A program made the translations under genes and the position numbers. Source: Bdellovibrionales bacterium (GTDB lineage: Bacteria; Bdellovibrionota; Bdellovibrionia; Bdellovibrionales; UBA1609). Taken from it: DNA of 64,000 nucleotides. The stretch is taken from the NCBI GenBank assembly GCA_027459485.1, contig DAIDIG010000001.1:321989-385988 (forward strand). Reading direction: 5' to 3'. This document shows, piece after piece, positions 1-64,000 of the stretch (the first letter of the stretch is position 1; the number at the start of each line of letters is the position of its first letter). A model generated the notes under the pieces. That model saw nothing but the letters and a program-made list of their open reading frames with translations. It did not search any database and was not told where the DNA came from.

Positions 1-192
1 AGTTCGTTGCAACTATCGCCGGAGGTTTGGTTGGGTGTACCATATAGTTCAAGTGAAACTTTAACTCGTTTGCGGACGGCGATTGAACCAAGTGTCCGCG
101 TTGGGTGGCGCGAACTCCCGCGCGAATTTGACATCGACACTGATGTTGATTATCGCCGGGCTTCGGCGATCGAACCGCGCCTCATTTTATAA
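1..192 (+). CDS. C-terminal end of a DUF2064-like (glycosyltransferase-type) protein, partial
   Basis: The frame is open from the first base of the window and ends with TAA at 190-192, so only about 63 C-terminal residues are visible. The text has a Trp-Leu-Gly-Val-Pro-Tyr-Ser-Ser segment, then a run ending in FDIDTDVDYRRA. This resembles the end of DUF2064/TIGR04282 proteins, where a WSTP-like stretch precedes a terminal DIDTPEDL motif; these are nucleotidyltransferase/glycosyltransferase-A-fold proteins. The family call rests on this short similarity only. The gene converges on the ETF-QO gene with 38 bp between stops. Confidence 0.45.
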   Translation, partial: SSLQLSPEVWLGVPYSSSETLTRLRTAIEPSVRVGWRELPREFDIDTDVDYRRASAIEPRLIL

Positions 193-230
193 CGAGCAGG
201 CGCAACTTCAAAGCGACTGGCACCAGAAAT

Positions 231-1871
231 TTACATTTGCGAATAGTTGGGGCCAGAACCGCCCTCGCGCGGTTGCCATCGCGGGCCTAAAACATCGGTG
301 GCTTTGCAGTCGACACAGTTGGGCGCATTGACGACGAGTTGGTCGCCACGGCGTTCGTAGACTCCCGCCGGGCAAAGTGCCGCATACATATCTGCCACTT
401 CAGTGGGGATGTCCTTACCTACAGTCAAGTGCTGCGGGATATCGTCGCGGGTTTTGTTACCGGACAAATAAACAGCATCGACTTTACTCAAAGTTTTAAT
501 ACCAGCAACGGCTGTCGATTCGTCGATCGGGAAAGCACCCGGTGCTTTCGGTTCGTCGGCGTCTTCGTGAATGTGCTTCGCGGGTGGGAAGGCCCCTCCG
601 GTCAGAGTCATGAGGCCGGCTTTGAGGCCGCCCATATAGAATCCGGATTTAAACGCTTGCCGCATGCCGCGAACTTTTTTGAGATCGCGCGAAATATATG
701 AAGAGCGAACCGCCTCGTCATAAATTTTTAAAGTCGCTGAGCTCACATCATTTTTTTGTAGAGCTGTCAGAATAGTTTCGGCTGCCAACATCCCCGATTT
801 CATGGCGTAGTGGATGCCCTTGAGCGCCGGTACGTTCACGAAACCGACCGCATCGCCAGCTAAAATTACGCCATCGCCGTGAAGCCTTGTGGGGAGTGAA
901 TTCCACCCGCCTTCGGGGATGGTCTTTGCGCCCCACTCCAACACCTCGCCGCCTTCAAGATATTGCGCAAAAAGCGGATGCCGTTTGAGCCGTTGCAGCA
1001 ACTTGTGAGTGTCGAGCTGCGCCGGTTTGTAATCGAGGCCGACAACAAGACCGAAGGCGATTTGATCATCGGCCATCGGGTAAAGAAAGCTGCCGCCGAA
1101 GCAGTCGAGCGGGAGCGGAAAACCTAAAGTGTGTGTGACCTCGCGCGGGGCTTTCTTCACGCGCCAGAGTTCTTTGACCCCCAAGGCGAATATCTGAGGA
1201 TGTTTCGATTCAATGTTTTGCCATTTTTGGTAGGCCTGTGAAAGCTCACTGCGAGTGCCGTCGCAAATGACGGTGACTTTGGCCGTTATATCGTTGGCCG
1301 ACATGAATTGGCTGCCAGGTTGGCCATCACGCGTAAGACCGGCGGGCGTCGTGCGCACGCCCAGCACCGTTTGCCCATCTGTCAGAAGCGAATCGGCGGG
1401 GAAGCTCGTGAGAATGTTCACGCCTAGTTCTTCGGCCTTTTTGCCCATGAAGCGCACAACTTCACATAGAGAAGCGACGTAATTGCCATCGTTGTGCATG
1501 GTCGGTGGTGTCGGCACGCGGATCTGGCTTGTCTCCGTCAAAAGGTAGACATGGTCGCCCTCGACTTTTCGGCGAAACGGAAATTCGGACTCCGGCATAT
1601 CGGGGAACAATTCGCGCCACGCCGTCGGATTGATCACGGCACCAGACATCGTGTGGCCGCCAAGGTTCGATGCCTTTTCGAGCACGCCAATCTGGAGGTC
1701 GCCCATATTGTTCTTGCGCGCAAGGTTGGCGAGGTGGATCGCCCCCGCCAGACCGGCGGGGCCGGCGCCGACGAATAATACGTCGAGCGGGACGGTTTCG
1801 CCGCTCGCGGGCGCGTTTTGTAAAACCAATTTTTCAATGTCTATTTCAGGCTGATATTTTTTCGGAATCAT
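231..1871 (-). CDS. Electron transfer flavoprotein-ubiquinone oxidoreductase (ETF-QO)
   Basis: 546 aa. ETF-QO accepts electrons from reduced ETF, which is loaded by acyl-CoA dehydrogenases, and passes them to the membrane quinone pool. The N-terminal Rossmann motif GAGPAGLAGAIHLA (about residues 35-48) binds FAD, and GHTMSGAV and the C-terminal CPAGVY and GGSGPNY blocks are typical of the family. The C-terminal [4Fe-4S] ligand region reads C500, then C519-VD-C522-KA-T525: the last Cys of the usual CxxCxxC is Thr. The ATG at 1869-1871 has only a weak Shine-Dalgarno. A 34-bp element (1886-1919) begins 15 nt upstream of the start and is shared with the acyl-CoA dehydrogenase at 2938-4080, which supports a common role in fatty-acid or amino-acid oxidation. 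Family assignment is firm; cluster occupancy is uncertain. Confidence 0.95.
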   Translation of the reverse strand: MIPKKYQPEIDIEKLVLQNAPASGETVPLDVLFVGAGPAGLAGAIHLANLARKNNMGDLQIGVLEKASNLGGHTMSGAVINPTAWRELFPDMPESEFPFRRKVEGDHVYLLTETSQIRVPTPPTMHNDGNYVASLCEVVRFMGKKAEELGVNILTSFPADSLLTDGQTVLGVRTTPAGLTRDGQPGSQFMSANDITAKVTVICDGTRSELSQAYQKWQNIESKHPQIFALGVKELWRVKKAPREVTHTLGFPLPLDCFGGSFLYPMADDQIAFGLVVGLDYKPAQLDTHKLLQRLKRHPLFAQYLEGGEVLEWGAKTIPEGGWNSLPTRLHGDGVILAGDAVGFVNVPALKGIHYAMKSGMLAAETILTALQKNDVSSATLKIYDEAVRSSYISRDLKKVRGMRQAFKSGFYMGGLKAGLMTLTGGAFPPAKHIHEDADEPKAPGAFPIDESTAVAGIKTLSKVDAVYLSGNKTRDDIPQHLTVGKDIPTEVADMYAALCPAGVYERRGDQLVVNAPNCVDCKATDVLGPRWQPREGGSGPNYSQM

Positions 1872-1885
1872 GCCATCAAATTAAA

Positions 1886-1919
1886 GGTGCCTGACGCTTT
1901 TTGGTAGCGGGGCTGCGTC
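1886..1919 (-). promoter_or_regulatory. 34-bp operator-like element upstream of ETF-QO, copy 1
   Basis: On the + strand the element starts GGTGCC and contains arms GACGC (1893-1897) and GCGTC (1915-1919), separated by a loop holding a TTTTTGGTAGCG block. It matches 26 of 34 positions with the element at 4095-4128, without gaps. Both copies lie exactly 14 nt from the A of the downstream ATG (minus strand). The shared position before two functionally linked genes suggests an operator or mRNA hairpin; a dispersed repeat is the alternative. Confidence 0.5.
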
Positions 1920-1943
1920 GCATATTGGTTCTAACCACTCCAC

Positions 1944-2726
1944 TTACGGTATTGGCTTGTTAGGGGGGTAGGGGTCAATGATAGGCACCACGTGAACCGA
2001 AAGCCCCGCATCGGCGTAAACTGATCCTCCGGCGTTCGTAACGACCACGCGATAAGTACCGCCGAGCCCGAAAGCATTCAGTGTAAATGAATAAGTTGCT
2101 TGGGTTGCGTTTGGGATTGCGGTCACAGTCCCCGTGGAACTCACTTTGTACCATTGGTAGGTAAGGTTTGTACCCGATGCAGTAACATTAAAAACCACTA
2201 AATCATAGGGTGGTGTCGTATCATTTGAAACGTTAAAAGTGTTAATTGTGGCATCATAGATCGCCGTCACGGAAGCGGGAGCAGTCGTTATTACTGGTGG
2301 TGCGATCACAGGGTTCGGGGTGGTTACGTTGAGAGTAAAGCTAATCGGTGCCGTACCGTATGCGTTGGAAACGTTAAGTGTATAAGTGCCGGCATTGGCC
2401 GCAGCGGCCGATGCTATCGATAGCGTATTAGTCGCATTGTTAATAGGTTGGCTGTTCAACAACCATTGATATTGCAAGTTCGGGCCAGTCGCGGTGATCG
2501 CGACATCCACCGGCTGACCAGCCGCGACCGTGATGTTTTGAGCGGAACTCAAGATCTGCGGGGCTTGGCCGGACGGTGGTGTGGGTTGGGTCGTCGTAGC
2601 GGTCGATGCGGACGTGGCTGTTCCATTCGAAGCCTGTTGGTTGAGATTCGGGTTTTTTGCGCAATTCTGAAACATGATGATGATCGCCGCTGATGTCAGC
2701 GCAATGATCCAAGTTTTAATTGCCAT
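1944..2726 (-). CDS. Lipoprotein with two Ig-like domains
   Basis: 260 aa. A hydrophobic N-terminal segment (residues 5-19) ends in FQNC with Cys22, an atypical lipobox of a kind I associate with Bdellovibrio-type lipoproteins. A Ser/Thr/Gln-rich linker (about 28-55) is followed by two Ig-like beta domains, about 57-133 and 145-245; each has the YQW...A.Y pattern (LQYQWLLNSQ, LTYQWYKVSS) and a GTYTLNVSN or GTYRVVVTN strand. This predicts an outer-membrane-anchored adhesive or binding surface protein; the ligand is unknown. GGGGGG at 2730-2735 lies 3 nt from the ATG. A sigma-54-like promoter lies at 2778-2793, and the gene looks monocistronic. Confidence 0.8.
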   Translation of the reverse strand: MAIKTWIIALTSAAIIIMFQNCAKNPNLNQQASNGTATSASTATTTQPTPPSGQAPQILSSAQNITVAAGQPVDVAITATGPNLQYQWLLNSQPINNATNTLSIASAAAANAGTYTLNVSNAYGTAPISFTLNVTTPNPVIAPPVITTAPASVTAIYDATINTFNVSNDTTPPYDLVVFNVTASGTNLTYQWYKVSSTGTVTAIPNATQATYSFTLNAFGLGGTYRVVVTNAGGSVYADAGLSVHVVPIIDPYPPNKPIP

Positions 2727-2777
2727 AAGCCCCCCATAACAATCCGGCTGTTGTGCCGATCAACTATATTGTTAATG

Positions 2778-2793
2778 TGCACGTTTAGTGCCA
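2778..2793 (-). promoter_or_regulatory. Candidate sigma-54 (-24/-12) promoter for the Ig-like lipoprotein
   Basis: On the minus strand the sequence reads TGGCACTAAACGTGCA. The invariant GG (-24) and GC (-12) doublets are 10 bp apart, and 13-14 of the informative positions fit TGGCACR-N4-TTGCW (one T of TTGC is G). Transcription would start near 2767, about 40 nt upstream of the ATG at 2724-2726. No activator-binding repeats were recognised upstream. Confidence 0.4.
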
Positions 2794-2897
2794 GGTCGCG
2801 GCCAATTTAGATGAAGGAGAGCGACAAGCCTTTTGACATGTGTCGTGATTATAGTAGCCAAAGCGGGTTGCCTGGAAAATGTCTCAAAATTAAACGC

Positions 2898-2914
2898 TGT
2901 TTCAGATTGAAACA
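2898..2914 (-). terminator. Hairpin after the acyl-CoA dehydrogenase gene
   Basis: A perfect 7-bp inverted repeat, TGTTTCA-GAT-TGAAACA, lies 24 nt past the ACAD stop. On the minus strand it is followed by a weak U-rich tract (TTTAATTTT). It fits a weak intrinsic terminator; the symmetry would also suit a repressor site. Confidence 0.4.
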
Positions 2915-2937
2915 ATTTGTACGAATCGAGCCGCCGC

Positions 2938-4080
2938 TCAACCGAGTTCCATTTTGGCAATCGTTTGCAGTTGCATATTCGACGTGCCTTCGTAGATTTG
3001 CCCGATCTTCGCGTCACGATAATATTTTTCGATCGGGTATTCTTTTGTAAAACCGTTGCCTCCGAAAAGGTCCACCCCGATGGAGCAGATTTTCTCGGCC
3101 GCGCGGGATGCGAATAGTTTAGCCATCGCGGCTTCGCGCAAGAAATCTTTCTTGGCGTCTTTCAGACGGGCGGCATTGTAGACCATGAGTCGAATGGCTT
3201 CGAGCTGCGTGCGCATTTCGGCAATTTGAAACTGAACGCCTTGAAATTGCGCGATCGATTTGCCGAATTGTTCGCGCGATTTGATATAATTGAGCGTGGC
3301 TTCGTAAGCGCCTTCGGCGATGCCGAGCATTTGCGCCCCAATCCCGATACGGCCTTCGTTCAACGTTTCAATCGCAATTTTGTAACCTTTGCCGACTTCG
3401 CCCACGACATTTTCTTTTGGTACTTTGCAATTTTCAAAAATCAACTCGCACGTGGAGCTTGCGCGAATGCCGAGTTTGTCTTCTTTTTTGCCGACTTTGA
3501 AGCCGGCGAATTCCCGCTCGACCAGAAAACCGGTGATGCCTTTGTAGCCTTTGCTCGGGGCAATGTTGGCGAATACGAGATAGAGCGAGGCTTCGTTGGC
3601 GTTGGTGATCCACAATTTGTGCCCGTTGAGAAGGTAATGATCGCCTTTGTCTTCGGCGCGCAACTTGAGCGCGAAGGCATCCGAGCCCGACGAACTTTCA
3701 CTTAGGCAATAAGCGCCGACCCACTTTTGCGCCATTAAGGGCAAGTATTTGTCTTTCTGTTTGTCGCTCGCCCATTTGAGGAGTGCGTTCGTGACGAGAG
3801 TGTTTTGCACATCCACCATAACGCTAACTGAACCATCCACCCTGCCGAGTTCTTCAACCGCAAGGCAGGCCATGGTAAATGTCGAACCGGCGCCGCCCCA
3901 TTTTTCGGGGGTTTCGATCCCCATGAGGCCCATCTCGAACAGTTTGCCTACGAGGTTTTTATCCATCTGCGCGTCGTGATCCATTTTGGTGACGAGCGGG
4001 CGAATCTCATTTTCAGCGAATTCTCGAATGGCTTCCTTGAATGCGATTTCATCTTCGGTGAGTATTGTCAGTGGGTTCAT
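2938..4080 (-). CDS. Acyl-CoA dehydrogenase (short/branched-chain type)
   Basis: 380 aa, full length for the family. The FAD enzyme oxidises acyl-CoA at the alpha-beta bond and passes electrons to ETF. Visible blocks are the substrate/FAD segment YCLSESSSGSDAFAL, WITNA, the LNEGRIGIGAQMLGIA helix, REQFGKSIAQFQGVQF, and the C-terminal IYEGTSNMQL with catalytic base Glu364 in the position used by short-chain and most other members. The ATG at 4080 is preceded by GGAGGA at proper spacing. A 34-bp element identical in placement to that of ETF-QO lies just upstream. The divergent neighbour encodes a B12-binding mutase subunit, as expected for branched-chain amino-acid or odd-chain fatty-acid breakdown. 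Exact substrate cannot be read from sequence. Confidence 0.95.
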   Translation of the reverse strand: MNPLTILTEDEIAFKEAIREFAENEIRPLVTKMDHDAQMDKNLVGKLFEMGLMGIETPEKWGGAGSTFTMACLAVEELGRVDGSVSVMVDVQNTLVTNALLKWASDKQKDKYLPLMAQKWVGAYCLSESSSGSDAFALKLRAEDKGDHYLLNGHKLWITNANEASLYLVFANIAPSKGYKGITGFLVEREFAGFKVGKKEDKLGIRASSTCELIFENCKVPKENVVGEVGKGYKIAIETLNEGRIGIGAQMLGIAEGAYEATLNYIKSREQFGKSIAQFQGVQFQIAEMRTQLEAIRLMVYNAARLKDAKKDFLREAAMAKLFASRAAEKICSIGVDLFGGNGFTKEYPIEKYYRDAKIGQIYEGTSNMQLQTIAKMELG

Positions 4081-4094
4081 TGCTCCTCCAAAAT

Positions 4095-4128
4095 GGTACC
4101 AGACGCGTTTTAGTAACGGTGGCGCGTC
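4095..4128 (-). promoter_or_regulatory. 34-bp operator-like element upstream of acyl-CoA dehydrogenase, copy 2
   Basis: On the + strand it starts GGTACC, with arms GACGCG (4102-4107) and CGCGTC (4123-4128) and an interior TTTTAGTAACGG block. It is the same length as, and 26/34 identical to, the element at 1886-1919, and is again separated by 14 nt from the start codon. Several differences between the copies fall in the loop; the stem is longer here (6 bp). Confidence 0.5.
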
Positions 4129-4170
4129 AAAGTAGATGCCAGGATTTCTTTTATAGCTTAGAGTTGGCTC

Positions 4171-4566
4171 ATGATCATCCCGAAAAGAGTGTTAATTGCG
4201 AAACCCGGACTTGATGGCCATGACCGCGGCGCAAAAGTTGTGGCCCGCGGGCTGCGCGATGCCGGTTTTGAAGTGATCTACACGGGGCTTCATCAAACCC
4301 CCGAGATGGTCGTAACGGCCGCCGTCCAAGAAGACGTCGATATCGTGGGGCTTTCCATTTTGTCTGGTGCGCATTTGCCGCTCGTGACAGAAATCCAGCG
4401 ATTGTTCAAAGAGCAAAAAGTTAAAAAGCCTATCTTCGTTGGCGGCATTATCCCGTCCGAAGATTCAGCAGAACTTTTGTCTCGAGGCGTGGCGGCGGTA
4501 TTTGGCCCGGGCACTCCCATTAGGGACATTGTGACTCGCGTGAATGAAATAATCGCGGGCTCTTAG
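4171..4566 (+). CDS. Methylmalonyl-CoA mutase small subunit (cobalamin-binding domain)
   Basis: 131 aa, a stand-alone B12-binding domain. DGHDRG (residues 15-20) supplies the axial His17 ligand; SILSGAH and VGGII are the later SxL and GG signatures. This is the small subunit of two-component methylmalonyl-CoA-type mutases, which isomerise methylmalonyl-CoA and succinyl-CoA; the catalytic large subunit is not in the window. The gene is divergent from the acyl-CoA dehydrogenase with 90 bp between starts, so both may be expressed from one control region. Other B12 mutases (isobutyryl-, ethylmalonyl-CoA) share this domain, so the substrate is inferred. Confidence 0.9.
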
Positions 4567-4584
4567 TAAGTTTATGACGCGGTA

Positions 4585-4598
4585 CCGTTATCAAACGG
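4585..4598. terminator. Hairpin between convergent genes
   Basis: CCGTT-ATCA-AACGG forms a perfect 5-bp stem with a 4-nt loop in the 42-bp gap between the mutase subunit and the HD gene. There is no clear U-run, so termination is a guess from position. Confidence 0.25.
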
Positions 4599-4608
4599 CG
4601 TTCGGATT

Positions 4609-6036
4609 CTAAAATTTCATATTGGACATTTTTTCGAAAACTTTTTTCTTTTCGAGGCGCTCGTACAGAGCCGGGCTAACGTAGATTCGCGGCAAGAAAT
4701 TGCGATATTGGCTCAATATCGACATCAGCGAATTCGGCACTTCGGCGAGAAGTTTGATTTGTCCGTCGCGGGTTAAAATTTTTGCCGGGTCGCGAAGCAA
4801 GTGAATGTCGCCGCCCTTGGCTTCGCGTTCACACTGTTGCACAGTTTTGGTGAACATGACGTCTTTTTGTGGAATGTCGAACACCATCCACGCGTTCGGG
4901 TCTAATTCATTGATTTCGTTTTTTAGCCACTCGGCGGCTCGTGTGACGTTCGCGATCAACTCCTTACGGTGGTCGTCGCTTTGCACAAGCGTCGGGCGCA
5001 CAGGGCCGACTTTGACTTGCGCAGGTGCGATGCGGTTGGCGAGCATCTCCGACAATTCGCGGATCATCGGGTGAGTGATTCGTCCAGCCAGATATTCGTG
5101 TAGTTTCGCCAAGAAATACGAATCGTTGAACGTGAAATACTCATTCGGACTTTGCGATACCTTTTCGACGAGATGGTCGAACGAATACGCGAGCCCGTTT
5201 TCGAGAAAATATTGGTAGATCTTAGCGGCGACGAGGTCGAATTTGTAACTCGTGCCGTCGCTGATGATTTGCGAATACCAAAAATAGCGACTAACAAGAA
5301 ACGAGTCGACGACCGTCATGGCGTCTTCGCGCATACAGAGAAATTGATTGTGGCCGTCATCGTGCATCGCCATGCTGCGAATGAGAAAATCGATGTCGTA
5401 GACACCGAGCTTCACTCCCGTAAAATAAGCGTCGCGCAAGAGGTAGTCCATGCGATCGGCGTCGACATCCGAATGCATGAGTTGATTGGCGATCAGATTT
5501 TTGGAGCGACCGGCGATAATCGCTGCGAGCGACACGGGGTCGATGCCTTCTTCGATCAGGATGCGCGTGATGCCGCCTTCGAAGTCCGTATTGAGAATCA
5601 GATGGCTCCCGAGGGTTTCATGATTGGCGAAATACTTCGGCGTTTTAACCCGCTGCTGTTCGCGATAATGATTGATGTAGGCGAGTTCGATCGTGTGCGA
5701 AAAGGGGAGTGTGCCGATATCGTGGAGCATAGCCGCGAGCCGCATCATCCGGTGAAAATTCGTTTTCTCGTCGGCGGCCCTTGTCGAGAAAAACTTTTCG
5801 TCGGGTACGGCGATGCCGATCGACTGTAAAATGCGATGCATAACATGCAAAACGCCGAGTGCGTGGGCTTGTCGCGTATGCGTCGCTCCCGGAAAAACGT
5901 AGAAGCTGAAACCGAGTTGCCGAATCCATCGCAGTCGCTGGTAGTAGGCGGAGTCGAGGATGCGAGACTCCACCCGGTTGAGCGTGATGTGGCCATGAAG
6001 AGTGTCAAAGATGGTGCGCTTAAAAATTTCGGCCAT
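4609..6036 (-). CDS. HD-domain phosphohydrolase (COG1078, dNTPase/SAMHD1-like)
   Basis: 475 aa. An N-terminal substrate-proximal region (FDTLHGHITL, RLRWIRQLG) is followed by H53-TRQAH58, the metal-binding H105-D106 in LHDIGTLPFSH, and MHSDVDADRMDYLLRD with the distal Asp. This is the standard order of COG1078 HD hydrolases, some of which are dNTP triphosphohydrolases or dGTP-stimulated enzymes; the substrate here is unknown. There is no Shine-Dalgarno: a TATATT -10-like hexamer sits 5 nt before the ATG, so the mRNA may be leaderless. The gene is divergent from the unknown gene at 6106 across an inverted repeat. Confidence 0.85.
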   Translation of the reverse strand: MAEIFKRTIFDTLHGHITLNRVESRILDSAYYQRLRWIRQLGFSFYVFPGATHTRQAHALGVLHVMHRILQSIGIAVPDEKFFSTRAADEKTNFHRMMRLAAMLHDIGTLPFSHTIELAYINHYREQQRVKTPKYFANHETLGSHLILNTDFEGGITRILIEEGIDPVSLAAIIAGRSKNLIANQLMHSDVDADRMDYLLRDAYFTGVKLGVYDIDFLIRSMAMHDDGHNQFLCMREDAMTVVDSFLVSRYFWYSQIISDGTSYKFDLVAAKIYQYFLENGLAYSFDHLVEKVSQSPNEYFTFNDSYFLAKLHEYLAGRITHPMIRELSEMLANRIAPAQVKVGPVRPTLVQSDDHRKELIANVTRAAEWLKNEINELDPNAWMVFDIPQKDVMFTKTVQQCEREAKGGDIHLLRDPAKILTRDGQIKLLAEVPNSLMSILSQYRNFLPRIYVSPALYERLEKKKVFEKMSNMKF

Positions 6037-6070
6037 TGTTGAATATATATCGGTGAAACGGCGACGCGAG

Positions 6071-6100
6071 TTGACTCGAACGCGACTTTCGGCGAGTCAA
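6071..6100. promoter_or_regulatory. Inverted repeat in a divergent promoter region
   Basis: TTGACTCG (6071-6078) and CGAGTCAA (6093-6100) form a perfect 8-bp inverted repeat with a 14-nt spacer. It sits in the 69-bp gap between two divergent genes, both with AT-only TATATAT tracts against their start codons and neither with a Shine-Dalgarno. It looks like a dimeric repressor site controlling both; no regulator gene is adjacent. Confidence 0.4.
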
Positions 6101-6105
6101 TATAT

Positions 6106-6834
6106 ATGAGAAAGAAGCGGTACCGGCAGTTTTTGCTAACTGAAGATGAATTGCGATCGAAGTCGCACGTTGAGTGGCTTCATCCCGCGATGAACGAGCT
6201 TTCACGGCGGTGGCGCTCCGGTGAATTGGCCGAAGTTGAAGTGGTTGCGCAATATATTCTCTTTTTTTTGCGCGTGTTTAGGCCGCTCGACTATTTGGGC
6301 GGGCCGCACAAGCAAGATGTCTTTAGCGCCGTGGGTGCGACCGAGAGGTCGACTTCAGATGATAGTGAATCGTTGAGCGCAGGGGTGCGGGTATTCGCGC
6401 GAAATTCTCTGCGTTCCGTGCCGCTCGCCGTGAATCGTTCAATTGTCGGTTGGGCCAAAGGGCGCTATCCGCTTCGATTGCTAGATTACGTGCCGTCCGC
6501 CGAAGAATTGTTGGAGCAGCAGGCCGCCGGCAAGCGCATCGTGACGTGTTTGTTTCAACCGCACGAGTTGAAGTCGTGGGTGAACAATTCGCGGGACCCG
6601 CTCGGGTTTGCATTGCACGATCTCATCCACGCCGATCATTTTTTTCGTGACGCTGAAATGTTCGCGGGGCAAGTTGAATTTTACCGCGAGGTGCGTGACA
6701 AAATGGGCTGCGGAGAATTTAACTCTATTTTAGCCGACCCGGTTCGGCGCGCGCGATTTGAATACATCATCAGTGATATGAACTCACACCCCGCTCATTT
6801 GCGCGCTTGTTTAGCGCACGAGCTTGCACAGTGA
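6106..6834 (+). CDS. Conserved-looking protein of unknown function
   Basis: 242 aa, family not recognised. It is basic at the N-terminus (MRKKRYRQ), has no signal peptide and has no clear membrane segment. A central HDLIHADHFFRDAEMF stretch (about residues 179-194) holds two His and several acids that could bind metal, and RARFEYIISDMNSHPAHLRACL near the end is helix-like. The ATG follows TATAT directly with no Shine-Dalgarno, so the true start may be leaderless or lie a few codons in. Its stop overlaps the GTG start of the ArfB-type gene by 4 bp (GTGA), so the two are translationally coupled. Any link to ribosome rescue is only inferred from this. Confidence 0.7.
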   Translation: MRKKRYRQFLLTEDELRSKSHVEWLHPAMNELSRRWRSGELAEVEVVAQYILFFLRVFRPLDYLGGPHKQDVFSAVGATERSTSDDSESLSAGVRVFARNSLRSVPLAVNRSIVGWAKGRYPLRLLDYVPSAEELLEQQAAGKRIVTCLFQPHELKSWVNNSRDPLGFALHDLIHADHFFRDAEMFAGQVEFYREVRDKMGCGEFNSILADPVRRARFEYIISDMNSHPAHLRACLAHELAQ

Positions 6835-7241
6835 ATGTTTCATTAGATGAATTGCGCCGCGAAGTTTGGTTTGAATCCGTCGCGAGTCGCGGGCCCGGCG
6901 GGCAAAACGTGAACAAAGTTGCATCAGCGGCCATATTGTATTGGGATCCCCGCGTTTCACCGTTAGTTCGCGAAAGTGCTCGTGAGCGTGTGATCGCGAA
7001 ACTGGCGCCCGTCACAAACCGAGACGGCCTCGTCGTAATTCGTTCTGACGAACTTCGTGATCTCGTGCGAAACAAAACAAGGTGTTTAGAAAAACTAGTC
7101 GCACGCCTAAACGAAGCTTTGCATGTGCCGAAGGTGCGGCGGCCGACGCGCCCGACTCACTCCTCGAAAATTAAACGTCACGAAACCAAAAAACGGCGCG
7201 GTGAAACAAAAAAGTTGAGAAGGCGGGTGGCGTATGATTAG
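6831..7241 (+). CDS. arfB: Peptidyl-tRNA hydrolase ArfB-type ribosome-rescue factor
   Basis: 136 aa from a GTG start that overlaps the preceding stop (GTGA at 6831-6834). An earlier in-frame TTG at 6807 lies inside the upstream gene and is less likely. The catalytic loop SRGPGGQNVNK (GGQ at residues 23-25) is followed by the RF-1-type fold and a Lys/Arg-rich C-terminal tail (KIKRHETKKRRGETKKLRRR). In ArfB this tail enters the empty mRNA channel of stalled ribosomes while GGQ hydrolyses the peptidyl-tRNA. The length and lack of a codon-recognition domain exclude RF1/RF2. Confidence 0.9.
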   Translation: MNVSLDELRREVWFESVASRGPGGQNVNKVASAAILYWDPRVSPLVRESARERVIAKLAPVTNRDGLVVIRSDELRDLVRNKTRCLEKLVARLNEALHVPKVRRPTRPTHSSKIKRHETKKRRGETKKLRRRVAYD

Positions 7242-7256
7242 AAGAAAGGGCGTTTG

Positions 7257-7727
7257 ATGAAGCAAAGAGGCGGATGTTTCTGCGGAGCTGTTCGTTACGA
7301 ACTTCGAGATGAGCCGATGTTTGTGAACTGTTGTCACTGTACCGATTGTCAAAATCAAACCGGTAGCGCTTTTGTCATCAACGCGCTGATCGAAGCGAAA
7401 AATGTGAAATTGCTGAAAGGCAAATTGCAACGGGTGAACGTTTCAGCCAAAGGCAAGCGGCCGCATGACATTTACCGCTGCCCCAAATGCAAAATCGCCG
7501 TTTGGAGCGACTACGGCCGCCGACGCGTATTGTTTTTTATCCGAGTCGGAACGCTCGACACGCCCCACGACATAAAGCCCGATGCCCATATTTTTACTCG
7601 CTCGAAAGTTTCGTGGTTCAAACTTCCGCGCAAAGTACCCGCGTTTAAAATTTATTACGACATGCAGAAACTGTGGTCGGCGCGCAGTCTCGCTCGCCGT
7701 GAAGCGATTTTGGGTAAGGGGAAGTGA
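7257..7727 (+). CDS. GFA/CENP-V fold zinc-binding protein
   Basis: 156 aa from the ATG at 7257, with GAAAGGG 8 nt upstream; a TTG directly before is not needed. Zinc ligands are C7 and C9 in GGCFCGAVRYE, the CCHCTDC cluster (25-31) and a later CPKC. This is the glutathione-dependent formaldehyde-activating (GFA) / Mss4-like fold. Most family members have no proven formaldehyde role, and no formaldehyde dehydrogenase lies nearby, so only the fold is assigned. It follows arfB by 15 bp and could share its transcript. Confidence 0.85.
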   Translation: MKQRGGCFCGAVRYELRDEPMFVNCCHCTDCQNQTGSAFVINALIEAKNVKLLKGKLQRVNVSAKGKRPHDIYRCPKCKIAVWSDYGRRRVLFFIRVGTLDTPHDIKPDAHIFTRSKVSWFKLPRKVPAFKIYYDMQKLWSARSLARREAILGKGK

Positions 7728-7851
7728 GCGAAACTGCCCCCTTGTTTTTTTATCGTAAATGTTTCGACAACAGTTTGGGTTGCACGGCTGTAGCGTTTGA
7801 ACAACCATTCTCCTCGCGCCTGAGTCGACATACTTAACGGAGTCAAACTCA

Positions 7852-7880
7852 TTGACTGCATTTCACCCCAATGCGAATAT
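7852..7880 (+). promoter_or_regulatory. Possible glyS promoter with an inverted repeat as spacer
   Basis: TTGACT (7852-7857) and a poor -10 GAATAT (7875-7880) are 17 bp apart. The spacer itself is the inverted repeat GCATT-N7-AATGC. The -35 is good and the -10 matches only 3 of 6, so the promoter call is weak. It lies 43 nt upstream of the glyS ATG. Confidence 0.3.
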
Positions 7881-7922
7881 CGACGATGGCCCGGTCTTAA
7901 TCAGCCATATTAAAGGAACCTC

Positions 7923-9287
7923 ATGTCGACCATTACTCCACTTCAAGATTTGCAAACGCTTGTCAGTCTCTGCAAACGACGCGGCTTTGTCTTTCAAAGT
8001 TCGGAAATCTACGGCGGTCTCAACTCATGTTGGGATTACGGCCCGCTCGGTGCCGATTTTAAAATTAACGTGAAACTTTCGTGGTGGAAGACAATGACTC
8101 GCCGACCGGATATCGTCGGTTTGGATGCAGCGATCCTCATGCACCCGATGGTGTGGAAGGCGTCCGGTCACGTCGATGGTTTCACCGATCCATTGTGCGA
8201 TTGTCGCGCCTGCAAAACGCGATTTCGGCAGGATCAAGCTCCGCAAAAAGACGGCAAAACTGTTTGCCCGAATTGCGGATCGCTTGAGGTGACCGAACCG
8301 CGCAATTTCAATTTGATGTTCAAAACGTTCATGGGGCCAGTCGAAGAGGCGGCCGCCGTCGTGTACTTGCGCCCCGAGACGGCGCAAGGGATTTTCGTCA
8401 ACTACGAAAACGTGCAAACGAGCATGCGCAAAAAGATCCCGTTCGGAATCGCGCAAATCGGTAAAAGTTTTCGCAACGAAATTACCCCTGGCAACTTCAC
8501 CTTTCGTACGCGTGAATTCGAACAAATGGAGATGCAATATTTCGTCAAACCCGGCACGGATATGGATTGGTTTGAGAAGTGGAAAGAAACGCGTCTCAAA
8601 CATTACGCCGAATTGGGGTTTAAAAAATCGTCGTTGCGATTCAAAGAGCATGGTCCGAAGGAGCTTGCGCATTACGCGCGAGCGGCATTTGACGTGCAGT
8701 ACGAATTTCCATTTGGCTGGCAGGAACTTGAGGGCATTCACAATCGCGGCGATTTCGATCTCACTCAGCACGCGAAGTTCTCGGGCAAAAAGCTCGAGTA
8801 TTTCGATGAACAGTCGAAGGAACGATTTGTACCCTACGTCATTGAAACTGCCGTCGGTTGCGATCGTTTGTGTCTGGCGCTTCTTTGCAACGCCTATGAA
8901 GAAGAAAAATTGGCGAGCAAGGACGCCGGTGCAGAAAAAGGCGAGGGCGATGGCGATACGCGGGTTGTGATGCGATTCAAACCGTCTTTAGCTCCGGTGC
9001 AAGTCGCGTGTTTACCGCTTTCGAAAAAACCCGATCTGCAAGAAACGGCGATGCGAATCCGCCAAGACTTGAGCGAAGAATTTCGCGCGGATTACGACGA
9101 ATCGGCTTCGATCGGTAAACGGTACCGGCGGCAGGATGAAATCGGAACGCCACTATGTTTGACCGTCGACTTTGAGTCGCTCAACGACAAGAAGGTGACG
9201 GTGCGCCATCGCGATACGATGTCACAAGATCGTGTCGAGATGTCGCGCTTACCCGAGTATATACGCGAAAAATTGCATAGTTTTTGA
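7923..9287 (+). CDS. glyS: Glycyl-tRNA synthetase, single-chain (dimeric) type
   Basis: 454 aa. Charges tRNA-Gly. It begins with the class II N-terminal block [26 protein letters not shown]; motif 2 ([25 protein letters not shown]) and motif 3 ([14 protein letters not shown]) follow, then an anticodon-binding domain from about residue 350 ([13 protein letters not shown] to the end). [10 protein letters not shown] and CPNCGS around residues 95-120 form a zinc-ribbon-like insertion. This is the homodimeric, bacterial/archaeal/eukaryotic-shared form, not the alpha2-beta2 enzyme of most proteobacteria. The ATG is preceded by AAAGGAACC. tRNA-Gly(GCC) occurs at 41.3 kb. Confidence 0.97.
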
Positions 9288-9615
9288 TCCATCTTTAGAC
9301 CGCATATTTTCGCTTGCCATGGCGATCAGTTCTGTCGTCGTCGCCCCAAATCTGAATTTGCAATTTGCAGCCGAAGTTCCGCCAATCGATTGAGATTTTG
9401 ATTGATTCACTCAATCAGAAATAGTCTTAGTGCCTCGTCTTTTGCGTAGCGAGCGGGGATGGCGGCGAAGCAAAACGTAGAGCGTAAAACAATGGCTTTA
9501 TTGACTCGAAATCACACGAATGATAGCCACAAAGGCCGGGGGATAAAATCTGGCTGCACGCCGTTGACCTTCAATGGCCCGCGGTGAGCGAGCCGCGAAA
9601 GATGACGAGGGACGC
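9288..9615. other. Intergenic region glyS-ppdK with dyad cluster
   Basis: 328 bp without a supported gene. It holds the palindrome CAATCGATTG (9383-9392), a perfect 7-bp hairpin TGATTGA-TTCAC-TCAATCA (9399-9417), and a hairpin CTCG...CGAG (9434-9453) within a stretch from 9429 that shares GTGCCT and TTTTG-GTAGCG blocks with the 34-bp elements at 1886 and 4095. A TTGACT at 9501-9506 could be a -35 for ppdK, but I see no good -10. No T-run follows the hairpins, so they are not clear terminators. Confidence 0.4.
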
Positions 9616-12321
<2,706 letters not shown>

Positions 12322-15300
12322 ATCTTTTAAAGATCGTACTGTTATACATTTTGATGAAGGTATCACGGGTATTGTTGGCCCGAACGGTTGTGGCAAATCG
12401 AACATCGTCGATGCGCTCGTGTGGGTTATGGGCGAAATGTCTGCGAAGCACATGCGTGGCTCGAGCATGGAAGACGTCATTTTTGCCGGTGCTGAAGGGT
12501 ATGCTCCGACGGGTCTCGCTGAAGTGTCGCTGACTCTTGAAAACGACGGCGGGCCGTTCCCCGCGCAATACGCGCGCTTTTCAGAGGTGCAGGTCACGCG
12601 GCGACTCCATCGTAACGGCGAATCGGAATATTTGATCAACAAAGAACCCGCACGTTTGCGCGATATTCAAGAGATATTTATGGATACGGGTGCGGGTGCA
12701 AAAGGCTTCTCGATCATCGAGCAAGGCGCGATCGGCAAAATTATCACCGCCAAACCCGAGGATCGCCGCACATTGATCGAAGAAGCGGCCGGGATCACCA
12801 AATTCAAAGTTCGAAAACGCGAATCTCAACGAAAAATCGAAACGACCGATCAAAACCTCGTGCGTTTGCAAGACATTATTGGCGAACAAAAGCGTCAGAT
12901 TGAAAGTCTCGAGCGGCAGGCGCAAAGAGCTGAGCGGTACCGTAAGCTAAAACAAGAATTGCAAGAAAAAGATTTGTGGCTGGCGCAGCATCAGTATCGA
13001 AAACTTCGAAGCGAAGCCGGCAATGTAGATCGGGAATTGGCTGAAGCGCGCGAAAACGAAGCGTTGAAGCAGTCGCGAGTCGCCGAATATGATGCTGACC
13101 TCGCGGCGAAGCGGCTTGAATTGGCTGAAAAAGAGGCGAACGTTCAAGCGCGACAGACCGAGCATCGCGAGCGCTTGCAAAAAACGCAAGAGACGGAATT
13201 TCGCATTCGCGAACTCAATATGGAGATCGAGCAGGCGCGAAAATCAAGCGAAATGATCGGTTCGATGCTTGCGCAGTACACGCTACGAAGAGATAATCTC
13301 GAAAGCGAGAAATCCGGTTTGGGCAGCCGTTTGGAAGAAGCTCGCGAGGATCTCATTCGAGTTGAGTCCGACTACCAAACAAAAGAAACTGTTTACAACG
13401 ACATCATGGCGCGGATTCAGGCCGCCGATCAAGAATTGACTGACGCCCGCCGTGAAATGCTTGCTGTGCAAGCGTCGCTTTCGCACCTTGACGCCCGCGA
13501 AGGGGTTTTGGCGACACGTCTTGAAGATGAAACGCGCAAATTCACCGAGACGCAGGCGCGTGCGAGTGAACTCCTCATGAAAAAGGACGAGTTCGTAGAA
13601 AGGCGCAACCGGGTATACAGAACGCTCGAAACCGAGCGGCAGCTGCAACTCGATCACACGCGCGATCTCGATCTTATCAACGGCAATTTACAAGAAGTGA
13701 AGAGGCAGCTCGTCGATCGTCGCCAAGAATGCGACACGTTTAAAGACGAGTTGAATCAAGTGGCGAGCCGTCTCTACGGACTTGAAAACTTGCAATCGAA
13801 CTTCGAAGGCTTCGAAGACGGAGTGCGGAGCGTGCTCATGTGGCAGCGAACGCGCGGGCAAGATGCGGGCGTCGAGCTGCGTGCCGATTCAGCGGGTGGC
13901 ATGAGCGCCGAGCGTGCGGAATTCCGCCCGCTCGCCGATGTGGTCGAGGTGCCTGAGGAATACGAACTGGCTATGGAGGCCTCGCTCGGCACGCGTTTAC
14001 AACTTCTACTTTCAGATTCGAGCGAACGTTCGCTTCATGCCGTCGATTATTTGAAATCGCAGAAACACGGCCGTTCGAGTTTTTTGAATATGGCTGGTGG
14101 TTCTGGTGTGTCGGCTACGGAAGCCTATGAGACCGATGCGAGTCTTAAACTCGAGTCGGGTGTGCAGGCGCTTTTGCGCGACGTTGTGTCGATTCCTGAA
14201 GTTTATCGCCCGCAGGTGTCGGCGTTCTTTGCTGATGTGGTCGTGGTGGATTCTATACGGACAGCGCTGCGGCTTCGCTCCACTTATCCATCCCGCTCTT
14301 TTGTGACAATGGATGGCGACGTGCTCACTCCCGACGGAGTTTTGACGGGTGGAGCGTCTGAAAGTGCCGATTCGGGTGTGCTCAAACGCCGCCGCGAAAT
14401 CAAAGAATTGTCGCTTAAGCGCGAAGAGCTCAGCGGTAAAGTGCAGTTGACTCAACTCAGCTTGCAAAAACTCGTCGATCAAGAAGCCGGGCTGCTCGCG
14501 TCTCTCGAAGCCGCGAAAAAAACCGCAGTCGAAAAAGAAATCCGCATCGCCGAATTGAAAAAAGATCTCGAGCGAGCTGAACTCGAACTCGGCAATGCCC
14601 AGCACGCGTGGGAGCGTGAAAGCAAAGAATCGACTCGGCTTGAAAATGAAAAGCAATCGATCGAGAAGTCGCTCGGCGATGTGCGGGCTGAGCTCGAAAC
14701 TTTACGACACAAATTGACCGAAAACGAAAGCCGCTGCCAAGCGCTGGGCGAAGAGCTCACGAATATTCGCGCGGGCAGCGATGACCGTGGTCGAGAAGTG
14801 ACCGAGTTGAAGGTGCGCGCAGCTACGCGTCGGCAAGAGGTCGAGAGCCTTGAGCGAGAAAGTGCGCGCCTCGAAACCGCGTTGACCGAATTGGGCGAAA
14901 GCATCGCGCGCATGTCCGAAGAAACGGCCACGCATTCGTCGACGTTGAGCTCGAGCCAAATTGAAGTCGAGCAAATGCAAGCTGAACTGCAACACTTCGT
15001 TCATGAGTCGCAAGAGGCGGAACTTGCGGTTTCGCGGGTGCGCGACGAATTTGAAAATTTAGCGGCTGCTGTTCGCACACTTGAACAAGCGGTTTCGCAG
15101 AATCATCAAGAACTGCATGTGATTCGCACCCGAATGAGTGAGCTTCAGTTAAAAACCGGTGAAAGTCGCGTGCAAGAGATGCGGCTGGTTGAGCAAATTC
15201 AAGAACGTTACCAGCTCGACTTGGCCGCGCTGGCGAGCGAGCCTGCGGTTGGCGCCGCACAAAACGCTGTTGCGGAGTCTGCGGCGTGCGAAGACGCCAC

Positions 15301-15991
15301 AGTCGACGTAGCCGCGAAAGAGGTTCAGTACGCTCGCGACGTTGAAGAACTGCGCGAAAAGGTGAAACGCATCGGCGAAGTGAACTTGGCTGCCATTCAA
15401 GAATACGACGAAGTCAAAACTCGTTACGAATTCTTGTCACAACAGCACACCGATTTGTTAGAAGCGAAAGAAAACCTGCGTAAAGTGATCGATCGAATCA
15501 ATCGCATTTGCTCGCGCCGATTCAAAGACACTTTCGAACAGGTCAATGATCGATTTCAGAAAGTGTTCCCGGTCTTGTTCGGTGGCGGCGAAGCGCAACT
15601 CATTCTTGTCGAAAGCCCTGACAATGACGAAGTCGGTATTGACATCGTGGCGCGACCGCCCGGTAAAAAACAGCAGAACGTTTCGCTCCTTTCTGGCGGC
15701 GAAAAGGCTTTGACCGCGGTCTCGCTAATTTTTTCGATATTTCTCGTGAGGCCGTCACCATTTTGCCTGTTGGATGAGGTGGATGCTCCTCTCGACGACG
15801 CCAACGTGTTTCGCTTCAACGATCTCGTTAAAGAAATGGCGAAGCGCTCGCAAATCATCGTCGTGACGCACAACAAGCATACTATGCGCGTCAATAATCG
15901 GCTTTACGGTGTGACCATGCAAGAAAAGGGCGTATCGAAAATGGTTTCGGTAAGCCTTGATGACGCGCAGAAATTAGCGCAAAAGTAGCGG

Positions 15992-17197
15992 ATGGGTTCA
16001 GCTGAAATTATCGTGATCATGTCGATTGCGTTTCTTATCATCGCGATCGTCACTTCATCGATATACTATTTTTCACGCTACTATTTCAAAATCAGCAATG
16101 ACGACCCCGAAGTCGTAACCAAAAAGCCGGTTGAAATCGGGTTGGAGTGGAAGGGCCCGCAAAAAGAAGGCCTTGGCCGACCGGAGTTGACGGCAGCGCC
16201 GACGCCTGTGGTGATACCGACGCCGGCCCAAGAGCCAATGCGCGTACCTGTCCCCACAAACCACGCACTCCGCGATCGGCTTGAAACCACGCGGTCGAAT
16301 TTTTGGGGGCGCATTGCCAGTGCCTTCGGCGGCGCGCTTTTTAAAGGTGAAATTCAAGGTCAGGTCAAAGATGACCTCGAAGAAGCTTTGTACTTAAGTG
16401 ACATCGGCCCGAAGACGGCCGAGGCGCTATTTGATCAGGTGTCTGAAAGCTTAAGTCGCTCAGAAAAGGCTGATCTTGAGGTGGTGCGAGGGGCTTTAAA
16501 GACCCGACTCGAATCTATATTGAATTCAACAGGCAGCCACGATCTCTTTTCTATATTTGACGGTCAGGTACGGCCGGTAGTGTGGATGATTGTCGGTGTG
16601 AACGGGGCCGGCAAGACGACGACGATCGGTAAATTGGCATCGATGGCGCGGGCTCGGGGGTTAAAAACATTGATCATCGCCGGCGACACGTTTCGGGCGG
16701 CCGCCGATAGTCAGCTCAAGGCTTGGGCTGATCGCGCGGGGGCCGAGATTCATTCTCCCGAGAACGTCAATGACCCGAGTGCTGTTGCATATTCCGGGCT
16801 CGAACGCGGCCGCGCGACCCATGCAGATCTCATCATCATCGATACGGCGGGGCGTTTGCACACGCAGCAGAATTTAATGGATGAGTTAAAAAAAATGAAA
16901 CGAGTCATGGCTAAGGTGATACCCGAAGCTCCGCATGAGCGAATTCTTGTCATTGATGCCAATGCCGGGCAGAACGCGCTCATCCAAGCGCGTGAATTTC
17001 ACGCGGCCGTCGCGCTGACAGGCGTGATTGTCACTAAAATGGACGGAAGTGCAAAGGGCGGCATCGTCGTCGGCATTGCCGGCGAAGTCGGTGTGCCGAT
17101 CACGCATATCGGAGTCGGTGAATCAGTTGATGACTTACGCCCGTTTTCGGCGACCGAATTTATAGACGCCGTCATTGGGGCCGGGCCTCAAATATGA
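15992..17197 (+). CDS. ftsY: Signal recognition particle receptor FtsY with N-terminal membrane anchor
   Basis: 401 aa. GTPase receptor that brings SRP-ribosome complexes to the Sec translocon. G motifs are GVNGAGKTTTIGKLAS, DTFRAAADSQLKAW, DTAGRLHTQQNLMDEL and TKMDGSAKGG. The four-helix N domain starts near residue 100 (NFWGRIASAF). Residues 4-25 (EIIVIMSIAFLIIAIVTSSIYY) form one strong transmembrane helix, followed by a Pro/Val-rich linker, replacing the long acidic A-domain of E. coli FtsY. The ATG lies 3 bp after smc; the stop overlaps the next start (ATGA). Confidence 0.96.
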   Translation: MGSAEIIVIMSIAFLIIAIVTSSIYYFSRYYFKISNDDPEVVTKKPVEIGLEWKGPQKEGLGRPELTAAPTPVVIPTPAQEPMRVPVPTNHALRDRLETTRSNFWGRIASAFGGALFKGEIQGQVKDDLEEALYLSDIGPKTAEALFDQVSESLSRSEKADLEVVRGALKTRLESILNSTGSHDLFSIFDGQVRPVVWMIVGVNGAGKTTTIGKLASMARARGLKTLIIAGDTFRAAADSQLKAWADRAGAEIHSPENVNDPSAVAYSGLERGRATHADLIIIDTAGRLHTQQNLMDELKKMKRVMAKVIPEAPHERILVIDANAGQNALIQAREFHAAVALTGVIVTKMDGSAKGGIVVGIAGEVGVPITHIGVGESVDDLRPFSATEFIDAVIGAGPQI

Positions 17198-18801
17198 TTC
17201 AAGCGCATTCGATTCTCATTCTTTTGGTCGGCGGTACGGGCTTGTTCTTGCTCGGGATGAAAATCGCGAGTGAGAATTTGCAGAATCTGGCTGCCAATCG
17301 CATACGCGATATGATCGCGAAACTCGCCGATCGCCCGTTTCTGGCGTTACTTTCGGGTGTTTTGATCACTGTGCTCGTGCAAAGTTCGGGTGCTGTGACC
17401 TCTACACTTGTCGGTCTTGGCACGGCGGGCGTAGTGAATCTTGAGCAAGTGATGGGGATTATACTCGGTACCGGTGTGGGCACGACGGTCACGACTCAGC
17501 TCTTGAGCTTGAACGTCGAGGTGATTGGCCTGCCGATTTTCGGGATTGCATTTTTGATTCAACTGTTTTCGCATAAGCGGGTTTTGAATCGTGTCGCGCA
17601 GGCTGTGATGGGTTTTGGCCTTATGTTTTTCGGGCTCGAGGTGATCAGTCTCGGCACTCAGGCGCTGCGAGATGCCGCCATTTTCACTGAAACGCTACGC
17701 TATTTTCGCGATAATCCATTCGCAATGTTGATCGTGACAGCACTTTTTACTGCAATGGTGCGCAGTAGCGCCGTCGTTGTCGGCATCGCAATGACAATGG
17801 CGACGGCCGGGCTCATCAGTGTCACCGACGCCTTTTACTGGGTGTACGGGGCGAATATCGGCACCACGGCAACCGCGCTGCTTGCTTCTGTTGATAGCAA
17901 TGCGACAGGCCGCCAAGTCGCTTGGGCCCACTGTCTACACAAGGTCATCATGGTTTCGCTTTTTTATTTTTTCACTCCTTACGCCGCGAAGCTGATCACG
18001 ACGGGCAACGCTGCGCGCGACGTCGCCGATGCGCATTTATTTTTCAACTGTTGCGGAGCACTTTTGTTTTTTCCGTTTGTTAAGCAAGGCGCCCGCATCG
18101 TGCAGAAGCTTGTTCCACCACGAGCGAACGAGCGAGAATTCTCAGTCAAATACCTCGATCGAGCGACTTTCGAATCACCCAGCGTGGTATTGGCTCACGC
18201 CGAACGCGAGTGTTTGCGCATGGCGGATATCGTCATATCGATGATTCGAGATTCGATCGTGGCCTTGCGTGACGACAATTCCGACCTCATCGCCGATATG
18301 CGCGCGCGAGACAACCGTGTGGATCTTCTCAATCGCGAAATCGATATTTTTATTACACGTTACATGCGCACCGATGACAACGACCTTCATCGCGAGATGG
18401 TGCGACTGTTCAGCTTTGCGTCCGATCTCGAGAGCACTGCGGATGTTGTCGATAACTCGATCATTGAGTTGGCGTTGAAGAAACACGCACTTAAGGTTGA
18501 GTTTAGCAATGAGGGATGGAAGGAACTCGAAACCCTGCACTTGGCGGTCGTTGAAGTGGCCGAACTATCGGTGAGTTGCTTTCAGTTGAAGAGTCAGGAT
18601 TTAGCGGCGAAGGTTGTGTTCAAAAAACGTGTGATTCGTAAGATGGAGCGCATGCTGCGTGAAGCGCACATCGAACGTATGGCGGCCGGCCGTAAAGAAA
18701 CGATCAACACCAGTTCAATTCACCTTGATGTGCTGAGCGACTTCCGCCGCATGGTCGGCTTGCTGTCGGCGCATGTGTATGTTTTTCTACGCGAACGGTA
18801 A
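17194..18801 (+). CDS. Na/Pi cotransporter family protein with PhoU-like C-terminus
   Basis: 535 aa. Two homologous membrane halves (about residues 1-155 and 165-310) each carry the NptA/SLC34-type core. The first signature is VQSSGAVTSTLVGLGTAG with GTGVGTTVTTQLLS; the second reads VRSSAVVVGIAMTMATAG with GANIGTTATALLAS, so the usual Gln of the second QSS motif is Arg. Residues about 335-530 are helical and PhoU-like. Expected role: sodium-coupled phosphate transport or regulation at the inner membrane. The ATG overlaps the ftsY stop by 4 bp, so it ends the smc-ftsY unit. Confidence 0.88.
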   Translation: MIQAHSILILLVGGTGLFLLGMKIASENLQNLAANRIRDMIAKLADRPFLALLSGVLITVLVQSSGAVTSTLVGLGTAGVVNLEQVMGIILGTGVGTTVTTQLLSLNVEVIGLPIFGIAFLIQLFSHKRVLNRVAQAVMGFGLMFFGLEVISLGTQALRDAAIFTETLRYFRDNPFAMLIVTALFTAMVRSSAVVVGIAMTMATAGLISVTDAFYWVYGANIGTTATALLASVDSNATGRQVAWAHCLHKVIMVSLFYFFTPYAAKLITTGNAARDVADAHLFFNCCGALLFFPFVKQGARIVQKLVPPRANEREFSVKYLDRATFESPSVVLAHAERECLRMADIVISMIRDSIVALRDDNSDLIADMRARDNRVDLLNREIDIFITRYMRTDDNDLHREMVRLFSFASDLESTADVVDNSIIELALKKHALKVEFSNEGWKELETLHLAVVEVAELSVSCFQLKSQDLAAKVVFKKRVIRKMERMLREAHIERMAAGRKETINTSSIHLDVLSDFRRMVGLLSAHVYVFLRER

Positions 18802-18966
18802 ATCACCGCATGAACCGTTTTACGTCACGAAGATTGTAAAATTCGCTCAGTAACCTAGCCGGTATACGGCGGCGCACTCGTGTTTGCCATGGCCGGCACT
18901 TTCAAGATATTGGAACAGCAATTGCTATTAGTTGAAGTTAAGATCGGGGAAAAGATTGGGGCAACT

Positions 18967-20325
18967 ATGCCGCGCGGGTTGATTTATATTCTGGTTTTGG
19001 CGCTTCTGCCGGGCGCGTTCAGTTACGCCGGCAATCTCATTGAGAATTCGATTGGTCAGGTGCCGACGCTCAATTTCGCTCCCGAGGCGACGCCGGTCGA
19101 CGCAAATCGTGCCGATCTAGAAATACATTTTGACGAGAAAGACACTTGGCCCGATTACGAGGATTCCGTTTTGCCCGAAACAACGAGTGCAGTCAGGGCC
19201 GCGTTGGCATCGACCTCAATGCGAGGTTTAACTTTTCACGATTTGGCCGACCCCACGACTTTTGAACGAGTGAGCCCATCCGCCTTTTTGGCGTTTCTCA
19301 TGACAGGCCGAATTGTATTGCCGTCCGGTACGGGCAATGAAGTGTTTGATGATTCAGTCGAAAGATCTCTAGTTGACAAAGAATATGAGCGAATGATGCA
19401 GGTCGGGTATGCGCGGTACAAACAGGTACTCGCGACAGACACGGGTGAACTGCAAAGATTCATGGAACTAGTGGATATTGCACTTTCGAACTCCACGGCG
19501 CTTGGGCAAAAAGATAAACCGGTCTACGATTTTCAAGGTCTGGAACGCCCAGTCGCCATTCGCGTGGATCAGCTCATTTCGCACGTACTGGATCTCAGTC
19601 AATTTCATCGTTTGTACGTCAAGCGGCGGATGAATTCGCGCGCCGATTGCGTTGACATACAGTGCAATGATGTCGAATTCGCCAAGGCCTTTTTTTCACC
19701 TGCATTAACCGATCGCGATCGCAATCTCGCCGCATTGATGGACAGGCAGAAGTCACCGGCGAAAAGTTTGAATTTGCGCAAATGGTTGGATATTTGCATC
19801 AAAGCTTTGGCGTTCAAACCCGTGGTCGCCGAATATGGCACGGTTTTGCGTTTTGCTGGCGCCAAATTGACTTTGGCGCGTGGTGAGCGCGTCTTCCCGA
19901 GAAAGCCGACTGAGCAAGAAATGATCGAGTTTTTAGAACTCACGAGGCGGCTGGTCCAACTCGGTTCCAATCATTCACCCGAAGATACGACTTTTGCGAG
20001 TGTTTTGCTGCTTCACGCTGCCGATCAAAGTGTCATGCTAAATCGTGCCATGCAAAGAGCGGTCGATGAAAAATTTGACGAAGTACTTGCGGAGATTCCG
20101 CGCGGCGAACCGCTCGATTTAAATCTCCGAGAGAAAATTCGATTGTATGTTCGATCGAAAGAGTGGCATGGGTCGCCCGACACAGCGCCGATCACTGTTG
20201 AACTTTTGCGTGAAGCGATCATTCATAGCAACCGGACGGGTCGACCGCTGCTCGACGGGCTGAAGCTCACGCGGTCTTGTTCGCAGATACTTTTCACTCG
20301 TCGAGACGGCACGCGCCGGTTTTAG
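18967..20325 (+). CDS. Exported protein of unknown function
   Basis: 452 aa from the ATG at 18967. This start gives a clean signal peptide (MPRGLIYILVLALLPGAFSYAG) and has a TTGGGG upstream; an earlier start at 18880 would bury the signal. The mature protein is soluble, mixed helical and acidic early (DLEIHFDEKDTWPDYED), with a pair of Cys in NSRADCVDIQC. No family was recognised. It probably acts in the periplasm. The gene is alone, 165 bp after the phosphate transporter and convergent with the Cys-rich gene. Confidence 0.75.
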   Translation: MPRGLIYILVLALLPGAFSYAGNLIENSIGQVPTLNFAPEATPVDANRADLEIHFDEKDTWPDYEDSVLPETTSAVRAALASTSMRGLTFHDLADPTTFERVSPSAFLAFLMTGRIVLPSGTGNEVFDDSVERSLVDKEYERMMQVGYARYKQVLATDTGELQRFMELVDIALSNSTALGQKDKPVYDFQGLERPVAIRVDQLISHVLDLSQFHRLYVKRRMNSRADCVDIQCNDVEFAKAFFSPALTDRDRNLAALMDRQKSPAKSLNLRKWLDICIKALAFKPVVAEYGTVLRFAGAKLTLARGERVFPRKPTEQEMIEFLELTRRLVQLGSNHSPEDTTFASVLLLHAADQSVMLNRAMQRAVDEKFDEVLAEIPRGEPLDLNLREKIRLYVRSKEWHGSPDTAPITVELLREAIIHSNRTGRPLLDGLKLTRSCSQILFTRRDGTRRF

Positions 20326-20353
20326 CGCGAGCGGATCTAGCATTCAGATTGCC

Positions 20354-20827
20354 TTAATTGTCACCGGGGTAGCCGGCCGAACACGTTTGCGTCGGGTACA
20401 TCTGCGGGTCGTATTTTTGGCACACGCGACTCCATTCGATTTGCCCGTTTGGGCAGCCATCCAGTTGCGAGTTGTCGCCGTTCATCGGGTACCATTTTTG
20501 GCAAATCGTGCGTAGGTGATTGGGGTTCGTGTGGACGGGCAGTTGTGTGTCTGTACCTGGCAAAGTCGGCCCATCCATCGTGGTTTCGGGCATGCAAATG
20601 TCTTCGTTATCGCATGGCATGTTCGTGATAAATTTGCCGTCTCGGTGGCAGACCGTTTCGGGGCAACTGCGCGTCCACAGTGCGCCGTTTTGAGAGTCCC
20701 CGTAGACGCATTCCGAATCTTGTGGCGTCCACGCCGAGCATGCCAAGCTTGTCAGCGGGTAGAGCACGATTGCCGTAAAGGCCCCGAAAAAGAAAATGCC
20801 AATTACCAAGAGTCTGATTTTATGCAT
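20354..20827 (-). CDS. Small cysteine-rich exported protein
   Basis: 157 aa from the ATG at 20827; GGGGG (20834-20838) lies 6 nt upstream. The signal peptide or anchor (HKIRLLVIGIFFFGAFTAIVLYPLTSLA) is followed by about ten Cys in short repeated units: SAWTPQDSECVYGDSQNG..WTRSC, CHRDGKF..NMPCDNEDIC, and two related TICQKWYP..CPNG and RVCQKYDPQ..TC segments. Disulfide-stabilised periplasmic or surface protein is likely; no family recognised. A hairpin ACACG-CATT-CGTGT abuts the poly-G RBS on its upstream side. Confidence 0.75.
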   Translation of the reverse strand: MHKIRLLVIGIFFFGAFTAIVLYPLTSLACSAWTPQDSECVYGDSQNGALWTRSCPETVCHRDGKFITNMPCDNEDICMPETTMDGPTLPGTDTQLPVHTNPNHLRTICQKWYPMNGDNSQLDGCPNGQIEWSRVCQKYDPQMYPTQTCSAGYPGDN

Positions 20828-20872
20828 GAATATCCCCCACACGAATGCGTGTTAGAGCCTAATAGACGAACA

Positions 20873-20887
20873 TTGCGCCATGCGCAA
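20873..20887. promoter_or_regulatory. Palindrome in the divergent Cys-rich gene/zapA region
   Basis: TTGCGC-CAT-GCGCAA is a perfect 6-bp inverted repeat, 46 nt upstream of the Cys-rich gene start and 104 nt upstream of zapA. Its position between divergent genes suggests an operator. No further copy was noticed in the window. Confidence 0.3.
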
Positions 20888-20990
20888 ACTTAATGAGATC
20901 TTTACGTAAAATTGCCAAACTGGGCCAGATGGGCTAACAGTAAATATTGGAAAGATTGTGTAAATCGAGGCAACTTTGGGAGTTTTCGGC

Positions 20991-21326
20991 ATGTCGACCC
21001 CCGTCACAGAACGAGAGGTAAAGAACGTTTACAACGTTCATGTCGCCGGCCTGCCTTTGCGGTTGCGCTCCAGCCACACAGAAGATGTGGTTGAGGAGCT
21101 CGTTCAAATCGTCGATCAAAAGGTGAAAGAAGCAATGCAAACCAACTCGACTGCGTCTTATCAAAGCGCACTGGTGTTGGCGACGCTCAATATAGCGGAA
21201 GAGCTGATGTTGTTGAAAAAAACATTATTCGCGGAATTGAATCAAATAGAAGTTAGGGCCCGCGACGTTCTTGATCGATTTGAAATCGCAGTGACTGAAG
21301 ACTCCCCAAGAGCCTCACAAAGGTGA
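20991..21326 (+). CDS. zapA: Cell division protein ZapA
   Basis: 111 aa from the ATG at 20991, with GGGAG upstream. ZapA binds and bundles FtsZ at mid-cell. The N-terminal beta-rich globular part (NVHVAGLPLRLRSSHTEDVVEELVQIVDQKV) and C-terminal coiled coil (residues about 60-100) are typical in order and length. The gene is followed by 5-FTHF cyclo-ligase, the arrangement that in many proteobacteria flanks the 6S RNA gene; here the 41-bp gap leaves no room for it. Confidence 0.88.
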   Translation: MSTPVTEREVKNVYNVHVAGLPLRLRSSHTEDVVEELVQIVDQKVKEAMQTNSTASYQSALVLATLNIAEELMLLKKTLFAELNQIEVRARDVLDRFEIAVTEDSPRASQR

Positions 21327-21367
21327 CGCCCAGCCGGTGATCCCGGCGGTTGAGCCCAGGTGAGCGC

Positions 21368-21928
21368 GTGAACAAACTGATCGGCGAAAAAAAGAGCGAC
21401 TTGCGATTGCATTTTAAGAATGCGACGTCCGAGTATTTGCGTAAAGCGAATCTCGGGCCAGAAATAATCGCGCTTCTTCTTCAAATTTTGCCGGTGGGCG
21501 CGCGAATCGGCGGATTTCGCGCCAAACCGGACGAAGTTAACATCGACCCGTTGTACGAACACAAGGGGTGGTTTTGGGCATTTCCGCGCGTGCAAGAGAG
21601 CGATCTTGTGTTCTATCACCCGCGAGACGGGGTTTTCGTGAAAAGTGAGTGGCAGATTGACGAGCCGAACCCCCTACGCTCGGATCGGGTTGAAGTGTCG
21701 TCTTTGGATGTGATGTTGATCCCGGGTGTGGCGTTTGATCGTCGCATGCAGCGCCTGGGGCGAGGGCGCGGGTTTTACGACCGGGCTTTAAAAGATTTTA
21801 ACGGATTGAAAATTGGAGTCGCGTCCGTCGCGCAAATCTCAGCTGAAGAGCTGCCTGTCGACGCACACGACATTCGCATGGATATCATCGCAACCGACAA
21901 ATACGTGTTGCGACGGTTAGATGCGTAG
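21368..21928 (+). CDS. 5-formyltetrahydrofolate cyclo-ligase
   Basis: 186 aa from GTG at 21368, with AGGTGAG just upstream; a TTG at 21350 is less likely. Converts 5-formyl-THF to 5,10-methenyl-THF with ATP, recovering folate. The conserved C-terminal signature VSSLDVMLIPGVAFDRRMQRLGRGRG (shown in part) with GFYDRAL is present, as is the WFWAFPRV block. The N-terminal helix (KSDLRLHFKNAT) matches the family. Lies in the zapA-rny-tyrS cluster. Confidence 0.92.
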   Translation: MNKLIGEKKSDLRLHFKNATSEYLRKANLGPEIIALLLQILPVGARIGGFRAKPDEVNIDPLYEHKGWFWAFPRVQESDLVFYHPRDGVFVKSEWQIDEPNPLRSDRVEVSSLDVMLIPGVAFDRRMQRLGRGRGFYDRALKDFNGLKIGVASVAQISAEELPVDAHDIRMDIIATDKYVLRRLDA

Positions 21929-21973
21929 ATCTGGGCGCGGTTAAAACGCGTCTATTTGAAAGGAGTCGAAGGG

Positions 21974-23554
21974 ATGGATAAATCTTTAATCGTCGCCATC
22001 GTCAGTTTGGCGGCGGGTTTTTTTACCGGATTTGTCGGGCTTTATTTTTACCGTCAGATTCAAGATAACAAACTGAAGAACGACGCCAATCGTGAAGCTG
22101 AGAAAATCGTTGGTCGAGCCCGAGCCCAAGCGCAAAAGATCGAAAAAGAAGCGACTCAAAAAGCTTTGGATTTCGAAAGCCGCGCCCGTCGCAACGTCGA
22201 AAACGAAGTGCGTAAAGAGAAACAGCGAGTGCAAAGCTTAGAGTCTTCACTGAAGCAAAAAGAATCCAACCTTGAAAACGACTACAAACGAAAAGATAAA
22301 ACGCTGCAAGGGCGCTTGAAACAGCTCGACGATCGCGAGACGCGACTAAAAGCTCATGAAGCTCAGTTGCTCGATCTCGAAAAGGCTTCAAACACGCAGA
22401 TTCATGAATTGCGCAACAAGCTCGAGCAGGTGGCGAACTTTACGAGCGATCAAGCCCGTGACGAGTTACGGCGGGCACTGCAAGAAGAAGTCCGCCACGA
22501 TCTGGCGCCGCAGCTTGCACGCATTGAAGATGAAGCCCGTCGCGAAGCCGAGCAGAAAGCAAAACGCATTTTGTCGGTGGCGTTATCACGCTACGCGAAT
22601 GAAGTAGCCACTGAGCGCTCAATCACGACAATTCCGCTCAAGGGCGAAGAGATGAAGGGCAAAATCATCGGTCGCGAAGGCCGTAATATTCGCGCTCTCG
22701 AAGCGGCGTGTGGCGTCGATTTGATCGTGGATGAAACCCCCGAAGCCGTCGTGATTTCTAGCTTCGACCCCGTTCGACGCGAAATCGCCAAGCTTTCACT
22801 CGAGAAATTGATGGAGGACGGCCGCGTCCACCCGGCGCGCATAGAAGAAGTAGTCGAACGCGTGAAAAGCGATTTACTTGAAAACGTCAAACAAGACGGC
22901 GAAAAAGCAGCGTTTGATTTGGGGCTTTCGGGCATGCACGCCAGCCTTTTGAGCCTTGTCGGCAGCATGAAGTACCGTATGGTTGGCGCGCAAAATCTCT
23001 ATGATCATTCGCGCGAGGTCGCGTTTCTGGCCGGAGTGATGGCCGCCGAACTCGGCGAAGACGAAACGGCGGCGCGACGAGCCGGGCTTCTGCATGACAT
23101 CGGTCAATCGATTGATCATACAGTCGAAGGCAGCGTGTGGCTCGTCGGGGCCGAATACTGTCGTCGCTACGGTGAAAAGGATCAGGTCGTCAACGCCGTC
23201 CGCTCGCAAGGCTTGCGCGAAGAAGAGCGCAGCCTTTTGGGGCACATCGTTTTCGCGGCCAACTCGTTCTCTGAGTCGCGCCCTGGTGCCAATCGTCAAA
23301 TGATTCAGAATTTCGTTCGGCGCTTAGAAGATCTCGAGTCGGTCGCCAATTCGTTCGATGGGGTTGTGCGCACGTATGCATTGCAATCCGGCAAAGAAGT
23401 GCGCGTGCTAGTTGAAAGTTCGAAGATCACAGACGATCAAGCGAGTCTCTTGAGCAAAGACATTGCTCGTAAAATCGAACGCGAATTGAGCTACCCGGGT
23501 CAAATTAAAGTTTCAGTTATTCGCGAAACCCGCATGGTGGAGCACGCCCGATGA
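21974..23554 (+). CDS. rny: Ribonuclease Y
   Basis: 526 aa from the ATG at 21974 (AAAGGAG upstream). Membrane-bound endoribonuclease that starts mRNA decay. An N-terminal transmembrane helix (residues 4-25), a long charged coiled coil (about 30-200), a KH domain (GKIIGREGRNIRALEAACGVDLIVDE, about 225-275) and an HD domain with HDIG near residue 373 and a GKEVRVLVE tail are all in the usual order. It sits 27 bp before tyrS. Confidence 0.96.
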   Translation: MDKSLIVAIVSLAAGFFTGFVGLYFYRQIQDNKLKNDANREAEKIVGRARAQAQKIEKEATQKALDFESRARRNVENEVRKEKQRVQSLESSLKQKESNLENDYKRKDKTLQGRLKQLDDRETRLKAHEAQLLDLEKASNTQIHELRNKLEQVANFTSDQARDELRRALQEEVRHDLAPQLARIEDEARREAEQKAKRILSVALSRYANEVATERSITTIPLKGEEMKGKIIGREGRNIRALEAACGVDLIVDETPEAVVISSFDPVRREIAKLSLEKLMEDGRVHPARIEEVVERVKSDLLENVKQDGEKAAFDLGLSGMHASLLSLVGSMKYRMVGAQNLYDHSREVAFLAGVMAAELGEDETAARRAGLLHDIGQSIDHTVEGSVWLVGAEYCRRYGEKDQVVNAVRSQGLREEERSLLGHIVFAANSFSESRPGANRQMIQNFVRRLEDLESVANSFDGVVRTYALQSGKEVRVLVESSKITDDQASLLSKDIARKIERELSYPGQIKVSVIRETRMVEHAR

Positions 23555-23581
23555 GCCGGCGGCCGATCACAAGAGGCGACG

Positions 23582-24814
23582 ATGAGTTTCAGTGCTGAAG
23601 AACAACTGCGCGAGTTAAAAAAGGGCTCCGTCGATTTGATTTCAGAGACCGAACTCGTCGCGAAATTAAAAGAGTCGGCGGCGAAGAATAAACCGCTTCG
23701 AATCAAAGCCGGGTTTGATCCGTCGCGGCCAGATCTGCATTTGGGGCACACCGTGCTCTTGAATAAAATGCGTCAGTTTCAGCGTCTTGGTCATCAGGTC
23801 ATTTTTTTGATCGGCGATTTCACCGCCATGATCGGCGACCCATCGGGCAAAAATCAAACGCGGCCGCCGCTCACTGAAGACGAATGTGTCGAAAACGCCA
23901 AGACCTACGCGAGACAAGTGTATAAAGTGCTCGATTCGACGAAGACCGAAGTGGCCTACAATTCGACCTGGTTTAAAAAAATGTCGACGGCGGATTTTAT
24001 TCGATTGTCATCGCAATACACGGTGGCTCGCATGCTCGAGCGCGACGATTTCGCCAATCGTTTTCGCGAGCGCACTCCAATATCAATTCATGAGTTTTTG
24101 TACCCGCTCGTGCAGGGGTACGACTCCGTCGCTCTTCGAGCCGATGTCGAACTCGGCGGCACCGATCAACGGTTTAACCTTCTCGTCGGCCGCGAAATTC
24201 AGAAATCGTACGGTGTGGCTCAACAGTGCGTGCTCACGGTGCCGATCCTCGAGGGGCTCGACGGCGTACAAAAAATGTCGAAGAGTCTGAATAACTACAT
24301 CGGAGTTGAAGATTCGCCGAAAGATATGTTCGGTAAAACCATGCGCGTGAGCGACGAGTTGATGATTCGGTATTACGAACTTCTAACGGATATCACGACG
24401 GATGAAATGACAAAGCTGAAGCAAGACCTCGCGAGCGGTGCTAGACACCCCCGCGACGTGAAAGTGGCACTAGCAAAATCACTTGTGACCCGATTTCATT
24501 CTGCGACTGACGCCGATCGCGCTGAAGAAGAATTCAAGCGAATTTTTGCGGCGGGTGGTTTGCCCGACGAAATGCCCATATTCGATTTGAACGCCGCTGA
24601 ATTTTCGGGTGGCGCGGTGGGGATTTGTCAGCTTCTCGTGCGTTTAAATTTGGCGGCATCGAACGGCGAAGGACGAAGGTCCATCGATGGGCGGGCAGTT
24701 GAAGTGAATGGCGAGCGAGTCGCGGATCCCAAATTGCAGGTGCCGTTGAAGTCGGGCGACGAATTTGTCGTGCGATCTGGCAAAAAGAAATTTGCGAAGG
24801 TGCGTGTGAAATGA
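23582..24814 (+). CDS. tyrS: Tyrosyl-tRNA synthetase
   Basis: 410 aa. Charges tRNA-Tyr. Class I signatures are HLGH (about residue 53, in [16 protein letters not shown]) and KMSKS (about residue 231), with [13 protein letters not shown] between. A C-terminal S4-like RNA-binding domain (about 345-410, [16 protein letters not shown]) is present. The ATG has GAGGCGACG upstream. The TGA stop overlaps the ATG of a 14-codon reading frame (ATGA at 24811-24814) that leads into the ferredoxin gene. Confidence 0.97.
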
Positions 24815-24855
24815 AAAAGGCGCGAGTAACGAAAAGCGCCGAGGCGCTCAAATGA
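24811..24855 (+). CDS. 14-codon micro-ORF bridging tyrS and the ferredoxin gene
   Basis: ATG at 24811 shares ATGA with the tyrS stop; the frame reads [14 protein letters not shown] and its TGA (24853-24855) shares ATGA with the ferredoxin start at 24852. It could be a coupling peptide that carries ribosomes across the gap. Within it, AGCGC-CGAG-GCGCT (24835-24848) can form a hairpin with the ferredoxin Shine-Dalgarno GAGG partly in its loop, and GGCGC (24819-24823) can pair instead with GCGCC (24836-24840). Translation is unproven and the short length allows chance. Confidence 0.35.
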
Positions 24856-25430
24856 AAGTAAAATTTGTTCCGCAAAATCAAGAATTCGATATCCGCCCCG
24901 GTCAGACAGTTCTCGATTTGGCCCATGAAAAAGGGCTTTACATCAAATCGATTTGCAATGGGTTGCCCTCGTGCGCGGAGTGCCGCGTTCGTTTAACCGA
25001 AGGCGAATCGAACGTGTTACCGCCGTCGGTGAAAGAACTTAATTTAATCGGTACGGGTTATTTTATCGATCAACGGCGACTCGCGTGTCAGCTTGTGTGT
25101 TTCGGTGATGTCACGGTCGATCTCAGCGAGCAGATCGAAAAGGAAAAACAAGGTCCGCGCCGACTATTGGGCAATCGAAAAATTGAAGCGTCGAATGCCG
25201 TCAGCGGCAATTTGATCGAGCAGGACGACGAATTGAAGCGTATGACGACGGCCAATGTAGTTGAACCGAGTCGAAGCCCAACGCAACCCAATCCCCCATC
25301 GCGACCGCGCCCGCACCAGCCGCAACAGCAAAGACAGACACAACAGAGGCAATCTCAGCAAAAGCAGCCGCAGCAACGGGCGAACCAGAAGTCTTTTCGG
25401 TATCGGCCGAACGAAGGTAATAAAAAGTGA
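24852..25430 (+). CDS. [2Fe-2S] ferredoxin with Gln/Arg-rich tail
   Basis: 192 aa. The first about 95 residues are a plant/adrenodoxin-like ferredoxin fold with ligands C35-x5-C41-x2-C44 (SICNGLPSCAECRV) and C79 (RRLACQLVC). Residues about 110-192 are a long, low-complexity, positively charged tail rich in Pro, Gln and Arg (QPQQQRQTQQRQSQQKQPQQ). Such a tail is not part of ordinary ferredoxins and may bind nucleic acid or a membrane; this is inference. No reductase lies nearby. The stop overlaps the GTG start of the M3 peptidase (GTGA). Confidence 0.9.
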   Translation: MKVKFVPQNQEFDIRPGQTVLDLAHEKGLYIKSICNGLPSCAECRVRLTEGESNVLPPSVKELNLIGTGYFIDQRRLACQLVCFGDVTVDLSEQIEKEKQGPRRLLGNRKIEASNAVSGNLIEQDDELKRMTTANVVEPSRSPTQPNPPSRPRPHQPQQQRQTQQRQSQQKQPQQRANQKSFRYRPNEGNKK

Positions 25431-27460
25431 AGTTCACCATCGTCATTGCCTGCCTCACGACGTTGGCCGGGTGCACATCGTCTTCGCCCCGTTCGGTTCA
25501 AAGAGCGCCGCAGTTTAAAAGAGATTTGATAGCAGTTTCATTCAAGCCGGGTGAATTGAGCGCGAAATGCAGTCAGGCCTTGGTTCAATTTTCATCGGAG
25601 ATGAATGCGCAAGTCACGAACGCGTTCGATTTTGATCGTGTGTGGTCAAGCTTCAACGACACGATTCAACCGTTGGTATTCATGGGTTACGTTTCAAACG
25701 ACGAGGCGACGAGAAGCGAAGCCAGCCAATGCGAGGCGAAGACGAATGTCGCGCTGGCCGACATTTTCACACATCGCCGCCTTTATAAAATTGTAAAGAC
25801 GACGACCGTTCAGGATATGGATCAAGAACGTCTGGTGATCGAGCTCAGGCGCCAGTTTGAAAAAAGCGGGATGACTCTTAATCAGCGCAAGCTTGAAAAG
25901 TTTCGCAAATTGCAAGCGGAGCTGGCCGATCTTGAAGCTCAATACATGAAAAATTATAACTCCGATACAACGACGATTCAGTTTGCCGCTTCTGACTTGT
26001 CCGGAGTCAGCGATACATTTCTGAGCGGGCTACAGAAGCTCGATACGGGGCCGGGTGGCCCGCATTACGTCGTCACGACAAAGATCACAGACGCGATGGA
26101 AGTTCTCATGAACGCGACATCGTCTGAAACCCGGCGAAAAATGCTTCTGGCATTTGAAAATCGCGGTGGCGCCATCAATAGCGGGATATTGGCTCGAGCG
26201 ATCGTTTTGCGCGAACAGATCGCGAAAATTATCGGGTTTAAAAATTGGGCGGATTATCGCATCAAAGGCAACATGGCGAAGAATTCAAAAAACGTCATGA
26301 AGATGCTCAACGACCTCAAAAGCAAGCTGGCGCCGCGATATGCGAAAGAACGCGATCAGCTTGTGCAGGCGAAGCAGCAGATGGTTGATGCCAACGCCAC
26401 TCAACTTGACCCGTGGGACGTTCGCTACCTTGCGTATCAAATCCAAAAACGTGACTATCAACTCGATGACGATGTGTTGAAACAGTACTTCCCGAAAGAT
26501 CGCGTTGTAGCCGGGCTGTTTTCAGTTTACTCGACGTTGCTTGGTTTGCATTTCAAAGAAGTCAAAGGCGCCAGTGTTTGGGCTTCGGATGTGAAGCTCT
26601 ACGCGATTGTCGATGACGCTCGCCAATCGGTGATTGGCTATTTCTACACTGATTTTGACCCGAGACCCGGTAAGTACGGGCACGCGGCGTCGTTTCCGCT
26701 TATTTTGGGCCATCAAACGGCAAACGGATACTCGTTGCCGGTTTCTGCGATTGTGGCGAACTTCAACCCACCGACAAATGGGCTGCCTTCGCTTCTTACC
26801 TATACCGAAGTGCGCACGCTTTTTCATGAATTCGGCCATATTATGCATCAGACGCTCACGCGAGCGCCGTACGGGTATTTGTCAGGCACGAATGTGGCTC
26901 AAGATTTTGTCGAAGCGCCGTCGCAAATGTTCGAGCGTTGGGTTGAAAATCCGATGATTCTTCGAAAAGTGTCGGGCTTTTATAAAGAGCCGGTGCAGCC
27001 TATCCCCGATGCGTTAATCGCCAAGATCATCGCGTCTCAGCGGTATGAGCACGAAAATCTGCCCACGGGGTATTACTACATGAGGCAGTTGGTTTTGGCT
27101 TTGACCGATATGGCTCTTCATACCGCGACGAAGCCCGTCGACCCCGATGCGACGTACGCGCGAATTCATAGAGAGCTTCTCGGGTTTGATCCCATTCAAG
27201 ATTCTCATTTTATGGCGAGTTTCTCGCATCTGATGAACGGTTACGATGCGGGCTACTATGGCTATTTGTGGTCACAGGTCTATGCCGATGACATGTTTTC
27301 GGAATTTAAAAAAGAAGGCTTGTTAAATGGCCAAGTCGGCATGCGTTTTCGCTCGGCCATTCTCGAGCAAGGCAATATGGCCCCGGCGCTTTCACTCATC
27401 TCGACATTTCTCGGCCGCCAACCGAACAACGAAGCGTTTTTCGAAAACTTGGGGATTTAA
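25427..27460 (+). CDS. M3-family zinc metallopeptidase lipoprotein (oligopeptidase-like)
   Basis: 677 aa from GTG at 25427, overlapping the ferredoxin stop. A lipoprotein signal ends in LTTLAGC (Cys16). The body is the helical M3 fold with the zinc motif HEFGH (H467, H471) and third ligand Glu496 in EAPSQMFERW; a GYYGYLWSQVYADDMF block follows near residue 610. M3 enzymes (thimet oligopeptidase, Dcp) cut short peptides. Most bacterial members are cytoplasmic; here a lipobox predicts periplasmic or outer-membrane anchoring, which suits uptake of prey- or medium-derived peptides. Confidence 0.92.
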   Translation: MKFTIVIACLTTLAGCTSSSPRSVQRAPQFKRDLIAVSFKPGELSAKCSQALVQFSSEMNAQVTNAFDFDRVWSSFNDTIQPLVFMGYVSNDEATRSEASQCEAKTNVALADIFTHRRLYKIVKTTTVQDMDQERLVIELRRQFEKSGMTLNQRKLEKFRKLQAELADLEAQYMKNYNSDTTTIQFAASDLSGVSDTFLSGLQKLDTGPGGPHYVVTTKITDAMEVLMNATSSETRRKMLLAFENRGGAINSGILARAIVLREQIAKIIGFKNWADYRIKGNMAKNSKNVMKMLNDLKSKLAPRYAKERDQLVQAKQQMVDANATQLDPWDVRYLAYQIQKRDYQLDDDVLKQYFPKDRVVAGLFSVYSTLLGLHFKEVKGASVWASDVKLYAIVDDARQSVIGYFYTDFDPRPGKYGHAASFPLILGHQTANGYSLPVSAIVANFNPPTNGLPSLLTYTEVRTLFHEFGHIMHQTLTRAPYGYLSGTNVAQDFVEAPSQMFERWVENPMILRKVSGFYKEPVQPIPDALIAKIIASQRYEHENLPTGYYYMRQLVLALTDMALHTATKPVDPDATYARIHRELLGFDPIQDSHFMASFSHLMNGYDAGYYGYLWSQVYADDMFSEFKKEGLLNGQVGMRFRSAILEQGNMAPALSLISTFLGRQPNNEAFFENLGI

Positions 27461-27783
27461 ACCGCGAAGCTTGAACCGCAGCCGCAAGATTTGGTGGCAT
27501 TGGGGTTTTGAAAAATAAAGCCTTTGCCGTTCAGGCCGCCTTCGTAATCGAGGACCATGCCGATCAAATATAGAAGGCTTTGGTCATCGATGATGACTTT
27601 TGCTCCGCCGGATTCAAATACTTGGTCGTGACTCGACTTTTGGGTGTCGAATTCCATTTTATACGAAAAACCGGAGCAACCGCCGCGCTTAACCCGCACG
27701 CGAAGCATGGCTTCGGCGGGGGCGTTATCTTCTTGCTTCAGATTTTGAATCTTCTTTGCGGCCATTTCAGTGACTTGAATCAT
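27457..27783 (-). CDS. A-type iron-sulfur carrier (ErpA/IscA family)
   Basis: 108 aa. Delivers Fe-S clusters to apo-proteins. The three conserved Cys are C36 in RGGCSGFSY and C100, C102 in SCGCGSSF. It lies just downstream of the cysteine desulfurase gene on the same strand, 50 bp away, so both likely belong to one Fe-S assembly unit; IscU and a regulator are not seen. Its stop shares the bases TTAA with that of the convergent M3 peptidase. Confidence 0.92.
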   Translation of the reverse strand: MIQVTEMAAKKIQNLKQEDNAPAEAMLRVRVKRGGCSGFSYKMEFDTQKSSHDQVFESGGAKVIIDDQSLLYLIGMVLDYEGGLNGKGFIFQNPNATKSCGCGSSFAV

Positions 27784-27833
27784 ACTCGAATACTATCATA
27801 TTGCAGGCGGATTTACCAGAGCCGCACTCAGAA

Positions 27834-29018
27834 CTAATTTCTCTGGTTTTCTACCATTGCCTCAATTTGCTCAAGTGCCACTTGAAGATCTTCGGGGGTG
27901 GTAAAACGCCCGATGCCGATGCGAACCGTCGCGTGAGCCAATATCTCGGGCAGCCCGATCGCGGCTAGGACATGGGACGGTTCACCGGCCGCGCACGCCG
28001 AGCCGGCGCTTACGGCGATGCGAGATAAACCGAGCGCGAAGACGTCGGACGACAGGCCGTGAAATGACAAGCTGATATTCGAGTACACGCGATCTTTCGG
28101 GTGCCCGTTCAATTGTGCCGAAATGTTCGACTTGGCGCCGGCTTTCGAAACGCGATCGAGCACCTCCGCAATAAACTGATCGCGCATGTTCGCGAGTTTC
28201 TGCGGCTCTTCGTTGATGCGCTCAAAACAAATCTCGCAGGCGCGACCGAGCCCGACGATGCCGGGCACATTGAGCGTGCCTGGCCTAAGGCCACGCTCTT
28301 GCGAACCGCCGTAAAGTAGCCCGGTCAGCAAATTGGCTTTTGTCACATGAGGGGCCACGAAAAGAAAACCGACCCCTTTTGGCCCGTAAATTTTGTGGCC
28401 CGAGACCGAGAGAAGATCGATCGCCGACTTTTCAACGTCTATCGGGATCTTGCCGGCGGATTGAGCCGCATCGACATGAAATAAAATGCCGCGACGACGA
28501 GCTTCGGGGCCGATCGACGAAACCGGATTGATCGTGCCGATTTCATTATTCGCATGAATGATCGAAATCATTTTGGTGTGCGGTCGGATCGCCGACATCA
28601 CCAACTCGGGCGACACCTGCCCAAAGCGATTGGGCTTTAAAAAAGTGACTTCAAGACCGCGTCGTTCAAGCGCATGCGCGACATCAAGCGAGGCTTTGTG
28701 CTCGGTCTGTGTGGTGATCAAATGTGCGGCTGTCTTATGGTCAAGAAACGGACCTAAAACGCCTTGTATTGCCAGGTTATTGCTCTCAGTGGCGCCACTC
28801 GTCCAGACGATCGAATTCGGGTCGGCTGCGCCGAGCAAGCGAGTCGCGGATTTACGCGCATTCTCAACGGCGAGCTTTGCCTCCCAACCATGGCTGTGAG
28901 TCGTTGACGACGGATTGCCGAACGAATCGCGAAAATAAGGAAGCATTGCCTCTAGAACGCATGGGTCGACCGGCGTGGTCGCATTGTAGTCCAAATAAAT
29001 CGGTTTTTCTAAGACCAT
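27834..29018 (-). CDS. Cysteine desulfurase (IscS/NifS family)
   Basis: 394 aa from the ATG at 29018 (AGGA 10 nt upstream), beginning MVLEKPIYLDYNATTPVDP as expected; a longer frame upstream is not needed. The PLP enzyme takes sulfur from Cys for Fe-S and thio-modification. Visible blocks are ATESNN, the PLP-binding Lys in SVSGHKIYGPKG, and the active-site Cys in SAGSACAAGEPSH with a short loop. It is divergent from the acyl-CoA dehydrogenase at 29062, with 43 bp between starts, so their promoters must overlap. IscS and NifS roles cannot be told apart here. Confidence 0.94.
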   Translation of the reverse strand: MVLEKPIYLDYNATTPVDPCVLEAMLPYFRDSFGNPSSTTHSHGWEAKLAVENARKSATRLLGAADPNSIVWTSGATESNNLAIQGVLGPFLDHKTAAHLITTQTEHKASLDVAHALERRGLEVTFLKPNRFGQVSPELVMSAIRPHTKMISIIHANNEIGTINPVSSIGPEARRRGILFHVDAAQSAGKIPIDVEKSAIDLLSVSGHKIYGPKGVGFLFVAPHVTKANLLTGLLYGGSQERGLRPGTLNVPGIVGLGRACEICFERINEEPQKLANMRDQFIAEVLDRVSKAGAKSNISAQLNGHPKDRVYSNISLSFHGLSSDVFALGLSRIAVSAGSACAAGEPSHVLAAIGLPEILAHATVRIGIGRFTTPEDLQVALEQIEAMVENQRN

Positions 29019-29061
29019 CGGGGTTGATCCTAGACCCAAACCCGCTGTATTGTCGACTACG

Positions 29062-30258
29062 ATGAATAACTTCGACCTTTTTAACCCCAGTGATGAACAT
29101 AAACTTTTGCGCTCGACGGTGCGCGAATTTGTTGCGGCCGAGATAGAGCCGCAGGCGCTTGAATGTGACCGCCGTGAAATGTTCAATCTATCACTATTTC
29201 GTAAGCTGGGTGAGTTGGGCCTTCTCGGTATAACTGTGGCCGAGCCATATGGCGGCGCAGGCCTTGACCCAGTAGCGGCCGTAATTGCCCATGAAGAGAT
29301 TTCGTGGTCAGACCCGGGGTTTTGCCTTGCGTATTTAGCTCACGCGATGCTGTGTGCAAACAATCTGGCGCAAAACGGTGGCGAGGCGCTCAAACAAAGG
29401 TGCTTGCCGAAATTGTGTTCGGGTGAGTGGGTTGGTTGTATGGCAATGTCCGAACCTCATGTCGGCACCGATGTTCTTGGGATGAAAACGACTGCCCTTC
29501 GTAAGCCGGACGGCAGTTATGTTATTAATGGCCGCAAGATGTGGATTACAAACGGCACGGTGGATGACGATCGCACCCCCGCCGACGGGTGTTTGCTCTA
29601 TGCCAAGACAGGTGAAAAGGATGGGCGTCCTCAGATCTCGACATTTTTCGTCGAAAAAACCCATCCAGGTTATTCTGTGGGCCAAAAAATCAAAGACAAG
29701 ACTGGTATGCGGGCCTCGAATACCGCAGAGCTCGTTTTTGCTGACTGTCACGTCCCCGCGACTGCGTTGGTTGGCAATGAGGGTGATTCGCTTCTTCACA
29801 TGATGAAGAATCTCGAAATTGAGCGTGTCACATTGGCGGCTATGAGTTTGGGGATCGCCAAACGTGCGTTACAAGTCATGAACAAGTACGCACGCGAGCG
29901 CGAAGCATTCGGGCATCCGCTTGCGCACTTCGGGCAAATTCAAAAATACATCGGTGACAGTTACGCCGAGTACATGGCGGCCCGTGCATATGTTTACAAT
30001 ACATCTCGTTGCATGCGCCTCGACCAAGCCGGCAACCGCCTCGACACCGATGGTGTGAAAATTGTGGCCTCAACAATGGCCAAGCGAGTGGCGGATCGCG
30101 CGATTCAAGTTTTGGGCGGATATGGCTACGTAGGTGAGTACGTCGTCGAACGGCTCTGGCGCGATTCGAAACTGCTCGAAATCGGCGGTGGCACTCTTGA
30201 AGCTCACGAAAAAAATATCACGAACGATCTCGGGCGTGTGGGTGAAGCGCTCTTATGA
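29062..30258 (+). CDS. Acyl-CoA dehydrogenase, isovaleryl-CoA-dehydrogenase-like
   Basis: 398 aa from the ATG at 29062; a TTG at 29050 is an alternative. FAD enzyme feeding ETF. The fold is complete: MSEPHVGTDVLGM, WITNGTVDD, REREAFGHPLAHFGQIQ, QVLGGYGYVGEY. At the C-terminus LLEIGGGTLEAH has Gly where IYEGTS enzymes have the catalytic Glu. In isovaleryl-CoA dehydrogenase the base lies instead on an earlier helix, and a Glu is present at the matching place (NLEIERVTLAAMSLG). This suggests a leucine-pathway or long-chain type. The stop overlaps the next start (ATGA). Confidence 0.93.
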   Translation: MNNFDLFNPSDEHKLLRSTVREFVAAEIEPQALECDRREMFNLSLFRKLGELGLLGITVAEPYGGAGLDPVAAVIAHEEISWSDPGFCLAYLAHAMLCANNLAQNGGEALKQRCLPKLCSGEWVGCMAMSEPHVGTDVLGMKTTALRKPDGSYVINGRKMWITNGTVDDDRTPADGCLLYAKTGEKDGRPQISTFFVEKTHPGYSVGQKIKDKTGMRASNTAELVFADCHVPATALVGNEGDSLLHMMKNLEIERVTLAAMSLGIAKRALQVMNKYAREREAFGHPLAHFGQIQKYIGDSYAEYMAARAYVYNTSRCMRLDQAGNRLDTDGVKIVASTMAKRVADRAIQVLGGYGYVGEYVVERLWRDSKLLEIGGGTLEAHEKNITNDLGRVGEALL

Positions 30259-31193
30259 TATTCGAGGGGAGCGAGAAAAAACTCGAACTCGTGGTGCAAG
30301 ATTCGGTCAATCTGCTGGCCTGGCCCGAGTCGCGTTGGCTGGAGCTCATCGCCGCAGCCGGTACCCAAGCGATATCGAAAGTGGAAAACTCCCACGGGCG
30401 CGCGTACCTTTTGTCTGAATCATCTCTGTTTGTCTGGCGTGATCGGATGACTATGATCACGTGTGGGACGACGACACTTGCCGATTCGGCATTAAAAGCA
30501 TGTGAATATTTGCAGAGCGAAGATATCGCTGCCATTTTTTATGAGCGAAAGAACGAATATTTTCCGCAAATGCAGAAGTCGGACTTCTTCGCTGACGCGA
30601 GAAAATTGAATCAAGTGATACCGGGTCGGGCCTATCGATTGGGGCACGCCGATGAACATCACTTATTTTTATATCATTCCTGCCGCCAATTTGAGCCCCG
30701 AAAAACCGATACGACACTTGAAATTTTGATGTACGGGTTGCGCGGCCGGGCCCGCGAAGCCTTTAACGAAGAAAACCGGTCGGGTGAGTGGATTCGCATG
30801 CAAACCGGACTTGACCGGCTGTTTTCGGGCTACAGTGTAGATGATCATGCGTTTTCTCCGATCGGATATTCGCTCAACGCGATCAACGGCGCCCGATACT
30901 ACACGATTCATGTAACCCCGCAAGACGAGAGCCCGTACGTGAGTTTTGAAACCAATTTGAATTCACGCCGTGATATGGAAGCGACGATTAAGTCCGTTCT
31001 CGAAGTGTTTCAACCGCGCGCGTTCGACGTGGTTTATTTCGACGCGAAGGCGGAGCGCGAGATCGTCAACATCAACGGCTACGTCACGCGCGGAGCCGTT
31101 CGCGAGAAGTTGGGGTGCGGGTTCAACGTCTATTATTCGCATCATTCAGAAGAACAGGCCGTTGAAACGGCTGCTTATTTGCTCGAGATTTAA
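30255..31193 (+). CDS. S-adenosylmethionine decarboxylase, eukaryotic-type proenzyme
   Basis: 312 aa. Supplies decarboxylated AdoMet for spermidine synthesis. The self-cleavage site is LSESSLFVW, with the pyruvoyl group expected from Ser56 after cleavage at Glu55. Other residues of the human-type enzyme are present: IFEGSEKKLEL near the N-terminus (two acids), the CGTT block with the active-site Cys, FSPIGYS, and TIHVTP with His before SPYVSFETNL. This is the large eukaryotic/AMD1-like class rather than the short SpeD of most bacteria. It overlaps the acyl-CoA dehydrogenase (ATGA) and precedes speE by 21 bp. Confidence 0.92.
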   Translation: MIFEGSEKKLELVVQDSVNLLAWPESRWLELIAAAGTQAISKVENSHGRAYLLSESSLFVWRDRMTMITCGTTTLADSALKACEYLQSEDIAAIFYERKNEYFPQMQKSDFFADARKLNQVIPGRAYRLGHADEHHLFLYHSCRQFEPRKTDTTLEILMYGLRGRAREAFNEENRSGEWIRMQTGLDRLFSGYSVDDHAFSPIGYSLNAINGARYYTIHVTPQDESPYVSFETNLNSRRDMEATIKSVLEVFQPRAFDVVYFDAKAEREIVNINGYVTRGAVREKLGCGFNVYYSHHSEEQAVETAAYLLEI

Positions 31194-31214
31194 GCGAGAT
31201 TTAAAAGGTCATTT

Positions 31215-32078
31215 ATGCAAAGAAAATTTGTCGAAGAACGAAATGAAGAAAACGCATACTCCGTTCGCTACGACATCGAAAACGTACTGTATTCGAAAAA
31301 GAGCCAGTTTCAAAAAGTCGAAGTCGTCGAGACCAAGGGGCATGGCCGCATGCTTCTTAACGACGATCTCGTCATGATTTCGGAGCGCGACGAATTTGTC
31401 TACCACGATATGATTGTGCATCCGGCGCTTTTCACTCATCCGAATCCGCGTCGCGTTTTGATTATTGGCGGCGGTGATGGCGGCACGGCGCGCGAGGTGC
31501 TCAGGCATTCGTCCGTCGAAAAGTGCGATATGGTTGAAATTGATGAGCTGGTTATCGAGGCATGCCGCGAGTTTTTGCCAGTGACAGCGGTTGCGATGTC
31601 GACGCCGAAGCCGCGATTTTCGCTATTTATTGATGACGGGGTGAAGTTCGTTCGTGAGACGAAAAATACATACGATGTCGTGATTGTCGATTCGACCGAT
31701 CCAATCGGGCCAGCGACACCGCTGTTTGGGCGCGATTTCTACCGTGATGTTTTCGCCAGATTGGCTGAGGATGGCCTGGTCGTGAGCCAAGGTGAATCGC
31801 CTTACTACAATGCAAAAATGCAAGCGAGCATGGTGCAAATTTTAGGCGAGCTATTCCCGATAGTTCGGTACCTCAATTTCACGAACCTGACGTATCCGGG
31901 CGGGCTATGGTCCTTTAGCTTTGCTTCAAAAAGATGGCATCCGATACGCGATTTTTCTGCGGACCGGGTGCGCGGTTCGAATCTCAAATTTCGTTACTAC
32001 ACTCCAGACATTCAAAGCGCGGCATTTTCGCTGCCAGCGTTTCAATTAGAGAACATCGGCCGGTCGTTAAAAGAATGA
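31215..32078 (+). CDS. speE: Spermidine synthase
   Basis: 287 aa. Transfers aminopropyl from decarboxylated AdoMet to putrescine. GGGDGGTAREVLRH, the VEID acidic residue, DDGVKFV and DSTDPIGPATPLF are the classic SpeE blocks; QGESPYYN and YTYPGGLW-like NLTYPGGLWSFSFAS follow. The start is ATG with AAAAGG upstream. Immediately follows the AdoMet decarboxylase, giving a two-step spermidine unit; the putrescine source is not in the window. Confidence 0.96.
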   Translation: MQRKFVEERNEENAYSVRYDIENVLYSKKSQFQKVEVVETKGHGRMLLNDDLVMISERDEFVYHDMIVHPALFTHPNPRRVLIIGGGDGGTAREVLRHSSVEKCDMVEIDELVIEACREFLPVTAVAMSTPKPRFSLFIDDGVKFVRETKNTYDVVIVDSTDPIGPATPLFGRDFYRDVFARLAEDGLVVSQGESPYYNAKMQASMVQILGELFPIVRYLNFTNLTYPGGLWSFSFASKRWHPIRDFSADRVRGSNLKFRYYTPDIQSAAFSLPAFQLENIGRSLKE

Positions 32079-32809
32079 CGGATGAAATCCCGCCCGAGAT
32101 GGCACCAACCGCCTTGTCAAAATGGCAAATCACTCGCGGGCCTGAAATTCGCGTCGCCGAACGCAATTTTTCAGCCGCCGAAATTATTGCCAAACTCGGC
32201 GCACATCTGACCGGCGAACGAATGGCGCGCATCGACGGCGTTATCGATCAGCGGACATTTCATGTAGCCACCGTGGTTGAACACCTATACGACATTGGCA
32301 ATATTTCAGCTGTTATGCGCTCGGCTGAAAGTTTCGGTTTTTTGCCCTTTCATATTGTCGAGCGACCGGGTGCCAAATACAAAATGTCGGATCGCATTTC
32401 TCGCGGCAGCGAAAAGTGGCTCGATATTCATCGGCATACCTCGACACCCGTGTGTCTGCGCGAGCTGAAAAACGCCGGTTACAGAATCTATGCGAGCGAT
32501 CTCTCGGCCAAAGCCACAATTCATGAAATCGACTTTAGCCAGCCGTCGGCTGTGATTTTTGGCAATGAACGGGACGGAATCAGCGAAGAAGTGCGCAACC
32601 AGGTCGATGCATGTTTCATTTTGCCGATGCACGGGTTTGCCCAAAGCTTTAATATCTCAGTGGCGGCGGCACTGACGTTTCAAACTATTCACCGGCAGCG
32701 CGAGGCGAGGGGGATGGTGGGCGACTTAATTCCATCCGAAAAATTGAGTCTTCGGGCGCAGTATTATTTGCGGACGTTATCGAGCGCTGAGGATATTTTG
32801 CGCAAGTGA
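32075..32809 (+). CDS. trmH: tRNA (guanosine-2'-O)-methyltransferase TrmH-like (SPOUT)
   Basis: 244 aa from the ATG at 32075, overlapping the speE stop (ATGA). Methylates the 2'-O of G18 in the tRNA D-loop if the TrmH assignment holds. SPOUT motif 1 is NISAVMRSAESFG, motif 2 VIFGNERDGIS, motif 3 LPMHGFAQSFNISVAAAL, the last with the AdoMet-knot residues. A short N-terminal extension precedes the LGAHLTGERMARIDGVI block known from TrmH. An rRNA-specific SpoU paralogue is possible. Confidence 0.9.
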   Translation: MTDEIPPEMAPTALSKWQITRGPEIRVAERNFSAAEIIAKLGAHLTGERMARIDGVIDQRTFHVATVVEHLYDIGNISAVMRSAESFGFLPFHIVERPGAKYKMSDRISRGSEKWLDIHRHTSTPVCLRELKNAGYRIYASDLSAKATIHEIDFSQPSAVIFGNERDGISEEVRNQVDACFILPMHGFAQSFNISVAAALTFQTIHRQREARGMVGDLIPSEKLSLRAQYYLRTLSSAEDILRK

Positions 32810-32844
32810 TAATCGTGAATGTATAAATTACGCGATTGCAATGC

Positions 32845-32865
32845 GTACACGAATTATTCGTACGA
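32845..32865. terminator. Hairpin between convergent trmH and DUF2799 genes
   Basis: CGTAC-N11-GTACG can pair, and inside it ACGAAT-T-ATTCGT offers an alternative palindrome. It is AT-rich around and lies in the 73-bp gap between converging stops, so a bidirectional terminator is plausible, but there is no long U-run. Confidence 0.3.
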
Positions 32866-32882
32866 GAAATATAAGCAGGGCG

Positions 32883-33449
32883 CTAATTGAGTGACCGCTC
32901 TTTTTGTATGGAGGCGATCTCGCGTCGAACAGCGCGAAACTTTTCTTCTAGCTTCAGCTTTTGACCGTGCAGAAGCGCACGGCGTGCGAGCGCTAGACTT
33001 TTGTTGTTCAGCGATACATTGAGATTCTGTAGTTGGGATGCGATCGTCCTTTTGTTTTTCTGTAGAGCTGAAAAGCGCTTGCCGCTGTTCAGACCGGCAG
33101 TGAAATCGTCGCGCAGGAGCGGCGGGCAACGCTCGGTATCGGCGGGCTGATTGTTCGCTCCCGCATTGAAGCCTGCCCGATAGGTGCAGTAGCGCGATAT
33201 CGCATTGTCGAAGCCATTTTGATAAAGGGCCTCAGCGAGTGACTCATCCGTCGCTGGGCACACAGGTTTTACCGTGCGTTCGCTGCCGGCGATCAGACCC
33301 TTGGCGCCATCCGCCCGGCCGAGTTCATACCAATCGAGTTCTTGGCAAGGTCCGTTAGCGATTGCATTATGAGCGCAGCCAAATAAGAACAGAATCGAAA
33401 GGCTGACGACCAACACGACGACCATCAATTGTAAGGATTTCGTTTGCAT
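32883..33449 (-). CDS. DUF2799-like lipoprotein
   Basis: 188 aa. The lipoprotein signal ends in FLFGC (Cys25). The mature part has the DUF2799 pattern: a WYELGRADGAKG start, a later YQNGFDNAISRYC, YRAGFNAGANNQ and CPPLLRDDFTAGLNSGK, i.e. repeated aromatic-x-x-G units with Cys between. The C-terminal 60 residues are a charged helix. Function is unknown in the family. GGAAG precedes the ATG. Divergent from queF. Confidence 0.8.
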   Translation of the reverse strand: MQTKSLQLMVVVLVVSLSILFLFGCAHNAIANGPCQELDWYELGRADGAKGLIAGSERTVKPVCPATDESLAEALYQNGFDNAISRYCTYRAGFNAGANNQPADTERCPPLLRDDFTAGLNSGKRFSALQKNKRTIASQLQNLNVSLNNKSLALARRALLHGQKLKLEEKFRAVRREIASIQKERSLN

Positions 33450-33512
33450 ATATCTTCCAAAACTTAACCTATAATGTTAGACAGTCAAGCTCATCTGAAA
33501 AGGTTAGTGGTC

Positions 33513-33899
33513 ATGGCTTTGAAGAAAAAAAAAGAGTTATACGGCGAGCGGGCGATTGCAGAGAATCGGTTGGAGCGCTTTGAGAATCGTACGAAGGTTC
33601 GTCGATATGAAATCGAGTTCACATGCCCGGAGTTTACGTGCGTGTGCCCGCGCTCCGGTTTTCCCGATTTCGCAACGATTTACATCCGTTACGTGCCCGA
33701 TCAGTGGTGTGTTGAACTCAAGTCTCTGAAATTATACATAAACGGTTTTCGCGATCGAAAAGTCTTTCATGAGGACGTGACCAACGAGATATTGGATGAC
33801 CTCGTGGGGTTGCTGAACCCTCATGAAATCGAAATCAAAGCTGATTTCACCGTGCGCGGCAACATTCATACAGTTGTCACAGCCCGCCACTCGAAGTAG
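33513..33899 (+). CDS. queF: NADPH-dependent 7-cyano-7-deazaguanine reductase QueF
   Basis: 128 aa from the ATG at 33513 (AAAAGG upstream). Reduces preQ0 to preQ1 for queuosine in tRNA. The short (type I, unimodular) form has the catalytic Cys in [18 protein letters not shown] and the substrate Glu and NADPH-binding segment [20 protein letters not shown]. The usual TGQPDF reads SGFPDF here. No other queuosine gene is adjacent. Its last codons contain the promoter of tRNA-Arg. Confidence 0.93.
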
Positions 33900-33902
33900 T
33901 AT
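33874..33902 (+). promoter_or_regulatory. Promoter of tRNA-Arg inside the end of queF
   Basis: TTGTCA (33874-33879) and TAGTAT (33897-33902) are 17 bp apart, matching 5/6 and 4/6 of the sigma-70 consensus. Start would fall near 33909, a few bases before the mature tRNA. The -10 includes the queF stop codon. Confidence 0.55.
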
Positions 33903-33912
33903 CCCGTGCAAC

Positions 33913-33989
33913 GCGTCCGTAGCTCAGCTGGATAGAGTACCTGGCTTCGAACCAGGTGGTCGGTGGTTCGAGTCCTCCCGGACGCGCCA
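33913..33989 (+). tRNA. tRNA-Arg (anticodon TCG)
   Basis: 77 nt with encoded CCA. Acceptor GCGTCCG/CGGACGC is fully paired; the anticodon stem CCTGG/CCAGG encloses loop CTTCGAA, anticodon TCG at 33946-33948 by my count. T-loop TTCGAGT is normal, but the T-stem GGTGG/CCTCC has a T-T mismatch in its middle pair. The D-stem closes with a G-T wobble. Confidence 0.95.
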
Positions 33990-34343
33990 ATTTTTAAATT
34001 TTGGTTCAGCGATCGCTCTGACTTTCAAGTCTAAACAGCGTTCGCATATTAACCGCGCTTAAGCTGAATCGGCACACCACGATGCGGGATAGTTAAATTC
34101 CTTCAAGGGCAACAAGCAACGTGTCGCGCATATATATTTTTGCATCCTGATAACCCCTCGTTCAGAAGTTTCGTTGTTTCGACAACATCTTCTGCATCGA
34201 TCACTTTTCAACAGAATCGCGCAACTCAAAGCTGAGCGCCGCGATTAACAACGCGTACTTTGAGTCAGTGTATTGTTGGTTCAGAAAGCTAATAATGGAT
34301 ATGGACAAAATCTAACGGGTCGGGCAGAACCAAACGCACCACC
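33990..34343. other. Intergenic region tRNA-Arg to ABC operon
   Basis: 354 bp without a supported gene. It contains one imperfect hairpin: outer arms ACTCAAAG (34224-34231) and CTTTGAGT (34258-34265), with inner CGCG/CGCG pairs between. The rest is AT-rich with no clear promoter that I could fix. The ABC operon start has no strong Shine-Dalgarno. Confidence 0.35.
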
Positions 34344-35375
34344 ATGGCCGTCATTCAAACAAAAAATCTATCTAAAACGTTTCGAGTGCACAAGAAAGCG
34401 GCTGGTTTTAAAGGTTCGCTGAAGGCCCTCGTCCGTCGTGAATGGCTCGAAAAATCGGCGCTTCAAAATGTTTCGATCGAGGTGTCATCCGGCGAAATCT
34501 TAGGGCTTGTCGGAGCCAACGGTGCCGGCAAAACAACGCTTGTTAAAATACTTGCCGGTATTGTTTGTGCCAGTTCGGGGGATGTGTCTGTCTTGGGGCA
34601 TAACCCCTGGCAACGCTCGAACGAACTGCGACGTCAGGTGGCGCTCATCATGGGCCAAAAGGCTCAACTGTGGTGGGATCTCCCCGCTGAAGACTGTTTT
34701 CTACTGTTGCGCGATATTTATCAAATCCCCCATAACCAATATCGGCAAAATCTCGAATTTTTGGTCGAATCACTAGGGGTGCAGGATCAACTGAATATCC
34801 AGATTCGCCGTTTATCTCTCGGTGAGCGGATGAAAATGGAGCTGATCGCGGCGCTTCTTCATACTCCCAAGGTCGTTTATCTCGATGAGCCGACCATCGG
34901 CCTCGACCTCACCGCGCAAAGAGCGATCCGCAAATTTATTTTGGAGTATCGTAAACTTCACAAGCCAGCCATGATTCTCACGTCTCACTACATGGAAGAC
35001 ATCGAGCAGCTCTGCGAGCGCATCGCAATCATCAAAGAAGGCAAGATCGTCTACGACGGCGAGCTTTCGCGCGTTGTAAATAAATATGCGCAACATAAGA
35101 TTTTGTCGCTCGAAATGGCCGGGCCGCTCACCGATTCGATTCGGCAAGGTGAACTCGCGAATCTACTCAAAAATTTGCGCGCCGAGGTTTTGCTTGAAGA
35201 ACAGAATCGTGTGCGCTTAAAAGTGGCGCGGTCGGATGTCGCGCAAGTCGCGAGCGCGGTCCTTCAAAAGATTGCGATCACTGATTTGAGTATCGAAGAA
35301 GAAGATATTGGCAACATTATTGAGAAGCTGATTCGGCGTGATGGCGTGAAATACGACTCGGGGCCGGCCTCATGA
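34344..35375 (+). CDS. ABC-2 type transporter ATP-binding protein
   Basis: 343 aa. Walker A GANGAGKTT (about residues 57-65), a Q-loop region at MGQKAQLWWDLP, a signature reading LSLGERMKMEL, Walker B VVYLDEPTIGLD and H-loop TSHYMED make it a complete ATPase. The C-terminal 90 residues form an extra domain. It overlaps the first permease (ATGA) and belongs to the COG4586-type exporters, where one ATPase serves two different permeases. Substrate unknown; these systems are linked to export of lipids, polysaccharides or drugs. Confidence 0.93.
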   Translation: MAVIQTKNLSKTFRVHKKAAGFKGSLKALVRREWLEKSALQNVSIEVSSGEILGLVGANGAGKTTLVKILAGIVCASSGDVSVLGHNPWQRSNELRRQVALIMGQKAQLWWDLPAEDCFLLLRDIYQIPHNQYRQNLEFLVESLGVQDQLNIQIRRLSLGERMKMELIAALLHTPKVVYLDEPTIGLDLTAQRAIRKFILEYRKLHKPAMILTSHYMEDIEQLCERIAIIKEGKIVYDGELSRVVNKYAQHKILSLEMAGPLTDSIRQGELANLLKNLRAEVLLEEQNRVRLKVARSDVAQVASAVLQKIAITDLSIEEEDIGNIIEKLIRRDGVKYDSGPAS

Positions 35376-36175
35376 GCTGGTTCCGTGCCATGTACTTGAC
35401 GGAGCTCAAGCGCATGTTTTCGTACCGCATTGATTTTTGGGTTCAGTTTTTTGTTTCTATAGCAGTCGAGATCGCGATTGCTTATTTCTTGTGGTCGTCG
35501 ATTTATTCGACTGAAGGTGCCAGTCGAATCTCCGGCTACAGTCTTTCAATGATGATTTTGTATTATGTGTTCGCTGCGTTCGGCGGTCGGTTGGTGCGAG
35601 GCAATGAGCGGATGATCATCGCGACCGATATTTACGACGGCGGTCTTACCAAATATCTGCTGTATCCGGTGCGGTACGTTTACGTTATCGGCGCTTTCGC
35701 TTTGGCCTTTGATACGGTGACACTATTGCAAATGGCGATCGGTCTTTCGACAATGTTTGCGGTGTTCGGGTTGCCCGCTGGTTTCGAATTTCACTGGATG
35801 AACATGCTCATGGGGACGACTGCTTGTTTTATGGCCTCGATTTTGTATTTCATCATTTATGTTGCGCTCGATTTTGTCGCGTTTTGGGTCGATACGGTTT
35901 GGGGCCTCAGTATGATGTTCCGTTTCAGCATTCAGTTTTTGAGCGGGTTCTTTTTGCCGCTCGAGCTGTTTCCGAAACCGCTTCAACGCGCGATTTATTA
36001 CACTCCGTTCCCGTACATCGGGGCCGAGCCGATTAAAATGTTTCTCGGGCGATCGTCTTGGCCGCAGTGGGTGCACGCCAACATGATGGTCATGCTTTGG
36101 ATTATACCCATGGCGGGTCTCATGCAGCTTTTGTGGTGGCGGGGTGTGAAAAATTACAGCGGGGTAGGGATATGA
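35372..36175 (+). CDS. ABC-2 family permease, first subunit
   Basis: 267 aa, six predicted transmembrane helices. The N-terminal MSWFRAMYLTELKRMFSYRIDFWVQ and the FLSGFFLPLELFPKPLQRAIYYTPFPYI block match the COG4587-type permease. Starts inside the ATPase stop (ATGA) and ends overlapping the next permease (ATGA), so the three proteins are translated as a coupled set and should form one exporter. Confidence 0.9.
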   Translation: MSWFRAMYLTELKRMFSYRIDFWVQFFVSIAVEIAIAYFLWSSIYSTEGASRISGYSLSMMILYYVFAAFGGRLVRGNERMIIATDIYDGGLTKYLLYPVRYVYVIGAFALAFDTVTLLQMAIGLSTMFAVFGLPAGFEFHWMNMLMGTTACFMASILYFIIYVALDFVAFWVDTVWGLSMMFRFSIQFLSGFFLPLELFPKPLQRAIYYTPFPYIGAEPIKMFLGRSSWPQWVHANMMVMLWIIPMAGLMQLLWWRGVKNYSGVGI

Positions 36176-36966
36176 ACCTCGCACGATACGCGCGGCTTTA
36201 CGGCCATTTTTTGCGTTTTTCATTTTCAAAGGCGCTCGAGTTTCGCGTCGACTTTTATTTTCGGGTCGGCATGGATGTCGCGTATTACGCGATGAATCTG
36301 GCCTTTTTTAAAATCATTTTCTTGCATTCGAAGTACCTCGCCGGGTGGACGGACGGGCAGGTGACCATTTTTGTGGGAGCATTTATCGTCGTCGATGCGA
36401 TTCACATGACGGTCTTTGCGAATAATATTTTTCAAATCGGCGATCTTATCAATAAAGGCGATCTTGACTACTATTTGGTGCGGCCCGTTTCGACGTTTTT
36501 CTTCGTGTCATTTCGCGACTTTGCCGCAAACTCCTTTTTGAATCTTATAATCGCCGTCGGTGTATTGATCTGGGCATTGGCGCGTTATACCGGGGCGCTC
36601 GGCTGGGCACGAATATCTGTTTTCTTATTGCTCATTCTAAACGGTGCGCTCCTTCACTTTTTGGTCGCCATTCTTTTTATTTTGCCGACGTTTTGGACGC
36701 ATTCGCGGCGAGGTCTGCAGCCGCTATTTTGGCAGACGGCTCGTTTTATGGAGCGACCGCATAGTATTTTTACAAGTCCCATGCGGTGGATTCTTCTGAC
36801 AATTTTGCCATTCTCACTTATGGCCTCAGTGCCATCAGCTGTATTATTTGAGCCGCGGCCTGGGTTGCTCATCGTGGGTACGGCTGTCGTCACAGTCTTA
36901 TTTTTCAGCGCTGTTCAGTGGGTATGGCGCAAAGGTCTTGCGGTTTACGCATCGGCCTCGTCTTAA
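36172..36966 (+). CDS. ABC-2 family permease, second subunit (DUF990/COG3694-like)
   Basis: 264 aa from the ATG at 36172, which overlaps the previous stop and has GGGGTAGGGA in front. Six membrane segments; GDLINKGDLDYYLVRPVSTFFF is the conserved cytoplasmic loop shared by the family (GDLDYLLVRP). Paired with the preceding permease as a heterodimer. A longer upstream reading lies within the first permease and is rejected. Confidence 0.9.
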   Translation: MNLARYARLYGHFLRFSFSKALEFRVDFYFRVGMDVAYYAMNLAFFKIIFLHSKYLAGWTDGQVTIFVGAFIVVDAIHMTVFANNIFQIGDLINKGDLDYYLVRPVSTFFFVSFRDFAANSFLNLIIAVGVLIWALARYTGALGWARISVFLLLILNGALLHFLVAILFILPTFWTHSRRGLQPLFWQTARFMERPHSIFTSPMRWILLTILPFSLMASVPSAVLFEPRPGLLIVGTAVVTVLFFSAVQWVWRKGLAVYASASS

Positions 36967-37039
36967 TCTGACATATGTTCGCGTATCAGTTTGCGTACAG
37001 CGAGCCGTTTTCCACTTGCCGCCAATTACCCGCTATGAC

Positions 37040-37093
37040 ATTTTGCGAACGGGAGCGCGAATCAGCGGTCGTAATTTTACGAACGGGCGCGCG
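37040..37093 (+). repeat. Direct repeat upstream of the coiled-coil gene
   Basis: Two 20-bp copies (37040-37059 and 37074-37093) share ATTTT, CGAACGGG and GCGCG, 18 of 20 identical, with a 34-bp period, near three helical turns. TCGTAA-TT-TTACGA (37069-37082) overlaps the second. The second copy runs into the GGGGGG ribosome-binding tract (37093-37098), so protein binding there could block expression. Confidence 0.4.
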
Positions 37094-37102
37094 GGGGGAA
37101 AA

Positions 37103-39040
37103 ATGACAGCGTTTACATTCAGTGCCGTGCTGTTTACTTTGTTGGCCGTGAATTTGGCTATGGCGGTTCCGCGTGTCCCGACATACGACGAAGATTTGTC
37201 CGCCGTGCAAAGTCAATTGGCGCAGGTCAACCAGCAAATCACTCAATTGCAAGCTGAAGTTGCGAGCAATTCATTCGCCATTCAGAACAACCAAACGCAG
37301 ATTCAAAGCGACCAGTCCGAGTTGAACCAATATTCAAACCCGGTACAATTACAAGACGATATCAACAACGCCCAAGCTATGCTGAATGCTGCGATTCAGG
37401 CGCGTGATAGCGAGGCTCAGCAGCTAGCCATGCAAGAGCAGCCCCTGAATGATCAGATTTTACAACTTTCAAATCAAATTGATTCAGACAGCCAGGGCAT
37501 CGACTCTGACAACCAGCAGATTGAAAACATTCGGCAGGATATAGAAAACAGCATCCAACAACTGAACCAATTAGGCTCCGAAGGTGAGATTGTCGCGCGG
37601 TTGAATGCCGCCCAAGCCGAGTTACAAGCCGCCACGGCTGACGTGAGAAATCAACAGGCGCAAGTGGGTTCGCAAGTGAACTCCATCAATGCTCAAATCA
37701 ATAACTTGATGGCGGCCATGCGCGGCAACGGTGGGCGATTTCAGAGTGCGCGCAACGCAATTTACAGCGATTCTCTGCGTGTCAACCAGCTGCGTGCGGC
37801 TTTGCCCCGCGAAAACGCGACTGCGCGTAATGCCACACAAAATCAGATCAACCAGCTTGAAACGCAAATTCGCGGAGAGCAAGGCGTGATTCAAAACCTC
37901 GATGCGCAAATTGTGAACGATGAGGCGCAAGTTCAAAATTTAAACGCTCGTCGCAATCAGATTGAAGTGCGATTAAACGCGGCTCGAGCGCGCCTCGGTT
38001 CCGCGCAAAGAGCGCTGGCTGATGCGCAGGGGCAGTTGAATCAATTTCGAGATATTCAGCGCACACTTCCGTTACTTCGCAATCGCATTGATAATTTGCG
38101 CAATGATATCAATCAACTGGCTTTTCAGCGCCAAGATTTTTCGACTCAACGCTCGACACTCGCGGCTCAAGTGCAGAGCTTGCAAAGTCAGTTGATCCCG
38201 TACAACAACAGCGTCGCGCAAGAACAGGCTCAACTGAGTCAGCTCAACCAGTTGATGCAGACGATCAGCTCGCTCCAGCAGCAGATCGCGCAACTTGAGC
38301 AGCAAAATGCGCAGCTCACTCAAACAGATAGTGCGGATCAAACTTCGATTGCCGCGCTAACGAGCGCAATCCCGAACCTCACGGGCAAGATCAATGCGCT
38401 CCAACCGGAGGTGGCCTTCGCCGGCGTTGTTCTGTCGAACGGACCGCTCACAGATTTTGATAAGAAAAAAGCAAATAAAATGAACCTTAAAATTTTGCAG
38501 TTCACCGGCTTAGATAACGATCAAGTGCTCAAGAGAACAAATAAGACCGTGAATGTGGTGTTGGCTAAGCCATTAACGGCCGATGACCAATCGGTGCTTG
38601 TTCAATACCTTCAAATGGGCGGGATGCTTTTAGTATGGGGTGCGCCAGAGAGTGTACCGCCCACGCTGCAAACAATGCTCAATGTACAAACCCAAGAGCA
38701 GGTTACAACTCTGGGGTTGCTCGGCGAAAACGATTTAGCGGGAGTAAGTTTGAATGGGGTAAGTTCGTCGGGGCTCATATCAGCTGAAAAGCTATCGGCA
38801 CTTAAAATGAGTCGGACCACGCAACCCATTCTGCGCGACGGCGCGGACCCTCTTTGCCCGGTGGCATTCGAGACGGTGCTCAGTACGGACGACCCAGCAT
38901 TATCGTCTCGAGCTTTGACGCTCGGCCTTGATTTCGATGCTCTCGGCGCCGCTGAAACTTTGAAACTTGAAGCGGGATTATGCTCGGCGGTTCGACATGA
39001 AAATGCTCAAGAAGCGGCGTTTCGCACGATATGCCGGTAG
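37103..39040 (+). CDS. Exported coiled-coil protein, unknown function
   Basis: 645 aa from the ATG at 37103 with GGGGGG 4 nt upstream; the long upstream extension overlaps the permease gene and is rejected. Signal peptide residues 1-20 (ending LAMA). Residues about 25-430 are an almost unbroken Gln/Asn/Leu-rich coiled coil (repeats such as QLAQVNQQITQLQAEV and QLEQQNAQLTQT). The C-terminal about 210 residues are a globular alpha/beta part with VNVVLAKPLTADDQSVLVQYLQ, MGGMLLVWGAPE, resembling a Rossmann-like sheet, and two Cys near the end. A long periplasmic spacer or rod with a terminal head is suggested. Possible partner of the ABC exporter upstream (137 bp), inferred only from position. 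Confidence 0.8.
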   Translation: MTAFTFSAVLFTLLAVNLAMAVPRVPTYDEDLSAVQSQLAQVNQQITQLQAEVASNSFAIQNNQTQIQSDQSELNQYSNPVQLQDDINNAQAMLNAAIQARDSEAQQLAMQEQPLNDQILQLSNQIDSDSQGIDSDNQQIENIRQDIENSIQQLNQLGSEGEIVARLNAAQAELQAATADVRNQQAQVGSQVNSINAQINNLMAAMRGNGGRFQSARNAIYSDSLRVNQLRAALPRENATARNATQNQINQLETQIRGEQGVIQNLDAQIVNDEAQVQNLNARRNQIEVRLNAARARLGSAQRALADAQGQLNQFRDIQRTLPLLRNRIDNLRNDINQLAFQRQDFSTQRSTLAAQVQSLQSQLIPYNNSVAQEQAQLSQLNQLMQTISSLQQQIAQLEQQNAQLTQTDSADQTSIAALTSAIPNLTGKINALQPEVAFAGVVLSNGPLTDFDKKKANKMNLKILQFTGLDNDQVLKRTNKTVNVVLAKPLTADDQSVLVQYLQMGGMLLVWGAPESVPPTLQTMLNVQTQEQVTTLGLLGENDLAGVSLNGVSSSGLISAEKLSALKMSRTTQPILRDGADPLCPVAFETVLSTDDPALSSRALTLGLDFDALGAAETLKLEAGLCSAVRHENAQEAAFRTICR

Positions 39041-39073
39041 CCAAAAGCGGCGAATCGCAAAACGATTGGAGTA

Positions 39074-41137
39074 CTAAAATCTCCAGCCGAACCCCGCACC
39101 CCATTCGTAATCAGATGCCCATTCGACTTCGCCCGAGAATGATTTTGACAGCAAGTAATCCATTCGAACTTTGCCGTACCAGAGGTCGTGTGTGTCGTAT
39201 TCACCTTCGAGCATCAGTGCGAGGCGCGGTGTCAAAGTAATCGATTTATCGAGGTAGAACCGAGCCCCGCCTTGCGAATCAACCCAAGCGCGAGATTCGA
39301 AATTCAGAGGTAACAAATAGCTGAGGCCGGCGATTCCGCGTCCAATTTGCGAAGGGTTTTCTCCCATGCGCAAGATATCCGCACCAGTAAATACCGTGAG
39401 AAAACGGTTCACGTAACGTCCGTAGGTTAAAATACTTTCCCATTCTGTATTTGGAACGTTATTCCATCCGGCTTCCCACTCTGCGGTGAGAATATTCCGT
39501 GTGTTAGAGGTCGTTAAAAAGCCATCCGTCATTTGGCTCAAAACGTTAGCCTCGCCCCACGCATACCAAGGGTCGTGGTACAGTTGAGAGCGTACCGCCT
39601 CGACTTTTGGGTCCGGCTGATAACCTTCGTAATGTACAACGCGCATCATCCCGCTTTCCATATGATAGAGAAAATGGCAGTGAAAAAACCAATCGCCTGT
39701 TGCGTCCGCCTGGAATTCAATAACGACAGTGGACATCGGCGGCACATCGATTGTGTGTTTAAGCGGATCATAATCGCCTTGGCCGTTCAACACTCTGAAA
39801 AAATGCCCGTGCAGGTGCATCGGGTGATGCATCATCGTTCTATTGATCAGCATAACTCGCGCGATGTACCCTTTTTTTATTTTTATTTCATCGCGGGGCG
39901 AGAGCTGATGGTTGTTCATTAACCAAACGTATCTCTTCATGTCGCCGTCGAGAGTGAGCCGAATGGTCTGCACCTGTGTCGACGAAGCGAAATTCGTCGG
40001 ATGAAGCGAGCGAAGTTCGTCGTATGGCTCTTTGTGTTCAGTCATCGGCATCAATGTCATATTCATGCCCATTGTGCCTTGAGGGGTCAGTGCAAAAACG
40101 CGGCGCCAGGTGAGGTTTCCCATAGCTCGATAGAGATCAGGGGTCGGCATATTCGGCGCGGTGTGCAGTGAACCCTGCCCGATCCAAATTGATGCGAAAC
40201 CGGTCCCATCTTGGGCGGTCGCGCGAAGCTCGTAGGCTCCTTTGGCTGGGACGCGTATCAGGACGTCGTAAGTTTCGCCAACGGCCATCAAAAAACTTTG
40301 CCGATCGAAAGGCTCCACATCTTGCCCGTCAGCGGCGACGATTTTCATTCGGCCACCGGCAAATTGCAGATTGAAATACGTCATCGAAGCCGCGTTCACA
40401 AAGCGAAGGTGCATAGTTTGACCCGGCCGGGCCGCAATACGGAGAACACGTCGGCCGTTCGCCAGAAAGGCGTCGTATGCGACATCCGAAATATCCATCG
40501 GGGGCATGCGCAGCAATTCACGGCGAAAGTAATCCCACAAACGACCGGCGCGGATGGCTCCGACTAAGCTTTGCGCCGTGCCCTTTTCAATCGAGTACCA
40601 GTCCGACCCGCGCTTGAGCGTTCGCATGATTTCGCTCGGGCACTCGTGGGTCCAATCGCTGAGAACGATCACGTGGTCGCCATCGTCGATTTTTTCATTT
40701 TTTTTAGCTATCACAATCGCGCCGATCACTCCTTCTTGCTCTTGCAAGCCGAAATGTGAATGGTACCAATACGTGCCGCTTTGCCGGATCAAAAATTTGT
40801 ACGTGTAACTTTCATGTGGTGGTATCGGTAAATTTGTTAAATACGGCACTCCATCCATGTCATTGGGCACGAGCATGCCGTGCCAATGGATCGAGGTCGG
40901 GACTGAAAGTTCGTTGTGAACGTGAATGAGGGCGTCGTCGCCTTCGACAAACTTGAGAACTGGCCCCGGGCTTGTGCCATTAATGGTTATTTCAGCTCGC
41001 GATTCATTGCCGACATAAATTTTTGTCTTCGCCACCGTCAAATCATATTTGACCGTCTTTGCCGATAACGGCGTCGCCAACATAAGCCAAACTAAAATCA
41101 GAAAAAGATGGGATGCCGATGAAATATCGTGTTCCAT
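39074..41137 (-). CDS. Multicopper oxidase fused to a C-terminal outer-membrane-type beta-barrel (CopA-CopB-like)
   Basis: 687 aa. A signal peptide (to about residue 26) is followed by three cupredoxin domains up to about 508. Copper ligands are all there: H84-W-H86 (HWHG), WYHSHFG, HHPMHLHGHFF and HCHFLYHMESGMM (Cys487, T1 Met). CopA/PcoA-type oxidases oxidise Cu(I) in the periplasm. Residues about 530-687 look like alternating amphipathic strands (LTAEWEAGW, LTYGRYVNRFLTVF, GLSYLLP, ARFYLDKSITLTPRLALMLEGEYD, GEVEWASDY) and end in GFGWRF with terminal Phe, as outer-membrane barrels do; this resembles CopB/PcoB. The single frame is open throughout. AAGGA precedes the ATG. The fusion would tether the oxidase to the outer membrane. 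Confidence 0.88.
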   Translation of the reverse strand: MEHDISSASHLFLILVWLMLATPLSAKTVKYDLTVAKTKIYVGNESRAEITINGTSPGPVLKFVEGDDALIHVHNELSVPTSIHWHGMLVPNDMDGVPYLTNLPIPPHESYTYKFLIRQSGTYWYHSHFGLQEQEGVIGAIVIAKKNEKIDDGDHVIVLSDWTHECPSEIMRTLKRGSDWYSIEKGTAQSLVGAIRAGRLWDYFRRELLRMPPMDISDVAYDAFLANGRRVLRIAARPGQTMHLRFVNAASMTYFNLQFAGGRMKIVAADGQDVEPFDRQSFLMAVGETYDVLIRVPAKGAYELRATAQDGTGFASIWIGQGSLHTAPNMPTPDLYRAMGNLTWRRVFALTPQGTMGMNMTLMPMTEHKEPYDELRSLHPTNFASSTQVQTIRLTLDGDMKRYVWLMNNHQLSPRDEIKIKKGYIARVMLINRTMMHHPMHLHGHFFRVLNGQGDYDPLKHTIDVPPMSTVVIEFQADATGDWFFHCHFLYHMESGMMRVVHYEGYQPDPKVEAVRSQLYHDPWYAWGEANVLSQMTDGFLTTSNTRNILTAEWEAGWNNVPNTEWESILTYGRYVNRFLTVFTGADILRMGENPSQIGRGIAGLSYLLPLNFESRAWVDSQGGARFYLDKSITLTPRLALMLEGEYDTHDLWYGKVRMDYLLSKSFSGEVEWASDYEWGAGFGWRF

Positions 41138-41250
41138 TTGAACTTCCTTGAACGTGCCTTGAGTCTACACTGCATGAGACCCACGAAACCAATCGCGAAT
41201 AGAACGAGCAATATGTGTTTCGTGCAAACGGAAGACTCCAATATTTTATT

Positions 41251-41327
41251 TGGAGCGGGTGATGGGACTTAAACCCACGACCTTCGCCTTGGCAAGGCGA
41301 CGCTCTAATCAACTGAGCTACACCCGC
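41251..41327 (-). tRNA. tRNA-Gly (anticodon GCC)
   Basis: 77 nt with encoded CCA (TGG at 41251-41253 on the + strand). Acceptor GCGGGTG/CACCCGC and anticodon stem TCGCC/GGCGA are fully paired with loop TTGCCAA, anticodon GCC. T-loop TTTAAGT has a T-stem closing G-T pair. It reads GGC/GGU codons and is charged by the GlyRS at 7.9 kb. Confidence 0.96.
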
Positions 41328-41357
41328 GACGAGAAAATGTCGCAAAAACGAACTGTT

Positions 41358-41386
41358 AAGGTAGGCGGCGGCATGCCAGATGTCAA
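41358..41386 (-). promoter_or_regulatory. Promoter of tRNA-Gly
   Basis: On the minus strand a perfect TTGACA (41381-41386) lies 17 bp before TACCTT (41358-41363). A start near 41351 would give a roughly 24-nt 5' leader for RNase P to remove. The -10 is weak (3/6), offset by the ideal -35 and spacing. Confidence 0.5.
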
Positions 41387-41413
41387 GTTACGAAAGGGGC
41401 TCGCCTGCCTGAT

Positions 41414-42748
41414 TTACTGAACCGGTTTTGATGGCTTGCTCCAACGTTCGAGCATCACATGATGACCGCTTCGAACCGGCACCCAGGCAACGTCTTCGCG
41501 AGCGAGCAAAAAATTGCCAATCAACGGATAGCCGGCGTCAATGCGATGGAGTAGCTGGCCGGCTTTTAGATCGAAAATGCAAATTTTTGAACTATGGCAA
41601 CTTGCCCAAACGGACCACCCCCGGATCGGCGACACATAGTTTAGTGCCTTCAAGCTTTCGTGTGTAAGCATAATTTCGCGCGGGACTCCTTCGGAGTCGG
41701 CTGATACGAGCGAGTACTTCCAGAGTCTTTTTTGCTTCTTCAAATCAAACGCGATCAAGTTATCGGAAGTATCGATCGTAGTGGCGATCGATACTGCATC
41801 GGTGAGAACAACAGGTGATATTGCCTTCGAACCCAATTCAACTTGGCCGGCGTGTCGACCGTTCTTCCGGTCGTAGCCCAATATGTAACCGTCCTCGTTG
41901 CAGATATAAATCCGTTCACCTAACTGTACAGGCGGGCAGCTGAAATTCGATGACCCTTCCGTCGACCACCGAGTTTTGCGAGTGGTTAAATCAACGGCCT
42001 GCAGGTGCCCATCATCGGTCGAGAAAATCAACAAATTACCGGACACGAGAGGTGTCGCTGTTAGCTGAGAATCAAATTTATCGTAAGTCGCCATGATTCT
42101 CTGTTTGGAGGGGTCAAACCGCGCGACCCGCCACGACTGCTTTTTGTCGGAGCGAAACAATAACAATTTATCACTGTATACGAGCGGCATGCGTATCATC
42201 GGCACGGCCTCTTGCCAGTACCAGAGGAGTTGCCCGGTCGAAAAGCGAAATGCATAGAGGCCACCGGCATCTGTTCCGGCCACAACTTCGGAACCGATCA
42301 CGGCCAGTCGGCCCGGTGCGAGTTGCGTCGACGGTGGGAGTTCGAACTTCCACATGAGTCGGCCGGACATGGCATCTAAGGCCAAGATGGTTGTATTGTC
42401 GTGGGCAAGAAGTGCCGGACCTTGCAAAAAAGCCGAAAATCGATCAGTTAGAAGCTGGGGTGGCGGTCCAGCATTCGGGTCGGTGGAGGTCGTCTCTTCT
42501 CGCAATCGAACTGTCATATGATGAGGCGGAGTCACATTCGGCGTTGGAGTTTGCAGATCCGTCAAACGGTTTTCGCTGGTCTGAAATTGCAGTTCGTTTT
42601 CTTGGGCGTTTTCATTCAGCACTGAAAGTAATGAATTTTGGCTCATGATTTCCGGGTTCTTCTTAAAGATCAAAAAGCCGGTCGCCATCATAATCGCGAC
42701 CATTGCGGGTAAGACGAGCCGTTGTAACAGTGAAGGGGGCGGGTTCAT
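41414..42748 (-). CDS. PQQ-like beta-propeller protein, membrane-anchored
   Basis: 444 aa from the ATG at 42748, which has GGAGGTGG 4 nt upstream and overlaps the preceding stop (ATGA). One membrane helix (about 11-27, LVLPAMVAIMMATGFLIF) anchors a periplasmic propeller whose repeats follow the PQQ/BamB pattern: ALDAMSGRLMWKFELP, LYAFRFSTGQLLWYWQ, LQAVDLTTRKTRWSTEG, ILGYDRKNGRHAGQV, LIAFDLKKQKRLWKYS. No PQQ-dehydrogenase catalytic residues were recognised, so a scaffold or binding role is more likely than enzymatic. Coupled to the HTTM-like membrane protein before it. Confidence 0.85.
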   Translation of the reverse strand: MNPPPSLLQRLVLPAMVAIMMATGFLIFKKNPEIMSQNSLLSVLNENAQENELQFQTSENRLTDLQTPTPNVTPPHHMTVRLREETTSTDPNAGPPPQLLTDRFSAFLQGPALLAHDNTTILALDAMSGRLMWKFELPPSTQLAPGRLAVIGSEVVAGTDAGGLYAFRFSTGQLLWYWQEAVPMIRMPLVYSDKLLLFRSDKKQSWRVARFDPSKQRIMATYDKFDSQLTATPLVSGNLLIFSTDDGHLQAVDLTTRKTRWSTEGSSNFSCPPVQLGERIYICNEDGYILGYDRKNGRHAGQVELGSKAISPVVLTDAVSIATTIDTSDNLIAFDLKKQKRLWKYSLVSADSEGVPREIMLTHESLKALNYVSPIRGWSVWASCHSSKICIFDLKAGQLLHRIDAGYPLIGNFLLAREDVAWVPVRSGHHVMLERWSKPSKPVQ

Positions 42749-43908
42749 GGTGCCACCTCCGCGCAAACATTTTGATTTTGCCATGTGAGACGAAATGCGG
42801 GTTCGGTCAGTGAGCGAGTGAGAAGAAACGTCGAAACACCCCGAAAACCGGGGTCATGACTCAGCTGGTCGCAAAATGTCCGTGCACTTGCCTCGGCAAG
42901 CTTCTGCTGGCAATGCAGCGGACCAGCTTGTTTGGCGTCGCTTTGCAGATCCAATTGGCGGATGTGATCCTGATAAATTGCGAAATTCAATTGCCGGCAA
43001 TCCATTGAGGAAGCCGGCCCTTTTATTTTTATCAATTCTATAAATGAAGCGCGCTTAACTATTTTTGTTTGGGCCACAACAAAAAGAGCGAATAAAATCG
43101 GCCACCATAATCTAGAAGGCTCCGGGTGAGCGTACGATTGGTACATCGACTCTTGTTCAATTCGTTTGCGTTCGAAGTAATCGAGCACGAACGAAAAAAC
43201 GAAGAATATAAGAACGATCGATTGAAAATCATGTAAGAACCAATAATGAGCGGCCAAAAAGGCGATCAATGCCAGAACACCGATAGAGAATTGTTGAGGC
43301 ATGACAGAAAACAAAAGCGGCGGCAGTGCCCAGCGAAATAAAATATCGAGCGCAGCCACCCATTCGAGACCCTTTATTGATAAATGAGATAAATGGTGGA
43401 GTTGCGGTTCAAGACTTTTACCACTCAACCAATCCGAGTTGAGCTCGCGAAAACCTGATAGAAAGAAATAAAATAAAGTCGAATATCGAATCAGCGTGAG
43501 TTTTTTAGGTACAAAAAGAAAACCAAGGTTCACGACAATAAACAAGGCGTGGATATCCGATTCTAATCCGGCGTTGCCCATGTAAAAATAAAGCATAAGT
43601 AGAAACGTGCCGCAAAGAAGACTCCAGGCGAATCCGGTTAATCTTCTCGTGGCGAACACGATGACTGATAACGTGGCTAATACGAAATAAGTATGAAACA
43701 GCCAGCGCTGCCAGCCGTGTGCCGCGGTGACGCCGCAATGAGGGGCGAAATCCCAGCAAAGAAGCGGCATTTTCGCTTGAGGCCCGAGAAGTGCATGGTG
43801 ATTCCAAAAGTAAAAGTTGAGCACATGTAAGATGCCGAGAATGACGCCGACATATGAGAGCGCTCGAGATCGTTCGATTTCCCAAATATTCTGCTTGAGC
43901 CAACTCAA
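42745..43908 (-). CDS. Polytopic membrane protein, HTTM-like
   Basis: 387 aa with about eight to nine hydrophobic segments up to residue 290 and a soluble C-terminal domain with four Cys (MDCRQLNF, GPLHCQQKL, RTFCDQL, NVCAEV). FYFFLSGFRELNSDWLSG recalls the HTTM (vitamin-K-carboxylase-like) motif in which a Lys/Arg-Leu-Asn-x-x-Trp-x-x-Gly loop follows a helix. The assignment is by this loop only. It overlaps the propeller gene (ATGA) and starts 1 bp after pgsA, so the three are one operon. Confidence 0.65.
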   Translation of the reverse strand: MSWLKQNIWEIERSRALSYVGVILGILHVLNFYFWNHHALLGPQAKMPLLCWDFAPHCGVTAAHGWQRWLFHTYFVLATLSVIVFATRRLTGFAWSLLCGTFLLMLYFYMGNAGLESDIHALFIVVNLGFLFVPKKLTLIRYSTLFYFFLSGFRELNSDWLSGKSLEPQLHHLSHLSIKGLEWVAALDILFRWALPPLLFSVMPQQFSIGVLALIAFLAAHYWFLHDFQSIVLIFFVFSFVLDYFERKRIEQESMYQSYAHPEPSRLWWPILFALFVVAQTKIVKRASFIELIKIKGPASSMDCRQLNFAIYQDHIRQLDLQSDAKQAGPLHCQQKLAEASARTFCDQLSHDPGFRGVSTFLLTRSLTEPAFRLTWQNQNVCAEVAP

Positions 43909-43909
43909 A

Positions 43910-44470
43910 TCATCTCTCCCGGTAGTATCCCCATGTGTATTGCCCGGCGGACCAAAGACTCAATACGACGCTGACCCATAGCCCGATTTGCCCGAGACGG
44001 AGCGAGGTCATTCGCCCCCAATTGATATCCACAAACATGCAGGGAATTGCGATCATTTGCAAGGCTGTCTTCCACTTACCGGCCGGTTTTGCCGCGATAA
44101 TCACTTGATCCGCCGCTGCCACCGATCGTAAGCCGCCGATAAAAATATCGCGGGCCAAAATGATCGTCAGTGAGTACGGGTCGATGCGACGCAACTGTAA
44201 AAGCACAACCAACGCGGCTAAGACTAAAATCTTATCGGCGATGGGGTCCATGAATTTGCCCATGTTCGATTCAGCCTGAAATTTGCGAGCCCAATAACCG
44301 TCAAGCCAGTCAGTCAATGAGGCGATAAGAAAAATAAATGCGGCGACAGCCCGAATTCTCGGCGAATCGTCGAGAAGGACGATGAACAAAAACGGGGCCA
44401 GTAGAAAGCGCACGCTTGTCGCGATCATCGGTAAAGATTTACGCCATGGTAGCGCTGTCGTATTGGACAC
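43910..44470 (-). CDS. pgsA: CDP-diacylglycerol-glycerol-3-phosphate 3-phosphatidyltransferase
   Basis: 186 aa from GTG at 44470 with AGGAG 6 nt upstream. Makes phosphatidylglycerol phosphate at the inner membrane. The CDP-alcohol motif is complete: D-x2-DG-x2-AR-x8-G-x3-D-x3-D in TDWLDGYWARKF and NMGKFMDPIADK. Four to six membrane helices; RDIFIGGLR is the usual RE.xxxxLR variant. First gene of the pgsA-HTTM-propeller operon; divergent from the SRPBCC gene (37 bp). Confidence 0.93.
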   Translation of the reverse strand: MSNTTALPWRKSLPMIATSVRFLLAPFLFIVLLDDSPRIRAVAAFIFLIASLTDWLDGYWARKFQAESNMGKFMDPIADKILVLAALVVLLQLRRIDPYSLTIILARDIFIGGLRSVAAADQVIIAAKPAGKWKTALQMIAIPCMFVDINWGRMTSLRLGQIGLWVSVVLSLWSAGQYTWGYYRER

Positions 44471-44507
44471 GTTGACTCCTGGATCTTGATCTTATCAACT
44501 CGAAAGG

Positions 44508-45101
44508 ATGAGGCAACCGTTGTTGCGAAGAATTTGGCTTTTTCTTGTCGTTGTAGCATGGGTGGTGAATGCCGCAACTGCGCCGTCGGTGACGCCTATT
44601 TGGCAAAAGGTACCGCGCAATTTCAAAAATATAGTCGAAGATCACCTGGCCATTGTTTCGGTTCGGACGCGCAAATTAGGCGGCGGTGACTCCGAAATGA
44701 CCATCGATGGCGGTGAGCTGATCAAGAGATCGGCGGAGCGGGCGTTTAAAATCGCGCAAAACTACAAGGATCTCACCAAAGTGAGCGACCATATAATTGA
44801 AGTGCGCACGAAGCCCGATCTTTTTATTCATTGCGAGGCCTTTCACTACCAGGCTCGTATGCATTTGAAAGTTGAGGCGCTAACTAAGCGGCGCATACGG
44901 TTCAAGGTAACGGCCGGCAACTTTCGTGGCATGACTGGCGAATTCCGTTTTGTCGACTACAAAGGTAAAACTCTGTTGGGTTTTCACAGTGATTATCGAT
45001 ATAAGGTACTGAAGATGCCGGCCTTTTTTCTCGATTTTGCACTCGAAGCTGTTCTGCAGCACGTAGCCGAAGAAATGCGCGACTTTATAGAAAAGCAATA
45101 A
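44508..45101 (+). CDS. Exported SRPBCC/START-like protein
   Basis: 197 aa. A signal peptide (MRQPLLRRIWLFLVVVAWVVNAATA) precedes a roughly 150-residue domain with the beta-alpha-beta layout of the SRPBCC superfamily (hydrophobic-ligand pockets; COQ10/polyketide cyclase relatives). RRIRFKVTAGNFRGMTGEFRFVDY strands and the C-terminal long helix (FALEAVLQHVAEEMRDFIEK) support this. The ATG at 44508 has AAGG too close; a TTG at 44520 with GATGAGG may be the real start. Function unknown; lipid or quinone binding in the periplasm is possible. Confidence 0.7.
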   Translation: MRQPLLRRIWLFLVVVAWVVNAATAPSVTPIWQKVPRNFKNIVEDHLAIVSVRTRKLGGGDSEMTIDGGELIKRSAERAFKIAQNYKDLTKVSDHIIEVRTKPDLFIHCEAFHYQARMHLKVEALTKRRIRFKVTAGNFRGMTGEFRFVDYKGKTLLGFHSDYRYKVLKMPAFFLDFALEAVLQHVAEEMRDFIEKQ

Positions 45102-45138
45102 TTTGCCAGACAGGCCCGAGTTAGATAAAACCTCACCT

Positions 45139-46098
45139 ATGGATCGAAACCTAGCTTTAGAATTTGTACGGATTACCGAAGCTGCGGCGCTGGCCTGCGC
45201 GCCGCACATGGGCCGCGGTAACGAAAAGGCGGCCGATCAAGCCGCAGTCGATGCGATGCGACGGGCATTTGATTCGGTGAACGTGGACGGTGTCGTTGTG
45301 ATCGGTGAAGGGGAGCGCGACGAAGCGCCCATGCTTTACATTGGAGAATCAGTCGGCCGAAAAGGCCCCGATGCGATTCCGGTCGATATTGCGCTTGATC
45401 CGCTTGAAGGGACGACGATTTGCGCGAAGGGTACTGAAGGCGCGATTTCGGTTATTGCCGCTGCCGAGCGTGGCAATTTTCTTCATGCTCCTGATACGTA
45501 TATGCAAAAGATTGCGTGCGGGCCCGAAGCCGCCGGTGCGATTGACCTCGAGCTGTCGGCCACCGAAAACATTCGCGCTGTTGCCGAACGGCTTCGTAAA
45601 CCAGTGGCGCATGTCACGGTCACAATTCTCGATCGGCCGCGCCACGAAAAGTTGATAGCCGAAGTGCGCGAACTTGGCGCTCGCATTCGATTGATCTCAG
45701 ACGGTGACGTTTCGGCCGGTGTCGCGACGTGCTGGGAAAACACCGGTATCGATCTGTTGATGGGTACTGGCGGCGCTCCTGAAGGAGTGATCACCGCCGC
45801 CGCCATGCGCTGTCTCGGCGGCGATTTTCAAGGCCGACTCGTGTTTCGCAATGACGACGAGCGTGCTCGTGCCGAACGAATGGGCGTGCGTGATTTTGAT
45901 AAAATCTATCGGTTGAACGAGTTGGTAAAAGGCGAAGCCTTATTCAGCGCGACGGGCGTAACCGACGGACCACTCCTGCGAGGGGTGCGTACGCTCACCA
46001 AAGGCCGGGTTACCACCCATTCAGTCGTCATGCGTTCGCAAACGGGTACCATCCGTCGCATCGAAGCATTGCACGATTTGGCAAAAAAGCCGAAGTAA
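45139..46098 (+). CDS. glpX: Fructose-1,6-bisphosphatase class II
   Basis: 319 aa from the ATG at 45139 (MDRNLALEFVRITEAAALA, the usual GlpX start); a TTG at 45103 would add 12 residues. Dephosphorylates fructose-1,6-bisphosphate in gluconeogenesis. Metal and substrate motifs are VIGEGERDEAPMLYIGE, DPLEGTT, GTGGAPEGVITAAA and the C-terminal GVTDGPLL. With PPDK and acetyl-CoA synthetase in the window it supports growth on non-sugar carbon. Confidence 0.96.
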   Translation: MDRNLALEFVRITEAAALACAPHMGRGNEKAADQAAVDAMRRAFDSVNVDGVVVIGEGERDEAPMLYIGESVGRKGPDAIPVDIALDPLEGTTICAKGTEGAISVIAAAERGNFLHAPDTYMQKIACGPEAAGAIDLELSATENIRAVAERLRKPVAHVTVTILDRPRHEKLIAEVRELGARIRLISDGDVSAGVATCWENTGIDLLMGTGGAPEGVITAAAMRCLGGDFQGRLVFRNDDERARAERMGVRDFDKIYRLNELVKGEALFSATGVTDGPLLRGVRTLTKGRVTTHSVVMRSQTGTIRRIEALHDLAKKPK

Positions 46099-46123
46099 AC
46101 GTCGTGCTACCGGTGGAGTTATA

Positions 46124-46420
46124 ATGGCAGACGTGAAATTGAAATGTTTCGCCTGTGGCACGCTTCTCACGTTTGCTGAAAGCGTGAGTCGCCGCGACGA
46201 GTGCCCGAAGTGCGGCGAAGATGTTCGCGTCTGCAAGAACTGCCGCTTTTATGACCCTAAAGTCTACAATGAATGCCGCGAAACGAGTGCTGAAGTTATT
46301 CGCGAAAAGGCGCGGTCGAATCTGTGCGATTTCTTTCAACCGAATGCTGACGCCGAATCCGAAAATAAGTCCCGCGATAACCTGCGCGCCGCCGCCGAGG
46401 CTCTATTCAAGAAAAATTAA
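46124..46420 (+). CDS. Small zinc-ribbon protein
   Basis: 98 aa. CFACG...CPKCG (residues 8-32) forms one zinc ribbon; CKNCRFYDPKVYNECRET...NLCDFF adds four more Cys, likely a second site. The tail is charged and helical. GGTGGAG lies before the ATG. Such proteins follow glpX here by 25 bp and may share its transcript. Function not recognised. The stop shares TTAA with the convergent lipoprotein. Confidence 0.8.
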   Translation: MADVKLKCFACGTLLTFAESVSRRDECPKCGEDVRVCKNCRFYDPKVYNECRETSAEVIREKARSNLCDFFQPNADAESENKSRDNLRAAAEALFKKN

Positions 46421-47376
46421 ATTGATTTTGTATTCGCGCTCGTTTGTATCGTGATCTCCCGATTGGTCGGGAGTGCGAGACTTGACGGATTTGAACCGGC
46501 AAGAAACGCATTAGGAACTTGCACCAGCAACGTGTAATTGGCGTATTTAAGATCTGCAGCCTGCAAAATGTGAATGGCGATCAAATTACCCGTTTTCGTC
46601 GGGATGCTTTCGATGCGAAACGCACCCAATTTTGGGAACGGTTCGATACTCTTCGAATCCGCATTGTAACTCACCATAACCGATATAGATTTAGCGTCGC
46701 TTTGAGTTAAAAGTTTCGAATCCACGCCGGGTAGTAAATAGGTCAACTCCAATCGACCGGTTTTCGGTGTCAGTGACTGAAACGTGTAAGACGTATACGC
46801 GCCAAGAGACGAAACTTTTACGGGGCCGAGCGCGGCCGGGACATTTTTTTGTTGATAGAGATTCTGCGGCAAGATTACTTCGCCATTAGAAATCGAAATT
46901 TCGGCCGAATTGCAGTAAGGTTCGTTAGCAAAATAAGAATTGATGGCTTGAAGCATTGAACCATTGCCACTACCGATGTCGCCTGATGTGGGCGCCGCCG
47001 TCGTGAGACGGCAAGTGGCGCTTGCAGTTCGCGCGGTGGCCTGACTTTTATTTGTGACCGGGTTTGGTTGGTTCGGACGCACAACCGTTATATTGTCTTG
47101 CTTCTGTTGTGCACCCGTGCCGGCTCGTTGACCTGAAACTGAGCCGCTGCCTTTGCTATTGCTTGAGGTACCAGCGCCCGCGCCGCCAGTAGTTGATCCG
47201 GCGTTAGTTGACCCCTTGCCGGGGGCGGGAGACGGCTTTGTAGCAGGTTGGGTATTCTTTTTTAATATTTGGCGTTCAGGTTTAGTCAATCGCGTGGCCA
47301 TCGTGTTGTCGTGTTTCGGGGCGCAGGCAGCAAGAAGGGCAAGGGCCGCGATCACACCAATATATTGCAATTTCAT
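46417..47376 (-). CDS. Lipoprotein of unknown function
   Basis: 319 aa. Signal and lipobox ALLAAC (Cys18); GGAGGAG precedes the ATG. Residues about 40-115 are a low-complexity Gly/Ser/Thr/Pro linker (SSNSKGSGSVSGQRAGTG), then a beta-rich domain with two Cys (TCRLTTAA, EPYCNSAE). Strands such as GRLELTYLLPG and SISVMVSYNAD suggest an Ig-like or jelly-roll fold. Outer-membrane-tethered surface or periplasmic role; family not recognised. Confidence 0.78.
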   Translation of the reverse strand: MKLQYIGVIAALALLAACAPKHDNTMATRLTKPERQILKKNTQPATKPSPAPGKGSTNAGSTTGGAGAGTSSNSKGSGSVSGQRAGTGAQQKQDNITVVRPNQPNPVTNKSQATARTASATCRLTTAAPTSGDIGSGNGSMLQAINSYFANEPYCNSAEISISNGEVILPQNLYQQKNVPAALGPVKVSSLGAYTSYTFQSLTPKTGRLELTYLLPGVDSKLLTQSDAKSISVMVSYNADSKSIEPFPKLGAFRIESIPTKTGNLIAIHILQAADLKYANYTLLVQVPNAFLAGSNPSSLALPTNREITIQTSANTKSI

Positions 47377-47503
47377 AAGAACTCCTCCGGCTTAAACATT
47401 AGGAAGCTTGTGCAATTTCGAGCCCACATGGCAACGTCGGTCGTTTAAACCTGCCGCCTGTAATTTTGCGTACTTACCGTGACGCCCAATAGGTTTACGG
47501 GCT

Positions 47504-47545
47504 GAATGGTGCCACCATTCGTCTTACGGTGACAACAATTGTCAC
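47504..47545. promoter_or_regulatory. Twin 17-bp perfect palindromes in a divergent intergenic region
   Basis: GAATGGTGCCACCATTC (47504-47520, 8-bp arms about one central C) and GTGACAACAATTGTCAC (47529-47545, 7-bp arms with a 3-nt centre) have centres 25 bp apart. They lie between a lipoprotein gene (start 47376, minus) and an exported-protein gene (start 47633, plus). GTTTAAAC (47449-47456) is a further palindrome. Two different dyads suggest two regulators or an operator beside a hairpin. Confidence 0.45.
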
Positions 47546-47632
47546 AGCTTTAGGCTTCGCCAGGTTAAAATTTCATGATCGGCGCAAATTCAAGTCCACG
47601 TAAGGACGGGTGCGCGGTAAGAGAGTCGCCAT

Positions 47633-48595
47633 ATGAAAAAGGCAATGGTTGTACTGTTGGCAATCACGATGGCATTTACCTCGACGGCTTGGGGGGCTGA
47701 CTCTGCTCCCACACCGAATTTTGCTGCGTCGATAAAACCGTATTCGCCCGGCGCGGTGTTCGAATCAAACCCGGATGCGGGTAACAGTGCGGTACGGAAG
47801 ATGGATCCTTTTCCCGATCCGTCAAGCTGCCCTCGATTTCAAAAAGAATTGCAGTTTTTGAAAAATGAATTCGATCAAGGTCAAGCGCAAGGTCGCGTTT
47901 GGCAGAACGTTGCCTATCGACATACAGAGCGTGGCAATCGGTGGCAGGCTATTGCCGGCGACAGTTTCAAACAACCTTTAGTTCAAGCCGGGGCTGTCGC
48001 CGGCGTTGCCATATTGGGTGTGCGGACGTTTGGGGCGATGGTTTCAAAACCTGTGCTTATCGTCGGGTTAGTGATCGCTGGTGCTGCAGCCTACCTTTTT
48101 TGGCATCGCGCGATCGATTACGGCCAGAAATTAGAGCAGATGCGTAAAGAAGAGATTCGTCACATTAACTATTTTGATTTGGTTAAAGCCAACCAAAATT
48201 ACGAGCGCGATTTCATCTGGCCCGAACAGGTGGAGCGCTTCAAGCGCCTCATTCAATTAAACAATAACGATATGGGTTTGCCAACGTACAAAGGTGGATA
48301 CCAAGCTTTTCCGGTGCAGGATTTGTCGACAGTCTTAGATCAGCAATTTTCTTATTTTAATCTGCAAGTGCAATTGTTTTATAAAGCTTACAAGCAACTT
48401 CAAGATATGCCGAAAGAAACGAATTGGTACGTTCGCATGACGACCGAACGGCACGCAAATCTCGTCAAGGCGCAGATGGCCGACTCAATCTATCGTACAT
48501 ACGCGTATCAAGCTCAGCTTTCATACGCCACGGGCCTGGCGCTTGCGCAAACGTGCGCCAACGCTTCGTTGACGGATACGCCGGCTCGCCCGTAA
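47633..48595 (+). CDS. Exported protein with central hydrophobic segment, unknown
   Basis: 320 aa. Signal peptide (MKKAMVVLLAITMAFTSTAWGA). Residues about 122-165 hold two hydrophobic stretches (VQAGAVAGVAILGVRTFGAMV, PVLIVGLVIAGAAAYLFW) that could be a hairpin membrane anchor. The rest is helical, with many Tyr/Gln residues. Two Cys (SSCPRF, AQTCAN) may form a disulfide. No family recognised. Upstream twin palindromes suggest tight control. Confidence 0.72.
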   Translation: MKKAMVVLLAITMAFTSTAWGADSAPTPNFAASIKPYSPGAVFESNPDAGNSAVRKMDPFPDPSSCPRFQKELQFLKNEFDQGQAQGRVWQNVAYRHTERGNRWQAIAGDSFKQPLVQAGAVAGVAILGVRTFGAMVSKPVLIVGLVIAGAAAYLFWHRAIDYGQKLEQMRKEEIRHINYFDLVKANQNYERDFIWPEQVERFKRLIQLNNNDMGLPTYKGGYQAFPVQDLSTVLDQQFSYFNLQVQLFYKAYKQLQDMPKETNWYVRMTTERHANLVKAQMADSIYRTYAYQAQLSYATGLALAQTCANASLTDTPARP

Positions 48596-48605
48596 TCTAG
48601 AGTGA

Positions 48606-48827
48606 TTGGACAATATACCCAAATTTCTCATTCTAATCGGCGTCGTTTTTATCGCGATCGGTTTGCTTTGGATGTTCGGCGGTCGTTACCTGCGGCTCGG
48701 CCATTTGCCCGGCGACATTGCGATTGAGCGAGAGAATTTTAAATTTTACTTTCCGCTCGGCACATCGATCGCATTGAGTTTGTTGCTGAGTTTCATACTT
48801 TGGCTCGTGCAAAAATTTGGGCGATGA
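48606..48827 (+). CDS. DUF2905 small membrane protein
   Basis: 73 aa from a TTG start at 48606, the only start that keeps the first helix. Two membrane helices (residues 6-25, 50-69) flank a LRLGHLPGDIAIERENFKFYFP loop, the hallmark of the DUF2905 family, whose GRLPGDI loop is conserved. Function unknown. It follows the exported gene by 10 bp and may be co-transcribed. Confidence 0.85.
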   Translation: MDNIPKFLILIGVVFIAIGLLWMFGGRYLRLGHLPGDIAIERENFKFYFPLGTSIALSLLLSFILWLVQKFGR

Positions 48828-48888
48828 CAAAAGTCGTTGGTGAAAAATTTGATGATTGCGAAGTCAGAGTGGCGATGAGGTGGAGTCT

Positions 48889-49392
48889 ATGAAATACGAC
48901 TGGTTACTATCGGCGCATGATTGTCCTGGTTTTTTAAAGCACAAATTGGTTTCTCGCATCGAACGCGGCGAAACGATTCATCACACCGAGCATTTTCACG
49001 TGAAAATTCCCAGCCGCTACGCGCTCGTGAATATTACGGACTACGTCCAAGAGGCGCTGGAACGGTCAAGTGTCGGCGACGGCTTATGCTTTGTGGGTGC
49101 TATGCACATCACGGCAGGTATTTATGTCAATGATGCGGAAAGCGGGCTCCTTCACGATATTTCACTGTGGCTTGAAAAGCTCGCGCCTTACGGGCTCAAT
49201 TATCAACATCACCAAACCGGTGAAGATAACGGCGACGCTCATTTGAAATCCTATTTAACCAACCACGCGCTGACGGCGCCGGTGACGAATCGAAAATTGG
49301 ATTTCGGTACATGGCAGCGGATTTTTTATGCTGAGTTCGACGGTCAACGCGAAAAGCGAATATTGGTGAAGATCACGGGCCTCAAGGCGTAA
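48889..49392 (+). CDS. YjbQ/UPF0047 family protein
   Basis: 167 aa from the ATG at 48889, with GAGGTGGAG upstream. The family signatures are AMHITAGIYVNDAESGLLHDI and HHQTGEDNGDAHLKSYL with clustered His/Asp/Glu, and LDFGTWQRIFYAEFDGQREKRILV. YjbQ proteins have been proposed as alternative thiamine-phosphate synthases; the physiological role is unsettled. TAG usually seen as TTAGV; here ITAGI. Confidence 0.9.
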   Translation: MKYDWLLSAHDCPGFLKHKLVSRIERGETIHHTEHFHVKIPSRYALVNITDYVQEALERSSVGDGLCFVGAMHITAGIYVNDAESGLLHDISLWLEKLAPYGLNYQHHQTGEDNGDAHLKSYLTNHALTAPVTNRKLDFGTWQRIFYAEFDGQREKRILVKITGLKA

Positions 49393-49425
49393 CCATAGAG
49401 GCCGGTCTCGTCACCGCATTGAGAT

Positions 49426-50073
49426 TTAGGCAGCCTTGAGAATATATGGCACCACAACTTCGTCGGCAGCCTTGTCTTCGTCAAAAGAGCCGGCGGCGAC
49501 GGCTTTCAAATATGTTTGTACGAGGTTGGCGTCAAATTGCGTGCCGCTATAATCGAGGAGTTCCTTCTTAACGTAATCCCAGCTTTGCGCTTGACGGTAG
49601 GGGCGTGTATTCATCATGGCATCGACGGCATCCACAATCGCAATCGTGCGCGCCACGACCGGGATTTTTTCTCCTTTTAAACCGACTGGGTAACCGTTGC
49701 CGTCCCAGCGCTCGTGGTGATAGCGCACGCCAGGAATTAAAAATCGAAAGAACGGATGTTTCGTGAGCGGGCGAATGATCTCAACGCTCATTTCGGCATG
49801 ATTTTTCATCATGCTATTTTCGTCTTCGGTGAGGCGACCCGGCTTGAGGAGAACGCTATCCGGCAAGCCGACTTTACCGATGTCGTGAAAAAGACCAGAG
49901 TACTCCATGATGGCGAGTTCGAATTCCGGCACGCCCATGGCGCGCCCTAACTTTCGGGCGTTTTGGCCGACGCGGCAGCAGTGAAAAAATGTGTACGGAT
50001 CTTTCTTTAAGACGGTTTGCAATATGGCCGCGGCCGAATCGGCGGCCCATGATGGCAATTCATTCATAGACAT
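49426..50073 (-). CDS. HD-GYP domain protein (possible c-di-GMP phosphodiesterase)
   Basis: 215 aa. The single domain has HD in LFHDIGKVGLPDSVLLKPG, HHERWDGNGYPVGLKGEKIP with the full GYP motif, and DAVDAMMNTRPYR. HD-GYP enzymes hydrolyse c-di-GMP, often under a receiver or sensor domain, which is absent here. Other His/Asp metal residues (NHAEMS) are present, so activity is plausible. GGGGG lies 9 nt before the ATG, with GGAG inside. It is monocistronic. Confidence 0.92.
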   Translation of the reverse strand: MSMNELPSWAADSAAAILQTVLKKDPYTFFHCCRVGQNARKLGRAMGVPEFELAIMEYSGLFHDIGKVGLPDSVLLKPGRLTEDENSMMKNHAEMSVEIIRPLTKHPFFRFLIPGVRYHHERWDGNGYPVGLKGEKIPVVARTIAIVDAVDAMMNTRPYRQAQSWDYVKKELLDYSGTQFDANLVQTYLKAVAAGSFDEDKAADEVVVPYILKAA

Positions 50074-50249
50074 TGAGGCGCTCCCCCAAAAAGTCTATCG
50101 GCCGTTTGTCCGGAGAACTTTACGGTTTTTCACTTTGCCGGCTAGATGGGTGTCTAAAAATTGTACAAAGCTAAGGTCGAGGTTAGACTACATAGGTCAT
50201 CACTGTATCAAATCGAAACAAATTCTTGAAACGGCACAATTTGAGACAA

Positions 50250-51263
50250 CTAGCGGCCGTCGACAATAAACCTTGCGGCATCAAGGGCATGATAGGTGAA
50301 TATGACGTCGGCACCGGCGCGCGCGATCGAGGTTAAAACTTCTAGGACTGCGCTTTTTTCGGTGATCAACCCCTGCGAGGCGGCGAATTTGATCATCGCG
50401 TATTCGCCGCTGACATTGTAGGCGGCCACCGGCACGTGCGAATGAGCCGCGACGCTCGCTATGACATCCAGATAGGCCAGCGCGGGCTTGATCATCACGA
50501 TGTCAGCTCCTTCGGCGATATCAAGTTCGGCCTCACGCAAAGCTTCGTTTTGATTGCGCACGTCCATTTGGTACGTTTTCTTGTCGCCTTCTTTCGGCGA
50601 TGAGTCGAGCGCGTCACGAAATGGTCCATAAAAGCTAGAGGCGTATTTGGCGGCATACGAGATCAAGCCGACGTCAGTGAAACCGTCGTTGTCGAGATGG
50701 GAGCGTATGTAGCCGATCCGGCCATCCATCATATCTGACGGAGCAACGAAATCGGCGCCGGCGCGCGCTTGGGCAAGCGCCATTTCGGCGAGCACTTCGA
50801 GAGTGGCATCGTTGTCGATTGTGAGCCGAGAGGTGCGCTTGTCGTGAGTCACCACTCCGTCATGACCGTCGGACGAGTAGGGGTCCATGGCCACATCTGT
50901 AATCACGCAGAATTCGGGATACTTGTTTTTAAGCTCCTTCACAGTTCTTTGCAAAAGCCCGTCGGGGTTCGCCGATTCTCGAGCGTAAGCGTCTTTCTTT
51001 GCGTCTTCGATATGTGGAAAAAGCGCGATGGCGGGTATCCCCAATTCTTGGGCTTCACCTGCGAGTTTCACGATTCGATCGAGCGAAAAGCGAAATTGGC
51101 CGGGCATGGAGGGTATTGCGTCTTTGGTGTTGTGCCCCTCAGTCACAAACGCCGGCAATACAAACTGAGACGGCGATAATTTGGTTTCAGCGACTAAACT
51201 TCGTATCGTTGAAGTTCGGCGCAAACGTCGAGGGCGAATGGGGATCGAGATGTTTTTCTTCAC
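50250..51263 (-). CDS. hemB: Delta-aminolevulinic acid dehydratase (porphobilinogen synthase)
   Basis: 337 aa from GTG at 51263 (GGAGA upstream, overlapping the maf stop as GTGA). Joins two ALA to porphobilinogen in haem synthesis. Schiff-base Lys lies in VMIKPALAYLD. The metal segment reads DVAMDPYSSDGHDG: the zinc-binding Cys of the animal/E. coli type are replaced by Ala and Asp, the form linked to Mg/K-dependent enzymes of plants and many bacteria. Confidence 0.97.
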   Translation of the reverse strand: MKKNISIPIRPRRLRRTSTIRSLVAETKLSPSQFVLPAFVTEGHNTKDAIPSMPGQFRFSLDRIVKLAGEAQELGIPAIALFPHIEDAKKDAYARESANPDGLLQRTVKELKNKYPEFCVITDVAMDPYSSDGHDGVVTHDKRTSRLTIDNDATLEVLAEMALAQARAGADFVAPSDMMDGRIGYIRSHLDNDGFTDVGLISYAAKYASSFYGPFRDALDSSPKEGDKKTYQMDVRNQNEALREAELDIAEGADIVMIKPALAYLDVIASVAAHSHVPVAAYNVSGEYAMIKFAASQGLITEKSAVLEVLTSIARAGADVIFTYHALDAARFIVDGR

Positions 51264-51868
51264 AGAAATGTCTCCATTTTTTCGATTTTCGAAAGCATTG
51301 AAATTAAGTCGACAACGGGCAACCCCAGTAAACTTGAGGGGTCGCGAAGTTTCATTTTCTCTACCAACGCCAAACCGCCTTTCTCAAAACGGTAGCTGCC
51401 GGCGCAGTCAAAGGGTTTATCTCGCGCAATATAGCGCAGAATTTGCGCCTTCGTCAGTGGGCGTAATTTAATTTTAATAGTATCGATTGACTGTTGAACC
51501 GTAAGCTTGCCGCGATTCACGGCGATCACGCAAACTCCCGTAATCAGCTCGTGAGAGCGACCCTGCATCGCCCTGAGCATCGCGCGTGCATTTCTTGCGC
51601 TGCCGGGCTTACCTAGAATGCGCCCGTTCATCGAGGCCAGTTGATCGGCGCCGATGACAACCGCATCTCGCGAGAACGGGAGCGCGTGTGCGACACTCAT
51701 GGCCTTCTCGTAAGCTAACCGCCGGGCAAGGGCACGCGGCGAAAGGTGGCGGGATCGCGCTTTAAATTCTTCTTCGTCGAATCGGGGCGCCATCGAGGTA
51801 AAGCGCAGGCCGACGTCGCGCAATTGTTTCGCTCGATAGGGCGAGGTGGAGGCGAGTATGATACGCAT
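51260..51868 (-). CDS. maf: Maf-family nucleotide pyrophosphatase
   Basis: 202 aa from the ATG at 51868; a GTG at 51877 is the alternative. Removes pyrophosphate from non-canonical or modified NTPs. The N-terminal LASTSPYR, the catalytic Asp in VIGADQLA and the KPFDCAGSYRFEKGG block place it in the YceF/m7GTP-like branch of Maf proteins rather than the YhdE (dTTP) branch; substrate preference is inferred. Coupled to hemB by GTGA overlap. Confidence 0.92.
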   Translation of the reverse strand: MRIILASTSPYRAKQLRDVGLRFTSMAPRFDEEEFKARSRHLSPRALARRLAYEKAMSVAHALPFSRDAVVIGADQLASMNGRILGKPGSARNARAMLRAMQGRSHELITGVCVIAVNRGKLTVQQSIDTIKIKLRPLTKAQILRYIARDKPFDCAGSYRFEKGGLALVEKMKLRDPSSLLGLPVVDLISMLSKIEKMETFL

Positions 51869-51938
51869 AGATTTCACTTGTCATACAACTGCCAAAAAAC
51901 CACAATGAGAAAGTGCACGAATGCTAGAAGGAGCGCGA

Positions 51939-53051
51939 ATGCATCCTTGGGTCCACAACATGTCGCCGTTTCTTGTTCAGTTTACCGACACGATCGGCAT
52001 TCGTTATTATGGCCTGGCCTATCTCACGGGGTTCTTTCTCGCCTATTATTTCATCGACCTCATGGCCAAACGCGGGACCATTTTAATGCGACGAGAGCAG
52101 GTAGCGGACTTTATCACTTACGTGGCGATCGGCGCACTGGTCGGCGGCCGGTTGGGTTATGCGGCGTTTTATGCTCCTGATCTATTTGTAACCTTCCATC
52201 GGGGCATCCCGTTTTGGGGGTTACTCGAGGTTAACAAAGGCGGCATGGCCTCGCACGGCGGGATGATCGGTGTGATCGTCGGTTGCATTCTATTTGGCCG
52301 CAAGCACAAGATTAGTATCACCCATTTGATTGACCTCTGTACTTTCGGCGGAGCACTCGGTATTTTTTTCGGCCGCATCGCCAATTTCATCAATGGCGAA
52401 CTCTACGGCCGTCCGTGCTCGGCCAAATTGTGGCTGGCGATGAAGTTCCCCTCTGAAATTTACACTTGGGGGGTCGACGACATCGATCGTATTCGCCGAC
52501 TTGGCCCCGCGGCACAGGCGGTGGGTTCCATCAAAACCATGGGAGGGCAGATCCTCACCGCAACGACGACACAGTGGAACAGTTGGATCGCGAATTTCGG
52601 TGCAGCCCAAGGCAAGATTGACGCATTCAAAGAGGCGATCGTTGAGGCCACTCAGCACCACAATCACGCGGTGATAGCGGCTCTCGCGCCGGTTCTGACG
52701 CCGCGATACCCATCCCAAATTTTTCAGGCTTTGATGGAGGGGCTTGCGGTTTTTATCATTTTGGCGTGGTTGTGGCGAAAGCCTCGTAAGCCGGGGTTTA
52801 TTTCGGCCATGTTCGGCATTCTTTACGCGATAGCGCGGATTATCGGCGAGCAGTTTCGCATGCCCGATTTCGGCATCGGGTACCAATGGCTTGGTCTCAC
52901 GCGGGGGCAATGGCTATCCGTCGCAATGATCGCTGCCGTCAGCGTTTACTTTTATTACGTGATGAAGCAACCGACCCAAACTATGGGCGGATGGAATAAG
53001 GCGGAACCCGCGACAGCGAAAAAACCATCGGCAAGCGAGGCACGAGCATGA
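51939..53051 (+). CDS. lgt: Prolipoprotein diacylglyceryl transferase
   Basis: 370 aa from the ATG at 51939 (AAGGAG 5 nt upstream). Attaches diacylglycerol to lipobox Cys, the first step for the many lipoproteins in this window. GGMASHGGMIG and GRIANFINGELYGRP are the Lgt signatures; seven membrane helices are visible. Between ELYGRP and RYPSQIFQALMEG there is a region of about 90 residues (IYTWGVDDIDRIRRLG...), some 40 longer than in E. coli Lgt. Divergent from maf. The stop overlaps the next gene (ATGA). Confidence 0.95.
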   Translation: MHPWVHNMSPFLVQFTDTIGIRYYGLAYLTGFFLAYYFIDLMAKRGTILMRREQVADFITYVAIGALVGGRLGYAAFYAPDLFVTFHRGIPFWGLLEVNKGGMASHGGMIGVIVGCILFGRKHKISITHLIDLCTFGGALGIFFGRIANFINGELYGRPCSAKLWLAMKFPSEIYTWGVDDIDRIRRLGPAAQAVGSIKTMGGQILTATTTQWNSWIANFGAAQGKIDAFKEAIVEATQHHNHAVIAALAPVLTPRYPSQIFQALMEGLAVFIILAWLWRKPRKPGFISAMFGILYAIARIIGEQFRMPDFGIGYQWLGLTRGQWLSVAMIAAVSVYFYYVMKQPTQTMGGWNKAEPATAKKPSASEARA

Positions 53052-53497
53052 ATCAAGCTTCGACCAATGCCCATCAAGTCCCTCGATTGTTCAGCAACAA
53101 GTGGCTGAGACGTGGTCTTCTTATTATTATTGGTTTTCTACTTGCAATTATTTACATTGGCAGTTGGAGCGAAGACGTCATTGCAACGCCGTTCGTACTT
53201 GGGCTTGTGATCGGTTTTTTATCTGATCGTGCACTCGATGCATACATCAATTCGGCTATCGTCCTGATCAGCGAGATTGGACTGATTCTCGTGCACGCAA
53301 TCGCCGGCGATGTCGGGTCGCTCGCTAACGGCGGTGCAGCCGGCAATGTGTCACTTCACCTCTCCGTCGCCGATCGCTATATGGGTATAATCGTGTTGGC
53401 CTTATCCAATTACTCAGTCGAATTTGTCACTTGGATCCCAGGCGTGGCATTGGGTCTCTTGCTTCGCCGTTTGACGGTAAAATCCAGCCAAAATTAA
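53048..53497 (+). CDS. Small multi-pass membrane protein, unknown
   Basis: 149 aa, four predicted hydrophobic segments (about 23-40, 47-68, 70-90, 113-140). The start overlaps the lgt stop (ATGA), so it is coupled to lgt and may act with lipoprotein processing; no family was recognised. Convergent with nrdB (9 bp between stops). Confidence 0.7.
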   Translation: MNQASTNAHQVPRLFSNKWLRRGLLIIIGFLLAIIYIGSWSEDVIATPFVLGLVIGFLSDRALDAYINSAIVLISEIGLILVHAIAGDVGSLANGGAAGNVSLHLSVADRYMGIIVLALSNYSVEFVTWIPGVALGLLLRRLTVKSSQN

Positions 53498-53506
53498 ATC
53501 ACTAAA

Positions 53507-54505
53507 TCAGAAATTCTCATCGAACGTGACATCGCCGGTAACGCCGACTTGATAGGCGGACACCCTGCGTTCGAAAAAATTTGTGAGTTCTTGGGTGTCT
53601 TGCAGCTCCATGAAGCTGAAGGGATTTTTAACCTTATAAACCGCCGGGATACCTAACCGTTCGAGCCGCTGATCGCCGCTGAATTGCAAGTACGTTTTCA
53701 TGTCGCGAAGACTGAGCCCGGGCAGACCTGAATCCAAAAACTCTTGCGCAAAAGTGAGCTCCGTCTGAATCGCCTCTTCGATCATCACTTTAACCATATC
53801 GGCCATGCGTTCGTCGAACAGCTCCGGCTGCTCGTCACGAACGATGTCTATGACCTTCATCGCGAAGTCGATGTGACAACTTTCATCGCGAAACACCCAG
53901 TTCGTCCCCGAAGCTAATCCACTCAAAAGGCCCTTTGAGCGGAGATAATATACGTAAGCAAAAGCACCGAAGAAAAAAAGACCTTCTATGCAGGTCGCGA
54001 AACAAATAAGGTTCATGAGAAACTTGCGTTTGTCTTCTGTGGTGTTCAAGCTTTCTAGCGAGTGAATCGAGTCCATCCATTTGAAACAAAACTGCGCTTT
54101 TTTGCGAATCGACGGAATGTTGTCGATGGCGGCGAACGCAGCTTCGCGTTCTTTCGGATCTTGAATGTAGGTGTCGAGTAGGGTCAGGTAAAACTGCACG
54201 TGCAGAGCTTCTTCGAATAACTGCCGAGATAGATAAAGTCGCGCCTCTGGCGAATTCACGTGTTTGTACAAGTTCAGAACCAAATTGTTGCTGACGATTG
54301 AGTCACCGGTAGCGAAGAAGGCGACGAGCCGCTGAATCAGAAATTTTTCTGCGGGGTTCAGTTTCATGCTGAGGTCGGCGACATCCGAGCTAAAGTCCAC
54401 TTCGTCGACCGTCCAGTTGTTCTTTAGGGCGTTCTTGTACATTTCGAAGAACACAGGGTATTTCATCGGCCGCAAAGTTAAATTAAAACCGGGATCTAAA
54501 ATCAT
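53507..54505 (-). CDS. nrdB: Ribonucleotide reductase class I, small subunit
   Basis: 332 aa from the ATG at 54505 (AAGGAG 8 nt upstream); the longer frame overlaps nrdA. Houses the metal-radical cofactor. Metal ligands and radical Tyr are seen: Asp in ATGDSIVSNN, E-x2-H-x3-Y in FEEALHVQFY, Glu in ATCIEGLFF, and E-x2-H in FRDESCHIDF. Tyr is present, so a Tyr-radical (class Ia/b type) is expected rather than the Phe-bearing Ic type. The C-terminal DVTFDENF is the likely NrdA-binding tail. Confidence 0.96.
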   Translation of the reverse strand: MILDPGFNLTLRPMKYPVFFEMYKNALKNNWTVDEVDFSSDVADLSMKLNPAEKFLIQRLVAFFATGDSIVSNNLVLNLYKHVNSPEARLYLSRQLFEEALHVQFYLTLLDTYIQDPKEREAAFAAIDNIPSIRKKAQFCFKWMDSIHSLESLNTTEDKRKFLMNLICFATCIEGLFFFGAFAYVYYLRSKGLLSGLASGTNWVFRDESCHIDFAMKVIDIVRDEQPELFDERMADMVKVMIEEAIQTELTFAQEFLDSGLPGLSLRDMKTYLQFSGDQRLERLGIPAVYKVKNPFSFMELQDTQELTNFFERRVSAYQVGVTGDVTFDENF

Positions 54506-54524
54506 ACGACATGCTCCTTTATGA

Positions 54525-57020
54525 TTACTGACACGCTTCGCAGGCTTCAGGGTTTTCAAGTGAACACGCGATCGCTTCGGTATCGGTATACGTTTTTTTA
54601 GGTTGATCCGACTCCGATCGCGTCGTTGTCACTTTGGCGATTTTGGTCGCGGGTCGTGATCGCAGATAATAGGTCGTTTTAAGTCCGGCCTTCCATGCAT
54701 ACATGTACATGCTTGAAACTTTACCGATCGTCGGCGATTCGAGAAACAAGTTTAAACTTTGGCTTTGATCAATGTAGGGCCCACGCGCGGCCGCCATGTC
54801 GATCAGCGCCTTTTGTGGGATTTCCCAAACCGTGCGATACACAGCTTTCACATCGGCGGGGATCTCATCGAGATCTTGAATCGAACCCTCGTTCGCTTTG
54901 ATACGGTTGCGCAATTCTTCGCTCCACACACCCAATTGTTTGAGCTTCGCAACTAAGTATCGATTGATTTGGATGAATTCGCCAGAAAGTGTTTCGCGCT
55001 TGAACAAATTCGAAATTTGCGGCTCGATCGCTTCGTACACGCCGGTGATCGAGGCTATTGTGGCCGTCGGTGCAATTGCGAGAAGAAGCGAGTTACGTAA
55101 GCCGACTTTTTTGATCTTGCGGCGCAATTTCTCCCACTTTTCCATGTCTTGCGGGACAACTCCCCAATTGTCGAATTGCAGCTCACCTTTGGCCGCGCGC
55201 GTGAGCGAGAAGGTCTCGTGTGGGCCGTACTTCTCGGCGAGTTCGCAAGAGGTTTTCAATGCATGATAGTAAATTGTCTCTTGGATATCGGTTGATAGTT
55301 TCATCGCTTCGGCGGAATCGAATGGCACGTGCATGCGAAAGAAGACATCCTGAAGTCCCATGATGCCGAGACCCACCGGGCGCCATTTGAGATTGGATGA
55401 TTTGGCTGTACCAATCGGATAAAAATTGATGTCGATAACCCGATCGAGATATTTAACGGCTGTCTTCACTGTAGTTGCGAGTTTTTCGAAATCAAATTGC
55501 CCGTCGATGAAATGGTTGCCCAAGTTCACCGAACCGAGATTGCATACGGCGGTTTCTTTATCGTGGGTCACCTCAAGAATTTCTGTGCATAAATTCGAGA
55601 GATGAACGACTTGGCCGGGGGCGCCAGTCTGGTTGCAGCGTTTGTTTGAAGCATCTTTAAAGGTCATCCAACCATTACCCGTTTGCGCGAGGGTCTTCAT
55701 CATTCGGCTGTAGAGATCACGCGCTTTGATCTGCTTAACAAAGCGCTTTTGTTCTTCGGCCACGAGATACGCGCGTTCGAATTCGTCACCATAAAGATCG
55801 ACGAGTTCGGGCACTTCTTTCGGGTCGAAAAGCGACCAGGAACTATCGCTTTCAACGCGTTTCATGAATAAATCGGGCACCCAGTTGGCGAGATTTAAAT
55901 TGTGCGTGCGTTGGGCTTCGTCACCGGTATTATCGCGAAGTTGCAAAAATTCTTCGATGTCGGCATGCCAAGTTTCGAGATAGATGCACGCGGCACCCTT
56001 GCGACGTCCGCCTTGATTGACGGCGGCAACCGAAGAGTCGAGAGTTTTCAGCCACGGCACAAGGCCGTTGGAGTGGCCGTTCGTCCCTTTTATGAGCGAG
56101 CCGCGCGACCGCACGCGCGAAAATGAAATCCCGATGCCGCCGGCGAATTTCGACAGAAGCGCGACGTCCTTGTATTTGTCGTAGATAGCCGACAGATCGT
56201 CGACGGGTGAGTCAAGCAAGTAACATGACGACAATTGCGAACGTTCGGTCGCCGAATTGAACAGAGTCGGCGAACTCGGCAGGTAATCGAGCGATGAAAT
56301 GAGCTCGTAGAACTCTTTCGCTTCTTCGAAATTTTTGGCTAAACCGCAGCTCACGCGCAAGAAAAAGTATTGCGGAGTCTCGATCACATCGCGCGAGACC
56401 GGATCTTTCAAAAGGTATCGGTCATAAACTGTGCGCAAGCCGAAATATTCGAATTTTCTGGTGCGGGTCGGGTCAATAATAATGTTCAGCGCCTCTTTGT
56501 TCTCTCGAATGAAGTCGTATTTCTCTTTCGAGATCAAACCCGCTTGAAACCCCTTTTTTACCGAATCTGAAAACGAGCGAATATTTTGATTGGCAACTTC
56601 TTCGTCGATGTAGCGCGCGAGCAGCCGTGCGGCAAGCTTTGAATAGGCAGGCTCTTCGCCGATCAAGAGTGACGCCGTTTGAATGCACAATTCATCGAGT
56701 TCTTTCGTTGATGCGCCGTTATACAAACCGCTGATGACTTTAGTGGCGACTCGCATGGGGTCCACTTCTTTAAGCCCCGACGAACACGCGATGACGACGT
56801 TGACGATTTTCGTAACGTCCACGGGTTGAAGCGAGCCGTCGCGCTTTCGGACGTGCATGATCTTCGGAGTATCCTCATCGTTTTCAAACTCTTTCGACAG
56901 TGCGAGTTGATTCGGGTCCGGCTGATTGAGAATATGAGAATCGGTTTCGCGGTAAGTTTCCATAAGTTTATTTGAGTTTTCTAATACATTTTTTTCTGAC
57001 GATTCGCCGGTTACTTCCAT
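54525..57020 (-). CDS. nrdA: Ribonucleotide reductase class I, large subunit
   Basis: 831 aa from the ATG at 57020 (GGGGGA upstream). Reduces NDPs to dNDPs. An N-terminal ATP-cone (about residues 55-145, VRKRDGSLQPVDVTKI) for allosteric control is followed by the catalytic barrel: Cys in LSSCYLLD, NLCTEI, the thiyl-radical CNLGSVNL, and YIDQSQSLNLF. The C-terminal CEACQ holds the CxxC used for re-reduction. nrdB follows after 19 bp. Upstream is a TTGACA promoter; no NrdR box pair was recognised. Confidence 0.97.
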   Translation of the reverse strand: MEVTGESSEKNVLENSNKLMETYRETDSHILNQPDPNQLALSKEFENDEDTPKIMHVRKRDGSLQPVDVTKIVNVVIACSSGLKEVDPMRVATKVISGLYNGASTKELDELCIQTASLLIGEEPAYSKLAARLLARYIDEEVANQNIRSFSDSVKKGFQAGLISKEKYDFIRENKEALNIIIDPTRTRKFEYFGLRTVYDRYLLKDPVSRDVIETPQYFFLRVSCGLAKNFEEAKEFYELISSLDYLPSSPTLFNSATERSQLSSCYLLDSPVDDLSAIYDKYKDVALLSKFAGGIGISFSRVRSRGSLIKGTNGHSNGLVPWLKTLDSSVAAVNQGGRRKGAACIYLETWHADIEEFLQLRDNTGDEAQRTHNLNLANWVPDLFMKRVESDSSWSLFDPKEVPELVDLYGDEFERAYLVAEEQKRFVKQIKARDLYSRMMKTLAQTGNGWMTFKDASNKRCNQTGAPGQVVHLSNLCTEILEVTHDKETAVCNLGSVNLGNHFIDGQFDFEKLATTVKTAVKYLDRVIDINFYPIGTAKSSNLKWRPVGLGIMGLQDVFFRMHVPFDSAEAMKLSTDIQETIYYHALKTSCELAEKYGPHETFSLTRAAKGELQFDNWGVVPQDMEKWEKLRRKIKKVGLRNSLLLAIAPTATIASITGVYEAIEPQISNLFKRETLSGEFIQINRYLVAKLKQLGVWSEELRNRIKANEGSIQDLDEIPADVKAVYRTVWEIPQKALIDMAAARGPYIDQSQSLNLFLESPTIGKVSSMYMYAWKAGLKTTYYLRSRPATKIAKVTTTRSESDQPKKTYTDTEAIACSLENPEACEACQ

Positions 57021-57085
57021 TTTTCTTCCCCCAAAATTCCCCACCAGAGCCGCGTCTTTCGCGAGTGTCTTTGGATTAAAGTTGA

Positions 57086-57114
57086 ACGATAGGGGCGGTG
57101 AAATTTTCTGTCAA
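57086..57114 (-). promoter_or_regulatory. nrdAB promoter
   Basis: Minus strand: perfect TTGACA (57109-57114), 17-bp spacer, TATCGT (57086-57091; 4/6). The start would be near 57079, giving a leader of about 58 nt before the nrdA ATG. The 57115-57251 stretch up to the acs stop shows nothing else I recognise. Confidence 0.5.
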
Positions 57115-57251
57115 ATTTAACCGTCCCCATGCCTAAAATATACGCATGAGAATTCCGGCACCACAATGACAAATATTCAAATCTGGTATGTCAAAATTCG
57201 CGCGGAGAATGGATTACAGCCAAAGACGCATGTGTTTGCGAGCATCAACCG

Positions 57252-59198
57252 TCAACGATCTGACATTCCTTGCCGAGTCGCGATCAATTCGTTGACAACG
57301 GCGGGATCCGCCAAAGTGCTGACGTCACCCAAGTCGTTGTAGACTCGCGCCGCGATCTTTTTTAAAATTCGGCGCATGATTTTTCCGCTGCGGGTTTTCG
57401 GTAAACCCGGCGCCCATTGAATCACATCCGGTACAGCCAGGCCGCCGATTTCTTTTCGCACATGTTGACTCAATTCTTTTTTCAACTCGTCCGTGGTGGT
57501 CACATGTGCTTTCACCGTGACAAACGCGTAAATACCTTGGCCTTTGATTTCGTGGGGGAAGCCTACCACCGCACTCTCGGCAATGCTCGGGTGCGACACA
57601 AGTGCACTTTCAACTTCTGCAGTACCGAGGCGATGGCCCGAAACATTGATCACGTCATCGGCGCGGCCGATAATCCAATAGTACCCGTCCTCATCGCGGC
57701 GGCATTCATCGCCAGTATAATAGTAGCCAGGGTATTGGCTGAAATAGGTCTCTTCAAATCGATTGTGATCGCCGTAGACTGAGCGCATCTGCCCCGGCCA
57801 TGAATTTTTCAAGCAAAGATGACCAATCCCGGCGCCTTTTATCACTTGGTTGCTTTCTGAGATAAGCGTCGGTTCGATGCCAAATAGGGGGAAGGTCGCC
57901 GAGCCTGGTTTCAAATCTGTCGCGCCAGGCAAGGGCGATATAAGAATTCCGCCTGTTTCGGTCTGCCACCACGTATCGACGATCGGGCAACGCTGACTGC
58001 CGATTTCGCGGTAGTACCACTCCCATGCTTCGGGGTTGATCGGTTCGCCGACGGAGCCCAACACACGAAGCGATTGCCGCGACGTTTTTTTCACCCAATC
58101 CACGCCTTCGCGCATTAGCGCCCGAATCAATGTGGGGGCAGTGTAAAGGATGTTGACCTTCTGTTGATCGATAATTTGCCAAATTCGCGACGGTGTCGGA
58201 AATGTCGGCAGGCCTTCGTACAAGACGGAGGTCGCCCCGTTGGCCATTGGCCCGTAAACGATGTAACTATGGCCGGTCACCCAACCGATATCGGCCGCGC
58301 ACCAATACACGTCGCCGGGGTGATAGTCGAAGACCATTTCATGCGTGAGCGCGGCGTAGACGAGATAACCACCACTTGTGTGAAGAGCGCCCTTTGGTTT
58401 GCCGGTTGAGCCAGAGGTATACAATATAAAGAGAGGGTCTTCAGCGTTCATCCGTTCCGGCTCGCAAGTTGCGGGGGCAGCCTCTACTGCGTCGTGATAC
58501 CAGACATCGCGACCCTTTACCCATGGCACGTCGGCACCGGTTCGCTTAACCACCAGTACGCGTTTAACACGGGGAGCGAGTTGAATCGCCTCGTCTACAT
58601 TTTTTTTGAGGGCGATATGGCGCCCACCGCGAAGGCCCTCATCGGCCGTGATCACGACATCGCACTGCCCGTCGTTAATTCGATCGGCCAAACTATGTGG
58701 GGCAAACCCCGCAAAGACGACGGAGTGAACGGCCCCAATTCGGGCGCAGGCCAGCATCGAATACACAGCTTCGGGGATCATCGGCAGGTAAATCGTCACG
58801 CGATCGCCGCGCTTCACTCCGTTCGCTTTGAGAGCGTTCGCCAGCCGGTTTACCTCGTCGTAAACAGTTTGATATGTCAGATTGAGCGGCTCCTCTTTTT
58901 CGTTCTCGGGTACCCAAACGAACGCTGTTTGATGCGCCCGCTTTGGCAAGTGCCGATCCAGACAGTTGTAAGAAATATTCAGCTCGCCATCGTGAAACCA
59001 GCGAATTTGAACGGGTTTTTTGAAACTGACGTCGCAAACTTTCGTAAAGTCGCGAAACCAATGCAGCCTTTTGGCTTGCTCGCCCCAAAACTTTTCTGGA
59101 TTTATGAGTGAATCCTCATGAATGCGGAGCCGGTCGTTAGTCTTGTACAGTGCGTTGTTTTGCCATGCTGACTGTGTGCGATAGACTTCGGTTGACAT
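57252..59198 (-). CDS. acs: Acetyl-CoA synthetase (AMP-forming)
   Basis: 648 aa. Activates acetate to acetyl-CoA through acetyl-AMP. Nucleotide loop [52 protein letters not shown] (read in parts) and the C-terminal [15 protein letters not shown], whose Lys is the residue acetylated in regulated Acs enzymes. GGGGGA lies 7 nt before the ATG. It is divergent from the OMP gene with only 32 bp between starts. Confidence 0.97.
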
Positions 59199-59230
59199 TG
59201 TCGTTCCCCCAACTGGTAAGCTTTAAATAG

Positions 59231-60733
59231 ATGGTAAAACATCTGGAAATTCCAGCTTTTTTTTGGGGGGCCTGCTTCTTACTGTTGTGTGTCGCGCCAA
59301 AGGTTGAACCCTTGGCGCACGCGGATGACACAACCGCAAACGACACATCGACGTTGAACATGTCGTCCCCGATTTTGAACGAGGTCAGCCCCGACCCGTT
59401 GAGTACAACCGCGTCACTTGGCGATATAGCGCCAAAACCGTCATCATATAAATTCGCGCTCGATCTCACTAACGATACATACGTCGACTCTAAAACGAAT
59501 TACTTCGACACCAATTTGAAATCGAGCGAAATTAGTACGGTTGGGGTGGGTGTCTCTCATACCGACGGTCCGTTTTTTTTGAGCGCCCGTTGGTTTTACT
59601 CGACGCAAGAACAGTCTCAGTACTTCGACGTCCCTGAGTTAAGTCGTGAATTTCGCGCACCCAACTACACGGTATGGGTCGGTCGGCATAAAGAAAATTG
59701 GTCAAGCGCCGACACTTTTTGGGGAATGGGCTATTGGCAACCGCGCTTTGATTGGAATGGTTTTCGCCCGACCGAAGACGGGATGACCGGTGTCTTTTTC
59801 GAACCTGACACCGGCAGCCGGGTAAAAATGACGGCCTTTGTTTCGCCGATTTTTTTACCCGAGACGGATCCAAGTTTTCAGCAGCAGAACGGAGAACTCG
59901 TGTCGCAAAACCCGTGGTTTCATGACCCGCCGACTGTCATCGATTTTCGTGATCAGTTGACGTCGGTGCAAATGTCAGTCGATATGCCGAGCTACGCGTC
60001 GCTCGCGTTGAAACCATCGGCGGGTTACAAACTCGATTTTCAAGAGACAAAATCGGCGTCGCTCCATGTAGCCTATGCCTATAAGCCGATGAATACGGCT
60101 GTGCTCGGCTACGATTATCATATATATTCCGATGCGCCGAACCCATATATGAGTGTGAGCGTCGAGCCGCGTTTTGATTACCACCATATCGCCACTGTCG
60201 AAAACCCGGTCTCGGTCGGTGACGTGACGATAACCCCGTCACTCACATATGATGCGCCACAATTGTCGTCCGTGCCCTCGACATGGATCGCGCAAGATTT
60301 AGCTCAATCATGGATCGGTTCATTAACTGCGAACTGGAATATAAATGGCGACCCCGGGCAAAACATTTACGGTGGCGGGATGTACGTCTACGGCGATCAG
60401 CCCGGCGATCGCGGTGAAAATGCCATGGCCGTGACCCAGTTCGGTTTGCGCCCGCAATATTTGTCGGCGTTGCGAGTCGGTTATGCGTTTTCACGATCGT
60501 ATGCGCGCGGCCGCTCTGGGGCGTATTCATCCGAGGCGACGTGGGATCCGCGTTTGAACGGGTGGGAACTTCTCAATCAATACGTCTACTCGTGGGATCG
60601 CGCCTGGCAAGCGAGCGTGTGCGCCGATTTCTTGGGGATTTTTTCGCAACCGACTGGGGTTCAGCAAGAGGGATGGTTTGCTTTATACCGATCGAACAGC
60701 ATGGCGTCGATGGACTTGAGTTACATTTTTTAA
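59231..60733 (+). CDS. Outer-membrane beta-barrel protein
   Basis: 500 aa. A signal peptide (FFWGACFLLLCVAPKVEPLAHA) precedes a mature chain of alternating aromatic-rich strands (SSYKFALDLTNDTYVDS, VGVGVSHTDGPFFLSARWFYS, SASLHVAYAYKP, AVLGYDYHIYSD, YLSALRVGYAFSRSYARG) and ends SMASMDLSYIF, the terminal Phe expected for BAM-assembled barrels. WVGRHKENWSSADTFWGMG suggests a porin/transport type. Specific family not recognised. The next gene follows 10 bp later, a lipoprotein with an EF-hand, so they probably work together. No good Shine-Dalgarno was seen. Confidence 0.82.
   Translation: MVKHLEIPAFFWGACFLLLCVAPKVEPLAHADDTTANDTSTLNMSSPILNEVSPDPLSTTASLGDIAPKPSSYKFALDLTNDTYVDSKTNYFDTNLKSSEISTVGVGVSHTDGPFFLSARWFYSTQEQSQYFDVPELSREFRAPNYTVWVGRHKENWSSADTFWGMGYWQPRFDWNGFRPTEDGMTGVFFEPDTGSRVKMTAFVSPIFLPETDPSFQQQNGELVSQNPWFHDPPTVIDFRDQLTSVQMSVDMPSYASLALKPSAGYKLDFQETKSASLHVAYAYKPMNTAVLGYDYHIYSDAPNPYMSVSVEPRFDYHHIATVENPVSVGDVTITPSLTYDAPQLSSVPSTWIAQDLAQSWIGSLTANWNINGDPGQNIYGGGMYVYGDQPGDRGENAMAVTQFGLRPQYLSALRVGYAFSRSYARGRSGAYSSEATWDPRLNGWELLNQYVYSWDRAWQASVCADFLGIFSQPTGVQQEGWFALYRSNSMASMDLSYIF
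59243..59264 (+). promoter_or_regulatory. Palindrome plus T-tract at the start of the OMP gene
   Basis: CTGGAA-A-TTCCAG (59243-59255) is a perfect 13-bp palindrome, then C and eight T (59257-59264). It lies in codons 5-12 of the OMP gene and about 45 bp upstream of the divergent acs start. It could be an acs operator or a short intrinsic terminator/attenuator for the + strand. Confidence 0.35.
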
Positions 60734-60743
60734 GGGGGAACTG

Positions 60744-62969
60744 CTGAAAACGCGGCATCTGCTTCTAACAGTCATACTCGGTGGAGCGCTCGTCGCATCG
60801 GCGGGGTTGATGGGATGTTCGGGGCAGAACGATCCGTACAACAATGTGCCGGTGGTGCAGTTATCCGGTGCTCAATGTATGGATCACCTGCCGGCGCAGA
60901 TTCACGATTATTTCGGCGGCAGCGGCACGACGCAAGAAACGCAAGCCATCTGGGGCTGCATGCGGTACATGCTCGTCACGTTTTCAAAATACGTGCAAGG
61001 GCCCGGGCCACAGGAATTTGATCCGAATGGTTTACGAAATTTTCTCGAAAAGTTTTTTCTTTCGAACGAACGACGGGGGCCGGATGGTCACGTGATCTCT
61101 GACAGCCTGCTTGCTGAAATCATGCAAGTCAAACGCGTTTTTGTCGGCGGTTCTACCGATCTTGTGACGGGTAGTGAAATCAATCGTGCGCTGACTTTGA
61201 TCGACCACTTGCAGGATATTTCTCTTGAACTTCTGCCCTATGCCCGAATTTTGTTCACCACCCCGACGAGCATGGCGAATCAGCCGACCGAAGACACGAT
61301 CGATCACGCACTCGCGGCTTTTAACGATGCCACCACGAAACTCCTGGGGATGATGGACCCTGATCAATCAAGTTACACGTTCGCCCATATGCAGACGTTG
61401 TTCAAAGACGTGCACGACTTTTTACAGTTGCAAAACCCGACGGCCACGTACGGGGACATTTCAAAATATATTCCGTTGTTTGCTCACTTAAAAGGCACTT
61501 TGTTCAATTCGAGTTCTAGTTCGATCGGGCCGAGCGATTGGCCAAAACTCGGGCAAATGGTCGGGCAGCTTTACGGCATGTGGATTCGCAAAGATTATTA
61601 CTTTTCGTTCAGCAGCTTGTACCATTCGAATACGCTAGCCGAATATCGCGCTCTGTTATTGAGCATCACCGGGATACTCAAAGACGCTTGCGGGCGACGG
61701 GCGAACAAGACAATTCCACTGAGTGAGGTGGATCCAATTCTTAAGCAAGTTTCGTCGCTCAATTTGCTGCCTCCGGTATTTGACGAGGGGACTCTTCAAT
61801 CTTTCGTGCATCGCTTGATCGATTTCATACTGAACCCGCAGAATATATACCCGCAGTCGGGGATTAGTTCTGACAAAGTCGATTACCTCGATAGTGAAGT
61901 GAACAGCTGGGCGGATGTGCAAGAAGCGCTCATCGACGGCAAACCGATCGCGGAGCCCGCGTGGTTTGAAATGTTGGACGTTCTTAATACCCCGTGGGCG
62001 TTGAATTCCGACCCCGAAGGGCGGGTTATTTTCGACTGGCAGGCGAAGGGCCCGGTGAATATCGAATCGGCGACGCGCCTCAATTGGTCACGCGAACTCT
62101 TTAACATCTTGTTTAATGCTTACGTGCAAGACCCGACGCGACGGTTGATCAGTCACGAGATGAGTCAGGGCGAACTCCACCAGGCGTTTGTCGATCTCAA
62201 GCCCGTACTTGTGATGCTGGGTTTGATCGATGCGAGCGATACGACATTTGATCAACGTCTCTTTCGCGATGCACATTTGTTCATGCCTAAGAGCGACGGC
62301 AGCATGTTTCTCACTTTCGATGAAGGTGTCGATTACGTGCAATACGTCGTCACAGGTATTGATTCAGGCGCTGTCTTGACATCTCTGGCGGCGCAAGACG
62401 GTGCGCGACTCGGCATGAAAAATTGCATTCTGCCCGGTGGACTATTAAGCGAGACGTGCTTTCGCTCTTTGTTGGAGAACGACTCGGCCAAGCTCTTCTC
62501 TTACATGCCCGGCTTTCGCGACTATGCGGGCAAGCTTTCAGTTTCGCAGTGGCAAATTGATTTAGATAACATCGAAAAGGTCGTGCGAACGAACGGACCG
62601 AGCCCGAAACCAATGACGGCTGGCGAAATCGATGAATCGTTTATCATGCTACAATACATCGAAACGCTTATGATTCGATTCGACACCGATCATGATGGGA
62701 CGCTCGGGCCGATTGAAACACTCAACATGCTGAAGTTATTCGGGCCGACGATTGCCAGCCTTCTCAACATCAACCCGAACAACAATCAGGCCGAACTTGA
62801 GGATGTGTTCACCTACATCATGCGTTATAAGCAACTGCCGAACCCGAGCGATCCGGTTTCGCAATTGCGCTTCGAAAATTGGCGCCTCCAACGCGGTAAC
62901 TGGAGTTTCAGCATCGACCGCGGCGGGCTGATTCAGATTCTCGCGTTTTTGTCGTCGATGAATATTTAA
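60744..62969 (+). CDS. EF-hand lipoprotein with apparent CTG start
   Basis: 741 aa if translation starts at CTG 60744. No ATG, GTG or TTG lies between the upstream stop (TAA 60731-60733) and 60807, yet the frame reads LKTRHLLLTVILGGALVASAG then LMGC, a textbook lipoprotein signal with Cys25. GGGGG (60734-60738) lies 5 nt before that CTG; a CTG at 60741 is also possible. Starting at TTG 60807 would lose the signal. The mature part is soluble, helical and acidic. Residues 647-658 (DTDHDGTLGPIE) match a canonical EF-hand loop (Asp 1,3,5; Gly 6; Glu 12), so calcium binding is likely. Only 10 bp after the OMP gene. Confidence 0.8.
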   Translation: MKTRHLLLTVILGGALVASAGLMGCSGQNDPYNNVPVVQLSGAQCMDHLPAQIHDYFGGSGTTQETQAIWGCMRYMLVTFSKYVQGPGPQEFDPNGLRNFLEKFFLSNERRGPDGHVISDSLLAEIMQVKRVFVGGSTDLVTGSEINRALTLIDHLQDISLELLPYARILFTTPTSMANQPTEDTIDHALAAFNDATTKLLGMMDPDQSSYTFAHMQTLFKDVHDFLQLQNPTATYGDISKYIPLFAHLKGTLFNSSSSSIGPSDWPKLGQMVGQLYGMWIRKDYYFSFSSLYHSNTLAEYRALLLSITGILKDACGRRANKTIPLSEVDPILKQVSSLNLLPPVFDEGTLQSFVHRLIDFILNPQNIYPQSGISSDKVDYLDSEVNSWADVQEALIDGKPIAEPAWFEMLDVLNTPWALNSDPEGRVIFDWQAKGPVNIESATRLNWSRELFNILFNAYVQDPTRRLISHEMSQGELHQAFVDLKPVLVMLGLIDASDTTFDQRLFRDAHLFMPKSDGSMFLTFDEGVDYVQYVVTGIDSGAVLTSLAAQDGARLGMKNCILPGGLLSETCFRSLLENDSAKLFSYMPGFRDYAGKLSVSQWQIDLDNIEKVVRTNGPSPKPMTAGEIDESFIMLQYIETLMIRFDTDHDGTLGPIETLNMLKLFGPTIASLLNINPNNNQAELEDVFTYIMRYKQLPNPSDPVSQLRFENWRLQRGNWSFSIDRGGLIQILAFLSSMNI

Positions 62970-62985
62970 AATGCGAGGCTTTTGT

Positions 62986-63013
62986 AGTCGCCGATTTTAG
63001 TGGCTCTTTTTTT
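62986..63013 (+). terminator. Possible terminator after the EF-hand lipoprotein gene
   Basis: A short stem (AG..GCC at 62986-62992 with GGC.CT at 63002-63007) with a 9-nt loop is followed by seven T (63007-63013). It is weak but well placed, 17 nt after the stop and before the convergent gene. Confidence 0.3.
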
Positions 63014-63058
63014 GCGTCGCTCATTCGTAACGCACTAAAGTTCGGCGCTCACCCCCAA

Positions 63059-64000
63059 CTAAATAAACGCCGGTTCGAAAGTCGGCGATACATCCACCAT
63101 TTTCGGTCGCAAAAACTCGGGGATGGGGTCGAGGGGGGAGAGAATGCAGTAAAGGCCGAACGGCATTTGCGCGGAGAGAAACGATCGAGGCGGCAACGTT
63201 GTCAGTTCGTAATCGAAATGGGCGTAGACGAGCACTTCTTTGCGGCCGGCATTGCGATACGCATGGTACAAAAGCGAATAAAAAATATCGGGATTGTCGG
63301 CGTGCAAATGTGTGAGGTAGCGAATTTCGAGTTCGCCGTCTTCAGGCGGCATCGCGTGTGCGACACCCATCCATGAGAGAACACGCGTTAAATCCTGCAT
63401 GTTCTTGGCTTTGGGGCCATAAGACGCGACGTAAACCCTTTGCACGCGCTCAGACGACCACGGCGCCACGCAACCGATCAACTTGTCGTTCTTGTCGAAC
63501 GCCAAAAGAAATTGGCCGATATCAAGATCGTGCCACCTCTCGAGGCTTTTAACGAAATCGTCGGCCGCTTCGAAGTAGCGCACGGGTTGCGCCGACGTTT
63601 TCTTGATGAGGTAATCGGCGAGTGCACCGATGTCATTGGTCGTGGCTGAGCGAATGCGAATCCCGGGGAGTGGCGCCGCATGAAATGGCCACAAGCCGTG
63701 GAGGCTCACTAAATTTAAGCGACGAAATAAATGATACCGTGGCAAACGACGGCGAAATGTGCGCGGCCGAATAAAGGCGTTGTAGGCTTGTCTTTGGGTT
63801 GCAGCCACCACTGAAAAAAAGAAGCGGCAATCGCGCTGCTTACGCGCTTTTTCAACGACCGGCAAAAAATGCTGTGACCAACTGAGTACGGCGCGACGAG
63901 TAGGTGACACGCGCAAATCGGTCGCGTAGCCGATCGTTTGGCGAGTGCCGTCGACGATCGCTTCGCGAAACAACAAAGTCGCCAGCGCTTCGATGTCATC
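63059..64000 (-). CDS. GNAT-like N-acetyltransferase family protein, 5'-truncated by the window
   Basis: About 313 residues are visible; the frame is open to the window end, and the true start lies beyond 64000. IRSATTNDIGALADYLIKKT near the middle looks like the start of a GNAT domain, and GQFLLAFDKNDKLIGCVAPW is the beta-strand/acceptor pattern (a GxIxG-like cofactor loop is not clear). The N-terminal part (DDIEALATLLFREAIVDGTRQTIGYATDLRVSP) resembles a second, degenerate copy. Acyl acceptor unknown. Confidence 0.6.
   Translation of the reverse strand, partial: DDIEALATLLFREAIVDGTRQTIGYATDLRVSPTRRAVLSWSQHFLPVVEKARKQRDCRFFFSVVAATQRQAYNAFIRPRTFRRRLPRYHLFRRLNLVSLHGLWPFHAAPLPGIRIRSATTNDIGALADYLIKKTSAQPVRYFEAADDFVKSLERWHDLDIGQFLLAFDKNDKLIGCVAPWSSERVQRVYVASYGPKAKNMQDLTRVLSWMGVAHAMPPEDGELEIRYLTHLHADNPDIFYSLLYHAYRNAGRKEVLVYAHFDYELTTLPPRSFLSAQMPFGLYCILSPLDPIPEFLRPKMVDVSPTFEPAFI

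Follow-up and report, generated by a model that had tools for sequence, protein, structure and literature searches.

One gene in the window (the whole stretch of DNA analysed here, 64,000 nucleotides from a member of the Bdellovibrionales) joins in a single open frame a multicopper oxidase with a complete set of copper ligands and a PcoB-related barrel of 12 predicted strands, a fusion that recurs across phyla and is made without a Tat signal. I interpret the product as a single polypeptide in which a cuprous oxidase resembling CopA (PcoA) is combined with an outer-membrane channel resembling CopB (PcoB); the oxidase would stand at the periplasmic mouth of the pore, and its reaction would be coupled to the passage of Cu(II). 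I assign this reading a probability of about three in four. An outer-membrane location, an oxidase on the periplasmic side, copper as the substrate and the coupling itself are inferred; the parts are listed in Table 1.

Table 1. Parts of the fused gene and the adjoining tRNA gene, in window coordinates (residue numbers are those of the fused protein).
Feature	Position	Strand	Basis
Complete fused gene, oxidase and predicted barrel, 687 aa	39074..41137	-	Open frame without a stop
Sec-type signal peptide, about residues 1-26, no twin arginine	41060..41137	-	Sequence; helix 4-20 in the model; comparison with the Tat signals of separate CopA
Three-domain multicopper oxidase, residues 27-503	39629..41059	-	Pfam; TIGR01480 E 1.6e-115, below cut-off; 12 invariant ligand positions
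Short Met-rich loop, residues 354-368, low model confidence	40034..40078	-	Sequence; pLDDT <50 at 356-364
HCH-x3-H-x4-M motif, residues 486-497	39647..39682	-	Invariant in 67/67
Short linker from oxidase to first strand, residues 504-524, one helix (510-520)	39566..39628	-	Model
Predicted 12-stranded PcoB/CopB-like outer-membrane barrel, residues 525-687, aromatic C-terminus	39077..39565	-	Models, fold and profile matches
tRNA-Gly(GCC), directly upstream of the fused gene; neighbour, outside the system	41251..41327	-	ARAGORN

The coordinates of the preliminary description are right, and the gene runs on the minus strand, from 41137 to 39074; its 687 codons begin with ATG, contain no internal stop and end in Trp-Arg-Phe; the plus strand of the same interval is full of stops. 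The two-part protein recurs in another genome of the genus, at 71-74% identity. Related loci were collected by scanning a genome collection of 84,980 species with the full-length fused protein, and the best 80 of 543 confirmed candidate loci were kept; since these are the best-scoring rows for such a query, fusions are over-represented among them and they do not amount to a census. In all 80 the frame continues unbroken into the barrel, and the last residue is F, Y or W in 75. Because the architecture is shared by the genus relative and by 80/80 kept public loci, as it is by 29/29 loci from the host's order (L109-L137), a chance frame or an assembly error can be ruled out, and the earlier claim of one uninterrupted frame holds. 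The residues following the HCH motif number 197-226 in those 29 loci, as against 27 in the canonical CopA at L108. Once near-duplicates had been dropped, 66 of the best 80 loci supplied rows to the first alignment and 63 to the second.

The oxidase part consists of three cupredoxin domains, recognized by Pfam as Cu-oxidase_3 (36-147), Cu-oxidase (154-309) and Cu-oxidase_2 (392-502), with the ligands of the type 1, 2 and 3 coppers complete. The 12 ligand positions (H84, H86, H126, H128, H438, H441, H443, H486, C487, H488, H492 and M497) are invariant in all 67 aligned proteins, the window protein included, and the description of this part as a complete CopA-like oxidase is upheld. The allotment of individual residues to particular coppers follows the general pattern of the family, on which basis the HCH-x3-H-x4-M motif would be the type 1 copper site. 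A Met-rich loop, such as the one in Table 1, is a trait of cuprous oxidases. The closest named model, TIGR01480 (copper_res_A), matches with an E-value of 1.6e-115 and 386.8 bits, below its curated cut-off of 478.95, and the other fused proteins of the host's order likewise fall below that cut-off. Judged by its sequence, the oxidase is like PcoA and CopA and is not a canonical CopA.

With the window protein alone as the query, its tail matches no Pfam or NCBIfam model. AlphaFold2, run on the full protein with an alignment of 67 fused proteins, gave a model with a mean pLDDT of 88.8 and 12 strands at residues 525-686, a region where pLDDT is mostly at least 90. Since a fold search with the full model listed oxidases alone among its 50 matches, the barrel was also folded and searched separately. 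The tail by itself (residues 505-687, 64 rows) was predicted with a pLDDT of 94.9 and showed the same 12 strands, preceded by a helix. Against the PDB, PcoB (7PGE) came first both by Foldseek (E 2.1e-6, TM 0.61 by query) and by VIA (Z 17.4, rmsd 3.2, 162/183 residues aligned), followed in the latter by OMPLA (Z 14.5) and KdgM (Z 14.2). When a sequence profile was compared to structures, 7PGE was the best natural chain (E 1.9e-4), alongside a designed 12-strand barrel (1.3e-4). The profile of the tail aligned by hhalign to that of eight CopB proteins at 96.4% (E 1.2e-9), and a repeat with nearly the same sequences gave 96.9%. The Pfam model for CopB-type proteins, PF05275, gives matches at E<=1 in 30/67 fused proteins (best 5.7e-5), but none at E<=10 in the window protein. 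Among 59 relatives' genomes, PF05275 appears in two, both times inside long frames of 724-732 aa (E 2.4e-5 and 6.5e-5). The tail is therefore supported, on the strength of these models, as a predicted 12-stranded barrel related to PcoB/CopB, and PcoB as best structural match together with the CopB profile match supports the reading of the whole as a CopA-CopB (PcoA-PcoB) fusion. Both the barrel and the CopB/PcoB kinship had been proposed beforehand, and both survive. PcoB itself is described as a barrel of 12 strands (PMC9210255; PMC12509749), and that of Caulobacter also has a helix ahead of strand 1 (PMC12509749).

The fused barrel differs from its separate counterparts in lacking the long Met/His-rich disordered tail that precedes the barrel of PcoB. 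Its interior is probably related to the pore of PcoB but not identical to it, judging from the alignments. E223, among the pore acids named for PcoB (PMC9210255), aligns with E646 of the window protein, in a column that holds E in 47 and Q in 11 of the 67 proteins, and PcoB E130 falls near E555 by position only. The columns that align with the copper-binding pair of PcoB, D97-E207, are 529 and 630; as far as this alignment-based mapping goes, with D97 placed by position only, they are acidic in 31/67 and 27/67 proteins. The window protein itself is acidic at both (E529 and D630). Because the pair is not generally kept in the fused proteins, the chemistry of the pore may differ from that of PcoB. 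This lack of conservation, along with the length of the fused barrel (about 163 residues, shorter than CopB barrels), speaks for the alternative that the barrel serves only as an anchor, holding the oxidase at the outer membrane and conducting no copper. Several charged residues of the barrel, however, are conserved to a degree that an inert anchor would hardly seem to call for, namely E555 (E/D/Q in 63/67), E567 (E/D in 66/67) and R626 and R638 (60/67), and I consider it unlikely, if worth keeping in mind, that anchoring is all the barrel does.

Copper as the substrate may be judged in part from the company that the fused genes keep. The neighbours of the gene in the window include no copper genes. 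Three fused homologues on plasmids were inspected for context: that of Hymenobacter adjoins a four-helix copper-binding protein and an HMA-domain protein, that of Spirosoma a copper P-type ATPase and a DUF305 protein, and that of Ilyobacter heavy-metal sensors and a cupredoxin protein. It has been suggested that the separate PcoAB of iron oxidisers works on a metal other than copper, and a PcoA-type oxidase is described as capable of Fe(II) oxidation (PMC5566968). By analogy Fe(II), Mn(II) or some further metal might be the substrate of the fused oxidase at the outer membrane, and close homologues do occur in lineages with lithotrophs, e.g., Nitrospina and Thermodesulfobacteriota. The placement of plasmid homologues among copper or heavy-metal genes and the presence of the Met-rich loop speak against this, and leave it improbable.

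Both ends of the PcoB barrel face the periplasm (PMC9210255). With 12 strands, the same would hold for both ends of the fused barrel, so the N-terminal oxidase would stay periplasmic, and the surface exposure that the preliminary description had allowed for is disfavoured. Some autotransporter barrels do stand in the fold list (Z 9-13), as would suit an oxidase carried to the cell surface with the barrel serving as an autotransporter-like pore. Such display is very improbable all the same, since PcoB lies above them (Z 17.4) and the model has a short helix alone before strand 1, with no passenger segment of a length to thread the pore.

A Tat motif is present in 7/7 separate CopA proteins (six from plasmids and L108), in contrast to the Sec-type signal of the fusion. 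The window protein has no Tat signal peptide, and a loose pattern finds the motif in 2/80 fused proteins (best 80 of 543), neither one convincing: the match in L040 lies well past a signal peptide and that in L057 lacks the usual Tat context. Among the order's own fused proteins there is a match in 1/29, upstream of the likely start. Loci L004-L017, clipped at the locus end, were left out of the signal count. An outer-membrane barrel must remain unfolded until it reaches BAM, and a protein that has to be kept unfolded to that point would be expected to travel by Sec, so that the missing Tat signal fits a Sec-exported, BAM-assembled barrel. The contrast between Sec and Tat amounts to a testable rule on the assembly of copper oxidases.

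On the reading of the protein as a coupled oxidase and channel, the chain would be exported unfolded via Sec, and BAM would insert the barrel through its aromatic C-terminal strand, while the oxidase would fold and load copper in the periplasm. The helical linker, roughly 20 residues (17-73 across the 67 aligned proteins, mostly 17-24), would keep the oxidase at the barrel's periplasmic mouth, where it would use O2 to turn Cu(I) into the less toxic Cu(II), and the fixed neighbourhood would couple Cu(I) oxidation to the passage of Cu(II) through the barrel. As for the direction of flow, separate PcoB has been proposed to import copper (PMC9210255) and to export it (PMC12509749). For the fusion I slightly favour efflux or detoxification over import. 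Contact between PcoA and PcoB is treated as likely but unproven in the same two papers, and the fusion provides natural evidence that the two work in contact. Since a single chain fixes both their 1:1 ratio and their geometry, a structure or flux measurements could help to decide whether oxidase-made Cu(II) is exported or imported.

The preliminary description suspected similar fusions in other phyla and doubted the novelty of this one, with good reason. The best 80 of 543 loci come from Thermodesulfobacteriota, Nitrospinota, Nitrospirota, Verrucomicrobiota, Planctomycetota, Bacteroidota, Bdellovibrionota, Methylococcales and others. In the host's order (138 genomes), 40 matches to TIGR01480 of at least 250 bits are listed, and 39 of them lie in frames of at least 696 aa. 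The sole exception, in genome G113, is a canonical CopA of 618 aa with a CopB of 270 aa behind it. A separate CopB exceeds the cut-off in one of 140 genomes of the order, the one with the canonical CopA, and in none of the 59 relatives' genomes. Among 3983 matching plasmid records, 25 span 80% or more of the query; going by their listed names, 24 are from Bacteroidota and one is from Fusobacteriota. In one locus of the order (L109, genome G017) the open frame with the fused oxidase runs to 918 aa and includes, ahead of the oxidase, a long N-terminal stretch of low complexity.

That the architecture is new has to be rejected, since the fusion is already in print. Fused PcoA-PcoB was reported in 2012 from five Legionella species (PMC3548706); by that published description they match in architecture, whether or not they share an origin. 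In 2024 an oxidase of Bizionia argentinensis, G2EDV6, was described whose C-terminal region is porin-like, "with some similarity to PcoB" (PMC11213822). By that description it resembles the window protein in having an oxidase and a PcoB-like tail, a plan shared by the Bacteroidota homologues among the best 80 of 543, and differs in its size (about 809 aa) and longer N-terminal part. The available portions of the PcoB papers (PMC9210255; PMC12509749) make no mention of a PcoA-PcoB fusion, and I found no functional test of a fused protein in the open-licence literature. The fusion family is widespread and little studied, and the window protein is an ordinary but useful member of it. Compared to the PcoA+PcoB and CopA+CopB operons, where the two are separate proteins, the fusion holds both domains in one chain, in the order of the genes, and its tail matches, in the predicted structure, the 12-strand barrel of PcoB 7PGE.

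In a maximum-likelihood tree built quickly from 103 oxidase domains, a fully supported branch divides the 7 separate, canonical CopA from the 96 fused oxidases. The root was placed on the separate CopA by choice, these are few, and the fused set was picked with a fused query, so the tree is not proof of a single fusion. Outside the genus, the nearest kin of the window protein and of its genus relative (L122, identical in sequence to L055) are Thermodesulfobacteriota, with which both group (99), apart from the main clade of 24 proteins from their own order. Locus L134 (genome G101 of the order) coincides in the tree with L067, a locus named as Bdellovibrio sp., in keeping with Bdellovibrionales as the probable order. 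I would suggest, tentatively, that the fused oxidases are an old, horizontally spread branch apart from the operon-type CopA, each a self-contained, Sec-exported oxidase-channel of the outer membrane in which the oxidase replaces the disordered copper-binding tail of PcoB and feeds Cu(II) straight into the pore, and that fusion forced the change from Tat to Sec.

The fused gene of the window lies just past tRNA-Gly(GCC), at the end of a block made up of glpX, pgsA and a PQQ-propeller gene. Two genomes of the same genus (G004, contig C8, and G002, contig C17; loci L151 and L152) keep the block of glpX, pgsA, PQQ and tRNA-Gly and have no oxidase gene there, and in a third (G003) the fused gene is on another contig. 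The gene was likely gained horizontally, and not recently. A recent insertion of a mobile element at tRNA-Gly is unsupported: the window contains no other copy of the tRNA stretch (exact repeats of at least 12 bases), and the base composition is like that of the neighbours.

Scans for promoters and terminators at the locus gave nothing above shuffles. On the plus strand, 36848-39040 is a frame of 730 aa, mostly a long Gln/Asn-rich coiled coil with a different C-terminal part, that has no Pfam match above the curated cut-off. At 42745-43908 there is an unassigned membrane-like protein of 387 aa with no Pfam match, and beside it, at 41414-42784 on the minus strand, a BamB/PQQ-type beta-propeller protein with an apparent N-terminal membrane anchor, 34-63% identical within the genus.
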